Below, one piece after another: positions 1 through 64,000 of a DNA stretch of 64,000 nucleotides. The DNA lies in NCBI RefSeq assembly GCF_000016525.1, contig NC_009515.1, positions 335,001 to 399,000 on the forward strand, read 5' to 3'. The notes beneath the pieces were generated by a model. That model was not told where the DNA came from, made no database searches, and saw nothing but the letters and a program-made list of their open reading frames with translations. Each line of letters opens with the position of its first letter. Position 1 is the first letter of the stretch. The DNA comes from Methanobrevibacter smithii ATCC 35061 (GTDB lineage: Archaea > Methanobacteriota > Methanobacteria > Methanobacteriales > Methanobacteriaceae). Both the position numbers and the translations under genes were made by a program.

Positions 1-520
1 GAAGTACGCTAAAAAAATATAGACGAGTAAATACACTGATTTGATAACAATAATGTAATCAAATTCACCACATCTACAAAACCAACATCACACTCAAAAA
101 ACTCAAGTGCTCATTAAATATGTTTAGCTATATGTGGAAAAGCAGTCATCATAGTCATAATTGTCAATACAATGTAACTTAGACCAACACCATATAACAC
201 ATAGCACATCTAATAGACAAGGAAATTATATCAACAAATTCAATTAAAAATTATTGCAAAAATAAATCAAATAAAAAAATATTAATGTAACATCTTTAAT
301 TTATCAAAAAACAATAGTTAAACTAATGATTCATAAAAATAAAAAATTTAATCAAATAGACATAATGAAAATTTTAAAAGTCACAATGAAAAGCAAAAGT
401 AAAAAATCTCTTTTAAAATAAATAAATTGGAAAAAAAGCAAATATAATATATAAATAAGTAAAATCGATTACTATGTAATATATAAACTTACCTATTTAT
501 TTATAAATAAATAAAAAAAA
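1..520. other. AT-rich non-coding stretch, possible gene remnant
   Basis: This stretch is strongly AT-rich and holds no convincing gene. The only coding-like signal is a 31-codon frame on the minus strand (209 down to 114). It encodes one hydrophobic helix ending in HIAKHI and has no ribosome binding site. It could be the tail of a lost membrane protein gene or chance. The part from 240 to 520 is nearly all A and T and probably carries the terminator of the gene that ends at 521. Confidence 0.4.
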
Positions 521-1558
521 TTAAACATTTTTCTTACGAATAACTGAAATTATCCTTGTTAAACTTCTATGCATTTTGATTCCATATTGTTCAACTAATT
601 CAAATCCAACTTCCTCAATCATAGGATTTAAATCAACATAATGAGGACTAGCCATACACAAATAGGCATCATCTTTCATATTATCATAAATTGAATGGAA
701 AAACTCATTGAAAATCTCATCACCCTCAATATCTCCAGTTGAAGTAGATATTCCATAAGGAGGGTCTGTAACTACACTATCTACCTTTTCATACATTTTA
801 AGTTCACGTACATCAACATTGAATGTTCTATAATCAGTTATTCCACAGTAATCCAAATTGATTGCACTTCCATTTTTCATTTTCCAGTTAACATCAGATC
901 CTGCAACTTTACATCCAATTAATCCTGCTTCAATAAGTATTCCCCCAGTTCCACAGAAAGGATCCAATACCAAATCTCCGGAATTAACCCTAGACAGATT
1001 AACCATACACCTTGCCAATTTTGGACTCATTGAACCTGGATAGAAAAACGGTCTTTTATGAGGTTTTATTTCTTCAAAATGTTTTTTATTGAGTTTAAAT
1101 TTTTCAATAGCTATATAAACAGTATTTTCATAAGCAATTAATCTGATTAATGAATCAGGTTTTTTCAGTTTTACTTTTATATTGTCACATTTTGATAAAA
1201 TTAATGATCCTGTCTTTCGCTCAGCAGCCACAGTATCAATTGGAGAGTTGAATCTTTTTACTCTTACAGCAAAGTTTTTAGAAATATATCTGCTCCAGTC
1301 AATAGCTAAAATATCCCTTTCCAAATCATCTATAGAGGATTTAAATATTACCTCATCCACTTCATGGGTGTATCCTAATCTTTTTACAAGTGTCTGATAA
1401 TATTTGTCTGAGTTTTCATCAGAAATATCCTTTAATAAAATCAAACCTTCAGTTATTTTAGAAATATCCAATTCCATATCCTCACATTCAATAACTGCTT
1501 TTAGTTCTGCAAGAGGTAATTTGTCATGTTCCTGAGATTGTATACATAGTAATTCCAT
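521..1558 (-). CDS. trmG10: tRNA (guanine(10)-N2)-dimethyltransferase
   Basis: The protein is about 345 residues with a THUMP-like RNA-binding N-terminal half (roughly residues 55-150) and a C-terminal Rossmann-fold methyltransferase. SAM motif I is DPFCGTGG near residue 200, and the catalytic N6/N2-type motif TDPPYG lies near residue 265. THUMP plus a DPPYG methyltransferase of this length is the archaeal Trm-G10 (Trm11-like) family, which dimethylates G10 of tRNA. The frame opens at a GTG at 1567, but that GTG is part of an AGGTGA ribosome binding site, so the ATG at 1558 is the better start. It stands alone, downstream of the PH-domain gene on the same strand. Confidence 0.88.
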   Translation of the reverse strand: MELLCIQSQEHDKLPLAELKAVIECEDMELDISKITEGLILLKDISDENSDKYYQTLVKRLGYTHEVDEVIFKSSIDDLERDILAIDWSRYISKNFAVRVKRFNSPIDTVAAERKTGSLILSKCDNIKVKLKKPDSLIRLIAYENTVYIAIEKFKLNKKHFEEIKPHKRPFFYPGSMSPKLARCMVNLSRVNSGDLVLDPFCGTGGILIEAGLIGCKVAGSDVNWKMKNGSAINLDYCGITDYRTFNVDVRELKMYEKVDSVVTDPPYGISTSTGDIEGDEIFNEFFHSIYDNMKDDAYLCMASPHYVDLNPMIEEVGFELVEQYGIKMHRSLTRIISVIRKKNV

Positions 1559-1586
1559 TAACTTCACCTGATTTTTTAAAAAAAAA

Positions 1587-2607
1587 TTATTTTTTAAATT
1601 TGTCGAAATGTCTTCTGATGATAGTTTCTTTAGAGTCTTTTGTTTGGGTACCTATATCATTTTCTTCAAATTTTGAATCCTGAATGTCCTGATCATTATA
1701 ATAAAGTTCAGCTTCATTTTCCCCATAGTAATCATCATCACTATAAGAATAATCATCAGTACTTTCATTATAATAGTCATTATCATGAAGTCCATTACCC
1801 CTATTGTTAACAGCACCTTCAATATTGTCTTCCAAAGAATCTTTCATGTAAGGTTCATATTCATAATTATGCCTTTTTTCCTCTTCAAAGTTCAATTCTT
1901 CAGGATAATATTCATAATCCCTAACAGGTTCTTTTCTGTAATAATCCTGAGGCTCATAATATTCATCTTCACCATAATAACCGCCATCCTCATACTGTCT
2001 TCTTTTTGAGCGGTAGTCATTAGATGGTTCATAGTATTCATCATCAGAATAATATTCAGGCTGCTGTCTGTTTATAGAAAAATCATCTCTATAATGTCTG
2101 CTTCTTAGATTATTCTGATTGGATATTCTTGAAAATATTATATTTTCAACTTCCTTAACATTTGAAATATTGGCTAATTTCATCTGATTGTTGTCATAAG
2201 CACTATAAACCGAAACTGTTCCGACATTCAATATTTTTGCTACAATACTTTGAGATGTGCTTACATCCTGAATTGTTCCGTAAGGCATGTAGTTTTTTTT
2301 TAGTGTATAAAACTCCTGATTTAATAATAATTCTTGAGTCAGTTAAAATATACTCCATATAATACCAGTTAATAAGTTGCCAGATTATATACAGAATAAT
2401 AAAAAGTATAATTACAAAAAGTGCAATAGCAGTATACCTTGTTAAAGACAATTTAACATAAGATATTAAATATACTTGCATTTCACCAATAAATGCAATA
2501 ATCGGTGATGCAACAGATAAAACAACTACTAATAAAATAACTCCAAAAATAGCTTTTTTACATCCTAAAAAGCATATTCGGTTTGGTTTGATAAATAGTT
2601 TTTTCAT
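1587..2607 (-). pseudogene. PH-domain (bPH2/YdbS-like) membrane protein with Tyr/Asp-rich tail, frameshifted
   Basis: Two overlapping frames make one protein. The N-terminal frame (2607 down to about 2293) has two membrane helices and the start of a bacterial PH domain (YILTDSRIIIKSG). The second frame continues that domain (YGTIQDVSTSQSIVAKILNVG) and then runs into about 150 residues of low complexity, dominated by Tyr, Asp, Glu and Asn. They are split at a run of nine A on the coding strand (2293-2301). With eight A the frame reads through as TKKNYMPYG and gives about 339 residues. The change may be a sequencing error, phase variation, programmed slippage or a true mutation. The acidic Tyr-rich tail looks disordered. 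The function is unknown; bPH domains usually sit at the membrane. Confidence 0.72.
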
Positions 2608-2695
2608 TAGTTATTTTATCATTTCTATTAAACAACATAATAATGTATTAGAATTTAATTTTAAATAAAGTTTTTTAAAAAATAAGATTTAAAAA

Positions 2696-2759
2696 GTAAG
2701 CCTCAGCTCGCCCATCATTCATCACGTATCAGAGCTCATAGGGTTCATCATTGGCTTAC
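2696..2759 (-). ncRNA. C/D box sRNA (2'-O-methylation guide)
   Basis: Read on the minus strand, this 64-nt segment has every element of an archaeal C/D guide RNA in the right order. There is a 7-bp terminal stem (GTAAGCC, 2759-2753, with GGCTTAC, 2702-2696), box C ATGATGA (2751-2745), a 12-nt guide, box D' CTGA (2732-2729), a 4-nt linker, box C' TGATGA (2724-2719), a second 12-nt guide, and box D CTGA (2706-2703). Twelve-nucleotide spacers are typical for archaea. By the N+5 rule the D' guide would methylate the C in AGCUCAUAGGGU, and the D guide the fifth base of CUCGCCCAUCAU. The RNA begins 7 nt after the PAN stop codon and is followed by T-rich DNA, so it may be processed from the PAN 3' untranslated region. 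Confidence 0.85.
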
Positions 2760-2766
2760 AGATTAT

Positions 2767-4020
2767 TTAAGCAAACATTACGCCTGCTTCTTTTATAAAT
2801 TCATCATCATGTTCCTTGTCAAGAACTTTTTCTACAGCATCCATGAAATCAGTTACTGTGACTCTGTCTCTTTTTTCACGAATAGCAAACATACCTGCTT
2901 CAGTACATACTGCCTTCAAATCAGCACCGGAAAGACCGTCAGTTAAGCTGCTTAGCAAATCCAAGTCAGCTTCCTCATCCAAAGCCATGTTTTTAGTATG
3001 TATTTTTAGGATTTGTTTTCTTCCGTCATCATTAGGAAGGGGAACTTCTATAAATCTGTCAAAACGGCCAGGCCTTAATAATGCAGGGTCTAAAATATCC
3101 GGACGGTTTGTTGCACCGATAATTCCGATATCTCCCCTGGATTCAAAACCGTCAAGTTCAGCAAGAAGTTGCATTAAAGTTCTTTGAACCTCTCTGTCTC
3201 CGCTAGTTGAACTTTTAAGCCTTTTGGCTGCAACAGCATCAAGTTCATCAATGAAAATAATAGCCGGTGCTTTTTCTTTAGCTAATTCAAATACTTCACG
3301 AACAAGTCTGGCTCCTTCACCTATATATTTTTTAACGAATTCGGAAGCTACAATTTTAATAAATGTAGCATTTGTTTCATTAGCTACCGCTTTTGCAAGT
3401 AAAGTTTTACCGGTTCCCGGAGGTCCGTACAATAAAATTCCTTTAGGCGGATCAATACCTATTTTTTCAAATAATTCCGGCTCTTTTAAAGGAAGTTCAA
3501 CAGTTTCTTTAACTTCAACTATTTGCTCTTCAAGTCCACCGATTTTATCATATGTAATGTCAGGTTTTGTTTCAATTTCCATTCCTGTAACATTTGCATC
3601 TTTTTCTGACGGTAAAACTTCTACAATACCAAAAGTCTGTTGGTTCAATGCAACTCTAGAACCTGGCACCAATAATTTTTCATCTAAGAATTTTGAATAA
3701 TTTACTAAAAAGCTAGGTCCAGTACTGCTTTTAACAGTCATTCTGTAATCATCTAAAACTTCAGTAATAGTAGCTAAAACTAAAGGAGGTGATCTAAATC
3801 TTTCTACTTCGGAACGTAAGGATTTAGTTTCTCTTTCTAATCTGATTTTTTCATTTTCAATTAGAACTTTATCTTTTTCCAATTTCCTAACTTTCCACAT
3901 TAAATTACTTTTAGCTTTGGAGTTTTCTTCTTTTAATGAATCTATTTCTTCTTGCATTGATTCAACTTTCTCAACTAACTGTTCTTTTGAAGAATTCTCC
4001 AAATCATTAATATTATCCAT
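2767..4020 (-). CDS. pan: Proteasome-activating nucleotidase (PAN)
   Basis: PAN is an AAA ATPase that unfolds substrates and feeds them to the archaeal 20S proteasome. The 417-residue protein has an N-terminal coiled coil (about residues 10-75), an OB-like region, and an AAA module with Walker A GPPGTGKT (about 199-206), Walker [10 protein letters not shown] (about 254-262) and an ATNRPD sensor region. The C-terminus is MFA, a Phe variant of the HbYX motif that docks into the proteasome. A TTG at 4035 also opens the frame, but GGAG (4033-4030) sits 9 nt before the ATG at 4020, which I take as the start. A C/D guide RNA follows directly downstream, and aMBF1 is divergent upstream. Confidence 0.93.
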
Positions 4021-4071
4021 AGGACTCATCTCCAATAATATTGATTGAAAATTTTTATAATTTCGACATCT

Positions 4072-4099
4072 ATGTTACTTTAATAACCATTAGTAACAT
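4072..4099. promoter_or_regulatory. Dyad repeat between divergent pan and mbf1
   Basis: Two 8-bp arms, ATGTTACT (4072-4079) and AGTAACAT (4092-4099), are perfect inverted repeats around a 12-bp spacer. They lie about 50 bp upstream of the PAN start, close to its likely TATA region, in the divergent space before aMBF1. A dyad of this size and position suits a dimeric transcription factor. No regulator can be named. Confidence 0.35.
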
Positions 4100-4224
4100 T
4101 AACATATTTAAATTTTATTGTTATGCTATTTACTAAATGATAATATTTAAAATTTATGGGAAATTAATTATATACATTAACTAATAAATACTTAATTAAA
4201 TTGAATTAGGAAAAACTGATTAAT

Positions 4225-4707
4225 ATGGAATGCGAAATTTGTGGTAGACAAGTATCTGACAATCCTAAAAAAGCAAAAATTGAAGGATCTGTCATGATTG
4301 TTTGTGATGAATGTGCTAAACTTGGAAAAATACAAAAAGCACCTCCAAAACCAAAATTTAGAAAATCAAACAAACCTAAGAAAAATAAAACAACAAAACA
4401 AAATTATTCTAAAGATGAACCTAAAGAAGAATTGGTTGAAGATTTTAATGTTAAAATTAGAAAAGCCAGAGAATCTAAAAACCTATCAAGAGAAGAATTA
4501 GGTCAAAAAATCTATGAAAAAGTTTCTGTTATAAATAGAATTGAATCAGGCAAGATGATTCCTGATATAAGATTAACTAAAAAATTAGAAAATGCTTTAA
4601 ACATTACTTTAATTGAAAATGTAGAAGAACTGGATTTAAGCAAATACACAGGTAACCCTTCACAGGGACGTACTCTTGGTAATGTTGTAAAAATTAAAAA
4701 AAGGTAG
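4225..4707 (+). CDS. Multiprotein bridging factor aMBF1
   Basis: The 160-residue protein begins with a zinc ribbon (CEIC at 3-6 and CDEC ending at residue 30), followed by a Lys-rich linker. A Cro/C1-type helix-turn-helix follows at about residues 77-130 (KIRKARESKNLSREELGQKI). The tail contains the Gly-Arg segment GRTLGNVVKIKKR. This layout is the archaeal MBF1 family, which is thought to link regulators to the basal transcription machinery and to contact the ribosome. The gene is divergent from pan and ends in a hairpin terminator shared with the convergent gene downstream. Confidence 0.9.
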   Translation: MECEICGRQVSDNPKKAKIEGSVMIVCDECAKLGKIQKAPPKPKFRKSNKPKKNKTTKQNYSKDEPKEELVEDFNVKIRKARESKNLSREELGQKIYEKVSVINRIESGKMIPDIRLTKKLENALNITLIENVEELDLSKYTGNPSQGRTLGNVVKIKKR

Positions 4708-4726
4708 CTATTTATTTGAATAGCTA
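4705..4726 (+). terminator. Hairpin terminator after aMBF1
   Basis: TAGCTATT (4705-4712) and AATAGCTA (4719-4726) form a perfect 8-bp stem with a 6-nt loop, followed by a T-rich run. It overlaps the 3' end of the convergent DUF356 gene, so it may stop transcription from both sides. Confidence 0.6.
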
Positions 4727-5142
4727 TTTATTTTCTTATTTTCAATATGTTTTACTTTTCCTTTTAGTTTATAATCTATTTTTCCGCCATTTTTAGCTTT
4801 ATGAGAATAATATCCTTTAAAATCAGGAGCATTATTTAACTTATTTTTTAATTGATTGAACACATCATATTCATCACTAACAACTACAACATGAGCAGGC
4901 GGATGAATTTTTTTAATTTGCATAATACTTAAAGTTATATCTTCTTTAACAAAAAAGGCAGTAGCAACTTTAGAACTTGTTCTGAGTTTAGAATTTAGAA
5001 TCTTTTCAACTAATGAATCAGCAAATTTTGCATCAATTATTTTTGGTTTAGTTGCTAAATTTAAATTTCCATGTCTTTCCATGTCCGCAATTGCATTTAG
5101 TAGTTTTGAATTGTTTTCTCCTCTTATTAAGATTAATGCCAT
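4708..5142 (-). CDS. DUF356 family protein
   Basis: A 144-residue soluble protein starting MALILIRGENNSKLLNAIADMERHG. I recognise it as the DUF356 family, which is largely restricted to methanogens and has no assigned function. No catalytic motif is visible. The C-terminal 30 residues are basic (KAKNGGKIDYKLKGKVKH). It is the last gene of a minus-strand run that contains exported envelope proteins and pseudomurein genes, and it converges on aMBF1 with its stop inside the terminator hairpin. A link to the cell wall is possible only by context. Confidence 0.7.
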   Translation of the reverse strand: MALILIRGENNSKLLNAIADMERHGNLNLATKPKIIDAKFADSLVEKILNSKLRTSSKVATAFFVKEDITLSIMQIKKIHPPAHVVVVSDEYDVFNQLKNKLNNAPDFKGYYSHKAKNGGKIDYKLKGKVKHIENKKINSYSNK

Positions 5143-5183
5143 AGTATCACTGTTTTAAAAAAAATAATTAATGGTGAAAAATT

Positions 5184-6449
5184 TCACCGATTTTGGAACG
5201 ATTTCAATAATCTACTTCTAAATACTACAAGCAATATTAAAATTACCCCAATTGCAGTTTGTATACTGCCTAAAATATTTAGTAAATTTGCATCAACAGG
5301 TAAATCCCAAGATGGAGATGATTTGTCTCCATTTAATGCTGTATAATATACTCCAACTGCTTTAGAGTCTTTTTTAACATTAATATCTTTCGGTTCTACA
5401 TGATCAACTCCAACTAAAAGACCATTGTTAATACCTTTGTTAATTGAAGTTGCAATAGCTGATGCATCATATCCATATTTAGCAACGGATGCATCTACAA
5501 TTTGTTTAGTCGTTGATGCAAGTCCTGGTTTTTCACTTCCATAAACTGAAACACTAACCGAATCGGAAGTTACCGTAATCGCATTTCCCAACGCTTCATA
5601 TGCATAAATTGTTGTTAACTCACCATTACAAACTGGACAGACTTCATAATTTTCAGATGATGGATAACCTACCGACCATCCGCAATCATCACATGATTTT
5701 GAATAAACTTCATTCATCGGATAACCAGATTCATTTAAATCCTTAGGCGTGAACATGTCTCCAGTAGATAAACCGGATACAAGATTTACTGCACCTCCAC
5801 CGTATTTTTCACCAGAATCATTAGCTACTTCACCCATAGCTTCAGAAACAATAGTAGTTGCTGGATATCCATCCCTAATCATTTTTCCAATGTTAATTGC
5901 AGTTTCTTTACGAACAGTAGCTGCAGTACCATATAATGGGTTTCCTTCAGAATTCCTTAAGTGAATAATAGCTCCTTTTTGTCCAGGCTGTAAAGTAGCT
6001 ATTCCACCAGAAGTTGAGGAATAAGGAGTTACAGTGATAGAACCATTACCGTCTACAGTAACAACATATGCATCAAAAGAACCTCCAATTGAAATACCCA
6101 TTTCAGGACCTCCTACAACCAGACGGGCTCCTTTATATTTAGATGCAATTGATGCTGCAGAAGCTGCAGATGCATTGTTTTCAAGAGATGCAACTGCGTC
6201 TACAATGGAATCCAATCTTGAGTCTGAACCACCAGTACCCCCAGAAAGAACCGCAAAATGATGTTCCTTAGACATTAAAAATGTTGACTGGAACATATTA
6301 TCTGCAAAAGACATACTTCCTGCAGCAGCTCCATTCGGGTCTTTACCAGTAGGATCAGTAATAACCATTACGTTACAAGTAGCAGCTACACTATTTATAC
6401 ACATCATAAATATTATAAATAAAATTATTGGTATATTCCACTTTTTCAA
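5184..6449 (-). CDS. Exported membrane-anchored protein with zinc ribbon
   Basis: The 421-residue protein has a signal peptide (residues 1-23, ending SVAA), a Gly/Ala/Ser-rich extracytoplasmic body and a C-terminal membrane helix (about 390-412) with a short basic tail. A four-cysteine zinc-ribbon-like motif lies at C253, C256, C271 and C274 (CDDCG and CPVCN), which is unusual for an exported protein. I cannot assign a function. The middle part, rich in small residues, hints at a Rossmann-like or hydrolase-like fold. It starts 12 nt after the POTRA-like gene, so the two are likely co-transcribed and may act together at the cell surface next to the pseudomurein genes. Confidence 0.6.
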   Translation of the reverse strand: MKKWNIPIILFIIFMMCINSVAATCNVMVITDPTGKDPNGAAAGSMSFADNMFQSTFLMSKEHHFAVLSGGTGGSDSRLDSIVDAVASLENNASAASAASIASKYKGARLVVGGPEMGISIGGSFDAYVVTVDGNGSITVTPYSSTSGGIATLQPGQKGAIIHLRNSEGNPLYGTAATVRKETAINIGKMIRDGYPATTIVSEAMGEVANDSGEKYGGGAVNLVSGLSTGDMFTPKDLNESGYPMNEVYSKSCDDCGWSVGYPSSENYEVCPVCNGELTTIYAYEALGNAITVTSDSVSVSVYGSEKPGLASTTKQIVDASVAKYGYDASAIATSINKGINNGLLVGVDHVEPKDINVKKDSKAVGVYYTALNGDKSSPSWDLPVDANLLNILGSIQTAIGVILILLVVFRSRLLKSFQNR

Positions 6450-6461
6450 ACTATCCCTCTA

Positions 6462-6902
6462 TTAACCCTGATTTGTCGTATTCTTTAATTCAACTGACGA
6501 GAAATCTTCAATAACGGTTACTGTAACAATACCTGTGTTTTTATCCACCTGAACATCTGCAGCAGAAATAGGTGCAACTGAGGTTCCCGGAACTGTTGAC
6601 CGTTTTGCAAACTCTTGAGCCGTTTGTATCGCATCCTGCAGTGAAACTTCTTTTTTAGAAGTTTTTAAAATATCTCCATGAATTACACTACCGTCTCTTA
6701 AACCAGATTGCATAACATTAGATCTAATAATATCTACAGGTACAACATCATTACCTTTAACTATGATTCCAGAAATAGGGACACCATCAGTAACTTCATC
6801 AGAGGATGCATAAGCAACATATGTTATTAAACGACCGCAAAGAATCAAGATGAATGCTAATAATAAAATTATTAATGTATCTCTTCTTATCTTTATAAAC
6901 AT
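6462..6902 (-). CDS. Membrane-anchored POTRA-like protein
   Basis: The protein has 146 residues with one N-terminal membrane helix (about 10-32) and an outside domain. The segment ISGIIVKGNDVVPVDIIRSN and the following GLRDGSVIHGDIL, then a long helix, resemble a POTRA domain (strand-helix-helix-strand) such as those in BamA or FtsQ. The remainder (about 105-140) forms further strands. POTRA domains are protein-docking modules, and FtsQ/DivIB-type proteins combine one with an N-terminal helix. That topology matches here, but the family relation is my inference. It lies between the pseudomurein ligase and the exported zinc-ribbon gene on the same strand. Confidence 0.5.
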   Translation of the reverse strand: MFIKIRRDTLIILLLAFILILCGRLITYVAYASSDEVTDGVPISGIIVKGNDVVPVDIIRSNVMQSGLRDGSVIHGDILKTSKKEVSLQDAIQTAQEFAKRSTVPGTSVAPISAADVQVDKNTGIVTVTVIEDFSSVELKNTTNQG

Positions 6903-6985
6903 GTTTTTATCCTCTAAATTTTTCCATCAATAAGCAATAGAAAAATAAATTACATTTATTATATTAAAATTTTGTAATATTTAAA

Positions 6986-8422
6986 TTATTTCCTTAAAAT
7001 ATTTTCCAAAAGACCTTCAGCAGGGTCCATTCCCTGTGCACCAATTAATAAAATAATATCATTTGCATCAGCACACTTGTATGTGTCTTTTAAACAGTCA
7101 CATAAATTATCAAAATAATTATAATCAATATTGTTCTGATTTAAAACTTCAAAGAAAATTTCACGCTCTTCATCTTCAACAAAATTCAAATGGTCAACAA
7201 CATCATTACTTGAAGACAGAACTAATTTTATATTATCATCCATAGATTCAGCCAATGCTTCAACATTCAATTTGTTGATTTCTACACCTCTTGAACCCCT
7301 GATTGAACATACAACATATAATGTTTGGTTTTCAGCAAGTAATTTACGGGTCTCAGCAATTGTAGCTTTTATACCGTCAGGATTATGTGCAAAATCATCT
7401 ACAATCAATGGATTTTCATGAAGTTTTGAAAACCTTCTGTTTAATGGGCGGTAAGATTTTACACCTTCAACAATATCTTCTATATCCATATTTAAAGATA
7501 TGCATGCTGCAACTGCTGATAAAATATTTTGAATAAAGTGATGGGAAGTAAAAGGCAAATCTTTGTTTTCCAAAATCCGTTTACCTTCATAAAAAATTCC
7601 ATTATCATAATAAACATTAGGATTTTTTGAGTCCATATTATTCATAGAACATAAAAAAGGATGTTTTGGGGTTAATTTCATCACCAAATCATCATCATAA
7701 TTCAATACTGTTACCCCATCTCCAATAGCATTGGGAACCTGATTTATTTCATCAAAAACTTCATCAATGGAATTTACAAGACCTATATGATCCATAGCTA
7801 TATTAGTTATAACTCCAACACTTGGTTTAACTGCACTGGCCATCAGATATGCATGATGTTTCATTAAGTTTCCAAGCCAGCCCTGAACTTCTGAAACCTC
7901 AATAACCAGATAGTCCAGTTTTCCATTATTTTTAACTTCATCAGAAATTAGTTTAGAAACCATAGGGTCAATTAATGTGTTGAATTCTGATTCGCTGTCA
8001 GTATTTGTAAGAACATGTACTCCAGTGTTTTTTAAAATATGATAAATTAAATGAGATGTTGTTGATTTTCCATTGGTTCCAGTTATAATAACATTTTTTG
8101 AATCTGGAGAAAACTTTTCAACAGTCCATTTAAGAGCATAAGCAGTAGCCAATTCTATCTTATCTACAACAATCAACGGAAAATTCAATTCTTTTGCCTT
8201 ATCACATGCCCCATCCTGAGGAGTTTGAGTAATTAAACAGGCTAAATTTTTACCTGCTGCAATTTCTACCCCTTTACCATTAATTTTATGTCTTATTACA
8301 ATGTCACCTTCTACAGCATCATTTAAAAATGTAAATTTCCCTGTAAATCCCTCATCATCAAAAAAACTATCTTTTCCAACAATATTACCTTCAATAAAAC
8401 TAGCTAAATCCTGTATAATCAT
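6986..8422 (-). CDS. Pseudomurein peptide ligase, Mur ligase family (MurE-like)
   Basis: The 478-residue protein has the three-domain layout of Mur ligases. There is an N-terminal substrate domain, a central ATPase with P-loop GTNGKSTT (115-122), a MDHIG helix region, the conserved NRRF/DDFAHNPDG segment, and a C-terminal domain starting near residue 340. In Methanobacteriales such enzymes add amino acids to the UDP-linked pseudomurein peptide. Which residue this one adds cannot be read from the sequence. The start has a GGTGA motif 9 nt upstream. It follows the MraY-like gene by about 30 nt, which supports a cell-wall operon. Confidence 0.85.
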   Translation of the reverse strand: MIIQDLASFIEGNIVGKDSFFDDEGFTGKFTFLNDAVEGDIVIRHKINGKGVEIAAGKNLACLITQTPQDGACDKAKELNFPLIVVDKIELATAYALKWTVEKFSPDSKNVIITGTNGKSTTSHLIYHILKNTGVHVLTNTDSESEFNTLIDPMVSKLISDEVKNNGKLDYLVIEVSEVQGWLGNLMKHHAYLMASAVKPSVGVITNIAMDHIGLVNSIDEVFDEINQVPNAIGDGVTVLNYDDDLVMKLTPKHPFLCSMNNMDSKNPNVYYDNGIFYEGKRILENKDLPFTSHHFIQNILSAVAACISLNMDIEDIVEGVKSYRPLNRRFSKLHENPLIVDDFAHNPDGIKATIAETRKLLAENQTLYVVCSIRGSRGVEINKLNVEALAESMDDNIKLVLSSSNDVVDHLNFVEDEEREIFFEVLNQNNIDYNYFDNLCDCLKDTYKCADANDIILLIGAQGMDPAEGLLENILRK

Positions 8423-8452
8423 ATAAAATCACCAAAAAAAGAAAAAGAAAAA

Positions 8453-9535
8453 TTAGAATATGTATAATTGAGCGAGAATTCCAATTACACATAACCATAC
8501 AGTAACACCCCAATAGCTAAGTACAATCTTACGTTCAGACATACCATAATGATTTAATGTATGATGTAATGGTTCAACAGGCAATTTAATAATATTTGCT
8601 CTGTGTAACAAACTAACAACAACAGATGCTATTGGAACACCTAATGCAAGAACTCCAAAATAGGGAATATCAGATATAAGAACTGCAGCAGCATAACCTG
8701 TACCTAATACAAATGATCCAGTATCCCCCATAAATATTGATGCAGGATACTTATTGAATACTAAAAATCCTAAACATAATCCTGTTAAAATTATGAATAC
8801 AGGCATACCCCCCATATTTCCGCATAAATATAAGTAACAGCAGCATGCAAAGGAAGCAATACCTACAATTCCTGCAGCCAAACCATCCATCCCATCAATT
8901 AAGTTCACACAATTAATACAACCTAAAATAGCAATTATAACTACTGGAAATGCTAAAATTCCTAAATTAAATCCGCCGATAGTAGTTATAACACCAGTTA
9001 AACCTAATAATACACCTAAAAGAATTTGAAAAACGATTTTTTCAAGTTCTCCAGGTTCAGTTTTGATTGGAACTTCTCCAATAATTTCCACTTTACCTTC
9101 TTCTACCAACTTATCAATTTCTTTTTTAGCTTTTGGAGTAGCTACCCTAACTTCTTCATTAGGCTCAACATCAAGTCTGCCCAAAGTAATTACTTCATCA
9201 CAACAGTTTACAACAACTTTCTGAATTTCTTTAACTTTAAGACCAATTAAATCATCCAATAAACCTACAATTCCCCCTGCAAGCATAATATAAGACATGA
9301 TTAAAATTGGAGTATTATTATAATAAATAGCAATAATCAACAAAATTACAAATAAAAATGCAATACCACCCATTGTTGGAGTGCCGCTTTTATGTCTGTG
9401 TTCACTGACAATCGGATTATCTGCTATTCTTGCATTAAGTAAGATTCTTCTAATGCAATATGTACAAATTATTGCACCAAATAATGTTATTAAAAAAAGA
9501 ATTAACATATCCCCATTATTCATTTTACCACACAT
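8453..9535 (-). CDS. MraY-like glycosyl-phosphotransferase (pseudomurein)
   Basis: The 360-residue polytopic membrane protein belongs to the MraY/WecA (GT4) family. It transfers a sugar-1-phosphate from a nucleotide sugar to a polyprenyl phosphate. Hallmarks are GTPTMGG (51-57), the DD pair (94-95), NLIDGMDGL (about 211-219), MGDTGS (about 269-274) and HHTLNHYG (about 324-331). About 65 charged residues (101-168) are inserted after the DD pair where bacterial MraY has a short loop. The location beside a Mur ligase and an ATP-grasp ligase suggests that it makes the lipid-linked pseudomurein precursor. The start could be 9535 or the fifth codon (ATG at 9523). Confidence 0.87.
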   Translation of the reverse strand: MCGKMNNGDMLILFLITLFGAIICTYCIRRILLNARIADNPIVSEHRHKSGTPTMGGIAFLFVILLIIAIYYNNTPILIMSYIMLAGGIVGLLDDLIGLKVKEIQKVVVNCCDEVITLGRLDVEPNEEVRVATPKAKKEIDKLVEEGKVEIIGEVPIKTEPGELEKIVFQILLGVLLGLTGVITTIGGFNLGILAFPVVIIAILGCINCVNLIDGMDGLAAGIVGIASFACCCYLYLCGNMGGMPVFIILTGLCLGFLVFNKYPASIFMGDTGSFVLGTGYAAAVLISDIPYFGVLALGVPIASVVVSLLHRANIIKLPVEPLHHTLNHYGMSERKIVLSYWGVTVWLCVIGILAQLYIF

Positions 9536-9604
9536 AAATTATGTATCATATTAATTTTATTTCTAATGTTATATAAAATTAATTTAATAGTGTTTAAGTT
9601 ATTA

Positions 9605-10708
9605 TTAAATCAAATCTTCAACATATCTGTCTAATTGCTCTTTTGAATCTGCCCTGATTGTAATTCTTTGATATCCTTCAGGTCCGTGAACCACCCAATC
9701 ATTGTTTTTAAAGGATTTTAAAGGTTCGTTTAAATCCGGACCTTTGTAACGCCCAATAGGAATTTCTGTAGCATAATAATATTCCAATTTATCCTGAATA
9801 TCCTTAATGGAAAATTTGCCTGCAGCCATATTTACCAATTCACATAAAGAATTAACACCACAGGTGGCTGTTGTTAAATATCTGGTTCCATTAGGCCTTG
9901 TGTTAACTTCAATAGCATACAGTTGCTGTTCATCTTTTGAAAACATGAAATCCATTTCAAAAATACCGTCAGAACCTAAATTCTTAGCTACTTTATATGC
10001 AGTCCTCTGAACAAGATTATTATCCAATCCTTCAACTAAACAGGGAGCTGTTTTAATCTTATTTAAAGGATGAATTCCCTCCAAAGTTGTTTCTCCTTTA
10101 TAAATTGGAGATAAAGGCACATATTCACCATTATACCCCAATACTTCAATAGAAATTTCAGAACCTTCAATAAATTTTTCACATAAAGCATGGTCAAATT
10201 CTTCAAAATACTCTTTAACATCATCTAAAGATTCAGCTACTTTAATATCTTTTCCGCCCTGTCCCTGACCTTGCTTTAAAACAACCGGAAACTCCATTTT
10301 CAATTTGCTTTCAAAATCATCCTTAGCCAATATCTGATATTGTGGAGTAGGTACTCCTATTTCATTGTAGAACTCTTTGGTTTTAATTTTATCAGAAGTT
10401 AATCTAACTGCACGAACATTAGCTGCAATTACAGGAATATCAGTTTCAGCTTCAAGTTCCTCTTTCATTTTAGCTACTTCTATTAATGGAGGATCAATAC
10501 CAATCAAAGGTACAACAGCATCTACATTCTGACTGATAGCTATCTGTTTTGGACTGTCCATACCTCTAGGCACGATAAAAACCTGATCAGGCAAATCCAG
10601 ATTTATGGCATCTTCATTAGATTCAGTAATTATGCTTTCAATACCGTTTTCCCTAACATAATAATCTATATCATCATACAATCTTGAACCGATAAATAAA
10701 ATTTTCAT
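9605..10708 (-). CDS. ATP-grasp ligase (CarB-like), pseudomurein cluster
   Basis: This 367-residue protein has an N-terminal pre-ATP-grasp domain (MKILFIGSRLYDD) and an ATP-grasp domain. The ATP-binding lysine/glycine loop is VVLKQGQGQGGKDI, and the Mg-binding end is EVNTRPNGT. It resembles carbamoyl-phosphate synthase large chain and PurT-like carboxylate-amine ligases. The substrate is not visible. An ATP-grasp ligase of this type is a known part of the pseudomurein gene neighbourhood in Methanobacteriales, and the MraY-like and Mur-ligase genes follow it here. Its start overlaps the stop of the upstream protease gene by 4 nt, so translation is coupled. Confidence 0.8.
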   Translation of the reverse strand: MKILFIGSRLYDDIDYYVRENGIESIITESNEDAINLDLPDQVFIVPRGMDSPKQIAISQNVDAVVPLIGIDPPLIEVAKMKEELEAETDIPVIAANVRAVRLTSDKIKTKEFYNEIGVPTPQYQILAKDDFESKLKMEFPVVLKQGQGQGGKDIKVAESLDDVKEYFEEFDHALCEKFIEGSEISIEVLGYNGEYVPLSPIYKGETTLEGIHPLNKIKTAPCLVEGLDNNLVQRTAYKVAKNLGSDGIFEMDFMFSKDEQQLYAIEVNTRPNGTRYLTTATCGVNSLCELVNMAAGKFSIKDIQDKLEYYYATEIPIGRYKGPDLNEPLKSFKNNDWVVHGPEGYQRITIRADSKEQLDRYVEDLI

Positions 10709-11178
10709 AAAATCTCCTTCAAAATATTTATAAACTTGTAGGCTCCCTTTTGAACTGCTGGTGTTGGCTTATCTGAATAATCCATGGATTCAGGTTCAAT
10801 ACCAACAAATATTATCTTAAAATCATTATCTCGCTCTAAATATTTAACAAAATATGATAAAGACATTGAATGAGTTGAAATTCCAATATTAACAAAATCA
10901 TCCTTGTCTACAATTTTAAATTCACCAGGTTTACATCCCATTAAACATGCATCAACAAGAATTACATGTGAAGGCTGTTCTTTTCTAATTTTACCTGTGA
11001 AATTCTCAGGAACTGTCTTGCCATCAATGATTATTAAATTAGGATTTTCTAAATCTTTTAATTCATTAATTATAAAAGGCCCTACACCATCATCACATTT
11101 AAGCTCGTTTCCAATCCCTAATATAATCAATTTTTCATTATTTTCTAAAAATTCTTCCAGCTGTCTTTTAAATGAAAT
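10705..11178 (-). CDS. Hydrogenase maturation protease (HycI/HyaD type), possible ATT start
   Basis: The protein carries the signature of nickel-hydrogenase C-terminal endopeptidases. These are GIGNELKCDDGVGPFI at the start of the fold with the nickel-sensing Asp, and HSMSL further on. It would cleave the C-terminal extension of a hydrogenase large subunit after nickel insertion. No ATG precedes the fold. A TTG at 11130 lacks a ribosome binding site, while an in-frame ATT at 11178 sits 5 nt after GGTG. It adds SFKRQLEEFLENNEKL, an N-terminal helix like that in family members. I therefore prefer 157 residues with an unusual ATT start. The GGTG overlaps the stop codon of the upstream methyltransferase gene. 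Confidence 0.75.
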   Translation of the reverse strand: MSFKRQLEEFLENNEKLIILGIGNELKCDDGVGPFIINELKDLENPNLIIIDGKTVPENFTGKIRKEQPSHVILVDACLMGCKPGEFKIVDKDDFVNIGISTHSMSLSYFVKYLERDNDFKIIFVGIEPESMDYSDKPTPAVQKGAYKFINILKEIL

Positions 11179-11186
11179 AAAATCAC

Positions 11187-11954
11187 CTAATAATAATTTG
11201 CTTCAATAGTTCCAATTCCTTTTCCCATAATATATTTTAATTTAACATTAATTAAATCATTGCATTTTACATTTTTTTCATCTAAAGGAATTAACAGAGG
11301 CGGGTTTAACATAGGTGTAGGTCCGCAAACCAGATTATCATTAAGTTTGGTGATAGTTGTAATTTTCAATCCATTAACTAAAGAATCCTTATTGGCCTTA
11401 ATGGTTATTACCTTTTCAAAATCAGGATTTATATCATTTAGAAAATTAATTTCATCATAAATAACCGGTTTTGATAAAGTTTTGCAGTTAACATCTTCAT
11501 CATAATGAATGTAATCCCTCTCCAGGTGTGCAAGCTCTATAGTATTAATAATACCCTGAGGAATTATTTTACCATTCTCTTTCAGATAATTTCTTGCATG
11601 ATTCAATACTGGAACTTCTTCTTCATCAATAAGGGCAGTATCCAGCATTTCACAAACAATCAAATCACATTTTTTAGAAAAATCATATTTTAAAACATCT
11701 TCGTTAACAACTTCAATGTTTTTAAAGCTTTTCAAATTTTCTTTAGCACATCTACTTGCTTTAAAATCCTGTTCAATAGCTATTATTTCTTTAAAATAAG
11801 AATTTAGAAAAAAAGATAAAATTCCACTTCCGCATCCCAAATCATAAGCCAATTCCTGACTGGTGGATAACTCCTTAATAGCTTCGTAAAATGCTGAAAG
11901 TCTTTCCTCATCTTTTAATAAGTCAAAATGATAAGGAGTTGTTTTAAATTTCAT
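11187..11954 (-). CDS. PRMT-like SAM-dependent methyltransferase
   Basis: The 255-residue class I methyltransferase has SAM motif I DLGCGSG (about 39-45), the acidic post-I motif AIEQD, and the segment CEMLDTALIDEEEVPVL. In place and spacing that segment matches the double-Glu loop of protein arginine methyltransferases, and a beta-rich C-terminal half follows, as in that family. Arginine methyltransferase activity is thus plausible but unproven, because the first Glu/Met pattern differs from classic PRMTs. It lies between nikR and the hydrogenase protease gene and is probably co-transcribed with both. Confidence 0.65.
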   Translation of the reverse strand: MKFKTTPYHFDLLKDEERLSAFYEAIKELSTSQELAYDLGCGSGILSFFLNSYFKEIIAIEQDFKASRCAKENLKSFKNIEVVNEDVLKYDFSKKCDLIVCEMLDTALIDEEEVPVLNHARNYLKENGKIIPQGIINTIELAHLERDYIHYDEDVNCKTLSKPVIYDEINFLNDINPDFEKVITIKANKDSLVNGLKITTITKLNDNLVCGPTPMLNPPLLIPLDEKNVKCNDLINVKLKYIMGKGIGTIEANYY

Positions 11955-11969
11955 AAAAAAAAATAAGAA

Positions 11970-12413
11970 TTAATGGTGATGATCATGTTCATGATCTCTG
12001 TCACTGAATTCTTCACCATTAGCAGTAGTTGTGAGTTTTACGTGTTCTACCCCTTTAAGCCTCATTAATTTATCTGTCAACTCACGAATTTCACTGATAT
12101 CTCCGTTAACAACAACAATTTCCATACAATATTTTTCAGTCATATGAAGGTGCATATTCATGTTAATTTCATTTCTGAAACTATGTTGAATATCTGCAAG
12201 ATTTTCCATAACTCCAGTGTAATGATGATCATAAATAATAGTGATAATTCCAATTCTTTCTCCTTCCATCTCATTCATCCATTGATGTCTTACAATGTAA
12301 TCCTGAAGAGCATCACGAATACCCTTTGAACGAGACTGATAACCTCTCTCTTTTAAAACTTCATCAAAATCAGCCAATAATTTTTTTGGTAATGACATGC
12401 TTATTCTCATCAT
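11970..12413 (-). CDS. nikR: NikR-type nickel-responsive regulator
   Basis: The 147-residue protein has an N-terminal ribbon-helix-helix (RISMSLPKKLLADFDEVLKE) and a C-terminal ACT-like nickel-sensing domain. The four expected nickel ligands are visible: His in DIQHS, two His in HLH, and Cys in EKYC. The tail is His-rich (HEHDHHH), which may add metal binding. NikR represses nickel uptake genes when nickel is plentiful, and methanogens need nickel for F430 and hydrogenases. The frame is open upstream to 12491, but homologues begin at MMRISMSLP, so I place the start at 12413. A hydrogenase maturation gene lies two genes downstream. Confidence 0.9.
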   Translation of the reverse strand: MMRISMSLPKKLLADFDEVLKERGYQSRSKGIRDALQDYIVRHQWMNEMEGERIGIITIIYDHHYTGVMENLADIQHSFRNEINMNMHLHMTEKYCMEIVVVNGDISEIRELTDKLMRLKGVEHVKLTTTANGEEFSDRDHEHDHHH

Positions 12414-12510
12414 ACTAAAACATTCCATAATAATGTAATTTAGATATAATATTAAATTTAAAAATATATAAATGTTATGAAAAAATATCAATTTTATATT
12501 ACTTCATCAC

Positions 12511-12978
12511 TTATTCAACAAGTAAATAATAATCCCCATCTTCTTTTTTAATAGGTTTCAGAAGGTTTTTATTTTCCAGAGATAAAATAATGTGATACAT
12601 TTTAAAATTAGAAAGTTTTAAATCACCATAAAGCAAATGGCCTTCCAAAGTATACTTGGAAACTAAATTCTTATCATCAACCAACTCTTTAATTAGATTA
12701 TAAGATTCCTTTTCTTTAATATTTAATTCAATCTTCTCAACATCTTTTTTAGATTTGACAGCATTAATTTCCTTATCAGAAATAGTTAATTTAACACTGC
12801 TTCCATTAAACTCAATCAGGTTCTTTTCTGATAAGGTATTTAAAATTTGAACAAGATCATATTCATGAAACCCCAATTCATCTTTTAAAAATTTAATAGA
12901 AACACCGTCAGGATATTCAGGATTGAATATTTCCACTTGATTTAAAACAACTTCCTCTTTTTTTGTAATTGTAATCAT
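12511..12978 (-). CDS. Winged-helix domain protein, unassigned
   Basis: The 155-residue protein appears to hold two winged-helix-like units. One is at the N-terminus (GVSIKFLKDELGFHEYDLVQ) and one in the second half (KYTLEGHLLYGDLKLSNFKM), joined by a charged linker. No enzyme motif is present. It may be a small DNA-binding regulator. It lies upstream of nikR on the same strand, 97 nt away. There is no clear ribosome binding site in front of the ATG. Confidence 0.55.
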   Translation of the reverse strand: MITITKKEEVVLNQVEIFNPEYPDGVSIKFLKDELGFHEYDLVQILNTLSEKNLIEFNGSSVKLTISDKEINAVKSKKDVEKIELNIKEKESYNLIKELVDDKNLVSKYTLEGHLLYGDLKLSNFKMYHIILSLENKNLLKPIKKEDGDYYLLVE

Positions 12979-13110
12979 AAATAATCTATTTATATTATAA
13001 TAATTATCATTTTTAAAATTTTTGAAATCAAATTATTTCTAAAAAAACAGAAGCAAAAATCCCTTTAAAATTTATATTAATACTTTTTTAATTTCTAATA
13101 TTAATTAAGT

Positions 13111-13134
13111 AATACTTTTTTATAAAAAAGTATT
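13111..13134. repeat. Perfect 24-bp palindrome
   Basis: The two 12-bp halves (AATACTTTTTTA and TAAAAAAGTATT) are exact reverse complements. It could be an operator or a bidirectional terminator. No gene lies close enough to choose. Confidence 0.55.
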
Positions 13135-13162
13135 TATAACATGAAGCACAATCTAAATATAG

Positions 13163-13246
13163 GTTTGAAGTAAAAACATATTCAAAATTATTAAACATAT
13201 ATAACTATTCTGTCTTTTAATTACCCTCCTCTTTTTTACTTCGAAC
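13163..13246. repeat. Long inverted repeat, possible structured RNA
   Basis: GTTTGAAGTAAAAA (13163-13176) pairs with TTTTTACTTCGAAC (13233-13246), allowing one G-U. The loop is 56 nt, and the right arm is followed on the plus strand by a run of T. This could be a small non-coding RNA or part of a lost element. No reading frame uses it. Confidence 0.35.
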
Positions 13247-13365
13247 TTCACTTTTTTAAAAAAAAACACTATTTTTTGATTTAAAAAACTGTTGAAGATT
13301 TAGGAAAGTAACATATAACTTCAAATGCAAAAAAAGAATTTTCCAAAAAAAATAAAAAAGGATAT

Positions 13366-13613
13366 TTATTCTTTATCAAGATCAATACCCATTTTACCTG
13401 CAATTCTTGCAAGCAATACAGTAACAACTACAGCAACAATAGTTACAATGACTGCATATATTAATAATCATGTTACTGCTCCTCCAGCAGTGTAAAATTC
13501 TTCAATTAATTTTTGTATTGCTTCATTCCAAGCTAAACCTGCAACAAATGCAAATGCTGTAGTAATTAATGTTAACATAGTTTCCATTATCATTTGCTTA
13601 TTTCACTAGCCAT
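13366..13613 (-). pseudogene. DUF5654-like small membrane protein, broken
   Basis: A good ribosome binding site (GGTGAT) precedes an ATG at 13613 that reads MASEISK and then stops. One base later in frame the reading continues as METMLTLITTAFAFVAGLAW and onward, with two hydrophobic segments and an end IDLDKE at 13366. This resembles the small two-helix DUF5654 membrane proteins of archaea. Two lesions are present: a one-base loss in an A run near codon 7, and an in-frame TGA at 13470-13468 between the two helices. The intact product would have about 82 residues. Confidence 0.7.
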
Positions 13614-13885
13614 AATCATCACCTATATAAAATCTGAGAACAATACTAAGATGATAATATTTTTTAAATTTAATGTACAAATCATGTATTAAATAATTTT
13701 TGATTATACATCTTACACCATTCAGTACCATATATTGATTTTATTTTATTTAAATGTATTTTAAAATAATCAGTTCAATATTAACCAATGACTGATTACA
13801 TAACATACAATAACAAAATTAATCACTTTTTCCTAAAAATCCAAAACTAAAAAACTTAAATATTCCAACTATAAAATTAACATAT

Positions 13886-14437
13886 ATGAAAGCTGCAAAC
13901 ATATTCCATGACTTACGCAATATTTCATCAAAAGACATTATAACAAAAAACGAATTATTAAAGCTCTTAAAAAAATATTGCAAAATAATTTCACCCTATG
14001 ATTTAATGCTTGCAACAGCTAGAATGAGAGAAGAAGGAAAATATGTTCAGGCCAATTATCGTGAAAAATACTTGGAAGTTTATGTAAAATACTTCATCAT
14101 GCGTGTAAAAGAAATACTTGACAATAACAATTATCTAGATGAAGCTATTGATAAAGAAAGTTTTGATGAATCATTTAATTTATTAAAATATCAGTTTGAA
14201 AAAGAAAGAAACTACAGCATTGAAGAAGATAAGTTTCCTTTAATTTATATTATTACTGCTCTTTATACAACATTTATTTTAGAAGAGCCAATCCATCCAG
14301 TCGGAACTGAATTCCCCGGAAGTTTAAAAGTAGAAGAAAAAAATGGGGAGTTTTACTGTCCAGTTAAAGACAAACAAAAAGACAATGAAAATGCTATCTG
14401 CAATTTATGTCTAGCTGAACAAACCCCCAGAATTTAA
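13886..14437 (+). CDS. DUF2115 / UPF0305 family protein
   Basis: A 183-residue soluble protein of the DUF2115 family of methanogens. It is recognised from the helical N-terminal part and the C-terminal cysteine motif CPVKDKQKDNENAICNLC, which could bind a metal. The function is unknown. No ribosome binding site is seen, but a TATA-like TTAAATATT lies about 30 nt before the ATG, which suggests a leaderless transcript. The last 4 nt overlap the end of the convergent glutamate synthase gene. Confidence 0.8.
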   Translation: MKAANIFHDLRNISSKDIITKNELLKLLKKYCKIISPYDLMLATARMREEGKYVQANYREKYLEVYVKYFIMRVKEILDNNNYLDEAIDKESFDESFNLLKYQFEKERNYSIEEDKFPLIYIITALYTTFILEEPIHPVGTEFPGSLKVEEKNGEFYCPVKDKQKDNENAICNLCLAEQTPRI

Positions 14438-15930
14438 TTTTTTCTGTTTTCAGAACCTGCCATTGGAACACCGGTTAAAGCTGATGCTTCCATTGTTAAG
14501 GCCCTTAAGTTTTGTTTTTCCAATTTTGTAATATGGGTGTTTCCTGCCTGTTGAACAAGCATACATGCCTCATCAGTCATTGCATTTATATAATTAGCTA
14601 CTGCTTTACCCATTTCCTTGTAATCAAGTCTGTGTCTTAAGGACAGATCCTGTGTAGCTATTCCTTTACTACAGTTACCTTTATAACACATTTGACAGAC
14701 CCTGCAGCCTATAGAAATCAATGCAGCTGTTGCAATATATACTGCATCTGCTCCAAGAGCCAATGCTTTAGCTAAATCTGCTCCAGAACGAATTCCTCCA
14801 GCAGCTACCAAACTTACATCTTCTCTTAAATTAATTTCCTTTAATGCCTGATCTGCTTCCACAATAGCTGCAAGTGATGGAATACCTGAATGTTCCATAA
14901 TAACATCAGGTCCCGCTCCAGTTCCTCCCTGCATACCGTCTACAACAATTATATCTGCTCCACCCTTAGCTGCGATTTTTACATCAGAAGCTACTTTACC
15001 TGAAGCAAATTTAACAATGATCGGAACTTTCCAGTCAGTAATTTCACGTAATTGAGAAATCTTCATACTTAAATCTTCAGGACCTACAATATCCATGTGT
15101 CTTGCAGGTGATAGAGCATCAGACCCTACAGGAATTTTTCTGATTCTGGAAACTTCTGCAGTTACTTTTTCACCAAGCAAGTGACCACCCATTCCGGATT
15201 TTGCCCCCTGACCTATTTTGATTTCAACTGCATCTCCCTGTTTAAGATAATCTGCAGAAACACCAAATCTTCCAGATGCATACTGTGCTATAAGTTTATC
15301 AGCCAATTCACGTTCTTCAGGAAGCATTCCCCCTTCCCCAGTGTTTGTTACAGTTCCTGCAAGTGAAGAACCAATAGCTAATGCCATTTTTGCTTCTTTA
15401 CTTAACGCACCAAAAGACATTGCTCCAATCATTACAGGAGTATCTAATTTTAAAGGATTTTCAGCATATCTATCTCCCAATACAACATCTGTTCCGCATG
15501 GTTCCCTATATTTATCAATAGGAGGTCTTGATACCTGTGCAGGTATTACTACCAAATCATCAAAGTCAGGAATTTTTCTTAAAGCTCCAGTACTTCTGAT
15601 TTTATATGATGCAGACTGAGCTTTTCTTACTATTTCCACAACATCAGGGAATCCCCATGCTTCTCTTGCATCCTGCGGAATTGCATTTACTTCAATAGCC
15701 CTATTTGGACACATTTCCAAACAAATTCTGCACCCGACACATTTTTCCTGATTTAATGGGTACGGTTCACCCTGAATAATTTCATAAACTCCGTGAGGAC
15801 AGTTATTATAACATGAGAAACATCTTCCACAGATTTTTTCATCCCTGTCATCACACAAATACCAACAACAACCAGGCCTTCCAAAGTTTTTCTTACATAA
15901 AACCGGATTTCTTTCTACTCTATATGGCAT
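14434..15930 (-). CDS. gltB: Archaeal glutamate synthase, FMN-binding catalytic subunit (GltB2)
   Basis: The 498-residue subunit begins with two ferredoxin-type clusters (CGRCFSCYNNCPHG and CVGCRICLEMCPN). The TIM-barrel FMN/glutamate synthase domain follows, with GEGGMLPEE, GQGAKSGMGGHL and GGIRSGADLAKALALGAD. A further cysteine group, CRVCQMCYKGNC, lies near residue 425. It makes glutamate from 2-oxoglutarate and ammonia channelled from the glutaminase subunit, with electrons entering through the iron-sulfur clusters. In archaea the large bacterial GOGAT chain is split into separate genes. The other two parts lie directly upstream on the same strand. Confidence 0.92.
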   Translation of the reverse strand: MPYRVERNPVLCKKNFGRPGCCWYLCDDRDEKICGRCFSCYNNCPHGVYEIIQGEPYPLNQEKCVGCRICLEMCPNRAIEVNAIPQDAREAWGFPDVVEIVRKAQSASYKIRSTGALRKIPDFDDLVVIPAQVSRPPIDKYREPCGTDVVLGDRYAENPLKLDTPVMIGAMSFGALSKEAKMALAIGSSLAGTVTNTGEGGMLPEERELADKLIAQYASGRFGVSADYLKQGDAVEIKIGQGAKSGMGGHLLGEKVTAEVSRIRKIPVGSDALSPARHMDIVGPEDLSMKISQLREITDWKVPIIVKFASGKVASDVKIAAKGGADIIVVDGMQGGTGAGPDVIMEHSGIPSLAAIVEADQALKEINLREDVSLVAAGGIRSGADLAKALALGADAVYIATAALISIGCRVCQMCYKGNCSKGIATQDLSLRHRLDYKEMGKAVANYINAMTDEACMLVQQAGNTHITKLEKQNLRALTMEASALTGVPMAGSENRKN

Positions 15931-15949
15931 ACACTTCCCTCCTATTCAA

Positions 15950-16633
15950 TTAATGACCGTAAAATGGTCTTGCACTTTCCGGAACTATTTTTTTAAATTC
16001 TTCGTACTCATCTTCCTTTAAATCAAAATCATATTCTTCCAGTAATTCTTTTAATTCAAGTTTATCTTCCCATGTTAATTCGTCAATTTTAGCATTGTAT
16101 CCCAAGCTTTTAACTTCGCCCTTAACATAAATCACACCACGAATAATGGATTCTGCCACATCTTCTCCTACATCACCTAAGATAACAATACGGCCACCCA
16201 TCATGAATATTCCAGTCATGAATCCTGAATTTCCACCAATGACAATAGTACCATTTTTCATGATTTCTCCAGTTCTTGAACCTACTGATTTACGAACAAC
16301 AACTGTTCCGCCATATATTCCCTGTCCTGCTCCGTCACCAGCTGATCCTTCAACAACCACTTCACCGTCAGTTAAATTATCTCCAACAAACCATCCTGCA
16401 TTACCATTGATTTTAATTTTTGGTCCGTCACACATGGTTCCTGTAAAATAACCTACAGAACCGTCCAGTTCAATGTTTACTTCATCAGTTACTCCTGCAA
16501 CCAAATAATGCATTGCATTAGGATTTTTAATAAGTATTTTATCATAATCTTTTGCAGATTCTTTAACCTGTGAATTTAGTTCACGTGGAGAAAGTGATGC
16601 TGCATCTAATTCTTTTATTTTCACTAAAACCAA
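15950..16633 (-). CDS. Archaeal glutamate synthase, GXGXG-domain subunit (GltB3)
   Basis: The 227-residue protein is a right-handed beta-helix of GXGXG repeats (GNAGWFVGDNLTDG, GSAGDGAGQGIYGG, GNSGFMTGIFMMGG). It corresponds to the C-terminal structural domain of bacterial GltB, which helps form the ammonia path and hold the subunits together. It sits between the glutaminase and the FMN subunit genes with gaps of 3 and 19 nt, as expected for a single operon. Confidence 0.9.
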   Translation of the reverse strand: MVLVKIKELDAASLSPRELNSQVKESAKDYDKILIKNPNAMHYLVAGVTDEVNIELDGSVGYFTGTMCDGPKIKINGNAGWFVGDNLTDGEVVVEGSAGDGAGQGIYGGTVVVRKSVGSRTGEIMKNGTIVIGGNSGFMTGIFMMGGRIVILGDVGEDVAESIIRGVIYVKGEVKSLGYNAKIDELTWEDKLELKELLEEYDFDLKEDEYEEFKKIVPESARPFYGH

Positions 16634-16636
16634 CTC

Positions 16637-17554
16637 CTAAATTTCATACACCATTACTTCACCAGGAGAAATTTGTTCAATATTTTGAGTATCAACAACT
16701 TCCCTTAAAGATACCTCTTCAGATGCAATTGCAAAAACATCGTCAGTTTCAGCCATTACTCCCGGACGTAAACCTAATTTATCTTTAGCTATTCCAATAC
16801 CATTTGGAGTTCCTATAATATAAGAAAAAGGACCATCCATATCTTCTACAGACTGTTCCAGTGCTTCTTCTAAAGAATAACCTGTATCTAATTTATCTGC
16901 AATATAATGAACCAAACATTCAGTATCATTAAAAGTTTCAAATACATGACCTTTTCTTTCTAAAGGATCCCTAATATTCCAATAATTTGTAATCTGACCA
17001 TTATGAACAACAGATACATCTTTAACAATGTAAGTTTCAAATGGGTGTGCATGATATCTGTCCACACCACTTTCTGTTGAAAACCTTGTATGACCTATAG
17101 CATGAGTTCCTTTAACCTCACGCACATTGTATCTTTTTGCAATGTCCAATACAGAACCTACATCCTTAATCATTTCAAAATCCTGACTTCCGTTAATTAC
17201 AATAACATCATCAATTGTATCAACAGTTGAGATAAGCGGTTTAAGTTCTGAAAAGTTATTTAACTGAACTTTACATTTGTAAATAAATGAATCTCCAACA
17301 GACGGAAGAACTTCATCACTTTGAATTGGAGTTACAAAGTTTATTGTATCTTTCACGGTTTCAAGTAATCTTGGTTGTTCTTTCACTTGAATTTTTAAGA
17401 TGTACTCATCATCCTTAAGACCTGTTCCGCCATAAATTGAATAACCTGCAGAATCAGGACCTCTATGCTGAAGTTGATGAAGCATATTGGTCATGTCATT
17501 ACCTGCACAATGCAATTTTTTATCTTTATAAACTATACCAGCTATTCCACACAA
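16637..17554 (-). CDS. Archaeal glutamate synthase, class II glutaminase subunit (GltB1)
   Basis: A class II (Ntn-type) glutamine amidotransferase of 305 residues. It begins MCGIAGIVY, so Cys2 becomes the N-terminal nucleophile after Met removal. Family motifs include HRGPDSAGYS, HTRFSTESGV, HNGQITNYW and the acidic FNDTEC region. It releases ammonia from glutamine for the FMN subunit. The start codon is TTG, supported by GGAGG 7 nt upstream and by the need for Cys at position 2. It overlaps the 3' end of pdxT by 13 nt in another frame, so translation is probably coupled. Confidence 0.92.
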   Translation of the reverse strand: MCGIAGIVYKDKKLHCAGNDMTNMLHQLQHRGPDSAGYSIYGGTGLKDDEYILKIQVKEQPRLLETVKDTINFVTPIQSDEVLPSVGDSFIYKCKVQLNNFSELKPLISTVDTIDDVIVINGSQDFEMIKDVGSVLDIAKRYNVREVKGTHAIGHTRFSTESGVDRYHAHPFETYIVKDVSVVHNGQITNYWNIRDPLERKGHVFETFNDTECLVHYIADKLDTGYSLEEALEQSVEDMDGPFSYIIGTPNGIGIAKDKLGLRPGVMAETDDVFAIASEEVSLREVVDTQNIEQISPGEVMVYEI

Positions 17555-18129
17555 TTTAAAACCTCCTCTATAAAATATTCGTGAATTCTAGTATCATCAG
17601 TTAATTCCGGATGAAATGCAATAGCTATATTATGTCCTTGCTGAATAGCTATTATTTCATCATCCAATTTTGATAAAACTTTAATATCTTCTTTGGTTTT
17701 ATCATAATCATCAAGGGATGGTGCTCTAATGAAAACTCCCAAATAATCTTCCCCTAAAATGGAAATTGGACTTTCAAATGAATCTACCTGTCTTCCAAAT
17801 GCATTCCTTTTAACTGAAATATCCATAATTCCCAATAAAGGCTGATCAAAATCAGTTTTTTTACCAAGCAAAACCATTCCTGCGCAAGTTCCAAAAACAG
17901 GAATTCTGTTATCTTTAATAACTTTATCTATCCCTCGTTCTTTGATGATTTTTCCTATCACAGTACTTTCACCACCAGAAATGATTACACCATCACAGTT
18001 CGCTACTTCATCAGCATATCTTACAGAAATTGCTTCTGCTTCAATACCCATATTTTCAATAGCTTTCTTTGTAATGTCGTAATGTTCACTTACGGCACCT
18101 TGTAAATTTAGTATTCCTATTGTAATCAT
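17542..18129 (-). CDS. pdxT: Pyridoxal 5'-phosphate synthase glutaminase subunit PdxT
   Basis: PdxT hydrolyses glutamine and passes ammonia to PdxS for vitamin B6 synthesis. The 195-residue protein starts IGILNLQGAVSEH and has the oxyanion region VIISGGESTVIGK, the nucleophile Cys in FGTCAGMVLL, and the C-terminal His/Glu pair in AFHPELTDD. A GTG at 18138 also opens the frame but overlaps a likely AGTGA ribosome binding site, so the ATG at 18129 is preferred. No pdxS lies in this window. It is the first gene of an operon with the three glutamate synthase genes. Confidence 0.92.
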   Translation of the reverse strand: MITIGILNLQGAVSEHYDITKKAIENMGIEAEAISVRYADEVANCDGVIISGGESTVIGKIIKERGIDKVIKDNRIPVFGTCAGMVLLGKKTDFDQPLLGIMDISVKRNAFGRQVDSFESPISILGEDYLGVFIRAPSLDDYDKTKEDIKVLSKLDDEIIAIQQGHNIAIAFHPELTDDTRIHEYFIEEVLNCVE

Positions 18130-18382
18130 ATAATTCACTAATCATTCTAAACATTATTTTAAAAAAATAGCAGTAATTCTAAAAGTTATAGTAAAAATTA
18201 TTAAGATATAGAATATTTGCTAATATACTATTATCATCTCATATTATATAAATGTAGTGGAAAACTACTTCCGACTAAAAAATTTTCTGAAAAAAAGCAA
18301 TGATAATGATATGAATTTAAACAATATTCAAAAAAAAGTGGTAAAAAAAGGGAAAAAATGAAGAAAATAACAAAATTAGTTA

Positions 18383-18847
18383 TTAACTTTTAATGCTATT
18401 GATTGCGTTTAAAGCACCGGCCCTAACATAACCGCTTTCATCTTCCAAAAGTGCTTCAAGCGGTTCGATAGCGGCATCATCTTTTAAGTTTCCTAAAGCC
18501 CATGCAGCTGCACCTCTTACCCTCCAATCTTCATCATCCAAAATTTCGATTAAAGGATCGACAGCTATTTGGCCCATACGACTTAAAGCAGTAGAAGCTT
18601 CTCTTCTAACTAATTTATTGTTATCTCTCAAAGTTAAAATTAAAGCACCAATTGATTTAGGATTAGAGATGGCTCCTAAAATTTTTGCTGCATTTAAACG
18701 AATATTTTTCTTCCTATGGGACAATGCAGACATTAAAGCATCTACAGATTCTTCTCCCATCATCTCCAATTCACCAGCAGCAGCTTCAACAACAAATTCG
18801 TCTTGGTCATTTAAATCTTCAATTAATTCTTCAACAGATTTTGACAT
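18383..18847 (-). CDS. HEAT-repeat protein
   Basis: About 154 residues of consecutive HEAT/PBS-lyase-type helical repeats (VDALMSALSHRKKNIRLNAA, VDPLIEILDDEDWRVRGAAA and IEPLEALLEDESGYVRAGAL), four to five units in all. Such proteins act as protein-binding scaffolds, and no catalytic site is seen. GAGGG lies 6 nt before the ATG at 18847, which I take as the start rather than the ATG two codons earlier. The gene is monocistronic, with about 250 bases of non-coding AT-rich DNA on its 3' side. Confidence 0.85.
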   Translation of the reverse strand: MSKSVEELIEDLNDQDEFVVEAAAGELEMMGEESVDALMSALSHRKKNIRLNAAKILGAISNPKSIGALILTLRDNNKLVRREASTALSRMGQIAVDPLIEILDDEDWRVRGAAAWALGNLKDDAAIEPLEALLEDESGYVRAGALNAINSIKS

Positions 18848-18952
18848 AAACATCCCTCACTATATTTAATATAACTGTAAACATATAATAGTTATATCTA
18901 ACTATATAAATATATTTCGAAAATATACGAACAAAATTAAATAAGTGAAATA

Positions 18953-19954
18953 ATGTACAGAATTGCAATAATACCCGGAGATGGAATTGGAAAGGAAGTA
19001 ATGGAATCTGGCGAATATTTACTGGACAAACTTGATTTGAATTTCAGTTTTGAATATGGGGAAGCAGGTTTTGAATGTTATAACAAAAATGGAGTTACAT
19101 TACCTGAAGAAACCATTAAAATAGCTAAAAAATCAGATGCAACATTATTTGGAGCCAGTACAAGTACCCCCGGCCAGCCAAGTCCAATTATAAATCTTAG
19201 AAAAGAACTTGATGTTTATGCAAATTTAAGGCCGATAAAATCCTATAGAGGCGTCAGATCAATAAGTGATAATATTGACTTTTTAATAGTTCGTGAAAAT
19301 ACTGAGGGACTTTACAGCCAGATTGAATATGAACAGGACAATAAAGTAATTGCCCAAAGAGTCATTACAAGAAGAGCCAGTGAAAAAATAGCCAAAGTTG
19401 CTTTTGAACAATGTATCGCCAAACAAAAACAAAAGGTAACCTGTGTACATAAAAGCAATGTCCTAAAAAAAACCGACGGAGTCTTTAAAGAAAGTTTTTA
19501 CAAAATAGCTGAAAATTACCCCAATATTGAAAGCAATGATTTTTATGTTGATGCAACAGCAATGTATCTTATTACACAACCGCAAAACTTTGATGTAATT
19601 GTAACCAGCAACCTGTTTGGAGATATACTGTCTGATGAAGGTGCCGGTCTTGTAGGGGGACTTGGACTTGCCCCTTCAGGAAATATTGGAGATGATCATG
19701 GATTATTTGAACCTGTTCACGGATCTGCACCAGATATTGCAGGTAAAGGTATAGCTAACCCATGCTCCATGATTTTAACAATAGCTATGATGCTGGATTA
19801 CTTAAAAGAATATGAAATAAGTAATAAAATAAATAAAGCTGTTGAAAATGTTGTAAGTGCAGGCAAAACACTGACTCCTGATTTAGGAGGAAACAGCACT
19901 ACATCAGAACTTACCAAATCTATCATAGATGAAATACTTGAAGGTGACTACTAA
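18953..19954 (+). CDS. Beta-decarboxylating dehydrogenase (AksF or LeuB type)
   Basis: The 333-residue protein belongs to the isocitrate/isopropylmalate dehydrogenase family. It shows IPGDGIGKEV at the start, LRKELDVYANLRP, VRENTEGLYS, the catalytic Tyr/Lys region and the Mg-binding LFGDILSDEGAGLVGGLG, then HGSAPDIAGKG. In methanogens this family includes 3-isopropylmalate dehydrogenase (leucine) and homoisocitrate dehydrogenase AksF (for the 7-mercaptoheptanoate arm of coenzyme B). The sequence alone does not let me choose. The stop codon is directly followed by the ATG of an acyl-CoA synthetase-like gene. Confidence 0.85.
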   Translation: MYRIAIIPGDGIGKEVMESGEYLLDKLDLNFSFEYGEAGFECYNKNGVTLPEETIKIAKKSDATLFGASTSTPGQPSPIINLRKELDVYANLRPIKSYRGVRSISDNIDFLIVRENTEGLYSQIEYEQDNKVIAQRVITRRASEKIAKVAFEQCIAKQKQKVTCVHKSNVLKKTDGVFKESFYKIAENYPNIESNDFYVDATAMYLITQPQNFDVIVTSNLFGDILSDEGAGLVGGLGLAPSGNIGDDHGLFEPVHGSAPDIAGKGIANPCSMILTIAMMLDYLKEYEISNKINKAVENVVSAGKTLTPDLGGNSTTSELTKSIIDEILEGDY

Positions 19955-21433
19955 ATGCTTAACATAACTACATTTCTTGACGCAAATGCTTGCAGATTAG
20001 ATAAAAATGTTTTATACAATCCAAAAACCAATGAAAAATACAATTCACATGAAATATTGGCAATGACTTCAGAAATTGCCCGTGACTTAAAAAATTGCGG
20101 TATTAAAAAAGGAGATAGAATTTTAATATATTTGAATAACTCCACTAAGTATTTGTTCTCATTATTTGCAATCTGGAGACTTGGAGCAATAGCTATTCCA
20201 ACAAACAGAGTATTTACTCCCCACGAACTTGAATATATTATTGATGACTCACAGGCTAAATTAATGATTACTGACGAAGACGCAAAGGATATTGTTGATT
20301 TGGATAAGTATATTCCAAAAAATATTGAAAATTATAAAAATGGGGAAATTTTACCTGCAGAACCTACAGACTGGGATGACTTATGCCAATTACAGTACAC
20401 TTCAGGAACAACAGGTCAGCCAAAAGGAGCTATGCTTACTCATGGAAATTATTTCACTGCAATCCATAATGAATGTGATGTACTAACCATGAAACAGGAT
20501 GATGTTTACATGGGGATATATCCTATGGCTCATGTAGGACTATCCTGGGCAATAGCTGCACTTAGAGCCGGAGCCTACTATATCATGGTGGAACAATTTA
20601 ATTTAGAGGAATACCTTGAATTATGTCAAAAAGAAAAAGTTACAGTCCTAACAGGTATGCCCCCAGTAATACATTCCCTGACAAGATTGGAAAATGGTGC
20701 TGAAGAACAATTAAAAACTGTACGTGAAATAATAAGCGGCGGAGGACCACTGCACAAGAAAATCTGGAAACAATTCCATGAAAAATACGGTATCCCAATA
20801 ATCAACGCTTACGGATTATCTGAAACAATCGTAATTGGAACCGGAACTGTTATCAGACCTGAAGATTACAGAACAGCAGACAGATTTGAAAGTGTCGGAC
20901 ATCCAGTCTGTTTTTCAGAAGTTAAAATTGTTGATGAACATGACTACACCAAAGAACTTGAAAAATATGAACATGGAGAAATTGCACTAAGAGGCCCTGC
21001 AGTAGCTAAAGGTTATTGGAGACGTGAAGTAGCTACAAAAGAATCATTTTTAGATGACGGATGGTTTTTAACAGGAGATATTGGATATCTTGATGAAGAT
21101 AACCGTTTGTTCATTACAGACCGTAAAAAAGACATGATTGTAATGAGCGGATGGAAAATTTACCCAACAGAAGTAGAAGAAGTGTTAATTAAATATCCTG
21201 AAGTAAAAGAAATAGCTATTTTCAGTATCCCCGACTGTCACCGCGGAGAGTTACCTGTAGCTGCAGTAGTTTGGGAAAATAAAGAAGACAGCGAAGGTCT
21301 AATTAGCTATGCCCGTGAAAATCTTTCAAGATACAAAGTACCAAGAAAAATATTCAGTTTAAAAGAGCTTCCAAGAGTTAATGGCTGGAAACTGCTTAGA
21401 AGAAAATTAAGAGAAGAATATAATCATTTATAG
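19955..21433 (+). CDS. AMP-forming acyl-CoA synthetase-like enzyme
   Basis: A 492-residue class I adenylate-forming enzyme. Motifs in order are YTSGTTGQPKGAML (P-loop-like), YGLSE (A5), the TGD aspartate in the A7 region, and RKKDMIVMSGWKIYPTEVEE with the hinge. A conserved Lys lies near the end (NGWKLLRRKL). It would activate a carboxylic acid with ATP and probably pass it to CoA. The acid is unknown. It starts at the base after the stop of the dehydrogenase gene, so the two are almost certainly one operon and may serve one pathway. Confidence 0.85.
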   Translation: MLNITTFLDANACRLDKNVLYNPKTNEKYNSHEILAMTSEIARDLKNCGIKKGDRILIYLNNSTKYLFSLFAIWRLGAIAIPTNRVFTPHELEYIIDDSQAKLMITDEDAKDIVDLDKYIPKNIENYKNGEILPAEPTDWDDLCQLQYTSGTTGQPKGAMLTHGNYFTAIHNECDVLTMKQDDVYMGIYPMAHVGLSWAIAALRAGAYYIMVEQFNLEEYLELCQKEKVTVLTGMPPVIHSLTRLENGAEEQLKTVREIISGGGPLHKKIWKQFHEKYGIPIINAYGLSETIVIGTGTVIRPEDYRTADRFESVGHPVCFSEVKIVDEHDYTKELEKYEHGEIALRGPAVAKGYWRREVATKESFLDDGWFLTGDIGYLDEDNRLFITDRKKDMIVMSGWKIYPTEVEEVLIKYPEVKEIAIFSIPDCHRGELPVAAVVWENKEDSEGLISYARENLSRYKVPRKIFSLKELPRVNGWKLLRRKLREEYNHL

Positions 21434-21465
21434 ATTATATTTCATTTTTATTTTCAAAATAAGAA

Positions 21466-22344
21466 CTATTTATAAATCATAGTTCCTATACCATTTTTTG
21501 TGAAAATTTCAAGTAAAAGAGAATGTTTTTTACGTCCGTCAATGATATGGCAAGATTTAACACCGTCTTCAATTGCTTTGACACATGTTTCAATTTTTGG
21601 AATCATTCCTCCGGAAATAACTCCTTCTTCAATTAAGTCCGGCACTTCATCTATTTTTATCCTTTGGATTAATGAATCAGGGTCATTAGGATCTCTTAAA
21701 ACTCCCGGAACATCAGTTAAAATTATTAACTTTTCAGCATCAACAGAACTAGCTATTTCACCAGCTGCAGTATCTGCATTTAAATTTAAACTTGATCCAT
21801 CATCGGCGATACCTACCGGAGATATAACCGGAATATAATTGTTTTTCAGAAACATTTCAAGTAAATCTGTATTGATGCAATCAATTTCACCCACAAGACC
21901 TAAATCAATTTCCTCTTCTCCGCCAGATTCGCTGGTAACTTTACTGACAGGTTTTTTATGAGCGAAAATTAATCTGCTGTCTTTACCAGATAAACTTATG
22001 CCTTTTCCATCATGATAAGAAATCTGAGAAACAATATCTGTACTTATTTTACCAACTAAAACCATTTCAATAATTTCCATAGTTTCTTCATCAGTAACTC
22101 TTAATCCTTTAATGAATTTAGGCTCTTTACCTAACTTGTCCATAGATCTGGATATTTCCGGACCGCCACCATGAACAATAAGTGGTTCCATACCCACATA
22201 TTTTAAAAGAACAGTATCCCTAACTGTAGAAGACATTGCATCTTCATCTATCATAGCATGTCCTCCGTACTTAATCAGAATCTTTTTTTCATGGAATTTT
22301 TTAATATAAGGTAAAGCCTCAACTAAAATATTTACGTCCTTCAT
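21466..22344 (-). CDS. argB: Acetylglutamate kinase
   Basis: ArgB phosphorylates N-acetylglutamate in arginine synthesis. The 292-residue protein has [10 protein letters not shown], the substrate loop [30 protein letters not shown] and the C-terminal [10 protein letters not shown]. This is the full set of the amino-acid kinase family member ArgB, at the usual length. A GTGA motif lies just before the ATG. argJ, the acetyl-recycling enzyme of the same pathway, lies about 3 kb downstream, separated by the CDP-ribitol genes. Confidence 0.95.
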
Positions 22345-22504
22345 TTAATCACTACAATAATTATTTTACTTAATACTTTATTAAATCTTTGGAATTATTC
22401 ATTTCTTAAAAAAAATATATTATAATGTCAACAAATATCTGAATTTTATCCTTCAAAACATGTAAAAATAAAAAAGTTTTCTACTAAGAGAAAAAATTTC
22501 ATAG

Positions 22505-22606
22505 CTAAACTGGAGTTCCGCAGATTGGACAGACTGCGTCTCCTGCATCAATCATCTCACCACAAATCGGACAGATTACAGTAAATTCATCATCTTCTCC
22601 ACACAT
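22505..22606 (-). CDS. Tiny zinc-ribbon protein (33 aa)
   Basis: A 33-residue frame starts at an ATG that overlaps the stop codon of the TarJ-like gene (TAATG). It encodes MCGEDDEFTVICPICGEMI and then DAGDAVCPICGTPV. Two CPICG knuckles 15 residues apart make a minimal rubredoxin-type zinc ribbon. The overlap implies translational coupling with tarJ. It may be a regulatory or structural partner; no function can be given. It is short enough to be missed in standard annotation. Confidence 0.7.
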   Translation of the reverse strand: MCGEDDEFTVICPICGEMIDAGDAVCPICGTPV

Positions 22607-23625
22607 TATTTATCCCACACCAGTATTGTTTTTCCGAAGCCTGAAATGTAATCTTTGTCAAAAGCTTCCTTTAAATCATTTAATGATTTGATAGTTACAA
22701 CTTCACTGATTAACTTATCCAATGAATCAAATAAATTAGGATTGTTTTTAAGCAATTCAACTACTTTTAAGAAGTCTTTACGTTCACTTCTACTTATTCC
22801 CTGGATTGTTAATCCTTTTTCTAAAATTAACCTTGTATTGATTGGAATAGGATATTCACTTACTCCAAATAAGATTATTGACCCTTGAGGATTAATTGTA
22901 TTTATTATTTGGTCAATAGCTGCTTGTGATGCATTTGATCCAACACATTCAAAACCATGGTCAATAGCCAAGTCATCTGGAACCTCATGGAATTTGTATG
23001 TCTTATCTGCAAATGAAAATAAGTTCAGATTTTCACCATGCTTTCCAATAACTGTCACTTCACTTTCAGGGTAAAACTCTTTCAGCAGCAGTGCTGTAAT
23101 ATATCCGAGGTTTCCGTCTCCCCAAACACCAAAGCAGTTTTTGTGTTTAATGGCTATTTTTTCAAATCTGTCTATTCCATGGCAGATTACTGAAATTAAT
23201 TCTATAAATGCAGAAATTTTTAAATTAAAATTATCAGGCAGTTTAACTAGTCTGTCAGGATTTAGCTGAATTAAATCACTTGTAAATCCATCAAAACCAC
23301 TGCCTCTAAATTTTGATGACGGCAGGTAATTAGCTGATATATATTCATCTTCTTTTGTCGGAGTGTTTGGTATCATTACAACTTTATCCCCAACATCAAA
23401 GCTCCCTGTATTGTCAAATACCACTTCCCCGACCCCTTCGTGAATCAGAGCCATAGGTAATTTTTCTTCAAGAACATCACTTGCTCTTTTACCCTGGTAA
23501 TATCTTTGGTCAGCCTGACAAATTGAGAGATAACTTGGTCTTACAATTACATTATCTATGTTAATTTCCTCTATAGCCTCTTCAAAGAATTTTGGAGCAA
23601 CTAATCTGTAAATAATATTAATCAT
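22606..23625 (-). CDS. tarJ: TarJ-like ribitol-5-phosphate dehydrogenase (NADPH)
   Basis: The 339-residue protein is a medium-chain (zinc alcohol dehydrogenase-type) reductase that closely resembles TarJ of Gram-positive wall teichoic acid synthesis from end to end. Shared stretches include YRLVAPKFFE, PMALIHEGVGEVVFD, VVMIPNTPT, FGVWGDGNLGYITALLL, FECVGS and INTRLILEKGL. TarJ reduces ribulose 5-phosphate to ribitol 5-phosphate. Here it follows and overlaps a TarI-like gene, the usual pair for CDP-ribitol. Homologues begin MINxxYxLVAP, so I place the start at 23625, although ATG codons at 23634 and 23625 are both possible. No TarL or TarF polymerase is in the window. Confidence 0.88.
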   Translation of the reverse strand: MINIIYRLVAPKFFEEAIEEINIDNVIVRPSYLSICQADQRYYQGKRASDVLEEKLPMALIHEGVGEVVFDNTGSFDVGDKVVMIPNTPTKEDEYISANYLPSSKFRGSGFDGFTSDLIQLNPDRLVKLPDNFNLKISAFIELISVICHGIDRFEKIAIKHKNCFGVWGDGNLGYITALLLKEFYPESEVTVIGKHGENLNLFSFADKTYKFHEVPDDLAIDHGFECVGSNASQAAIDQIINTINPQGSIILFGVSEYPIPINTRLILEKGLTIQGISRSERKDFLKVVELLKNNPNLFDSLDKLISEVVTIKSLNDLKEAFDKDYISGFGKTILVWDK

Positions 23626-24328
23626 TTTTATCATTTAGAATTGTATTAGCTAATTTCAAATCATAAGGATATGTAATTTTAATATTTGTTACATCTCCAT
23701 CAACAAGAGCTACATCTTTACCTTTTAAAACAAATATTTTAGCAGCATCTGTAAGTATCTCTTTTTCACCATCAGTTAAATCATTGATTAAAGAATTTAA
23801 TTTATTTATCTTAAAGGTTTGTGGAGTTTGACCCTGATAAAAATAATCCCTAATTGGAATGTTTTTAATTATCTTTCCATCTCTACTTTCCACAATTGTG
23901 TCTGTAGCAGGAATTACTGTATCACAGGCCCCATATTTTTTTGCAGCTTTAATATTATCCTGAATAATCCTATGGGTTACAAACGGACGGACAGAATCAT
24001 GAGTTATAATTATTGAATCATCATCAACACTGTAATTTTCATAAATATAGTCAATACTGTTTTTTAAAGTATCGTTTCTGGTTTTTCCGCCTTCAATCAC
24101 AACTATCTTATCGTTGTTTAGAGTATACTCTTCGATTAAATGTTTTGTGTGATTTATAAAATTTTGTGGAGTTAAAACTATCACTTCATCAATCTCATCC
24201 ATAATCACAAATTTTTCAATTGTGTGGATTAAAATAGGTCGATCTCCCAGATTTAAAAATTGTTTAGGAGTGTCTGTATCCCCCATTCTTGATCCAATTC
24301 CACCTGCCAAAACAGCTACAAAAATCAT
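23618..24328 (-). CDS. tarI: TarI-like ribitol-5-phosphate cytidylyltransferase
   Basis: The 236-residue nucleotidyltransferase belongs to the IspD/TarI family. Motifs are VLAGGIGSRMGDTDTPKQFL, THDSVRPFVTHRII and YQGQTPQTFKINKL. IspD of the MEP pathway would be out of place, since archaea make isoprenoids by the mevalonate route, and the next gene is tarJ-like. TarI couples ribitol 5-phosphate with CTP to give CDP-ribitol. The start lies 6 nt after the stop of the methyltransferase gene, and the end overlaps tarJ by 8 nt. The pair looks like a transfer from gut Firmicutes. Confidence 0.88.
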   Translation of the reverse strand: MIFVAVLAGGIGSRMGDTDTPKQFLNLGDRPILIHTIEKFVIMDEIDEVIVLTPQNFINHTKHLIEEYTLNNDKIVVIEGGKTRNDTLKNSIDYIYENYSVDDDSIIITHDSVRPFVTHRIIQDNIKAAKKYGACDTVIPATDTIVESRDGKIIKNIPIRDYFYQGQTPQTFKINKLNSLINDLTDGEKEILTDAAKIFVLKGKDVALVDGDVTNIKITYPYDLKLANTILNDKND

Positions 24329-24334
24329 TTTTAA

Positions 24335-24952
24335 CTACTCTTTTTCAAATATTATTAAATAATGAGATTTGCCTTCAGGAATGTCTTCACCTATTTCCTC
24401 ATTTAAATAAGTCATTTTAAGACCATGTGCTGAAAATAATTCCTGCAAATCATCAGGAGAACTTCTGATAGCTGTTGGAGGTCCGTTTTTAACATCCTGT
24501 TTTTTATAATCCATAATAGCTATTCTTCCACCATCGGTTTTAATTACCCTAGCCAATTCGTCCACTGCTTCATCCAATGTTCTTGTAGCTTTAAAACCAT
24601 GGAAAACATTAACCATCAAAACAACATCCAATGTTTCATCATCCAAATCAATATGTTCAGCAATATTGGATACTATTGGGATTAGGTTATCTGCATTGTT
24701 TTCCTGTTTGTATTTAAGCATATCTTCAATAGAAGGTTCATACATATCCAAAGCATAAACGCAACCGTCAGTAATGTATTCTTCTAATGCTTTAATAGCT
24801 ACATGACCATCTCCACAGCCGGCATCCATAAAGTTCTCACTGCCTGTGAGATTCAATTCATCTAAAAATTCTTTAGAATCAAGGAACTTTTCACTAGTCA
24901 TGCCTTGAATTCTGTGGCCATTTGCAGGCATCATCATTTTCTTTTTACTCAT
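24335..24952 (-). CDS. Class I SAM-dependent methyltransferase
   Basis: The 205-residue protein has SAM motif I DAGCGDGHVAI, the acidic YALDMYEPS, and the LMVNVFHGF and RIAIMDYKK segments of small-molecule methyltransferases of the UbiE type. The substrate is not known. It is the first gene of a minus-strand run that continues into tarI, tarJ and the zinc-ribbon gene, so it may modify a product of that pathway or be an unrelated passenger. Confidence 0.75.
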   Translation of the reverse strand: MSKKKMMMPANGHRIQGMTSEKFLDSKEFLDELNLTGSENFMDAGCGDGHVAIKALEEYITDGCVYALDMYEPSIEDMLKYKQENNADNLIPIVSNIAEHIDLDDETLDVVLMVNVFHGFKATRTLDEAVDELARVIKTDGGRIAIMDYKKQDVKNGPPTAIRSSPDDLQELFSAHGLKMTYLNEEIGEDIPEGKSHYLIIFEKE

Positions 24953-25060
24953 AATACCACATCTTATAGTATATGAGTAATAATCTTTAAAAAATAGTAT
25001 ATATTTTTTTCTAAGTAAAAATAAGCTTAAAATTTAAAAAAAAAGTTATGGAAAAGAGGA

Positions 25061-25165
25061 TTATTTTTTCCAGGTTTGTTTAACTCCTCTACCTCTTTTA
25101 CTACCAGGTTTGGTATAACTTCTTTTTGCTCTTGTTCTTTTATTGGTTCCTTTAACTTTTGCCAT
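25061..25165 (-). CDS. Tiny very basic protein (34 aa)
   Basis: An ATG at 25165 preceded by GGGGAT opens a 34-codon frame. The product starts MAKVKGTNKRTRAKRSYTKP, continues GSKRGRGVKQTWKK, and is about 40 percent Lys and Arg. Its composition and length recall very small ribosomal proteins such as bacterial bTHX or eL41, but I recognise no homology. It stands alone between the methyltransferase and argJ genes with its own upstream AT-rich region. The strong ribosome binding site and biased composition argue for a real gene. Confidence 0.6.
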   Translation of the reverse strand: MAKVKGTNKRTRAKRSYTKPGSKRGRGVKQTWKK

Positions 25166-25320
25166 AATCATATCCCCATTAAATTTAATTAATAAATTAA
25201 AACCAAATAATGTAACTATCAATAGTTAAAATTTGATTCAATATCATTTTAATCGAAAATCAAAAATAGAATTTCTATAACATAAAAATATTTACTTCTT
25301 AAAGTATTTATATCTTTTCT

Positions 25321-26541
25321 TTAAGTAGTATATTCAGCATTGATTTTCACATAATCATAACTTAAATCACAGCCCCAAGCTGTAGCTTCACCATCACCTT
25401 TATTAAGATCAACATTTACAATGACCTCTTCTCCGAGCATGATTTTCTCAGCTCTTAAAAGATTATCAGTTCCTTCAAAAGCAAGAATTTCACCATCTTT
25501 TACAAGGTCAACTTCATCTTGTTTATTAGCTATAGCTATTGTTACTGTATCTGCACTTACATCTGCTCCGGAATAACCGATTGCTGAGACTATCCTTCCC
25601 CAATTTGGATCACCACCAAATACGGCAGATTTAAATAAAGGAGAAGTTACAATTGCCTTAGCTGCCAATCTGGCTTCATCAATATTTTTAGCTCCATAAA
25701 TATTTGCTTCAATAACCTTAGATGCACCTTCACCATCTTTAACCATTTTTTTAGCCAAATCAATACAAAGATACTCAAGGGCTTCCTGGAAATTCGGATC
25801 AATTTCACCGTCATTGACTATATTGACTCCAGACGCCTTATTTGCCATGAGCAAACAGGTATCATTTGTACTCTCATCACCATCAACAACGATCATGTTA
25901 AAACTTTTATTTGCAGCTTTTTTAAGAGCTTTATTAATATATTTACTTTCCATTACTCCATCAGTTACAATAAATGACAGCATGGTTCCCATATTTGGAG
26001 CAATCATTCCGCTGCCTTTTGTAATTCCTGCAATTTTTACTTTTTCACCATTAGTTAATGTGACTTCCAATGCACACTGTTTTGGAATTTTATCAGTAGT
26101 CATAATGGCATTTGCAGCTGCCAATGAATCTTCCGGTTTGTTTCCAAGACTGGAAAATACTTTAGAAGCCACACCAGTTATAACATCAAGAGGCATTTTA
26201 CGGCCAATAACCCCAGTTGAAGAAATAGCTATTTCTCCTTTAGGAATATTCAGCTCTTTAGAAACCAGTTCAACTAATGATTCACAATCTTCAATTCCCT
26301 GATTGCCTGTAAAACAATTAGCATTTCCACTATTAACAAATACTGCTGAAACTTTTCCTTTTTCAACTACCTTTTTAGTATATATTACAGGAGCAGCCAC
26401 TATTTTATTTGATGTAAATACTGCTGAAGCATCACTATTTTCACTTACAATAACTGCAACACCATATTTTCCTTCTTTAGCACCTGCCACTTTAAGATTA
26501 TCAATAACTGACAATCCACCATCAAGTTCTTTAAATATCAT
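25321..26541 (-). CDS. argJ: Glutamate N-acetyltransferase ArgJ
   Basis: ArgJ moves the acetyl group from N-acetylornithine to glutamate; bifunctional forms also use acetyl-CoA. The 406-residue precursor has the self-cleavage site in KGSGMIAPNMGTMLSF, where the Thr becomes the N-terminal nucleophile of the beta chain. Other family segments are VFVNSGNANCFTG, SSTGVIGRKMP and GDPNWGRIVSAIGYSG. The length is typical. A GGAAG motif precedes the ATG. It may be the last gene of the run that begins with the NYN nuclease gene, or it may have its own promoter. Confidence 0.95.
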   Translation of the reverse strand: MIFKELDGGLSVIDNLKVAGAKEGKYGVAVIVSENSDASAVFTSNKIVAAPVIYTKKVVEKGKVSAVFVNSGNANCFTGNQGIEDCESLVELVSKELNIPKGEIAISSTGVIGRKMPLDVITGVASKVFSSLGNKPEDSLAAANAIMTTDKIPKQCALEVTLTNGEKVKIAGITKGSGMIAPNMGTMLSFIVTDGVMESKYINKALKKAANKSFNMIVVDGDESTNDTCLLMANKASGVNIVNDGEIDPNFQEALEYLCIDLAKKMVKDGEGASKVIEANIYGAKNIDEARLAAKAIVTSPLFKSAVFGGDPNWGRIVSAIGYSGADVSADTVTIAIANKQDEVDLVKDGEILAFEGTDNLLRAEKIMLGEEVIVNVDLNKGDGEATAWGCDLSYDYVKINAEYTT

Positions 26542-26564
26542 ATTACTTCCTTACAAAAAATAAA

Positions 26565-26834
26565 TTAATAATCATCCGAATAATCCAAGTTTGATTCACC
26601 TTTTTCAAGGTAATTTGATTCATCCTTCTCTGAATCGTAAGCAAGATCATCATTTGTATCGGTTAAGTTTGTAGTCATTTCATGAGTAACATTCTCAATG
26701 TGAGTTGTGTTGTTAGCCACATCAGCACCATCATCTGAAATAACCATAGATACACCAATGCCAGCACCTACACAAAATGCAATTAATGCTATAATCATAA
26801 ACACAACAAGTGTTCCATCGTTTTTAGACGTCAC
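26565..26834 (-). CDS. Small membrane-anchored acidic protein
   Basis: The 89-residue protein has one membrane helix (about 9-32) followed by an acidic, Asn/Thr-rich tail with several N-glycosylation sequons (NNT, NVT, NLT). Only a short Lys/Asn-containing segment lies inside, so the tail is probably outside the cell. The start is GTG with AAGGG upstream. It lies between the palm-domain gene and argJ on the same strand. I do not recognise the family. Confidence 0.55.
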   Translation of the reverse strand: MTSKNDGTLVVFMIIALIAFCVGAGIGVSMVISDDGADVANNTTHIENVTHEMTTNLTDTNDDLAYDSEKDESNYLEKGESNLDYSDDY

Positions 26835-26885
26835 TTTAATCCCTTTCTTTTAATTATTTTTTAATAAACTACTATTATTTAAACA

Positions 26886-28088
26886 TTAAGACAATACTGC
26901 ATAAATAAGTGCCAATACTATTCCAACAAAACCAAACATTCCTAAACCAAATATGGATAAAACATACACAAATATAAACACAAATGCAAATATTCCAATC
27001 AATTTGCCTTTTTGATTTTCAATTAAATCTATAATTGTCCTTGAAAATTCAGAAGGAATATTGTAAGCATATAACCCGTTAGCCAATTCAAATACAACCA
27101 GTGATAATGGAGATGATGAATTTAAACTATCTACCAATTGAGCCCTTTCACCAGCTTCCCTTCTACTTCTGCCAATTCCTGCTCTGATTTTTGCACCATT
27201 ATCTAAAGCAAACCATGCAGAATCAAGCCCTGCACGAATAGCCAAATCTTTTGATGGGAATCTGGCTATAAAATCATCTCCCCCTTCACGATAACCTTCT
27301 AATTCTCCTTCACACTCGGTTTCAATGAAATTTTTAATTCCTGTCATCAATTCAACAAGCTTATTTCTACCATTTTTACTGATAAAGCCTGTTGAATCTA
27401 TTAAATCAATGAACAAATAATTTTGAAATTCTTTAGGTTTGGACTGCATTAGTTTAAACGGTTCGTCAAACACAAGTGCATATTCACCACCAAGTTTGGT
27501 AAATGCAACACCTGGGAAATTTCCAACATTCTGAGTGTAATTAATTGACCTCTCAATAGAAGCAGCTCCGGTCATACCTACTGCAGAAATAATTGGAACT
27601 CCTTCTTCCAGCCCTATTCCGATAATTTCAATAGCCACCCTTATTGCATCATTTTTACTTAACATTCTTGCAACAAGTTCTGTAGAGCTCTTTTCAACTA
27701 TCAATCCTTTCTCATTTTCAATGATTTTTACAAGTATATTAATTAAATTAGATGGATGAGGGAGCTCGACATAGAAGTAACGGTCACTACCCATAATAAT
27801 GTTACTTACAAGTGCATATTCTTCAACTTTATTTTCGGCTGCTTTCAGTTCATAAAAATTATAGTTTTCCGGGAGATTTTCTACACCAACATCCCGCTTA
27901 AGATTTTCTAAAATACTTTCAGATGTAATTTCGGCTTTTTCAAGTTCAAAAAGAATAGTTTGAGTATAATTAAATAGCTCAACATACTCTGTTTCAACAG
28001 AATTTGTTGGAAAAAACTTAGTTCCAACACTAATTGGATTAAGTTTTGTAGATAGCTTAATAAGTTCTTTAGTTAAGCTATTAACCAT
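26886..28088 (-). CDS. Tandem palm-domain (cyclase/GGDEF-like) membrane protein
   Basis: The 400-residue protein ends in two membrane helices (about 364-399). Residues 222-305 look like a nucleotide-cyclase-type palm domain: FIDLIDSTGFI (226-236) carries the metal aspartates, GGDDF (269-273) lies in the active-site turn, and RAGIGRSRREAGERAQ resembles the conserved end helix. The N-terminal half (about 100-195) has a matching end (VPIISAVGMTGAASIERS) but no GGDD, so it may be a degenerate second copy. GTP cyclohydrolase III has a similar tandem palm layout. It may make or cleave a guanine nucleotide at the membrane. It overlaps the NYN nuclease gene by 8 nt, with AGGAGG inside that gene. Confidence 0.6.
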   Translation of the reverse strand: MVNSLTKELIKLSTKLNPISVGTKFFPTNSVETEYVELFNYTQTILFELEKAEITSESILENLKRDVGVENLPENYNFYELKAAENKVEEYALVSNIIMGSDRYFYVELPHPSNLINILVKIIENEKGLIVEKSSTELVARMLSKNDAIRVAIEIIGIGLEEGVPIISAVGMTGAASIERSINYTQNVGNFPGVAFTKLGGEYALVFDEPFKLMQSKPKEFQNYLFIDLIDSTGFISKNGRNKLVELMTGIKNFIETECEGELEGYREGGDDFIARFPSKDLAIRAGLDSAWFALDNGAKIRAGIGRSRREAGERAQLVDSLNSSSPLSLVVFELANGLYAYNIPSEFSRTIIDLIENQKGKLIGIFAFVFIFVYVLSIFGLGMFGFVGIVLALIYAVLS

Positions 28089-29106
28089 CCAAACTTCCTC
28101 CTTTTTCTAGCTCAATCTCAAAATCTCCAGGTTTCTCCAAAAGCATATCTGGTTTAACAGAAACAAATGGAAATTTCCAAGATCCGAGCCTTCCGGCTAT
28201 AGTGCTGGCAATGTTTCTTGAATTTTTCTTAATGAATACTTCATCATGAGTACTTACGCGAACCAAAACATTATAAGGAGCATGTTCTGTAACTTCATCA
28301 GCCAGCATTATATTTAACTCAAAAGTGCCAGGTCTGGTAAATAAATCATTACGAACAGCTATCAATGGTTTTTTCTCAAGTCTTAACCTGTCAGCAACAG
28401 TAACAGAAATATTACCTGCATTTTTAACAGCTAATTTGTAATCCTTTGGATGGACCAATACGAAAATAACATAAGGAGCAGCCACTTCCACATCATCAAC
28501 CATGTCCACAATCTTGTTAAACATAGGTATTTTTGAAAAGACCTTTTCTAATTTAGAACTGGTGTCATTATCATTATCTATACGGATAATTGCCTGTTTA
28601 GCAATGTTTAATGGTGAAATTTCCAAACCTTCTTTTCCGGTATAAACTTCCCATCTTTTGAAGTTTAATTCTTTGATAATCTCATCAGATATGTGCTGCA
28701 AAATGTTTTTATCCTTTTTAGGTGATTTAGGTTTCCCAAATGTAACTCTGCCATTTTCTATTACAAAAGGAATCCTCATAGAATTAATATTTTTAAATTC
28801 AGCAGCATAGTCTCTGAATTTGTCATTAGATAAAATTTTAGCTTTTTCATTATGGGCTATATTGAGAATAAAATGATCAGCATCATTACCTGCCGGAACT
28901 TCCTCTACATTTTCACTTTCCAACAGTTTTTCAAATTTTTCTTTATCATCAATGTCATGACGTAGTGATGCATCAGCAATTATTACAAATTCATCACCAC
29001 TTTCTTCTAAAGATTTAACCGCAGCTAAAATATTGGACATTTGAGGCTGTGAATTTTCATTTTTTGTACTATATGCAACATTTGAAGCATCAACAACAAC
29101 TTTCAC
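28081..29106 (-). CDS. NYN/PIN-like ribonuclease domain protein
   Basis: The 341-residue protein begins with a NYN (Zc3h12a-like, PIN-fold) nuclease domain. The first strand carries an Asp (VVVDASNVAYS), and further acids appear in IIADASLRHD and AGNDADHFILN, with KILSNDKFRDY completing the pocket (about residues 1-110). The rest has repeated ADRLR/AGRLG segments (VTVADRLRLEKKPLI and IASTIAGRLGSWKFP), suggesting duplicated domains of unknown kind. It is predicted to cut RNA. The start is GTG with GGTGAT upstream. The gene overlaps the palm-domain gene, implying that the products work together. Confidence 0.7.
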   Translation of the reverse strand: MKVVVDASNVAYSTKNENSQPQMSNILAAVKSLEESGDEFVIIADASLRHDIDDKEKFEKLLESENVEEVPAGNDADHFILNIAHNEKAKILSNDKFRDYAAEFKNINSMRIPFVIENGRVTFGKPKSPKKDKNILQHISDEIIKELNFKRWEVYTGKEGLEISPLNIAKQAIIRIDNDNDTSSKLEKVFSKIPMFNKIVDMVDDVEVAAPYVIFVLVHPKDYKLAVKNAGNISVTVADRLRLEKKPLIAVRNDLFTRPGTFELNIMLADEVTEHAPYNVLVRVSTHDEVFIKKNSRNIASTIAGRLGSWKFPFVSVKPDMLLEKPGDFEIELEKGGSLDG

Positions 29107-29180
29107 ATTATCACCTAAAATCTATTTAATTAATATTATATTATTTGTAAATTGTATATTTAAATTTAATTAAGAGTTAA

Positions 29181-29924
29181 CTAAATGCTATTTCTCGGAT
29201 ATTCTCCAAATAAAAACCTTTCTCCATCAACTTTATTAAGAAATATCCTAATTGTATCTTCAGTAATTTCATATACATTATATGAATTTTTATCATCTCC
29301 TCTAAGTTTATTAGAAGATAATGATCCCGCATTAACAAACAGAGTATTATTCATTTTCCAGATATTTGGAACATGCTTGTGTCCTGCAAGTACCAAATCA
29401 ACTTCATGGTCAGTTAATGTTTTAAGAACATCTCCTGCATCAGTTAATACATTACGTTCCCTACCTGTTTTTGGAATAGGAATTACATGATGATGAAGAG
29501 CCACAATACTAAATAACTCCTCAATAACACATTGGTCTAACTGATGTTCCATCCAAAGATGCTGTGGCCTACCAACATTTCCACTGGATATGTCTGGAGA
29601 ACTGCTGTCTAATCCTATAACCACAAATTCATCATCTTTTGTAAGTTTCCAGCTACATTCCCCTATTAACTCTTCAAAAGTTTCATAACCCAAATTACGG
29701 GCATCATGGTTTCCAGGTACTGCAAATAATGGTGCATCAAACATCTCCAAATATTTGGTAGCTTGGATAAATTCACTATAATAACCATTATTAGTCAAAT
29801 CACCTGTTAATATTATCATGTCCGGATTTATGGCATTTATTTCAGCTACAGCCTTTATAAAAACATCTTCTTCAAATCCCAATTCACTAATATGTAAATC
29901 AGAAATATGTACAATAAGAGGCAT
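29181..29924 (-). CDS. Calcineurin-like metallophosphoesterase
   Basis: The 247-residue protein has the five metallophosphoesterase motifs: HISDLHISE, GDLTNNG, VPGNHDARN, ALHHHV and AGHKHVPN. It is close to the Icc/CpdA group, which hydrolyses phosphodiesters, including cyclic nucleotides in some members. The substrate is unknown. It starts 9 nt after the NAC stop codon and lies just upstream of the NYN and palm-domain genes. A phosphodiesterase next to a possible nucleotide-making enzyme is suggestive but unproven. Confidence 0.85.
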   Translation of the reverse strand: MPLIVHISDLHISELGFEEDVFIKAVAEINAINPDMIILTGDLTNNGYYSEFIQATKYLEMFDAPLFAVPGNHDARNLGYETFEELIGECSWKLTKDDEFVVIGLDSSSPDISSGNVGRPQHLWMEHQLDQCVIEELFSIVALHHHVIPIPKTGRERNVLTDAGDVLKTLTDHEVDLVLAGHKHVPNIWKMNNTLFVNAGSLSSNKLRGDDKNSYNVYEITEDTIRIFLNKVDGERFLFGEYPRNSI

Positions 29925-29933
29925 ATTATTATC

Positions 29934-30284
29934 CTATTGATTTAATTTTAAGATAGCTTCTGCAAGATCACCATTAGTATCTTCCAAAGCTGCTTTTGCT
30001 TCATCTTCAGATACATTTGCTTGATTAGCTACCATTTCAATATCTTCATCAGGAATAACAAGTTCTTCATCAATTGCTACTTCATGTGCTTTACCGGTTA
30101 CTTGATAAGTTTCCTGACCCATTACATTCATCAAACTTACTTCAGCATTTGGAATGACTAATTCTTTATCTTCTAAACGGATAATGACTTCTTTGACTCC
30201 TTTAAGATCTTTCATATCCATTCCCATCTTTTTCATTTGTCTTTCCATTTTTTTCATCTGCTTTGCATTCATACCAGGTATCAT
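29934..30284 (-). CDS. nac: Nascent polypeptide-associated complex protein (NAC)
   Basis: The archaeal NAC homodimer binds nascent chains at the ribosome. The 116-residue protein has the Met/Lys-rich N-terminus (MKKMERQMKKMGMDMKDL), the NAC beta-sandwich (about 30-75) and a C-terminal UBA domain (ANQANVSEDEAKAALEDTNG and AEAILKL). The length and domains are typical. The ATG is preceded by GAGGA. Confidence 0.93.
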   Translation of the reverse strand: MIPGMNAKQMKKMERQMKKMGMDMKDLKGVKEVIIRLEDKELVIPNAEVSLMNVMGQETYQVTGKAHEVAIDEELVIPDEDIEMVANQANVSEDEAKAALEDTNGDLAEAILKLNQ

Positions 30285-30441
30285 AATACTGTCCTCATTA
30301 ATTTAATATTAGTAATTAGTTATATCTTTCAATATTATTAAAATTAATTATAGAATTCAAAATTATACAAACATAACCTTTATTTATACCAAGTATATAA
30401 GATAAACTGTTTAACGAACATTAAATACTGGGGGATAAATT

Positions 30442-31866
30442 ATGAAAGTTCTGTTTGTTAACCCACCGCAAACGGCCTCAAAATATAAATTTATGGGAGT
30501 AATAGCACCACCATTAGGTATTGCATATATGGCTGGAGTACTGCAAGAAAACAATATTGATGTTGAAATACTTGATGCATCTGCAGAAGATATGGATTTT
30601 AAAGATGTTGAAAAGGAATTACTTAAAAGAAAACCAGATTTAGTGGCATTGACTGCCCTTACTCCAACAATAGGAAGAGCACTTGAAACTGCACAGGTAG
30701 TTAAAGAAACCCTTCCCGACGCAATAGTTGTAATGGGGGGATATCATCCTACATTTAATTTCATAGAAACCCTTGAAGATGAAAATGTAGATATCGTAAT
30801 CAGAGGTGAAGGAGAATACATCATGTTAAATCTGGTGCAGGCTCTGGAAAATCAAAGCAGTCTGCATGATGTTAAAGGAATTGTATTTGAAGACAAAAAC
30901 TCAAAAGAAATTGTAGTAAATCCTGAAGCTCCATTGATACAAGATCTAGACGAACTTCCTTTTCCGGCACTAAACTTATTGCCAATGAAAAAATACCGTT
31001 TATTGGACATGGATACCCATATGACAACTATGATTACAACCAGAGGATGTCCTATGCAGTGTTCATTTTGCTCATCAGCTGCAATGCACGGAAAAAAAAT
31101 TAGGGAAAGAAGCGTAGAAAACATTGTTGATGAAATAGAATATCTAAAAACAAATTATGATATTGACACAATTGCATTTATGGATGACACCTTCACTTTG
31201 AAAAAACGGAAAGTAATGGCTATTTGTGATGAGATATTAAAAAGAAATATTGAAATCATGTGGGGCTGCACATCACGTGTAGACACTCTAGATGAAAAAC
31301 TTCTGAAAAAAATGAAAGAAGCAGGCTGCATTACAATATTTATAGGAGTGGAATCAGCAGACCAACAACAACTGGACAATATGTGCAAAAACACTACAAT
31401 TGCAAAAATTGAAAATGCATTTAAAATTGCACATAAGCTAAAAATAAGAACAATAGCTTCAGTAGCTTTAGGTATGCCTGGAGATACCAAAGAAATCATG
31501 AACAAAACAGTTAAATTTGTCCATAAACTTAAACCGAATTATGCAATATACAGTTTAGCAACCCCATATCCAGGAACAAGATTCTATAAAGAAGCTTTTG
31601 AAAAAAATCTTATAAAAATAAAAGATTGGTCCAAATATACATTAATAACTCCAATTTTAGAAACAATAGACTGTTCTTTAAATGATATGAGAAAAATTCA
31701 AGCAAAAGCATTTATGAAATTTTATTTAAGGCCACATTATATAATAAGACAATTTTTACAAGACGGCCCTTACCTTTTAAAAACAATCTTTGGAGTAATA
31801 AAAACTGCACTGTCAAAAACTCCTAAAAATACCGATTACAATAAAAGAGAATTAAAAAATATGTAA
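30442..31866 (+). CDS. B12-binding-domain radical SAM protein
   Basis: The 474-residue protein has an N-terminal B12-binding-like Rossmann domain (VNPPQTASKYKFM, then APPLGIAYMAGVL; about 1-140). The radical SAM barrel follows with the cluster motif CPMQCSFC (near residue 200), GVESADQQQL and GMPGDTKE. It belongs to the large class B methyltransferase/cyclase group (BchE-like). The substrate cannot be read. The C-terminal 90 residues are basic and aromatic (FYLRPHYIIRQFL), which fits a membrane-lipid substrate, but that is a guess. A strong GGGGGAT precedes the ATG. It is monocistronic. Confidence 0.82.
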   Translation: MKVLFVNPPQTASKYKFMGVIAPPLGIAYMAGVLQENNIDVEILDASAEDMDFKDVEKELLKRKPDLVALTALTPTIGRALETAQVVKETLPDAIVVMGGYHPTFNFIETLEDENVDIVIRGEGEYIMLNLVQALENQSSLHDVKGIVFEDKNSKEIVVNPEAPLIQDLDELPFPALNLLPMKKYRLLDMDTHMTTMITTRGCPMQCSFCSSAAMHGKKIRERSVENIVDEIEYLKTNYDIDTIAFMDDTFTLKKRKVMAICDEILKRNIEIMWGCTSRVDTLDEKLLKKMKEAGCITIFIGVESADQQQLDNMCKNTTIAKIENAFKIAHKLKIRTIASVALGMPGDTKEIMNKTVKFVHKLKPNYAIYSLATPYPGTRFYKEAFEKNLIKIKDWSKYTLITPILETIDCSLNDMRKIQAKAFMKFYLRPHYIIRQFLQDGPYLLKTIFGVIKTALSKTPKNTDYNKRELKNM

Positions 31867-32394
31867 TTTTTAAAAATAAGTTTTTTGGTGAACATTAACT
31901 AAACCAAATTACATATTTTTTATCAATACCAGTAATAAAATAGTTTAAAATAATTTTCAATGGAGATTTAAATTTAAGAAATGTGTTTAAATTTTCTAAC
32001 CTAATGGTTAATTGGGAGGTAATGTTAATTGTATTTATTGTCAATTGGGGGAAAATAATTAAACTATTTTTTACCAGCATTTAAAATAAGAAATAATTAT
32101 CAAGACTTTGTTAACTACATTAAACACCATAAAATTGAAATTAATGTTTGAATTAGTTAAGGGGATTTTTCAATTTTTCGTCAGAATGTCGTACAATAAT
32201 TAATTTTTAGTATTGGCACTAATAATTAGCAGAAACTTTAATAACCGCTTAATATAACCAACAGCCCTGAAATAATTATCACTTACGGAACAATGTAATA
32301 TATAGTTTACATTGTGTAATATATCCTTTACATCTTATGACATATATATTTTACTATTTTGAAAAAATGAAAAAATAAAAAAAGAGAATGGATA
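31867..32394. other. Intergenic stretch with a repeated dyad
   Basis: There is no supported gene in these 528 bases between two convergent transcripts. A 61-codon minus frame near 32080-31895 has no ribosome binding site and unusual composition. The notable element is the tandem dyad at 32294-32333, listed separately. Confidence 0.5.
32294..32333. repeat. Two 19-bp direct repeats with internal dyad
   Basis: The unit TGTAATATAT(AG/CC)TTTACAT occurs at 32294-32312 and 32315-32333, exactly 21 bp apart, that is two helical turns. Each unit is itself symmetric (TGTAA with TTACA). This layout is typical of a paired operator, yet both flanking genes point toward it. Confidence 0.45.
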
Positions 32395-32508
32395 TTAATA
32401 ATCTCTATTCCAATACACAATCCCGTAGACTACGCATAACAAAGTGGATAAAATGATTAATACATAAACACCCCAAATCCAAGGGTCTTCAATTCCTAAA
32501 ACCATCAT
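32395..32508 (-). CDS. Symporter small accessory protein (37 aa)
   Basis: A 37-codon frame starts at an ATG that overlaps the symporter stop codon (ATGA). The product starts MMVLGIEDPWIWGVYVLIIL, continues STLLCVVYG and ends IVYWNRDY, a single membrane helix. Very small one-helix proteins encoded right after sodium/solute symporters are a known accessory type. The overlap and AAGTGAGG upstream support coupled translation. It probably stabilises or regulates the transporter. Confidence 0.8.
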   Translation of the reverse strand: MMVLGIEDPWIWGVYVLIILSTLLCVVYGIVYWNRDY

Positions 32509-34118
32509 TGTACCTCACTTCCTTTGTTGCCAATATTTTCAAATGCCTTATCAATAACCTCTTGAGCAGGAGGTTTTGTAAGTAAACTAACAACCAATGT
32601 AAATATAGCAGAAACAGGAACAGCTATTAACATTACATCAATATAAGGCCATGGCATGGCCGGCAATAAAGTTGCACAACCAAATATTGCTTTACACAAT
32701 CCTAAACCTTTAGCTGTTTTTGCAAATACAAAGAGTAACCAGAATAAACTAACAAATGTTCCGGAAACAATACCTGCAATAGCACCTTTAGCAGTGATTC
32801 CTTTCCAATACAATGCTCCCAAGAACACAGGTAAAAATGCAGCCGCACAGATTTCAAAGAACAGACTTGTTCCAAGAGCAACAATACTTCCCGGAAGAGA
32901 AAATGCCAATACTAAAGCTAAAATAATAGCTATAAGAATACCAAGTCTTGTAACTGTAATTTGGTCTGATTTCTGCTTAGCTTTATTTCTTAAAGTACCA
33001 TAGATATCTACACCAAATGCAGTTCCCTGAGTATGAAGCTGGGAACTGATTGTAGACATTGCCGCTGCCAATAATGATAGCAGGAAAATATATACAAACC
33101 ATTCAGGCAATGCCATCGTAATAAATGTTGGAATAACTTTGTCAACATTTCCGCCAACAACATCTACAGCTATTTTTCCCAATTTATCAAAGAAATACAC
33201 ATTGGAAAGTGAACCTACAATATAAGCTGTAGTAGGCATTATTGCAATAAATAATCCTCCAACAAGAACTGATCTGTTTAATTCCCTGTCAGATTTAACA
33301 GTCATAAATCTTACAATCAGTTGAGGTTGAGCCAATACACCAATACCTACACCAATAAGAGTAGATGAAACCAAACTCCACCAAAACGGTGAACCCAACT
33401 CAGGGAATGTTGTCCAACCTGTTCCCCCTGTAGCTGTAGCACTAGCCGGATATAATCCCACCATATCTGTTAATGCTGTGTTTGCATGAGTTACACCACC
33501 AAGCAACCAGTAAACAAATCCAAGTAAAAATACCATTGCACAAACCATAATTACTCCCTGTAGCGCATCAGTATACATTACTCCCTTAATACCTCCAAAG
33601 AATACATAGAATGTAATTATAACTGATAAAATAAATAAGGATATTCCGAAATCAATCATTAAAGAAGATTCTAAGAATCTTGCAGCACCAATAAGAACTA
33701 CTGCTGCATAAAGCGGCATAGCACAAAATATAACTAAACCTGAGAAATAATGAATAAATTTACTATTAAAACGTTTGCCCAAGAACTCGGGAAACGTTAG
33801 GGAACCTAAACTGTGTCCCATTCTACGGGTTCTTTTACCTAAAAATACAAAAGCTATGAATACCCCAATGATTATGTTTAAAAATGCCAACCATAGAACA
33901 CTCATACCATATTCACTAGCAACTCCACCAAAACCGACAATAGCTGCAGTCGAAATAAAAGTTGCTCCATAACTTAAAGCCATGATCGCAGGATGTGTAT
34001 CCTTCCCACCAATCATGAAATCCTCTGAGGATTCTGTTCCTTTCCATGCATAATAACCTACCAATACTAAAGCAAAAATGTAGATTATAAATACAATCGC
34101 TAAAATCATAATGTCCAT
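32505..34118 (-). CDS. Sodium:solute symporter (SSS family)
   Basis: The 537-residue protein has about 13 membrane helices in the SSS (LeuT-fold) family. Recognisable parts are GGKDTHPAIMALSYGATFIS near the start, FGGIKGVMYTDALQG, and LLAAAMSTISSQLHTQGTAF in the sodium-binding region. The substrate cannot be read. Acetate, proline, pantothenate and aryl acids are all possible for this family. The divergent neighbour is a phenylacetate-CoA ligase gene, 117 bp away, and IorAB follow, so an aryl acid is a reasonable guess. GGAG lies 8 nt before the ATG, and a tiny partner gene overlaps the stop. Confidence 0.88.
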   Translation of the reverse strand: MDIMILAIVFIIYIFALVLVGYYAWKGTESSEDFMIGGKDTHPAIMALSYGATFISTAAIVGFGGVASEYGMSVLWLAFLNIIIGVFIAFVFLGKRTRRMGHSLGSLTFPEFLGKRFNSKFIHYFSGLVIFCAMPLYAAVVLIGAARFLESSLMIDFGISLFILSVIITFYVFFGGIKGVMYTDALQGVIMVCAMVFLLGFVYWLLGGVTHANTALTDMVGLYPASATATGGTGWTTFPELGSPFWWSLVSSTLIGVGIGVLAQPQLIVRFMTVKSDRELNRSVLVGGLFIAIMPTTAYIVGSLSNVYFFDKLGKIAVDVVGGNVDKVIPTFITMALPEWFVYIFLLSLLAAAMSTISSQLHTQGTAFGVDIYGTLRNKAKQKSDQITVTRLGILIAIILALVLAFSLPGSIVALGTSLFFEICAAAFLPVFLGALYWKGITAKGAIAGIVSGTFVSLFWLLFVFAKTAKGLGLCKAIFGCATLLPAMPWPYIDVMLIAVPVSAIFTLVVSLLTKPPAQEVIDKAFENIGNKGSEVQ

Positions 34119-34235
34119 AATTTAAACTCCGAATATATTAAAAAAAATTAATATATGATTAAATTTTTAATATGAATAGTTATATATAATTTTATATTAA
34201 AAAATTAGAACAAAGAAATATAATTAAGTGATACA

Positions 34236-35537
34236 ATGGTATGGAACAAACAAGCCGAATGTATGAGTAAAGAAGAAAAAGAAAAATTACAGCTGGAAAG
34301 ATTACAACAGACTGTTAAATTAGCTTATAACAATGTTTCATTTTATAAAGAAAAATTTGATGAAGCTGGTATCACCCCAGAAGACATAAAAACATTGAAA
34401 GATATTGAAAAAATCCCTTTTACAACAAAAGATGATTTAAGAGCAGCTTATCCATTTGGTTTATTTGCTGTTCCCTACGAAGAAATTGTAGAAATCCATG
34501 CATCCTCAGGAACAAGCGGAAAACCAACAGTTACCGGATATACCAAAGAAGATTTGGATATCTGGTCAGAGTGTATTGCACGCGGTCTTGGAATGGTAGG
34601 TGTTGAAAAAGAATATATTCTTCAAAATGCATTCGGATACGGGTTATTTACTGGAGGATTCGGTATTCACCATGGAGCCCAAAAATTTGGAGCAATAACC
34701 GTGCCGATTTCTGCAGGAAACACCAAAAGACAACTTGAAACTATGAAAGACTTCCAAAGTGATGTTATAACATGTACCCCTTCATATGCAATGTATCTTG
34801 GAGAAAGTCTTGAAAACTCCGATATTAACTTAGAAGACATTAATCTGAAAATAGGAATTCATGGAGCTGAAATGTGGACTGAAGAAATGAGGCATAAAAT
34901 TGAAGATACATTAAACATCAAAGCATACAATATCTATGGTTTAACTGAAATTATGGGTCCTGGAGTAGCTCAGGAATGTGTTGAACAAAACGGCATGCAT
35001 ATTCAGGATGATCATTTCTATCCGGAAATTATTAATCCGAAAACTGGAGAAACTCTACCAGCAGGTCAAAAAGGAGAACTTGTATTAACTACACTTACCA
35101 AAACTGGAATACCAATTTTAAGATTCAGAACAAAAGATTTAACCTCTTTAATTATAGAACAATGTGCATGTGGAAGAACCAGTGTAAGAATGAGCAGAAT
35201 CACCGGCAGAAGCGATGACATGTTAAAAATCAGAGGAGTTATGGTTTTCCCATCACAAATCGAAAAAGCTTTACTTAAAATTAAGGGAGCAAGTCCAAAT
35301 TACTTAATCAAGGTAACAAGACCTGATACCTTAGATGAAGTTGAAGTTAAAGTGGAAGCTACCAAAGAACTATTCTCTGATGAAATGAAAGAAATGGAAA
35401 AAACTGAAGCAATGATTGTAAAATCCATTAAAAGTGAAACTGGATTAAGGGTTAATGTAACATTATGTGAACCTGAATCATTACCGAGAAGTGAAGGAAA
35501 ATCTGTAAGAGTTATTGATGAAAGAAATTTTGAATGA
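34236..35537 (+). CDS. paaK: Phenylacetate-CoA ligase family enzyme
   Basis: The 433-residue adenylate-forming enzyme is of the PaaK type. It shows [14 protein letters not shown] (nucleotide loop), [27 protein letters not shown], the cysteine pair CACG and [16 protein letters not shown]. It activates aryl acids such as phenylacetate or indoleacetate to CoA thioesters. With indolepyruvate ferredoxin oxidoreductase run in reverse, methanogens can turn these acids into aromatic amino acids, and iorAB lie nearby. An ACT-domain gene follows at once. AAGTGAT precedes the ATG. Confidence 0.88.
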
Positions 35538-35547
35538 GGTGAAAAAT

Positions 35548-35979
35548 ATGGTAGTAAAACAAATATCTGTATTTATAGAAAACAAAGAAGGAAGAATGAA
35601 AAAAGCTATTAATACACTAGCTCAAGAAAACATAAACATACGCGCACTTTCAATAGCTGATACAACCAAATATGGAATCTTAAGATTAATTGTTTCAGAC
35701 AATGAAAAAGCTATTGAAGCATTGGAAAAAGACGGGTTTATTGTAAGGGAAGATGACGTTATTATTGTTGCAGTTCCAGATGAACCTAACGGATTAAATA
35801 CCACATTAGCTATATTTGACGAAAAAGGCATCAATTTGGATTACCTTTATGCATTTGTAAGTTCAAAAACAGAAAAAGCTATTGTAGTAATGAGATTGAA
35901 ACATATGGATGAAGCAATTGCTCTTTTAAAAGATAGTGATGCACACATCCTAGAAAAAAAAGATATAGAAGATTTATAG
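35548..35979 (+). CDS. Tandem ACT-domain protein
   Basis: The 143-residue protein consists of two ACT domains (starting KQISVFIENKEGRMKKAINT and EPNGLNTTLAIFDEKGINLD). These usually bind amino acids and act as sensors. It follows paaK by 10 nt with GAGGTG directly before the ATG at 35548. The frame is open further upstream inside paaK, but that start lacks a ribosome binding site. ACT proteins often sit beside PaaK and IorAB in archaea and probably sense aromatic amino acids for the pathway. Confidence 0.87.
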   Translation: MVVKQISVFIENKEGRMKKAINTLAQENINIRALSIADTTKYGILRLIVSDNEKAIEALEKDGFIVREDDVIIVAVPDEPNGLNTTLAIFDEKGINLDYLYAFVSSKTEKAIVVMRLKHMDEAIALLKDSDAHILEKKDIEDL

Positions 35980-35998
35980 AAAAGACTTTCTCTTTTCT
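35978..35998 (+). terminator. Hairpin terminator between convergent genes
   Basis: AGAAAAGA (35978-35985) and TCTTTTCT (35991-35998) form a perfect 8-bp stem with a 5-nt loop, placed exactly between the ACT gene and the convergent gene ending at 35998. Confidence 0.45.
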
Positions 35999-36321
35999 TA
36001 ATCTTCTTCAGTCAAAACAATTTCAATACATTCTTCTACAAAATAATAAGAATCATCCACTTCTTTTAAAGTTTCAGCTTTCTCAGTCAACTCGTTTGAT
36101 TCCAGTAAATGCATGAAATCGTTGAAAAACAAATTCCACTCGTCTTGTTCATCCTCATCACAATAGCTAGTATTTAACCTAATGTCAGCAGGATTATCAG
36201 ACCAGTCCACACCATCATAAAACTCCTGAGCTTCAATATTGCCATCTTCATCATAATCAATAGCTATTGAAAGTTCGAACTTTTTGGTTCCTGCTTCTTT
36301 AGATAATTTGAATTCCGGCAT
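35998..36321 (-). CDS. Acidic protein, unassigned
   Basis: The 107-residue, strongly acidic soluble protein (MPEFKLSKEAGTKKFELSIA at the start) has no recognisable motif. GGAGG lies 8 nt before the ATG at 36321, which decides the start against an ATG five codons earlier. It is followed on its 3' side by the convergent ACT gene and preceded by another small unassigned gene on the same strand. Its high negative charge and regular strands suggest a small binding protein. I do not recognise it. Confidence 0.55.
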   Translation of the reverse strand: MPEFKLSKEAGTKKFELSIAIDYDEDGNIEAQEFYDGVDWSDNPADIRLNTSYCDEDEQDEWNLFFNDFMHLLESNELTEKAETLKEVDDSYYFVEECIEIVLTEED

Positions 36322-36347
36322 TTTGAAAACCTCCATTAATAATATAT

Positions 36348-36626
36348 TTAAAATTCTTTTAACAATGATGCAATGTCTGCTTTAGAATAACCTAAACGGA
36401 CAAATAAACTTTTGACAGGTTCTGTTTCAGGAACCACTCCAAGTTCTGACCATCTTTTAAAATCATTGTGTAATATGCTGTTTATTAAAAGTTGAATAGT
36501 GATTAAATCATCACTTTTAATAGCTACAAAAGCATCTTCATCTTTAAAAACATTTTCAGGATCAATTAAAGTAACCCTGCCCGTTTTATCCTTTTTTAAT
36601 ATAGCATTATCAATTTTATAAGGCAT
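36348..36626 (-). CDS. Small protein, unassigned
   Basis: The 92-residue soluble protein begins MPYKIDNAILKKDKTGRVTL and ends in a helical part (RLGYSKADIASLLKEF). No motif identifies it. The GAGGGTG before the ATG at 36626 makes that the better start than the GTG three codons earlier. It lies 26 nt upstream of the acidic protein gene on the same strand, so the two probably form an operon downstream of iorAB. Confidence 0.55.
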   Translation of the reverse strand: MPYKIDNAILKKDKTGRVTLIDPENVFKDEDAFVAIKSDDLITIQLLINSILHNDFKRWSELGVVPETEPVKSLFVRLGYSKADIASLLKEF

Positions 36627-36683
36627 ATATAACACCCTCTTTTTAGTACTTAATTATTAATTAATTTATAATTATTTAAATAT

Positions 36684-37268
36684 TTAACCTTTAATCCAAT
36701 TATAACCACTTTCAATAGCTTTTAAATTTAATTCATGAAATTTCGGTTTCAAATTATTTTTCATAGCTGCAATAACAGATTCTTTGGAAAGTGGGAATTT
36801 GTCGTCTGCAGTTACAGCACCTAATAAAACCATGTTTAAAGCCAATACATTTCCGGCATCCATAGCCAATTTAGTTCCATCAATCGGAAGGACATGTTTA
36901 AAATTTTCTTTTAAAACATCAGTAATGTTACCTACACCAGGATAAGGTTTATCTGATGAAGCTGGAACAATAGGATGAGTATTGAATACTATTTTAGTAT
37001 CATCATTTACTTTATCCAAACCTCTTACCGTTTCTATAGGTTCAAATGAAAGCAACATATCTGCACCATGTTCCGGAATAATTGAACTGTTATAATCACC
37101 TATTTTTAACTCAGTAGAAACAGAACCTCCTCTTTGAGACATTCCATGAATTTCACTCATAACTACATTTAATCCTTGGTTCATTGCAGCTTCTCCAATA
37201 ATTACAGAGGTTTTAATAATTCCTTGACCTCCAACACCGCAAATATAAATATTATAATGATTATTCAT
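36684..37268 (-). CDS. iorB: Indolepyruvate ferredoxin oxidoreductase, beta subunit
   Basis: The 194-residue gamma-type 2-oxoacid oxidoreductase subunit starts IYICGVGGQGIIKTSVIIGE. It also has MSEIHGMSQRGGSV and NMVLLGAVTADDKFPLS. With IorA it converts arylpyruvates to aryl-CoA and CO2 with ferredoxin, or runs in reverse during aryl-acid uptake. Its ATG is 2 nt after the iorA stop codon, and GAGGTG lies inside the iorA end. Confidence 0.92.
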   Translation of the reverse strand: MNNHYNIYICGVGGQGIIKTSVIIGEAAMNQGLNVVMSEIHGMSQRGGSVSTELKIGDYNSSIIPEHGADMLLSFEPIETVRGLDKVNDDTKIVFNTHPIVPASSDKPYPGVGNITDVLKENFKHVLPIDGTKLAMDAGNVLALNMVLLGAVTADDKFPLSKESVIAAMKNNLKPKFHELNLKAIESGYNWIKG

Positions 37269-37270
37269 AT

Positions 37271-39169
37271 TTATTCACCTCTTCCAGCTTCTAAGGCACC
37301 ATATTTACAAACTTGGATACATACACCACATCCATCACACATAGACTGATCAATAGCTATTTTTCCACCATCTTTTGAAATAGCAGGACATGCAAGTTCA
37401 CTTACACATTTATTACATCCATTACAATTGGAATCAATATAATTTACTGGTGGTTTCCTAGTTTTACCTTTAATTAAAGTACATGGAGCTTTAGCTATAA
37501 TCACACAAACTTCATCACGTTCTAAAGCTTCTTTATATGTTTTAACTACCTGATCCAAGTTTAACGGATTAATTACACGAACATAATTGCAGCCACAGGC
37601 TAAAGCCAGTTTACGTATGGAAATTTCCGGTGCATCATCACCCATTCCATCAACAGGAATTCCAGGGTTTGGCTGACCTCCAGTCATAGCTGTAATCCTA
37701 TTATCCAATACAGTTAAAATAAAATTGTTTTTATTGTGAACTGCATTTATCAAAGGTGATATTCCGCTATGGAAAAATGTTGAGTCACCAATGAAACTTA
37801 TTACTTTCTGATTTGTAGCTATTGAAAATCCGCAGCCGTCTCCTACACTTGATCCCATAGACAACAAGTAATCCGCAGCATTATATGGTGGATTTATTCC
37901 TAAAGTGTAACATCCGATATCTGATGCAAATACAGCATCTTTAAGAGGAATTCCCAATTCCTCCAATGCTTTATTTACTCCATAATACATTGCTCTGTGA
38001 GGGCATCCCGCACAAAGTACCGGAGCTCTGGAAGGAATTTCTTCTTGTAAATTAAGTAAATTATCAGAATAATCATCGGTATTTTCTTCAATGAAGTTTA
38101 AATATTTATTGAAACCATTAGCTACAATATCTGAATTAAATTCATGATATACTGGGAAGGTTCCATCTAATTTACCATGAACAACAGTATTTAAATTATT
38201 TTTACCAATAGCTACCAATGTATCCTTTTCTATAATCGGATCTACCTCTTCTACAATAAAGACTTCATCATAATCCTTTACAAAATCAGCTACCTTATCA
38301 TAAGGGAAAGGATATGAAAATCCAAGTTTTAAAACATCAATGTCCAGATTATTATATCTGATTACATCATAAGCATAATTATAAGCACTGCTTGAAGCAA
38401 TGACACCATATTTTTTATTCTGGCTGAAATAGGATTCAACATTGAAATCTGACTCGTTGGTTATTTTATTAATTTCATCCATTTTTTCCACTAATGCAAC
38501 ATGCATATCCTTTGCAAATGCCGGAACCGGAACAAACTGTGCAGGGTTTTTCTTGAAAAATCCTTTTTTCCAATGGCTTTCACCTTCTGAAGAATTATCT
38601 ACCACCTCACCAAATTCAACAACACCCCTCATATGAGATACACGAGTGGTTGTTCTTACAATAACTGGCAATTTAAATTGTTCAGATAAATCAAAAGCAT
38701 ATTTAACCATGTCTTTAACTTCCTGACAATTAGAAGGTTCTAAAATAGGCACATTTGCTAAACGTCCGTAATTACGGGTATCCTGTTCATTTTGAGATGA
38801 AAAAAGTGACGGGTCATCTGCAGATAAAATAACCATACCACCATTTACTCCACTGTAAGCAGTTGTCATAAATGAATCACTGGCTACATTCATACCCACA
38901 TGTTTCATGAAAGTAAATGAACGCAGTCCAGATGCCGCAGCAGTAGCTGCAACTTCCATAGCTACTTTTTCATTTGTAGAAAACTCAAAATAAATGTTAG
39001 CTTCCTTAGCCAATCCGGATAAAACATTTCCAATTTCTGATGAAGGAGTACCTGGATAAGTAGCTGCAACAGAAACACCAGCTTCTATAACTCCCCTTAC
39101 AGCTGCCTCATTACCTAACAAAAATTGTTTATCACCAGGTTTCCCTGTTACTAATTCTTTTAAGTTCAT
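37271..39169 (-). CDS. iorA: Indolepyruvate ferredoxin oxidoreductase, alpha subunit
   Basis: The 632-residue subunit joins a pyrimidine domain (VSVAATYPGTPSSEIGNVLS), a central transketolase-like domain, and a TPP-binding domain. The TPP domain has CAGCPHRAMYY, ASDIGCYTLG and the Mg site GDSTFFHSGI. Two [4Fe-4S] clusters follow at the C-terminus (CNGCNKCVSELACP and CDGCGVCIQVCKYGA). The order matches IorA. It is the first gene of iorAB. GAGG lies 9 nt before the ATG. Confidence 0.94.
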   Translation of the reverse strand: MNLKELVTGKPGDKQFLLGNEAAVRGVIEAGVSVAATYPGTPSSEIGNVLSGLAKEANIYFEFSTNEKVAMEVAATAAASGLRSFTFMKHVGMNVASDSFMTTAYSGVNGGMVILSADDPSLFSSQNEQDTRNYGRLANVPILEPSNCQEVKDMVKYAFDLSEQFKLPVIVRTTTRVSHMRGVVEFGEVVDNSSEGESHWKKGFFKKNPAQFVPVPAFAKDMHVALVEKMDEINKITNESDFNVESYFSQNKKYGVIASSSAYNYAYDVIRYNNLDIDVLKLGFSYPFPYDKVADFVKDYDEVFIVEEVDPIIEKDTLVAIGKNNLNTVVHGKLDGTFPVYHEFNSDIVANGFNKYLNFIEENTDDYSDNLLNLQEEIPSRAPVLCAGCPHRAMYYGVNKALEELGIPLKDAVFASDIGCYTLGINPPYNAADYLLSMGSSVGDGCGFSIATNQKVISFIGDSTFFHSGISPLINAVHNKNNFILTVLDNRITAMTGGQPNPGIPVDGMGDDAPEISIRKLALACGCNYVRVINPLNLDQVVKTYKEALERDEVCVIIAKAPCTLIKGKTRKPPVNYIDSNCNGCNKCVSELACPAISKDGGKIAIDQSMCDGCGVCIQVCKYGALEAGRGE

Positions 39170-39284
39170 TATTTATTTCCTCAAATAATTTAAAAATCTA
39201 ATAAAATATATAATATAATAGGTTTAGATATAATATAAATATTATACTTATTTTATATTTGATTATGAGTAAAGGGGTAAAGTA

Positions 39285-40766
39285 ATGATTAAAGTATATG
39301 TATCAAGGTTTGACAGAGAAGTGGACAGTGAACCTCATTTGGAGTGTTATGAAATAGAACAGACACCTCAAATGAAAGTTTTAGATGCCATCAATGCCAT
39401 TAATGAAAAATATGATGCCGACATCAGCATTAGAAGCTCATGTAGAGCAGGACAGTGCGGTTCCTGCGGAATATTATTTAATGGAAATGGGGCTCTTGCA
39501 TGCCAAAAAGATATAAAGGACGGTGCAATAATTGAACCTCAAAATTTCCCAGTAATTAAAGATTTGATTGTTGATAAAAGCCAGATAGAACAGGAAGTAA
39601 AAGATTTGCAACTCTCTTTAAATCCTCAAAGACATGATGATAATTTAAATGAAAATCTAACTCCGGAAAATATTAAAAATACCAAAAAAGTTAGAAGCTG
39701 TATTGAATGCTATTCCTGTTTTGCAACCTGTCCTGTTATAAAATTCATTAAAACAAAATTTGGCGGACCTTACATAATGAGATATCTTTCCAAATTTGAA
39801 TCAGACCCAAGAGATGAATTTGACAGGCTCGATGAAAGTTTAAAAGAAGGATTATACAAATGTACCAGTTGTGGAAAGTGTAAGGCTGTTTGTCCTAAAG
39901 ATATAAACACCTTTGGAGATGCAATTGAACGTTTAAGGGAAATTGCATGCAAAGAAGGTAAAGGACCGCTTCCGGAACATGTTGCATTTAAAGAAAATAT
40001 AGAAAAAACAGGAAGGTCAATCAAAGCTGAAGGGCCAAGTTTTATTGAAGAAGTTAAAAATGACAACGGTTCAAAAATAGCATTATTTACCGGATGTATG
40101 GTAGATAATAAATTACACCACATTGGAGAAGCATTAATTGATGTGCTTGAAGCTAATGGAATAACCATAGATATTCCTGAAGGACAGGTATGCTGCGGTT
40201 CACCATTAATAAGAACAGGTCAGACAGACATGGTTCAGGAACTTGTTGATAAAAACAATGAAGTTTTCAGGGATTATGATACTGTACTTACCATTTGTGC
40301 AGGATGCGGTTCCACCCTTAAAAATGACCATCCAAAATATGGATCCAATCTAAATGTAATGGACATCAGTGAATTTTTAGTGGATAAATTGGATACTGAC
40401 AAAATGAAGGAACTGAACACAACAGTAACCTGGCATGACCCTTGTCATTTAGGCAGAGGTCAGGGAATTAAAGGCCAACCTCGTGACATTCTTGAACAGA
40501 TTCCCGGAGTTACCTTTAAAGAAATGAAATATCCGTGCCAATGCTGTGGAGCAGGAGGTGGAATAAAAGCAGGACATCCTGAAATTGCTATGACTCTTGC
40601 AAAAGAAAAAGCAAAAATGATTGAAGACACTGGTGCAGAATCAGTGATTACAATCTGTCCGTTCTGCCAATACAACATTCAAGACGGATTGGATGCAATT
40701 GACCGTGAAGACATAAAAGCTATGAACATAATTGAGCTATTACAACTAGCTTATCAGAAAGATTAG
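39285..40766 (+). CDS. tfrB: Thiol:fumarate reductase subunit B (iron-sulfur)
   Basis: The 493-residue protein has a plant-type [2Fe-2S] domain (SCRAGQCGSCGILFN), two [4Fe-4S] motifs (CIECYSCFATCP and CTSCGKCKAVCP) and a C-terminal half with two CCG domains (CCGSP and CCGAGGG). This fusion of an SdhB-like part with an HdrB-like part is the mark of TfrB. With TfrA it reduces fumarate using coenzymes M and B and yields the heterodisulfide. tfrA is not in this window. An AAAGGGG motif precedes the ATG. Confidence 0.9.
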   Translation: MIKVYVSRFDREVDSEPHLECYEIEQTPQMKVLDAINAINEKYDADISIRSSCRAGQCGSCGILFNGNGALACQKDIKDGAIIEPQNFPVIKDLIVDKSQIEQEVKDLQLSLNPQRHDDNLNENLTPENIKNTKKVRSCIECYSCFATCPVIKFIKTKFGGPYIMRYLSKFESDPRDEFDRLDESLKEGLYKCTSCGKCKAVCPKDINTFGDAIERLREIACKEGKGPLPEHVAFKENIEKTGRSIKAEGPSFIEEVKNDNGSKIALFTGCMVDNKLHHIGEALIDVLEANGITIDIPEGQVCCGSPLIRTGQTDMVQELVDKNNEVFRDYDTVLTICAGCGSTLKNDHPKYGSNLNVMDISEFLVDKLDTDKMKELNTTVTWHDPCHLGRGQGIKGQPRDILEQIPGVTFKEMKYPCQCCGAGGGIKAGHPEIAMTLAKEKAKMIEDTGAESVITICPFCQYNIQDGLDAIDREDIKAMNIIELLQLAYQKD

Positions 40767-40777
40767 ATAAATAGGGG

Positions 40778-41683
40778 TTGATTAAAATAGGAGATGCAGC
40801 TGTAAGTGAAGAAAAAATAGTTGAAACCAACTTAAATTCACCAGAAGTCAAAGAAAAAACTAAAAGTGAAAAAAAATCAACCTCTTCGAAAAAATCAAAA
40901 TCCAAAAAACAGTCCAGAGGAATAAAAATAGCTAAAGGTCCTGAAGATGATGGCGAAAAAGAATTAAGCAATTTTAAAAACAACATTTACATTGTTTTTG
41001 TAGAATGTGAAACACCTGGAAATATCGGTTTTCTTGCAAGAACTATGGCGAATTTTGGACTGAAGAATTTGGTTCTTATCAATCCACCTACTTTAACCCC
41101 TGAAGCATTTTATCAGGCAACACATGGAAAATACATTGTCGATAATGCTAAAATATATCATACTCTTGATGAATTCTATCAGAGCCAAAGGATAGACTTT
41201 AAAGTAGCTTCAACTGGTGTAGCCGGAGGAAGTTACAATCTCTCAAGAATCCCTGTAAGGCCTGAAAATCTTGGAAAAAACATCAATACCAACAATAAAA
41301 CCGCTATTTTATTTGGAAGGGAAGGAAATGGACTTACAAATGAAGAAATTGAAGACTGCGACATTTGTGTTTCAATTCCAACTGATCCCACATACCCTAT
41401 TTTAAACATATCTCATGCAGCAGCCATTATTTTCTATGAATTATTTAAAAATATGCATGAATATCCTGTTGAAGGCCTGGAAGAAAGTACAGCTATTGAA
41501 AAAGAATATGTGCTGAAAGATATGTATGACTTGATTGATGGTTTAGATATCCCTGAACACAAAAAGAAAAACGGACTCAAATCATTTAAAAATATTATTA
41601 ATAGAGCCTACATTACAGGCAGAGAAGCCCATACATTAAAAGGAATTTTAAGACGTTTAAAAATGAAAATGGGTAAACAATGA
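40778..41683 (+). CDS. SpoU/TrmJ-type RNA 2'-O-methyltransferase
   Basis: The 301-residue protein has a Lys/Ser-rich N-terminal extension (about 1-65) and then a SPOUT (trefoil-knot) methyltransferase. Motifs are VFVECETPGNIGFLARTMAN, LFGREGNGLTNEEI and SIPTDPTYPILNISHAA, as in TrmJ, which methylates position 32 of tRNA. The N-terminal start is uncertain. The TTG at 40778 lacks a well-placed ribosome binding site, whereas GGAG at about 40790 points to a GTA codon. The stop overlaps the next gene by 4 nt. Confidence 0.82.
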   Translation: MIKIGDAAVSEEKIVETNLNSPEVKEKTKSEKKSTSSKKSKSKKQSRGIKIAKGPEDDGEKELSNFKNNIYIVFVECETPGNIGFLARTMANFGLKNLVLINPPTLTPEAFYQATHGKYIVDNAKIYHTLDEFYQSQRIDFKVASTGVAGGSYNLSRIPVRPENLGKNINTNNKTAILFGREGNGLTNEEIEDCDICVSIPTDPTYPILNISHAAAIIFYELFKNMHEYPVEGLEESTAIEKEYVLKDMYDLIDGLDIPEHKKKNGLKSFKNIINRAYITGREAHTLKGILRRLKMKMGKQ

Positions 41684-42501
41684 GAAAAATTAGTTTTGCA
41701 GACATAAACATATTTATAGTAAACTACATCTTCAACTGGAGATTCAGAATAGCTAAATTAACTAAACAATCCAAAATAATAAGGAAAATCATTGACAAGG
41801 GATTATTTGAAGATGATGACGTTACAGTTATTCCAAATACAATAAAAATCAATAAAACAATAGAAGCTGAAAAATCTGAGTTTATTCCAACAGATATCTT
41901 GAAAGAAGTTATTGAAAAAATTGACGATATTGTAATAATGAACAGCTGCCTTTGTAGAACATCCAACAATTGTAAGGATTATCCTCAGGACATAGGCTGT
42001 ATTTTCCTTGGGCCAACATCCAGAAAAATTCCGCAAAACCTTTGCCATAAAGCAAGTAAAAAAGAAGCCCAGGACCATGTTGATAAAGCAGATGCTGCAG
42101 GATTAAGCCATATAATCGGCAGGAATAAAATTGACTCTATTTGGATGAATGTAAAACCAAAAGAAGGCCTTTTAACCATATGTCACTGCTGTCCATGCTG
42201 TTGCTTGTGGAAAGTAATACCTCAATTAGACGACAAAATAAGCGATAAAATGCACAAATTAGATGGTGTGGAAATAGCTATTGATAACTCAAAATGCATA
42301 GACTGCATGAAATGTTTAAATGAAATATGCATGTCTGAGGCTATTAGTTTTAAAGACAATGCCATCCAAATCAATCAAAATAAATGCAGAGGCTGCGGAC
42401 TCTGTGTTAATATTTGTAAACAAAATGCTATTACTTTAAAATACAACGATAAATCAATTGATTCAATAGTCAACAAATTACAAAATTTAGTTGAACTTTA
42501 A
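41680..42501 (+). CDS. Cysteine-rich ferredoxin-like protein
   Basis: The 273-residue protein has two 4Fe-4S ferredoxin motifs at the C-terminus (CIDCMKCLNEIC, then CRGCGLCVNICKQ). Additional cysteine groups lie in the middle (CLCRTSNNC and CHCCPCCC). Such 4Fe-4S proteins with an extra CHCCPCC motif occur in many methanogens without a known role; electron transfer or cluster-based sensing is likely. Its ATG overlaps the stop of the methyltransferase gene (ATGA). An insertion sequence sits 66 bp downstream and does not disrupt it. Confidence 0.72.
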   Translation: MRKISFADINIFIVNYIFNWRFRIAKLTKQSKIIRKIIDKGLFEDDDVTVIPNTIKINKTIEAEKSEFIPTDILKEVIEKIDDIVIMNSCLCRTSNNCKDYPQDIGCIFLGPTSRKIPQNLCHKASKKEAQDHVDKADAAGLSHIIGRNKIDSIWMNVKPKEGLLTICHCCPCCCLWKVIPQLDDKISDKMHKLDGVEIAIDNSKCIDCMKCLNEICMSEAISFKDNAIQINQNKCRGCGLCVNICKQNAITLKYNDKSIDSIVNKLQNLVEL

Positions 42502-42567
42502 AAACCGAATATAAACTATTTTTTACAATGAAAGTTCATTAAAAAGACAAAACCAGGTTAAAATATT

Positions 42568-42593
42568 GTCACTTTCAAAAACTTGTGTGATTT
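42568..42593 (+). repeat. Left terminal inverted repeat of the insertion sequence
   Basis: It begins GTCACTTTCAAAAACTTGTG and matches the reverse complement of the right end at 24 of 26 positions. The mismatches are at positions 2 and 4 from the tip. The target duplication AAAATATT lies directly outside. Confidence 0.88.
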
Positions 42594-42700
42594 GAATTTT
42601 CACTAGTTTTTGAGTCACGAATTTTTTTCGTTCTATTTTTTCTTTATTTTTAATTTAAAAGCAGTAAAATTAATATATTAAGTGGAGCTAATATATTAAT

Positions 42701-43918
42701 ATGTCTAGTATCAAAATAAAAGCTCCATATGAATTTATGGAGTCAAAACAATTTAAACTTTTCGATTTTGTTCCTGAGTTTTCTGAATTCCGTCAATTTG
42801 ATGATCTTTCTCGATTTGGTTGCGAAAATATTGAGAATAATCTTATCAGATTGGAAAAAAGAGGTAAAATACATTTTGAGAATAGAGTTGCAATTTGTCC
42901 ATCTTGTAAATCACATAATGCTGTTAAAAATGGTACTTATGAACGTAAACTTATTTTTTTAAGAATTGGAGAACAAATTTGCACTATTCAAAAATATAAG
43001 TGCATAAAATGCGGTAAAGTCTTTTATACTGATTTATTATCTCTTGTTTATTCTAATTCAAATATTACATTGCCTGTTATTGAATGTATTGAGAATTTAT
43101 ATCAAATTTATGGAGCAGGGCTCCATAAAATACGATTTGATTTAAAACAACAACATAACATTGAAATCTCACATCAAAGCATTGAAAACATCTTATTGAA
43201 CTCTAATTATCAATTTAACTATGATAATTGGACTTATTCTGGATATTACTTATTTGATAGTCTTTGGGTTAAAATTAATGGTGAATGGAACTATATTTTA
43301 GCCTTATTCGACGTTAAATTGAATACTATCGTTTCCGTCAAATTGGTCGAATCAGAAGATTCTAAGACCATTTATCAATTTTTAAACGAATCTCTAAGAA
43401 ATCAGAAAAAAATATCAATAGGCACAGACTTAAAACACGAATATCGTGAAGCCATCGATAAATTAAAAGTAAAACACCATTTCTGCAAATTTCACGTGAA
43501 ACAAGCAGTAAACAAAAGATTTAAAGATTACTTTGACAAAAATCCATTATCTGAAGACGAAAAAGACATATTAAATTGTTTAAAACAGGACATTTATAAA
43601 ATATTGGATGCAAAAGACTTAAATACTGCTAAAGAACTTAGAAACGAATTAATAAACAAAAAATATACAAAAAACAAGTTCACAAACAAAATTCTTTGGA
43701 AATTCATCATTCCTTACTTCAAAAAATTAACGACACACCTGGAAAACACGAACATCCCATCAACAAACAATAAAATCGAAAATATCTTCCAAAAAGTATT
43801 CCCAAAACACATAAAAAGAACAATGAAAATAGAACAAGGACTTCTAGCCAGATTCATGCTAAAACTAAATTATTGGAATTTAAACAATGAAAAAGAAAAA
43901 AATCACACAAGTTTTTGA
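42701..43918 (+). CDS. DDE transposase of the insertion sequence
   Basis: The 405-residue protein has an N-terminal zinc finger (CPSCKSH and CIKCGKVF, about residues 67-105), a helix-turn-helix-like part, and an RNase H-fold DDE core. The likely first Asp lies in YLFDSLWVKING, the second in ISIGTDLKHEYREAIDKL, and the Glu near NNKIENIFQKV. HHFCKFHVKQAV resembles the HFH region of ISL3-type transposases. Codons are richer in T in the first half and in A/C in the second. No frameshift is seen, so the element could be active. Confidence 0.87.
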   Translation: MSSIKIKAPYEFMESKQFKLFDFVPEFSEFRQFDDLSRFGCENIENNLIRLEKRGKIHFENRVAICPSCKSHNAVKNGTYERKLIFLRIGEQICTIQKYKCIKCGKVFYTDLLSLVYSNSNITLPVIECIENLYQIYGAGLHKIRFDLKQQHNIEISHQSIENILLNSNYQFNYDNWTYSGYYLFDSLWVKINGEWNYILALFDVKLNTIVSVKLVESEDSKTIYQFLNESLRNQKKISIGTDLKHEYREAIDKLKVKHHFCKFHVKQAVNKRFKDYFDKNPLSEDEKDILNCLKQDIYKILDAKDLNTAKELRNELINKKYTKNKFTNKILWKFIIPYFKKLTTHLENTNIPSTNNKIENIFQKVFPKHIKRTMKIEQGLLARFMLKLNYWNLNNEKEKNHTSF

Positions 43919-43925
43919 AAGAGCC
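43900..43925 (-). repeat. Right terminal inverted repeat of the insertion sequence
   Basis: Read inward it begins GGCTCTTTCAAAAACTTGTG. The transposase stop codon TGA (43916-43918) lies inside it. The second copy of AAAATATT follows at 43926-43933. Confidence 0.88.
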
Positions 43926-44150
43926 AAAATATTTTAAAAAAATTTTTATAATTGTAATTGAAGAAATATAATTACATAATGAAAATTTATGAATATTATT
44001 AAAAATGAAATAAAAAAGATTCTTTTTATTATGAACAAAAATTAAATTAATCGCTTATTCATTCAAAGAAAATAAAATAATCTGGAATTAATGTTAAGTT
44101 TAAACAATTATTTTGTCAAAAAAGAGTTTTTTGAAGTTAAAGGAGATAAA

Positions 44151-45437
44151 ATGAGTGAAAATAGTAATATGCTATTAGGCGTTAAAGACAAACCTCCTGC
44201 AGTAAATTGGATTTTACTTGCTATACAGCATGTATGTGCTATGTTTGGAGCTACTATTTTAGTACCAATTGTTGTAAATACTACTGTTGGATCAGATGTC
44301 TTATCAATACCTGTAGCTCTTGTCACCTCTGGTATAGGTACTCTCATTTACATTGCATGTACTAGAGGAAGAAGTCCTGTTTATCTGGGAAGTTCATTTG
44401 CATTTATTGCACCAATGGTAGCAGGATATGCAATAGCTGGAAAAGCCAGTGTTTTTACAGCTATAATGTGTGTAGGAATAGTGTATGCAATTATTTCAAC
44501 TATAATTAGAGTAGTTGGTAAAGAATGGATTAATAAAATATTGCCTCCTGTTGTTGTTGGGCCTATGATTATGATTATTGGTCTGTCACTTGCACCAACG
44601 GCAATCGAAGAAATTGGTTTGAATGCTAGTTCAGTTCCAATCACAAGTTTAATAATAGCTTTTGTTGCATTTTTAAGTACTGCAATTTTAGCAGTCAGAG
44701 GAAAAGGAATATTAAGAGTAATCCCATTTTTAATTGGAATTATAATAGGTTATATTGTAGCAGCACTTCTCGGAGTAGTTGACTTCTCCGGAGTTGCAAG
44801 TGCCCACATTATTGAAATTCCAAAATTCTACATACCATTTGTTGATTATAATCTTAATTTTGGAGCAATACTGACAATTGTACCAATTGCATTAGTAACT
44901 ATGGTTGAACATGTTGGAGACCACAAAGTTTTAAGTGAAATTATCGGAAGAGACCTGATTCAGGATCCAGGTCTTGACAGAACTCTTTTAGGTGACGGTA
45001 TAGCTACTTTTATTGCAGCACTTCTTGGTGGACCTGCAAACACAACCTACGGAGAAAATACATCTGTTGTAGGTATGACTAGAGTTGCATCTGTTTATGT
45101 AATTGGACTTGCAGCCATTATAGCTATTATCTTTGCATTTTCAGGACATTTAACTGCACTGTTAACTGCAATCCCTTCACCAGTTCTTGGAGGTATTTCA
45201 ATCCTTCTTTATGGATTTATCTGTGTAAACGGTCTTAAAATCTTAATCCACAACCATGTTGATTTTACAGACACTAAAAATGTAGTTGTTGCAGCTACAA
45301 TGTTAGTTTTAGGTTTAGGAGGAGCTACACTATCCATCGCATACGGAAATTTATCATTAGCTATTTCCGGCATGTCTTTAGCAGCAATCATTGGAATCAT
45401 CCTTAACTTATGTATTCCGGAGGAAAAACATGAATGA
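44151..45437 (+). CDS. uraA: Uracil/xanthine permease (UraA family)
   Basis: The 428-residue membrane protein of the nucleobase transporter (NAT/NCS2) family has about 14 helices. It shows QHVCAMFGATILVP near the start, GSSFAFIAP, VEHVGDHKVLSEI and the signature GLGGPANTTYGENTSV (read here as ALLGGPANTTYGENTSVVG). Uracil is the likely substrate because upp overlaps its end. AAAGGAG precedes the ATG at 44151. The frame is open 20 codons further upstream without a ribosome binding site. Confidence 0.92.
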   Translation: MSENSNMLLGVKDKPPAVNWILLAIQHVCAMFGATILVPIVVNTTVGSDVLSIPVALVTSGIGTLIYIACTRGRSPVYLGSSFAFIAPMVAGYAIAGKASVFTAIMCVGIVYAIISTIIRVVGKEWINKILPPVVVGPMIMIIGLSLAPTAIEEIGLNASSVPITSLIIAFVAFLSTAILAVRGKGILRVIPFLIGIIIGYIVAALLGVVDFSGVASAHIIEIPKFYIPFVDYNLNFGAILTIVPIALVTMVEHVGDHKVLSEIIGRDLIQDPGLDRTLLGDGIATFIAALLGGPANTTYGENTSVVGMTRVASVYVIGLAAIIAIIFAFSGHLTALLTAIPSPVLGGISILLYGFICVNGLKILIHNHVDFTDTKNVVVAATMLVLGLGGATLSIAYGNLSLAISGMSLAAIIGIILNLCIPEEKHE

Positions 45438-46056
45438 AATTGTTCTGAACCATCCATTAATAACACATAAATTAGGTATTTTAAGGGATATCCATACAGG
45501 AACTAAAGAATTTCGTGAATTAATTACGGAAATTTCCACACTTCTTTGTTACGAAGCAACTAAAGATGCAAAATTGGAAAAAACAATAATAGAAACTCCT
45601 CTTGAAAAAATGGAAACCGGCAAACTAAATGAAGACAATTATGCAATTGTGCCAATTTTAAGAGCGGGAATGGGTATGCTTGATGGAATTATAAATGTAA
45701 TTCCAAATGCAAAGGTAGGCCACATCGGTCTTTACAGAGATGAGGAAACATTCCAGCCTATTGAATACTATTTTAAAATGCCAGAAAATGTTAGTCAAAG
45801 AGAAGTACTGATTATTGATCCTATGCTTGCAACAGGAGGAAGTGCATCTGCAACTATTTCAAGACTTAAAGAAGAAGGAGTTAAAAAAATCAAACTTTTA
45901 TGTGTTGTTGCAGCTCCTGAAGGAATTAATTTAATTGAAAAAGACCACCCTGATGTTCAAATTTACTGTGCAACAGTAGACAGAACTTTAAATGAAAGCG
46001 CATACATTCTACCAGGTCTTGGAGATGCTGGTGACAGAGTATACGGTACAAAATAA
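45430..46056 (+). CDS. upp: Uracil phosphoribosyltransferase
   Basis: Upp turns uracil and PRPP into UMP. The 208-residue protein has PILRAGMGMLDG, the PRPP loop IIDPMLATGGSA, and the uracil-binding end LPGLGDAGDRVYGT. GGAGG in the last codons of uraA precedes the ATG at 45430, and the genes overlap by 8 nt. The pair is a uracil salvage operon. A strong hairpin terminator follows. Confidence 0.95.
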   Translation: MNEIVLNHPLITHKLGILRDIHTGTKEFRELITEISTLLCYEATKDAKLEKTIIETPLEKMETGKLNEDNYAIVPILRAGMGMLDGIINVIPNAKVGHIGLYRDEETFQPIEYYFKMPENVSQREVLIIDPMLATGGSASATISRLKEEGVKKIKLLCVVAAPEGINLIEKDHPDVQIYCATVDRTLNESAYILPGLGDAGDRVYGTK

Positions 46057-46092
46057 TACTATGAATTATTCATAGTATTCCTTTTCTTTTTT
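46055..46092 (+). terminator. Hairpin terminator after upp
   Basis: AATACTATGAA (46055-46065) and TTCATAGTATT (46069-46079) form a perfect 11-bp stem with a 3-nt loop, followed by a T-rich run (CCTTTTCTTTTTT). Confidence 0.75.
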
Positions 46093-46122
46093 AAAATACA
46101 GAATAGAAAGAGTTTAATTTAA

Positions 46123-46910
46123 TCATATGACTCCTTCAAATACCAAAAATATACCATAACCTATGAAAATTAATACTAAATAAATAACAGATCCTTTTTT
46201 ATAACCTTGTACAGTTCTAAGATCAAATGGAACAACATTATCCAAAATATCTGGAGACGCTATGAATATTTGAGTTAAAAAAGAAAATAAAAAATACAAT
46301 ATTGCCCAAATTAATGGATAAGTACCATAAATCAAACTAATTAAAATAGTCCTTATTGAAAATTCAAGACCTGCCATTGCATTAAGCTGACCCAGCATGA
46401 AATAAAATGGAGGGCAATAATCTAATTGTTTGGGTGTGACAATTATCTTATTTTCATAAGCATCGATCCTTAAAAACATCAAAATAAATGGGATAGGCAT
46501 GGCAATAAGAAAAGCTGTTGCTACAATTATATTACCATAATGCAAACCCATTACAAAGAAAAGTATAGAAAATAATGGAGCAGCTGTTGTAATTAAAACA
46601 ATAGCTGCTTTATAAGACATTCCTTCATTTCTTCCAGGAACAATGTAGTATCCATCATAGCCCAAACCATATTTTTCATCAATCCATTCTCTTTTATATA
46701 TAACCATACTAAATAAAAAAGAAAACACACTATTTGCCAATAAAATCATAATAAGTTCATTGAAGCTCCATTTAAACAATACCTTCATTAAACCAAATAA
46801 TAAACAACCAATCAATAAACTACCAAAAAAATATAAATTGAATATCCTTTGAGTTCATCATTAGGTATTTTGTCCCAACGACGAAATGCAAATCTAAAAA
46901 TATTTTTCAA
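46123..46910 (-). pseudogene. Polytopic membrane protein, frameshifted near the N-terminus
   Basis: An excellent ribosome binding site (GAGGAG, 46923-46918) lies 7 nt before a TTG at 46910. This starts MKNIFRFAFRRWDKIPNDEL and breaks off in a run of seven A (plus strand 46825-46831). With one more A the frame joins the long downstream frame as YIFFGSLLIGCLLFGLMK, and the whole protein would have about 262 residues and six or more membrane helices. The downstream part alone has no ribosome binding site. Either the assembly lacks a base, the gene is phase-variable, or it is inactive. The family is unrecognised. It is the last gene of a three-gene run. Confidence 0.62.
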
Positions 46911-46931
46911 AATAACACTCCTCATTCATTT

Positions 46932-47558
46932 TTATGAATTATCATTAATAATTTCATGTACAAAACTTGGAAAAACGTCCCATTTAGCAACATCCTTAAT
47001 TTTTTCTATAAACTGCACATCATATAAATTTTTCAAAATTAAGTCTTTAACTCCAAATTGAATAAATTTCTTTTCAAAGGTTACGCAAACACTTTGAAAA
47101 ATAGGTTTACACACATAATAAACATCCACTTTTTTAATAGCATATCTAATAATATTTTCACCTAATTTAATATCTCCACCAACAAAAGGTAAACACCAAG
47201 CCATAACCGAATCAAATACAAAAAAAGCATAATCAACAGATGACGCATCATCATCAAACAAACCATCTGCATAAGCCAATATACATTCACCAATACCTGC
47301 TATAGCTATAGCTAAACATGCTAATTCAGGAGAACTCAATATTACACCTGCAAAAAGCAATATCGCACCTATAGAAATTATTTCACTACCTACAAATCCT
47401 ATTGCTGTGGATATAATAAAATCTTCCCAATCAAAACCAATACTATTAATTTCATTAGTGATATTATTACTTGTTTCTTTAATCTCATTTATTCCTTGTA
47501 TAACTCCATTAGTAAAATTACCCACAGAATCTAAATATTTACTCTCCAAAGAACTCAT
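46932..47558 (-). CDS. Protein with amphipathic coil and hydrophobic hairpin, unassigned
   Basis: The 208-residue protein has an N-terminal polar helix rich in Asn, Ile and Glu (about 1-40). A long hydrophobic hairpin follows (about 47-95: IISTAIGFVGSEIISIGAIL, then LAIAIAGIGECILA), and then a basic C-terminal part. There is no signal peptide. The layout resembles pore-forming or LXG-type toxin C-terminal regions, but I see no homology. It begins 2 nt after the stop of the upstream gene and is followed by a membrane protein gene 21 nt downstream, which could be its partner. Confidence 0.5.
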   Translation of the reverse strand: MSSLESKYLDSVGNFTNGVIQGINEIKETSNNITNEINSIGFDWEDFIISTAIGFVGSEIISIGAILLFAGVILSSPELACLAIAIAGIGECILAYADGLFDDDASSVDYAFFVFDSVMAWCLPFVGGDIKLGENIIRYAIKKVDVYYVCKPIFQSVCVTFEKKFIQFGVKDLILKNLYDVQFIEKIKDVAKWDVFPSFVHEIINDNS

Positions 47559-47560
47559 AT

Positions 47561-48304
47561 TTAATAAATTATAACCATATTCCTCGCATCTTCAGTTATA
47601 TTATCATGATAACAAGGCATAGCACAAATCAAACTATCAGAAAGCATAGCATCTCGAACAATACCAGTAGCTTTATCTAAAATTAAAAACATTCCTTTTT
47701 GATCGTTTTTAAAAATCAAATATTTATCATTAGCTAAAATATCCCATGAATTGTTATTTAAAAAATCAACAATCATAGATAATGTAACTGTTCCAATTTC
47801 AGTATTATTCCATATAAAAGTTCCAACCATCTGTTCAATAATGCTGTAACTAAAAGAACATGCAAACCTGAAATTCCAAATATTAGAATCATTTCCTTGA
47901 ACTTTCATGCCCATACCATGATCAGATTCACCAGTAATATATACACTTCTATAATTATTACACATAGAGAAAACTACTGGAGAAACTCTATTCCAAGTTA
48001 CATTATAATAATTAGCAAATTTATCCGCTAACTTATCATGTTCATAAATTACAAGTAAAGCTGATAAAAATGAACCATATGCTGCCTTCATTTCACCTGC
48101 AGACAATAATTCACCATAATCTAACCAATATTTTAATTTAGAATTAGATACATTCGAAGTAACAAAAGCAAAACTACGCAGTCCCTCATAACCAATATTC
48201 AAATTATTTTCATCAATTAAATTATCATAATAAATTAAACTAATTCTATGAATAGTATTATCTAAAAACTTTAAGTTATATTTTTCTTTTTCATCCCCAA
48301 ACAT
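47561..48304 (-). CDS. Unassigned protein, possibly 5'-truncated
   Basis: The 247-residue soluble protein is rich in aromatic residues (for example GYEGLRSFAFVTSNVSNSKL and WNRVSPVVFSMCNNYRS) and carries HGMGMKV and a C-terminal LILDKATGIVRDA. No family is recognised. The ATG at 48304 has no ribosome binding site. Coding-like sequence (CFDYLISVDDAPNI) continues upstream in frame to a stop at 48358 without another start. It may therefore be the tail of a longer gene that has been cut. It is the first gene of the three-gene run between upp and dcd. Confidence 0.45.
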   Translation of the reverse strand: MFGDEKEKYNLKFLDNTIHRISLIYYDNLIDENNLNIGYEGLRSFAFVTSNVSNSKLKYWLDYGELLSAGEMKAAYGSFLSALLVIYEHDKLADKFANYYNVTWNRVSPVVFSMCNNYRSVYITGESDHGMGMKVQGNDSNIWNFRFACSFSYSIIEQMVGTFIWNNTEIGTVTLSMIVDFLNNNSWDILANDKYLIFKNDQKGMFLILDKATGIVRDAMLSDSLICAMPCYHDNITEDARNMVIIY

Positions 48305-48469
48305 TATATTTGGTGCATCATCAACACTAATTAAATAATCAAAACACTGAAGCAGTTATCAAACAAAATAAAATACATCAAAATAATACTTAAAATATCA
48401 AATTTATCCAAAACTTAAAAAATAATAACCCACAAAAATATATTATATTAATTTTGTTTGTGTGAAAAA

Positions 48470-49054
48470 ATGGCTATTTTAAGTGATAAAACCATAAAAG
48501 AATATCTCGAAGAAGGCAAAATTGTAATTGATCCTTTGAAGGATGAACAGCAAATCCAACCTTCATCAGTAGATATGCGATTGGGTGATGAGTTTAAAGT
48601 CTTTAAGGTAATTAGAAAACCTTATATTGACCCGAAAGACGAAGAAGATATTGCAGAATACATGGAATCCAGTACAGTTCCTGAAGGTGAAGCATTTATA
48701 ATCCACCCAAATGAATTTGCACTAGCTACAACACAGGAATATGTTAAAGTACCTGATGATTTAGTAGCTAGAGTTGAAGGCCGTTCCAGTATGGGAAGAC
48801 TTGGTGTTACAATGCATGTTACAGCAGGATATGTTGATCCTGGCTTTGAAGGTAGAATAACCTTAGAAATATCCAATATCGGAGCCATGCCTGTTGCACT
48901 CTATCCTGGCCAAAGAGTATGCCAGCTAGTATTTGAAACTATGACTACTCCTGCAGAGTTACCTTATGGTCATCCGAAAAGAAATAGCAAATATATGAAG
49001 CAGTTAAAACCTGAATCTAGCAGAGTTAAACTAGATTATGAATTAAAAAAATAA
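48470..49054 (+). CDS. dcd: dCTP deaminase
   Basis: The 194-residue trimeric nucleotide hydrolase belongs to the DCD/dUTPase family. It shows IQPSSVDMRLGDEFKVF, VEGRSSMGRLGV (catalytic and phosphate-binding), HVTAGYVDPGFEGRITLE and PGQRVCQLVFE. It deaminates dCTP on the way to dTTP; some archaeal members also cleave the triphosphate to give dUMP directly. GTGTGA lies just before the ATG at 48470, so I do not use the TTG four codons earlier. Confidence 0.92.
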   Translation: MAILSDKTIKEYLEEGKIVIDPLKDEQQIQPSSVDMRLGDEFKVFKVIRKPYIDPKDEEDIAEYMESSTVPEGEAFIIHPNEFALATTQEYVKVPDDLVARVEGRSSMGRLGVTMHVTAGYVDPGFEGRITLEISNIGAMPVALYPGQRVCQLVFETMTTPAELPYGHPKRNSKYMKQLKPESSRVKLDYELKK

Positions 49055-49069
49055 TGGAAGTTAATACTT

Positions 49070-50764
49070 ATGAATCATGACAAAATGACAAATATCAGTG
49101 CAAAAAGAGGATTTTTATGGCCATCCTTTGAAATATATTCCGGAGTTTCCGGATTTACAGATTATGGACCTCTTGGAGCCAGCTTGAAGAATAATATAAT
49201 GCAGAAATGGAGAAAACAATATGTTTCTGGAGAAGGGTTTTATGAAATAGAAGGCCCTACTGTAATGCCTAAAGAAGTTTTAAAAGCATCAGGACATGTT
49301 GACAACTTTACAGATCCAATGACCAAATGTGAAGAATGCGGAGAAGTATTTAGAGCAGACCACATTATTGAAGAAGTTATTGGTGAAGATGTAGAAAGCC
49401 TGGAAAATGAAGAGCTTGACCAGATAGTTATTGACAATGCCATCAAATGTCCGGAATGTGGCGGAAAACTTTCCAATATCTGGAATTACAATTTAATGTT
49501 TAAAACCATGATTGGAGCCAAAGGTGACAAAGTAGGTTATATGAGACCTGAAACAGCTCAGGGAATTTTTATATTATTCAAACGTCTTGAAAGATTCTTT
49601 AGAGGAAAACTTCCGTTTGGAGTTGTTCAACTTGGAAAAGCATATAGAAATGAAATTTCACCTAGGCAGGGAGTTATTCGTTTAAGGGAATTCACACAAG
49701 CAGAAGCTGAAATATTTTTAAATCCTAAAGACAAAAGCACCCCTAAATTTAGCCAGATAGCTGATGAAGTTTTACGCTTAAATTCCCAGGATGTTCAAAT
49801 AAATAACAGCGAACCTTTAGAGATTACTGCCCGTGAAGCACTTGACAAAGGAATTGTAGCTAATGAAATGTTAGTTTATCAGTTATACTTAGCCAGAAAA
49901 TTTTTAAATGAAATTGGTATTCCTAATGATGTTTTAAGATTCAGACAACACTTACCTGGAGAAATGGCTCATTATGCTCTTGACTGCTGGGATGTTGAAG
50001 TTAAAACCGACAAATATGGCTGGGTTGAAATAATCGGAATTGCTGACAGGGGAGATTATGACTTAACATCACACAGCAAATACAGTAATGATGATTTAAA
50101 TGTATTTATTGAATATGATGAACCTAAAACAGTGAAAAAAACAGTTGTAAAACCTAATTTGTCCAAATTCGGACCAATATTTAAAGGAGATTCCCCTAAG
50201 GTAAAACAGGCAATTGAAGAAGCTGATGTAGATGAAATCAAACAGGCAATTGAAAATGATGGAAAATATGTAGTTAGCCTGGATAAGGATTATGAGCTAA
50301 CTTCCGATTTACTGCTTTTCGAAGATGTTGAAGAAGAAATCTCCGGTGAAAAAATAGTTCCTCATGTTATTGAGCCTTCATTTGGTATTGACCGTATTGT
50401 TTATTCTGTTTTATTACATTCATTTAAAGAAACAGACACAAAAGATTACTTTAAATTTGCACCTTCTGTTGCTCCTGTTCAAGTGGGAATTTATCCTCTT
50501 GTAAACAAAGAAGGTCCTCGTGAAATAGCTATTGAAATAACCGACAAATTGAGAGAATCAGGATTTAAAGTTGAATATGATGTAAGTGGAACAATTGGTA
50601 AAAGATATGCCAGAGCAGATGAAATTGGTATTCCTCTTGCAATAACTGTTGATTTTGACAGCTTAGAAGATAATAAAGTAACTGTAAGAAACAGAGACAG
50701 TGAAGCTCAGGAAAGAATAGCTATTGATGAAATAAAAGATTATTTGGAAGAATATTATAAATGA
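49070..50764 (+). CDS. glyS: Glycyl-tRNA synthetase (class II, archaeal/eukaryotic type)
   Basis: The 564-residue synthetase starts with the glycine-specific part KRGFLWPSFEIYSGVSGFTD and has YGPLGASLKNNI. Zinc-binding cysteines follow (CEECGEVF and CPECGGKL), then class II motif 2 (YRNEISPRQGVIRLREFTQAE), motif 3 (EPSFGIDRIVYSVL), and an anticodon-binding domain (VAPVQVGIYPLVNKEGPREI). It starts 15 nt after dcd and ends in a bidirectional hairpin. Confidence 0.95.
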   Translation: MNHDKMTNISAKRGFLWPSFEIYSGVSGFTDYGPLGASLKNNIMQKWRKQYVSGEGFYEIEGPTVMPKEVLKASGHVDNFTDPMTKCEECGEVFRADHIIEEVIGEDVESLENEELDQIVIDNAIKCPECGGKLSNIWNYNLMFKTMIGAKGDKVGYMRPETAQGIFILFKRLERFFRGKLPFGVVQLGKAYRNEISPRQGVIRLREFTQAEAEIFLNPKDKSTPKFSQIADEVLRLNSQDVQINNSEPLEITAREALDKGIVANEMLVYQLYLARKFLNEIGIPNDVLRFRQHLPGEMAHYALDCWDVEVKTDKYGWVEIIGIADRGDYDLTSHSKYSNDDLNVFIEYDEPKTVKKTVVKPNLSKFGPIFKGDSPKVKQAIEEADVDEIKQAIENDGKYVVSLDKDYELTSDLLLFEDVEEEISGEKIVPHVIEPSFGIDRIVYSVLLHSFKETDTKDYFKFAPSVAPVQVGIYPLVNKEGPREIAIEITDKLRESGFKVEYDVSGTIGKRYARADEIGIPLAITVDFDSLEDNKVTVRNRDSEAQERIAIDEIKDYLEEYYK

Positions 50765-50781
50765 GTAAAAAATACTCATTT
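50759..50781. terminator. Bidirectional hairpin after glyS
   Basis: AAATGAGTA (50759-50767) and TACTCATTT (50773-50781) are exact inverted repeats with an A-rich 5-nt loop. They contain the glyS stop codon and the end of the convergent regulator gene. Confidence 0.6.
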
Positions 50782-51567
50782 ATTAATCTTATTTTTAAAG
50801 TTTTCAAATAAATTTTCACCCCATTTAATGCATTCCTCTTTTTTAGAAGTTATTATTCTGTTTTGGTCAAAATTTCCGTCTTCCTTAAAAAGGCCAAGAA
50901 TCATTACTTTATCAGTTACAACCAATAAGAAAGCATTTTCAATATTAAAAGCAGTTAAATCCACATTGTCATTTTCCAGATTTAAGAAATATTCAAAGTT
51001 CTCTTTAATGTTTTTGGGAATTATTAATTCAATATGGCTGCCCTCATCAATTAAATCATTTATATATTTATTAAAATCCCCATAGAAAAAGGGAAGAACA
51101 CATTTTAAACTGGAAGCTTCATTTAACGCATGTTGAATTATATTATATGTTCTATAAACATCCTTTTCATTAGATTCAACTAAAATAGCTCTACCAAGCA
51201 GATATAATTGAGCTACTGATTTTTCAGGAATCAAATCTACAATATGAGCATCCAGAATATTAAAAAACTTATTAAATAGATTTATTGTATCCTTTAATTC
51301 CAAAATATTAGACACATATAGTTCAGTTGTATTTGAGATATGATACAAATTTCCGCTTCTATAAATAAATCCTCCCAGTTCCAGTCCAAACATGTTACTG
51401 GATATTGAGCTGTAACTTAATCCTGTAGTTCTATTAATGTCTTTCATGTTCAATGGCTGTTCATATAAAGTTGCCAAAATTTTCAACCTTACTAAAGAGT
51501 TTGTTATATATTTAATTTCTTCAGATATTGTTTCATAGTTTTCCATGCATTCTTGATTTTCATTCAC
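50776..51567 (-). CDS. Winged-helix regulator with FilR1/DUF1724-type domain
   Basis: The 263-residue protein has an N-terminal winged helix (NSLVRLKILATLYEQPLNMK, with GLSYSSISSNMFGLELGGFI) and a C-terminal domain of the DUF1724/FilR1 kind. This combination is a common methanogen regulator family. The start is probably the GTG at 51567, preceded by GGTGAT. The ligand is unknown. Nearby inverted repeats (around 51640) could be its operator. Confidence 0.78.
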   Translation of the reverse strand: MNENQECMENYETISEEIKYITNSLVRLKILATLYEQPLNMKDINRTTGLSYSSISSNMFGLELGGFIYRSGNLYHISNTTELYVSNILELKDTINLFNKFFNILDAHIVDLIPEKSVAQLYLLGRAILVESNEKDVYRTYNIIQHALNEASSLKCVLPFFYGDFNKYINDLIDEGSHIELIIPKNIKENFEYFLNLENDNVDLTAFNIENAFLLVVTDKVMILGLFKEDGNFDQNRIITSKKEECIKWGENLFENFKNKINK

Positions 51568-51762
51568 AGGTATCACCAAAAAAGTATTACTGGCAAAGGT
51601 ATTTTTAATACTAAAAAAATATAAAAACTCTCAAAGTGAGCAGATGTGTAAAATAACACATAAGAAAAATATAAAAATAATAACTCTGAGGCATTAATTT
51701 TTTTAAGATAGACAACCATAATACTAATCACAAAACAGACATTTTATAAGAAAGTGATTGAA

Positions 51763-52518
51763 ATGATTGACACACATATGCATGGAGATTCAAGAAGTAG
51801 TGAAGATTTTGGCGAAATGTATTTATCTGGAATAGATACTGCAATAACTTGTGCTTTCTACCCGTACAAGCTAAATAATGAAAGCACCCTTTTAAATCAT
51901 TTAGAGAGAATTCTCAACTATGACACCAAAAGAGCTAAAAAATATGGGCTTGATTTAAAAGTCGCTTTAGGAATTCACCCTGCAAACACAAGTGTAAATC
52001 CCGATTTAATATATGAAAACCTCTACAAATGGATTGAAAACAAACAGATAATAGCTATTGGAGAAATAGGTCTTGAAGATTTAACAGATAGTGAAATAGC
52101 CATCTTTAAAAAACAGCTAGATATTGGTGAAGAAACTAAAACAAAAGTTATTGTTCACACACCACGTAAAAATAAAAAAGAAGTTTTAAAAGTAATTCAG
52201 GACATTGTACCGCAACATATTGACCCGAAACTAGTCGTTATTGACCATATAAATCAAAATGTAGCTGAAGATGTAATTGACAAAGACTACACATTAGGAT
52301 TAACAGTACAGCCTCAAAAAATGGACAAAGAAGAAGCAATAGCTATATTGGATGAATACGGATTTGACAAATTCCTCTTAAATAGTGACATCAGCAATAA
52401 ACCCTCAGATCCTTTGTCCGTTCCAAAAACAGTACGTGAGCTTGAAAAATTAGGATACAAAAAAACAGAAATAGAGAAAGTAGCATTTAAAAATGCTGAA
52501 AAATTCTTTAAAATATAA
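51763..52518 (+). CDS. TatD-like metal-dependent hydrolase
   Basis: The 251-residue amidohydrolase-fold protein starts MIDTHMHG with the metal-binding HxH. It continues with LGIHPANTS, IGEIGLEDL, IVHTPRKN, VIDHINQNV and LNSDISNKPSDP, placing the later metal ligands as in TatD-family nucleases and hydrolases. Several positions depart from classic TatD, so the activity may differ. AAGTGAT lies before the ATG at 51763. It is a single gene on the plus strand, upstream of the convergent sepF. Confidence 0.8.
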   Translation: MIDTHMHGDSRSSEDFGEMYLSGIDTAITCAFYPYKLNNESTLLNHLERILNYDTKRAKKYGLDLKVALGIHPANTSVNPDLIYENLYKWIENKQIIAIGEIGLEDLTDSEIAIFKKQLDIGEETKTKVIVHTPRKNKKEVLKVIQDIVPQHIDPKLVVIDHINQNVAEDVIDKDYTLGLTVQPQKMDKEEAIAILDEYGFDKFLLNSDISNKPSDPLSVPKTVRELEKLGYKKTEIEKVAFKNAEKFFKI

Positions 52519-52526
52519 GAATTTTC

Positions 52527-52976
52527 CTACTTTCTAACTAAACTGACTCCTTTTGGAGCTATAATAATTAAATTTTTATCATTGCAGCGGGAAAGTAAAA
52601 GTGCTTCTGCACCATAATTACTTCTCATTTGTTTAATTTTTTCACCGGCAAGTTTGAAATTAGCCGGACTTTCTTTTTCTAAAAAAGATAAATCTAAAAT
52701 AACAGGATTGCTTTCTTCAAGAACTTGGTCTACAACATAATTAATATCATCAATAGTTTTCGGCCTTATCAGCATTATTTCATAGAAAGACTGTTCCGGA
52801 GAAATAGACACATCATCATAATAGCTATGGCTACTTAAATCTGAAGCATTATTATTTGACATTCTAAAGTCACTAGAAGGGGTACTTGGTCTTCTATAAT
52901 TATTTTGCTGTTTATTATGTAAAGATGTATCTTCTTCAAAACCTAAACTTCTTTTTAAAGCATCAGTGAAACCCAT
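52527..52976 (-). CDS. sepF: Cell division protein SepF
   Basis: SepF anchors FtsZ to the membrane in archaea that lack FtsA. The 149-residue protein begins with the amphipathic membrane-targeting helix MGFTDALKRSLGFE, then has a polar linker (about 18-58) and a C-terminal SepF domain. That domain includes IMLIRPKTIDDINYVVDQVL, NPVILDLSFLEKESPANFKL and NLIIIAPKGVSLV. It starts 5 nt after the stop of the DUF1611 gene, so the two are co-transcribed. Confidence 0.9.
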   Translation of the reverse strand: MGFTDALKRSLGFEEDTSLHNKQQNNYRRPSTPSSDFRMSNNNASDLSSHSYYDDVSISPEQSFYEIMLIRPKTIDDINYVVDQVLEESNPVILDLSFLEKESPANFKLAGEKIKQMRSNYGAEALLLSRCNDKNLIIIAPKGVSLVRK

Positions 52977-52981
52977 TTAAA

Positions 52982-54031
52982 TTACTCTCCTAAATAATCA
53001 AATATCGCATCTAATAATTTTGAAGCACCATTGTTATAAACATCCTCTACAGGCAGGTTATATTTGTGTTCAAAGTATTCAGCATCTAAATCCAATTCAG
53101 CATTTTTAAGATTAATTGAAATTCCTACAACTTTTGTAGGTTCAACAGCTTCAATAGCTCTAATTTCTTCTTCAATGCCTCTAGGTTCCCTATATGGATG
53201 ATTTGGTCTGTGTCCAATAATAACTGCATCAGGAGCAGCACCAATTAAAATAGCGGCAGATAAACCTCTTGGATGAGGATTTCCCTTTTCGGTTAAACTG
53301 GACTGACCTTCAATGAAAATAATATCCGGTTTTTTAGTTTCTTCAACATATTTAATTGCAGACAACACTGCTGCAGGAACGTCCATAGCTGATAAACTTC
53401 CTGCTCTGAAATTAAATTCTGTAGGTTCCTCAAGACCCATTTCATCAGTAGAGATAACTGCTGAAGTTAAGCCTCTTTGAGTAGCTGCAATTCCCAATTT
53501 CTTGGAAGTGGTTCTTTTACCGCATTCCTGAGAAGTTCCTCCAACAAAGATTACTGGAGCTTTAGGTTCATATGAGATTTTCGGTAAAACTTCACATGAC
53601 TTTTCAGGAGCTATTCCAGCTATTTTTTCAACAACATCTAACCTAGGACCTATTTCTTTGATAATTAAATTTTTTGAATCAGCAAATTTTTTTAAAGAAA
53701 TATTATCTTCAATAGATAATGACCTAAATGAAGTTATAACATTTAAACCAGCATCAATAGCCTGAACAGCATATTTAATAGCAGATCCTTCAGCACCAAT
53801 AGGCAACATAATAACAAGGGAATTTGCAGAAGTTCCGCTTAAACATTCTTCCAAACTACCAGAAACAGTTTGACCGCAAAACTGAGTTCCCTGTTTATTA
53901 ACATCATCATCTATAAATCCAACTGCCTCAATACCTTCAAGATTGGAGAATTTTTCACCGCCTCCACCACAACCAACAACGATGAATGGATTCAAATCTT
54001 GAAGTTCTTTAACAGAATTTACTGAATACAA
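52982..54031 (-). CDS. DUF1611 family P-loop protein
   Basis: The 349-residue protein has an N-terminal Rossmann domain ([20 protein letters not shown], about 15-140) and a C-terminal P-loop NTPase-like domain. The latter holds [29 protein letters not shown] and [17 protein letters not shown]. This is the DUF1611 family, of unknown function. The frame opens at a GTG at 54040, but GGAG lies 8 nt before the TTG at 54031, which I prefer. It is the first gene of the pair with sepF, which hints at a role around cell division or the envelope. Confidence 0.8.
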
Positions 54032-54240
54032 AAATATCACTCCTATAACTTATAATTTATAACAACTGTGTAACAAAATAATCTTAATTTTTTATAAAAA
54101 CTTTATTAAAAAAAAGGTTTTCAAAAAATTATAATCTATTTATTAAATATTAGTTTTCTTATTATTAAAAGATAATGTTTTTATAAATAAAATATGATAA
54201 TTATTATATAACTATCAAAAAAGATTAGGAGACTACCAAC

Positions 54241-55185
54241 ATGAGAAAACCTTATGTTATATTAATTGGAAGTGCCTCTGGAATTGGTAAATCAACAATA
54301 GCTGCAGAATTAGCTAAACAATTAAACATAAAACATTTAATAGAAAGTGATTTTATACGTGCTGTAGTTAGGGGAATTATTGGGAAGGAATATGCTCCTG
54401 CACTTCACAATTCATCTTATGAAGCATATAAAAGCTTAAGAAACAAGTCAAAATATGATAACTATGATGAGTTGGTATCAGCAGGATTTGACGAACATGC
54501 ATCTTATGTTATCCCTGCTTTAGAAAAAGTAATTCAAAGGGCAATTACAGATTATGATGACATCATAATTGAAGGAGTGCATTTGGTTCCGGGATTAATT
54601 GATATTGAACAATTCTACGAAGATGCGAATATTTATTTCTTCATATTATCATCAGATGAAGAAGCACATAAAGAAAGATTTGTTAAAAGAGCAATTCAAA
54701 TACACAGAGGTGGAAAACAGCTAGAATTCTTTACAGAAAACAGAATAATCCACAACCACCTGATATCACAGGCTGAAAAATTTAATGCAACAATAGTGAA
54801 AACTGAAAATATTAACAATACATTATCCAAACTGCTTAAAACAATAAAACAAACTTGTAAAACCGTGTGCTTAACAAACAGCGTTGATGAATTAGAAGAA
54901 GTGGTTGACATCATCATAAAACAAAATAACAGCAGCATAACAAAAATTGTATACAAACTAGGAGGATTTAAAGATTCCCTAGTTAAAACCACCAATATTT
55001 CAGATTCCGATGAAGCAACCAAATTTATTAAAAGTATAAATGAAAACAAAGATAAAAAAGAAGATTTAAATAAATTATACGCTCTGTCAAAATACAGAAA
55101 ATTTACCATCTGTGCACCTGATGATGACAGTTTAAATAATATAATTGAAGAATTAACAAAAAGAGGATTTGTTTATAATGAATGA
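54241..55185 (+). CDS. 2-phosphoglycerate kinase-like protein
   Basis: The 314-residue P-loop kinase has Walker A in IGSASGIGKSTIAAELA, HLIESDFIRAVVRGIIG and DIIIEGVHLVPGLID, as in methanogen 2-phosphoglycerate kinase. That enzyme makes 2,3-bisphosphoglycerate, the precursor of cyclic 2,3-diphosphoglycerate. The last third (about 205-310) is a less conserved alpha/beta region. AGGAG precedes the ATG. The 3' end overlaps the ZPR1 gene by 8 nt. The cyclase for the next step is not in this window. Confidence 0.78.
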   Translation: MRKPYVILIGSASGIGKSTIAAELAKQLNIKHLIESDFIRAVVRGIIGKEYAPALHNSSYEAYKSLRNKSKYDNYDELVSAGFDEHASYVIPALEKVIQRAITDYDDIIIEGVHLVPGLIDIEQFYEDANIYFFILSSDEEAHKERFVKRAIQIHRGGKQLEFFTENRIIHNHLISQAEKFNATIVKTENINNTLSKLLKTIKQTCKTVCLTNSVDELEEVVDIIIKQNNSSITKIVYKLGGFKDSLVKTTNISDSDEATKFIKSINENKDKKEDLNKLYALSKYRKFTICAPDDDSLNNIIEELTKRGFVYNE

Positions 55186-55759
55186 AACAGAAATTAACGA
55201 AATGAGTATTAAATGTCCTGCATGTAACACTGAAAACACAGCCAAATCCATAATGAAAGAAATTGAAATACCGCATTTTGGAAAGGTTTTAGAAACAACT
55301 ATCATTTGTGAATCCTGCGGATTTAAACACAGCGACATTATAGCACTTGAACAGAATGACCCTGCAAAATATATTTTAAAAATAAATAAAGATAATTTAT
55401 CCACCAGAATTGTCAGATCACAGTCAGCAACTGTGTCCATTCCAGAAATTGGTGTTAAAGTGGAACCAGGTCCAAAATCAGAAGGATATGTAACTAATGT
55501 TGAAGGTGTAATCACCCGATTTGAAGATGCAGTAAAACAGGCACTTCATTTATTTAATGACAATACTTCTCAAAAAAATGCACAGCTAGTTTTAAATGAT
55601 TTGAAAAGTATAGTAAATGGAGAAAAAACAGCTACTTTAATCATTGAAGATCCATTCGGTCAAAGTAATGTTGTAAGTGATGATGTTGAAATATTAGATA
55701 TTCCTGAAGAGGAATTAAAATTATTAAAAACAGGTTTCAGTATTATTGAAGATAATTAA
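55178..55759 (+). CDS. ZPR1-type zinc finger protein
   Basis: The 193-residue protein has one ZPR1 zinc finger (CPACNTENTAKS with ICESCGFKHSDI) and the A/B beta-domain that follows it in ZPR1 proteins (STRIVRSQSATVSIPEIGVK and TNVEGVITRFEDAV). Eukaryotic ZPR1 carries two copies and acts as a chaperone for elongation factor 1A. The archaeal single copy may do the same, but this is not shown. Its ATG at 55178 lies inside the end of the kinase gene, with GAGG upstream. Confidence 0.87.
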   Translation: MNETEINEMSIKCPACNTENTAKSIMKEIEIPHFGKVLETTIICESCGFKHSDIIALEQNDPAKYILKINKDNLSTRIVRSQSATVSIPEIGVKVEPGPKSEGYVTNVEGVITRFEDAVKQALHLFNDNTSQKNAQLVLNDLKSIVNGEKTATLIIEDPFGQSNVVSDDVEILDIPEEELKLLKTGFSIIEDN

Positions 55760-55762
55760 AAA

Positions 55763-55783
55763 GGAAGAATTTATTCTTCTTCC
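55763..55783 (+). terminator. Hairpin between convergent genes
   Basis: GGAAGAA (55763-55769) and TTCTTCC (55777-55783) form a 7-bp stem with a 7-nt loop just after the ZPR1 stop, overlapping the end of the convergent histone-fold gene. Confidence 0.4.
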
Positions 55784-56214
55784 TCTGTTTCTTCATCATC
55801 ATGTGCTAAAAAGCTGCTTAAATCATCTTCTTCAGCAACATCTTTTAATTTTAAAGTTCTTTGAACATCCATAGCTAATGCATTACAGTCTGCTTTAATA
55901 GCTTCTAAATGTAATAAAATTCTTTCTTTTTCTTGATTAATCCTTGTAATGTTGGTGTATGGGTAAGTAGATTCCTTAAGCATTTCATACTCAATAGTAG
56001 TATAAGGATAATCGTTTAATTGTTTACATACGTTTTTAAGAACTTCACCTAAGAATTTGTTCATTTCTACTTTTACTCTTTCCCTAATCATTTTGTCGTC
56101 ATCAAGATTTTCTTTCATTAAACGAACAACTTCTGCTTTAGCGAAAGGTAATTTTTCTTCATCTTCTTCTATAAATTCTTCGGTTGTTTCTTCAATCATT
56201 TCTTCATCAGACAT
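55771..56214 (-). CDS. Histone-fold protein with coiled-coil tail
   Basis: The 147-residue protein has an acidic N-terminus (about 1-21), then a region that aligns by eye with a histone fold. This comprises [16 protein letters not shown] (helix 1), [20 protein letters not shown] (long helix 2) and [12 protein letters not shown] (helix 3, about 22-85). A long helix with heptad-like spacing follows ([20 protein letters not shown]), and the tail is very acidic. Histones with a C-terminal coiled coil have been described as a family in Methanobacteriales; this fits but is not proven. The strong negative charge argues against simple DNA wrapping. Confidence 0.65.
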
Positions 56215-56440
56215 AATTTCACATCATAATGTTTAATATTGAGTAAAAATAGTAATTTTTGATAAAAAATTATCAATACATCAATATCTAAAGATATATT
56301 TGTTAAAAGTCCTATTTAAAAGTATTGATAATTTAAGAATTATGAATTATCTTTTTAATACTTTTATTAAAAAACATTAAAATAATTGATGCAAAAATCA
56401 ATAATTCCTATAGTTTAAAATTTTTAAAAAATCCTTTTAA

Positions 56441-56471
56441 AAAAATAAAAAATAGTAGCCGAATAGCTACT
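56441..56471 (-). terminator. Hairpin terminator after the adhesin gene
   Basis: On the minus strand AGTAGC (56471-56466) pairs with GCTACT (56459-56454) around a 6-nt loop, followed by ATTTTTTATTTTTTT. Confidence 0.65.
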
Positions 56472-56476
56472 TTAAA

Positions 56477-59400
56477 TTATCTTTTCTTTGAAATTTTAAT
56501 AGGTAAAAATCCGATTGATATCATTGAAACTAAAAGCAGCAGCACAATCGGCAAACCTGTTTTTGGCAATTCAATACTTGTTAAAGACTGCGAATGTGTC
56601 AAATTTTCTAATTTTGAAACCATAGACTTTTGAAGTGAATTTTTAGCCAATACTAAAAGATAAGTATCATTTACAGGATCTTCTATTTTTTCTGTTGTGT
56701 TTTCACTTACAAAAACACTTGTTCCGTCCTGATTATTGGATTTGTCATAATCAAAAGTATCAGATGAAACAGCAACTTTATTTTCAAATTTACCCCAGGC
56801 GTTTGCAGCAGCATTAATAGTCAGCCTGACTTTTTCACCATTCACTAATGAATCAATAGTTAAAACATTGTTTGTATTATTGAAATTGCCTTTGGTGCTT
56901 TCAAATGAAATTACTTTTAAATTAGGGTTTAATAATTCACTTACCTTAATATTTTCAGCACTGTCAGGACCGTTATTTGTAATTTCAATTACATATTCAA
57001 TTAAATCATTGATGTTAACTTCCTGTTTTGATACTGATTTTTCAATAGACAAATCTGCAGCCGGTTTAACATGAACTGATTTTTTAAAATGGTTGTTAGT
57101 TAAATTACTGTCTTTTTCATTGCCTTTGACATTAACAACATTTGTAATGTCTCCTGTTTTTACAATTTTAGATACAATATTCAATTGCAGCTTTTCACCG
57201 GCATTTAAATTACCGACATCCCATATGCCATTTACCGGATTATAAAAACCTTTAGACAGATAAGATGAAATATATTCAACAGACTTTGGAAGCAAATCAT
57301 TAACTATAACTCCAGTAGCCATATTCGGCCCATTATTTGAAACGATTATTGTCCATTTAATCAAATCATTATAATTGGGATTTGAATTGTTGATTAATTT
57401 AATAACTGACAAATCAGCTATTTTAACTGCATTAACCGATTCATTATCATGATTATTTGATTCATTCCAATCATATTGTGTGGAATTGACACTGACAAAG
57501 TTTAGAATTTTTCCGATTTTATTAACTTTACAATAAATATTTAAAGTTTCATCAGTTTCAGGTGCTAATGAGTCAATCGTCCATATACCCGATTTAACAT
57601 CATAATTTCCTTTTGTTGAGCTAGACTTTACAAATATCAGCCCGTCATCCAATAAATCATTAACCTGAACATTTGTAGCTATGTCAGGACCGTTATTTGA
57701 AACAACAACTGACCATTTAATTATTTCACCAAAATCCGGAGAAGTATTGTTTACATACTTTTTAACAAAAAGATCAGCACTTTGAGCAACCTCAATACTT
57801 TTATTTACAATATTATTAGTCAAATTACAATCATATTCATTTCCTGCAATATCAGCAATATTGACAAGTTTTCCTGTTTTATTAACTAAACAGATTATTG
57901 TTAATTCTTTTGTTTGATTATTAATCAATTTGCCAACATTCCATCTTCCATTAAATGATTTATCAATACTGATTAATCCTTCAGGCAAAATATCACAAAC
58001 AACAACGCCTGTTGCAGTATCAGGACCATTATTAGTAACTCTTAAAGTCCATTCAACCAATGAATTAAATTTAGGATTAGTATCATTGACTAATTTTTCA
58101 ATAGCTAAGTCAGCACATACCTCAACATCAATGGACTGATTATCATAGTTATTGGTTAAATTCCAATCATATTCCTTTCCAGACACAGAAGCGTCATTTG
58201 CTATTTTTCCTGTTTTATTAACCAAAGTCACAATATCTATAGAAACGGATTTGCCCCTTTCCAAAGTTCCAATATTCCACAATCCTGATTTTACATCATA
58301 ATTTCCGGTGCTTGAAAGATAAATCAAATCTTTAGAAAGCAAATCACAAACAACAACACCAGTAGCTTCATCCGGCCCATTATTAGTAACTCTCAAAGTC
58401 CATTTAACTAAAGAGTTAAATTTAGGATTGGTATCATTAACCAATATTTCAACAGCCAAATCTGCTGATGGATTAACATTAATGCCTGCTGAATCATTAT
58501 TGTTTTTTAAATCCCAGTCATATTCATTTCCGGATACACTGGCTTCATTTATAAAAGTTCCGGTCTTATTAACTAAAGTTTTTATATTAATTATTTTGGA
58601 TTCACCCATGTTAAGAGAATCAATATTTAAAATACCTGTTTTTTTGTTATAGTTTTCATCATCACAGCTTAAAATAATTAAACCATCAGGAATTAAGTCT
58701 TTTAATCTGATTCCAGTACCAACATTAGGACCATTATTTGTAATTTTTAATGTCCATATTATTATATCACCATAATTGGCATTAATCAAGTTGGAACTTT
58801 TATTTAGTTGAAGATCTGCTTTAGGAAAAACACTAAAATAAGTAACATTTGCAATATATTTGTAGTAAGTGTCCTCGAAATGAGTTGCACTAATCCTATA
58901 TCTGCCCGGTTTTAAATTTTTTAAGATATTTGAAACCTGCCCTTTAAAATCAGATTTTAAAGTTTTATTAAATGCTACAGACCCGTCTTCATGAGTTACA
59001 GTTAATAAAATATCCATATTGTATTCTCTGCTATCCTGATATAATTTTCCATTATCTACAGCTCCCAAAATAGGAGTTTCACCATTTACTTTAATTTTAT
59101 CTTGTTTTGCATTATTATAAATTGCATTTGAAACAAACAAATCATCATATTTAGCTATATTATTTCCACCAAATAGAGTAGCTGAAACTTCACAATCTTC
59201 ACCATAATAAATGCTTTTAGCATAAATAGGCAATGCATAAACCCATGCCTGATTTTCTGCCATTGCATTATCTGAAATAATACAGTTCAAACCGGATTTG
59301 TCATAGTAAATAGCACTTCCATTTCTCGCCACATTGTTATTGAATATGTTTTTATTAATGGTAGCTGAAGAACTGTTTATATAAATAGCTCCACCTAACC

Positions 59401-60721
59401 CGTCATCTAATTTTTTAACATCGGGAATTGCCTCATTAGCCATAAATGAAGAATCTTCAATGACTGTTTTATTTCCATTAATATAAATCGCACCACCGTT
59501 TACATGGGCTGTGTTTTTATTGAACTCAGTACCACCAATAGCGACTGTTTTAGCTACAATATTTATTGCCCCTCCATTTACTGTTGCGGTATTTTTATTG
59601 AATACGGAATTTTGGATTTCAATATTTTTACCTTTTAATTGCACAGCACCTCCATAAGGAGCATTATTCTGCTCAAAGTTACAATTGATTACTTTTAAAT
59701 CCATGTCCATGTCCATATAACCTGTACTTAATGCTCCCCCATAAAGTTTTGCAGAGTTGTTTATGAATACACAGTCCTCAATAATGCCTGATGCATGATA
59801 AGTTAAGGCTCCTCCCTGATCTGCAGAATTATTAATAAATTTACAATTTTGATAGGTTATTCCGGCTCTAACACATCCAGCACCACCATGAGAATTATTT
59901 AAATCATGCGCAATAGCTTCATTACCCATAAAATTACAATTTACAACATATGAACAAAGATTATATTCATCACGACCAATCTGAATTGCACCACCATATG
60001 ATTTATGGTTAGTGGCCGGTTTGACTTTATTAGACACAAAATTACAGCCAATAACCTGAGTATTATTTCCATAAACACCAATAGCTCCGGCAGCTACCTG
60101 TGCAAAGTTATTTGTAAAATTACAGTTTTTTATAATTAAATTTTCTCCTTCTTCAGGATATCTGCCACTATCATTAAAAATTGAAAGGACATAAATTGCT
60201 CCTCCTGAATGGTTAGCATAATTATTTTCAAAAACTGAATTTTCAACAACTACATTTTTACCAAGAATAATCATTGCACCTCCGTGAACATCCATCCCAT
60301 TTACAAATTTTAAATTACTTATCTGACAATTTGAACCTGTTTTTTGAATTGAAAAAATACAGGAAATATTTTTTCCGTCTAAAACAGTATCCAAACCACC
60401 TGCAATTCTGATATTTTTATTTACATAAATAACAGAATCATTGTTTTGGGCACTATAATACCCATTTAAATGAATTGTTCCACCATCACCTACATTATCA
60501 ATTGCTTTTTGAATATCACTGAATTTACCCCCATTTAAAGTTATTTCACTACTTCCTACAACGTCATTTTGAGAATTTTCCAAATTATCTTTGCATACAC
60601 TTACTTCCGGAACTTCCGAAGTTTCATTTAAATCAGCACTAAAAGCTGTACCTGAAGCTGCTAAAAATAAAATCATTAAAAGCACAGAAATAAGAAAATG
60701 CTTCTGTTTGTTTTTAAACAT
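56477..60721 (-). CDS. Adhesin-like surface protein with beta-helix, six DUF11 repeats and LPKTG signal
   Basis: The 1414-residue protein has a signal peptide (1-29, ending AFSA) and a right-handed parallel beta-helix (about 60-520) of repeats such as GGAIYINGNKTVIEDSSF. A linker domain follows (about 560-640), then six DUF11 repeats of about 115 residues, each starting near ADLxVxK and containing NNGPD. The end is ELPKTGLPIVLLLLVSMISI followed by KISKKR. This is LPxTG, a hydrophobic span and a basic tail, the layout of a sortase substrate. It belongs to the adhesin-like proteins that are numerous in Methanobrevibacter. AGGAG precedes the ATG. It probably binds other gut microbes or host glycans. 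Confidence 0.88.
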   Translation of the reverse strand: MFKNKQKHFLISVLLMILFLAASGTAFSADLNETSEVPEVSVCKDNLENSQNDVVGSSEITLNGGKFSDIQKAIDNVGDGGTIHLNGYYSAQNNDSVIYVNKNIRIAGGLDTVLDGKNISCIFSIQKTGSNCQISNLKFVNGMDVHGGAMIILGKNVVVENSVFENNYANHSGGAIYVLSIFNDSGRYPEEGENLIIKNCNFTNNFAQVAAGAIGVYGNNTQVIGCNFVSNKVKPATNHKSYGGAIQIGRDEYNLCSYVVNCNFMGNEAIAHDLNNSHGGAGCVRAGITYQNCKFINNSADQGGALTYHASGIIEDCVFINNSAKLYGGALSTGYMDMDMDLKVINCNFEQNNAPYGGAVQLKGKNIEIQNSVFNKNTATVNGGAINIVAKTVAIGGTEFNKNTAHVNGGAIYINGNKTVIEDSSFMANEAIPDVKKLDDGLGGAIYINSSSATINKNIFNNNVARNGSAIYYDKSGLNCIISDNAMAENQAWVYALPIYAKSIYYGEDCEVSATLFGGNNIAKYDDLFVSNAIYNNAKQDKIKVNGETPILGAVDNGKLYQDSREYNMDILLTVTHEDGSVAFNKTLKSDFKGQVSNILKNLKPGRYRISATHFEDTYYKYIANVTYFSVFPKADLQLNKSSNLINANYGDIIIWTLKITNNGPNVGTGIRLKDLIPDGLIILSCDDENYNKKTGILNIDSLNMGESKIINIKTLVNKTGTFINEASVSGNEYDWDLKNNNDSAGINVNPSADLAVEILVNDTNPKFNSLVKWTLRVTNNGPDEATGVVVCDLLSKDLIYLSSTGNYDVKSGLWNIGTLERGKSVSIDIVTLVNKTGKIANDASVSGKEYDWNLTNNYDNQSIDVEVCADLAIEKLVNDTNPKFNSLVEWTLRVTNNGPDTATGVVVCDILPEGLISIDKSFNGRWNVGKLINNQTKELTIICLVNKTGKLVNIADIAGNEYDCNLTNNIVNKSIEVAQSADLFVKKYVNNTSPDFGEIIKWSVVVSNNGPDIATNVQVNDLLDDGLIFVKSSSTKGNYDVKSGIWTIDSLAPETDETLNIYCKVNKIGKILNFVSVNSTQYDWNESNNHDNESVNAVKIADLSVIKLINNSNPNYNDLIKWTIIVSNNGPNMATGVIVNDLLPKSVEYISSYLSKGFYNPVNGIWDVGNLNAGEKLQLNIVSKIVKTGDITNVVNVKGNEKDSNLTNNHFKKSVHVKPAADLSIEKSVSKQEVNINDLIEYVIEITNNGPDSAENIKVSELLNPNLKVISFESTKGNFNNTNNVLTIDSLVNGEKVRLTINAAANAWGKFENKVAVSSDTFDYDKSNNQDGTSVFVSENTTEKIEDPVNDTYLLVLAKNSLQKSMVSKLENLTHSQSLTSIELPKTGLPIVLLLLVSMISIGFLPIKISKKR

Positions 60722-61168
60722 TATAAATCTCCTATTTTGAGGACATTTTTAACCACCATCAATTAACCTGAATCAGCTATTAATTAGCAATTAAACTTTT
60801 TATTTTAGCATAGAACTTGAAAATAACACTTTTTAAATATAAAATTTGAAAATAAACCGAAAATTAATATTTAACTATTAGTTTAGTTAACTAAAACCAA
60901 ATATTTTAAAAACAAATACCCAGCCATAATTTACAAATTTATTTCAATCTGATATTACAAATGTTATTTTTCAAAATAACTGCAATATAGAATTTAAAAT
61001 AAAAGATAACTGTTTTAAATCCTCAAAAATCTTATTAAACTTCAAATTATTTAAATTTTTTCTAATAAAGAAATAAAAATTAATAAAATCAAAAAATAAT
61101 CCATTTAAACAATAATTCAATATTGTGCCATGAAAAAATTATTATAGCATAAAAATTGAAATAAAAAT
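60722..61168. other. Divergent intergenic region with 14-bp palindrome
   Basis: No gene is seen in these 447 bases between the adhesin gene and the divergent membrane protein gene. A perfect palindrome TTTAGTTAACTAAA lies at 60882-60895, about 160 bp upstream of the adhesin start. On the minus strand a TATA-like TTTATATTTAAA lies near 60840. Both could control the adhesin, but this is only positional evidence. Confidence 0.45.
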
Positions 61169-62299
61169 ATGAAAAAACAAATTGCAATTATCATACTGGC
61201 TATTTTATTATTAGCCAGTGTAATTCAGGATATATCTGCAGCCACTACTGTTTTTCTAACGTCAGACAACATAATGGGCACAAATGATGATGCAGATATG
61301 CTTAATTCCATAAAAACCTATATTGAAGAAATCAGCAATGGAAAAATCAACGTAATTGTAGACAGCCAATCTCCAGGACCTGGAGAAGGAACAAGAGCTA
61401 TTGAAGCTGATTCAAATGTTAGTGTAGTGTTTGCTGCTGTAGATCCAGGCAATTTCTTAGTTTTAAGCAAATATTCAACAGCCACCACAGACAAACAGAT
61501 AATCTTTGTAAATACTGGAGATTATGATTTAGATACTGCTGAATCCTTAAGAAGAGCATGGGACGATAACTACTCAAAAACAATTTTTGCAGGAATCAAT
61601 AACCCCGGAACATTTCTTAATGATGGTGGAATTAGCTATATCCAGCCATTGAAAGAATATCATGATGCAGGTTCTGACGGCATTATAAATCAAAATAATG
61701 ATGATGTAAACAAATATATTGCCCAAGAAATTGTTAATAATATAAATAACTACAACAACACCAAACATTATGACAATAATTTAGTAATAACTCATAAATT
61801 AGCTCCTTCAAATATGGCTCATGGCAGTCAAAGCCTTTTAGAAAGCAACGACAATGAAATGAATGGAACTTACAACTCTTATTCAGCTCCACAACTGTTA
61901 TACTTAACCAGCTCTTATTTAAATGGAAACGGATTAGAAAATCCCGGAGATTATAAAGCTCCAGATTCTCCATTGAAATACTCCATTTTAACTAAAGATT
62001 CCTATTCAATTTATGATTATATAAAAATGGGTGGAATTGTTAAAAATTATATGGATGAAAACGGACAGGCTCCAAATTACATAAATTACGAGGGTGCATA
62101 TATTAGTTATTACGATTTACAGTACAATTTTGCTAAAATAACTGCAAATCATACTGACGGATCACATATGGATTTTGATAGAGAATATCATTTTGATAAA
62201 GTTAATGACAGTATTTTATTAACTATATTGCCAATTGTATTGATTATTTTAGTTATTATGTTTATTTATATGATTTTTAAAAGACTATTGCACAGATAA
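61169..62299 (+). CDS. Exported membrane protein with pseudomurein-binding repeat
   Basis: The 376-residue protein has a signal peptide (1-25, ending ISAA), a large outside domain and a C-terminal membrane helix (about 348-370) with a short basic tail. The segment YIKMGGIVKNYMDENGQAPN followed by YEGAYISYYDLQYNFAKI (about 293-330) matches the pseudomurein-binding repeat, a roughly 35-residue wall-binding motif of Methanobacteriales. The N-terminal domain (30-270) has alternating strands and helices and no motif I can name. It may anchor to or act on the wall. No ribosome binding site is visible. Confidence 0.68.
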   Translation: MKKQIAIIILAILLLASVIQDISAATTVFLTSDNIMGTNDDADMLNSIKTYIEEISNGKINVIVDSQSPGPGEGTRAIEADSNVSVVFAAVDPGNFLVLSKYSTATTDKQIIFVNTGDYDLDTAESLRRAWDDNYSKTIFAGINNPGTFLNDGGISYIQPLKEYHDAGSDGIINQNNDDVNKYIAQEIVNNINNYNNTKHYDNNLVITHKLAPSNMAHGSQSLLESNDNEMNGTYNSYSAPQLLYLTSSYLNGNGLENPGDYKAPDSPLKYSILTKDSYSIYDYIKMGGIVKNYMDENGQAPNYINYEGAYISYYDLQYNFAKITANHTDGSHMDFDREYHFDKVNDSILLTILPIVLIILVIMFIYMIFKRLLHR

Positions 62300-62330
62300 G
62301 GTTAAATTAACCTTTTTTATTTTTTTATTT
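62298..62330 (+). terminator. Hairpin terminator
   Basis: AAGGTT (62298-62303) and AACCTT (62309-62314) form a 6-bp stem with a 5-nt loop followed by a long T-rich run, right at the stop codon of the preceding gene. Confidence 0.6.
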
Positions 62331-62452
62331 TAAAATCAATAATGTTGTAAGCATCAATTATTGTTATTGCAATTGTTGTCACACCAACTGTTTTATATAC
62401 TATAATAAATATATATTAAAACTGTAAATTTTCAAAAATAAAATTTATAAAA

Positions 62453-62941
62453 ATGATTTTTATGAAATGTGACGTAAACTTGTTTAAAAACGACGATATT
62501 AAATTTATTACATTTATTTCCATAATACACAGACAATATATGATATATTTAAATAATTATCTTAAAAAAGAAGGAATAACCGCATCACATGCACCTATAC
62601 TTAGCTATTTATTATACAAAGACATATCCTATCAAGAAGAAATTGGAAATCATTTTAAAATAGATAAAGGAAGTATAGCTAGATCAATACAAAAACTACA
62701 AGAAAAACAATTTATTAACAAGGAAATAGATGAAAATAACAGAAGAAAATACCAATTGTCTTTAACTGAAAAAGGCAGAACAGTTGCTTTAAAAATCATG
62801 GATTTAAATAATGAATGGGAAAACCAAATATATTCAACCTGTAATACTGATGAAAAGCAGATAGTTGAACTAATGAGGAAAATAACCATATCATCAATAA
62901 ACATTCAAAAAAACACACAAAAGGAGGAAAAAAATGGCTGA
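62453..62941 (+). CDS. MarR family transcriptional regulator
   Basis: The 162-residue winged-helix regulator has the MarR layout: a long N-terminal dimer helix (FISIIHRQYMIYLNNYLKKE), ITASHAPILSYLLY, the recognition part DKGSIARSIQKLQEKQFI and the wing EIDENNRRKYQLSLTEKG. It overlaps the MATE efflux gene by 8 nt, so it most likely represses its own operon and responds to a toxic compound or drug. The start could also be the fourth codon (ATG at 62462). A TATA-like stretch lies near 62395-62415. Confidence 0.85.
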   Translation: MIFMKCDVNLFKNDDIKFITFISIIHRQYMIYLNNYLKKEGITASHAPILSYLLYKDISYQEEIGNHFKIDKGSIARSIQKLQEKQFINKEIDENNRRKYQLSLTEKGRTVALKIMDLNNEWENQIYSTCNTDEKQIVELMRKITISSINIQKNTQKEEKNG

Positions 62942-64000
62942 TATGACCAAAGGAAAACATGCAAATATTGAATTAATAACTGGAGACCCTAAAAAAGCTA
63001 TTAATAAATTAGCTTGGCCTATGATGCTATCAATGCTTCTTATAATGCTTTATAATTTAGCAGATAGTGTATGGGTATCAGGACTTGGAGCAGATGCTCT
63101 AGCAGCACTAGGTTTTATAACACCACTATTTATGATTATTATCGGACTTGGAAACGGAATAGGTGCCGGTGCAAACTCATTAATCGCAAGAGCATTTGGG
63201 GCTAAAAAAGACGAATTAGCAAATAATGCTGCACTGCACTCTGTTGTATTAACTGTAATCATAGGAATTGTAATACCAATCATATTACTTCCGTTAATAC
63301 CTGAAATAGTTGTAATTATGGGTGGAGCCAGCGTTACAGAATTATGTATGGATTACAGTAAAGTTACATTTGGATTATTGATTGTATTTTTATTCTCATC
63401 AGTACTTTCATCAATATTAAGGTCAGAAGGAGATGTAAACAGAGCTACAATCGCAATAGCTATTACTGCAGTATTAAATATAATCATAGATCCGATTTTT
63501 ATATATTATTTAAATATGGGGATAGCTGGGGCTGCATGGGCAACCGTAATCTCTGCAGGAATTTCATGTATTGTAATGGCTTACTGGATATGGGTTAAAA
63601 AAGACACCTACATGAATTTAAGCTTTGATCAATTCAAAAAAAGCAAAGGAATCGTAATTGAAATTATGAAAGTAGCTATACCTTCCACTGCAGAGCAATT
63701 AATTATGTCCGGACTTACAATGGCAATAAATGCAATGCTTGTTATAGTTTCAACAACAACTGCAGTAGCAGTATATACTGCAAGTATGAGAATTGTATCA
63801 ATGGCAATGATTCCATTAATGGGAATAGCTACTGCACTTTTAACAGTAGCAGGAGCGGCATACGGTGCCCGTAACTATGAAAAATTAAAAACCAGTTTCA
63901 CATACAGTATCAAATTTGGATTAGTTATTTCATTGATTTTAGGAGCTCTAACATTTATCTTTGCACCACAAATCGCATTGCTGTTCTCATATTCTGCAGC
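62934..64000 (+). CDS. MATE family efflux transporter (cut by the window end)
   Basis: The frame starts at an ATG at 62934 with AAGGAGG 7 nt upstream and runs off the window after about 355 codons. The product starts MADMTKGKHANIELITGDPK. It has the MATE pattern of many helices with LAWPMMLSMLLIMLYNLADS, GAGANSLIARAFGAKK, SILRSEGDVNRATIAIAITA and NIIIDPIFIYYLNMGIAGAA. MATE pumps export drugs or metabolites with sodium or protons. The upstream overlapping MarR gene is its likely regulator. About 100 residues are missing. Confidence 0.9.
   Translation, partial: MADMTKGKHANIELITGDPKKAINKLAWPMMLSMLLIMLYNLADSVWVSGLGADALAALGFITPLFMIIIGLGNGIGAGANSLIARAFGAKKDELANNAALHSVVLTVIIGIVIPIILLPLIPEIVVIMGGASVTELCMDYSKVTFGLLIVFLFSSVLSSILRSEGDVNRATIAIAITAVLNIIIDPIFIYYLNMGIAGAAWATVISAGISCIVMAYWIWVKKDTYMNLSFDQFKKSKGIVIEIMKVAIPSTAEQLIMSGLTMAINAMLVIVSTTTAVAVYTASMRIVSMAMIPLMGIATALLTVAGAAYGARNYEKLKTSFTYSIKFGLVISLILGALTFIFAPQIALLFSYSA

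Follow-up and report, generated by a model that had tools for sequence, protein, structure and literature searches.

A conserved C/D box sRNA behind the PAN gene of Methanobrevibacter smithii and its predicted target in intron-containing tRNA-Met

A 64-nt element with two putative guides lies next to the gene for the proteasome-activating nucleotidase (PAN) of Methanobrevibacter smithii ATCC 35061. Which RNAs would these guides address, and where would the element be transcribed? We analysed a stretch of 64,000 nt around it (contig NC_009515.1, positions 335,001 to 399,000), here called the window. We read the element as a double-guide archaeal C/D box sRNA (probability about 0.9), with a D' guide that would address C34 of pre-tRNA-Met, a D guide that would address the 23S rRNA A-loop, and an origin by cutting from the PAN transcript.

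Archaeal C/D box sRNAs are recognized by boxes C (RUGAUGA), D' (CUGA), C' (UGAUGA) and D (CUGA) in this order, guides of ~12 nt and a short terminal stem. By these sequence criteria the element belongs to the class (Table 1). The complete stem, the four boxes and the two 12-nt minus-strand guides, first described in an annotation pass made from the letters alone, could all be read directly in the sequence. The same is true of the position that this first-pass annotation gave, directly behind PAN: the sRNA starts 7 nt past the stop (ORF end at 2767). A loose C/D pattern, in which the stem was not required, had a single match in the window, at the sRNA site, and none in 100 random windows with the dinucleotide make-up of the window. 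Folding of the sRNA alone gave z = -1.66, which is uninformative, as would be expected for C/D RNAs. No Rfam family reached its cut-off; RF01303 (sR49) scored 13.7 bits against a curated cut-off of 50. The known machinery of archaeal C/D box sRNAs consists of L7Ae, Nop5 and fibrillarin. From boxes, pairing and conservation we infer that the sRNA is expressed and assembled in this way: L7Ae would bind both k-turns, C/D and C'/D', and be joined by Nop5 and fibrillarin.

Table 1 Features of the sRNA locus (window coordinates).
Feature	Position	Strand	Remarks
C/D box sRNA, whole element, 64 nt	2696..2759	(-)	
Terminal stem 5' arm GTAAGCC	2753..2759	(-)	7/7 pairs with 2696-2702; compensatory changes in relatives
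Box C ATGATGA	2745..2751	(-)	kept in relatives; one A between stem arm and box C
D' guide ACCCTATGAGCT, 12 nt	2733..2744	(-)	predicted to pair with pre-tRNA-Met GGCUCAUA (exon) plus GGGU (intron), pointing to C34
Box D' CTGA	2729..2732	(-)	followed by spacer TAC
Box C' GTGATGA	2719..2725	(-)	
D guide ATGATGGGCGAG, 12 nt	2707..2718	(-)	best candidate target: 23S A-loop stem (E. coli C2558)
Box D CTGA	2703..2706	(-)	
Terminal stem 3' arm GGCTTAC	2696..2702	(-)	
TTTTT run directly after stem	2691..2695	(-)	possible transcription end
Host gene, proteasome-activating nucleotidase (PAN)	2767..4035	(-)	NCBIfam TIGR01242, 629 bits vs cut-off 500

The genome had a single intron-containing tRNA-Met(CAU) (G000:C1:697704-697813), with an intron of 36 nt at the canonical position after base 37. 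Inside this gene, at 697734-697745, the sequence GGCUCAUAGGGU pairs with the D' guide in 12 of 12 positions, one of them a G-U beside box D'. On the tRNA side, the duplex takes in eight bases of the exon (GGCUCAUA) and four at the start of the intron (GGGU), and the fifth base counted from box D' is C34. The first-pass annotation had fitted the D' guide to the anticodon loop of a CAU tRNA, with C34 as the marked base, and had named no target for the D guide. The register held, but the exact complement AGCUCAUAGGGU was present in no tRNA and occurred in the genome solely at the sRNA gene itself; the actual target contains the G-U pair. Its suggestion of pairing with an intron-containing pre-tRNA was borne out, as the duplex crosses the exon-intron junction and four of its pairs are intronic. 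The search for targets in tRNA genes that it had proposed succeeded for the D' guide, in tRNA-Met(CAU), and failed for the D guide over 30 tRNA loci. With one mismatch allowed, the D' complement matched five other places in 1.85 Mb. tRNA-Met(CAU) was one of these; the remaining near matches lay outside tRNA loci and were rejected. From the observed density of near matches in the genome we estimate that, with ~35 tRNA genes, a match in the C34 register would arise by chance with a probability of roughly 5 in 100,000.

Only eight contiguous pairs with the D' guide could be formed by the spliced tRNA-Met, the initiator and the other CAU tRNA. Their duplex energies (-10.7 to -11.6 kcal/mol) were about half that of pre-tRNA-Met (-21.3 kcal/mol). 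Since these tRNAs give eight pairs only, unspliced pre-tRNA-Met is the likely substrate. Judged from this pairing, the sRNA almost certainly directs one methyl group to the tRNA-Met anticodon while the intron is still present. The D' guide would pair with the anticodon loop and intron bases 1-4, and fibrillarin would methylate the C34 ribose ahead of splicing. A duplex that spans the exon-intron junction would restrict marking to the elongator precursor and spare the initiator and the other CAU tRNA. Cm34 of tRNA-Met helps keep AUG decoding clean, and the modification would then help tRNA-Met read AUG only.

Both pre-tRNA-Met and guide were readable in 20 relatives. The target was always GGCUCAUAGGGU, and the intron was variable from its fifth base onward. 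Guide position 1, G or A opposite G, showed no covariation with the tRNA. The constancy of the intron GGG is not independent proof of guide pairing, because GGG also belongs to the splicing structure.

Guides for Cm34 of pre-tRNA-Met that pair partly in the intron were predicted earlier, and thus the mechanism is not new. The study describes 18 candidate sRNAs from other archaea, which may include Methanothermobacter (PMC2584109). The sR49-type sRNAs (Pyrococcus, Haloferax and others; PMC2584109; RF01303) are likewise C/D sRNAs apart from the tRNA, address C34 of an intron-containing tRNA-Met and include part of the intron in the pairing, hence act before splicing. The M. smithii sRNA has the same predicted features, with C34 at the fifth base from D' and the intron in four of the 12 pairs. 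It has no detectable sequence kinship with sR49 (see the Rfam score above), and differs in using the D' guide, in the strong constraint on its second guide and in the link of its gene to PAN. In other archaea (Haloferax, Pyrococcus), the tRNA-Trp intron serves as a C/D guide of the sR50 type, which resembles the present case in C/D-guided Cm34 on a precursor tRNA; there the guide is inside the intron, whereas the M. smithii sRNA is a separate gene that would act in trans. The tRNA-Trp(CCA) of M. smithii (~L005:504-654) contains a canonically placed intron of 76 nt. In humans, C/D RNPs with SNORD97/SCARNA97 methylate the same wobble base, Cm34 of elongator tRNA-Met (PMC6601510), but two RNPs are used and intron pairing is absent; the likeness is convergent as far as known. 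In the literature searched we found no description of a Cm34 guide sRNA in Methanobrevibacter, of a PAN linkage of such an sRNA, or of a tRNA guide with an equally constrained second guide.

The sRNA was present in 58 of 60 genomes of the genus. Among 80 named relatives found through PAN, including Methanobrevibacter, Methanosphaera, Candidatus Methanovirga and Candidatus Methanoflexus, 78 had it downstream of PAN; in the two exceptions (L065, L084) the contig ended <80 nt from the PAN stop. A phylum sample of 152 genomes contained the D' guide with its box in 140, from four families and 19 of 20 genera, and the reversed control pattern in none. Among good genomes of this sample the count was 90 of 91. 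The sole good genome without the pattern was G098 (95% complete, same family). PAN was found on the same strand just upstream in 45 of 46 inspected loci from the four families, the remaining locus being cut by a contig end. Both guides and the PAN linkage recurred in four families of one class. By these comparisons, the sRNA has kept its place across an entire class of methanogens, an unusually stable location.

In 84 distinct copies, positions 2-11 of both the D' guide and the D guide were identical. The loci from the phylum sample were selected by the D' guide; the loci found through PAN showed the same D' invariance. Base pairs of the terminal stem were exchanged in a compensatory way: among others, pair 2 changed from C-G to T-A, pair 3 from G-C to T-A and pair 4 from A-T to G-C. 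Methanosphaera and relatives (L115-L120) had an extra TGA before box C' (TGATGATGA), which gives this box two possible registers, of which the second alone leaves a D guide of 12 nt.

With ten of 12 positions invariant and the ends (positions 1 and 12) free, the D guide looks like a guide in use. A role as tRNA guide was rejected, the best score being 7.5 of 12. No site with up to one mismatch was found in the genome besides its own gene, in a sequence from which rRNA was seemingly absent: neither Rfam searches for LSU and SSU nor a 16S primer pattern gave rRNA in the searchable genome, and three single-contig relatives gave no LSU. This suggests that rRNA was left out of the searched genomes. 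Scans of IMG/VR for an archaeal A-loop yielded no archaeal rRNA, but mostly unrelated sequence, one bacterial-type 23S and one eukaryote-like rRNA.

As a stand-in we used two haloarchaeal plasmid rRNA operons. The best site for the D guide lay in the 23S A-loop, on its 3' side, UUCGCCUAUUAA; like this site, the archaeal LSU consensus UUCgCCcgUUAA was paired at all ten positions 2-11. The fifth base of this site is E. coli C2558, with the 23S numbering anchored on C-Um2552-Gm2553-UUCG (PMC12123411). Archaeal C/D methylation is known to cluster in the A-loop, at U2552 and C2556 (PMC4644070). The sRNAs directed there share the helix 92 region with the proposed target; the base predicted here would be C2558, two further on. 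We infer the target from haloarchaeal rRNA and consensus, not from the rRNA of M. smithii. On this basis, the D guide would probably pair with the 3' side of 23S helix 92 and mark E. coli C2558.

The D guide could instead mark 16S C1402 in the decoding centre (universal ACCGCCCGUCA), with the sRNA and its D' function unchanged. Here the duplex has nine contiguous pairs (positions 3-11; -17.2 kcal/mol), N+5 is C1402, and this base is 2'-O-methylated in bacteria, as is its equivalent in eukaryotes, where a C/D RNP acts (PMC11542601). We consider this target rather doubtful. The A at guide position 2, invariant in the 84 copies, would face a C, and position 8 is invariably U, a poorer partner than C for the universal G; the A-loop, unlike the 16S site, pairs at all ten invariant positions. 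It is also very unlikely that the D' guide alone is functional, with the D guide lacking a methylation target or having one in neither rRNA nor tRNA. A second guide has been reported without target for tRNA-targeting sRNAs of Pyrobaculum (PMC7994747), and the genome search, seemingly without rRNA, would agree with this; the ten positions that never change over four families, with both end positions changing, are the pattern of a used guide.

The position between the PAN stop and the T-run suggests a source for the sRNA. Most archaeal C/D sRNAs have no own promoter and are processed from longer transcripts, and a distance of <25 nt from a protein gene is one described arrangement (Tripp et al. 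2017, as reviewed in PMC7994747). The sRNA would be cut from the 3' end of the PAN transcript, and such a release is likely. A T-run of at least five followed the sRNA in most relatives; scans for promoters and terminators of bacterial type were uninformative. Some relatives had a gap of >100 nt to PAN, and in these an own promoter is possible.

The class-wide linkage to the PAN 3' end could also reflect an action in cis: bound to the k-turns in the 3' untranslated region of PAN, L7Ae would control the PAN mRNA, with guiding as a secondary role. L7Ae has been proposed as an archaeal translational regulator (PMC5539422). A pure k-turn element would not hold two guides unchanged, and the distance between sRNA and PAN varies from 4 to 242 nt; we regard this explanation as highly implausible.

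As a guide acting in trans, the sRNA gives this methanogen class, which includes common gut species, a concrete candidate guide for Cm34 of tRNA-Met. The predicted docking of the D' guide offers a reason for the retention of the tRNA-Met intron, and with both guides and the PAN linkage constant over four families, a dual tRNA-rRNA role is directly testable. A wider scenario is unlikely to hold in full: the sRNA would have stood behind PAN since before the four families split and would serve both the A-loop and the wobble base of tRNA-Met; by being released from PAN mRNA it would couple proteasome expression with the methylation of the translation machinery, and the intron of tRNA-Met would be retained as docking site.

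Also on the minus strand of the window, two overlapping ORFs (2203-2607 and 1587-2288), taken together, resembled a single membrane protein; its bacterial PH domain (PF03703) was found in ORF 1587-2288. Relatives had both parts in one frame, indicating that a frameshift splits the gene in the window. It is at or near a run of nine A (~2292-2300) and may be a sequencing error, decay or slippage.
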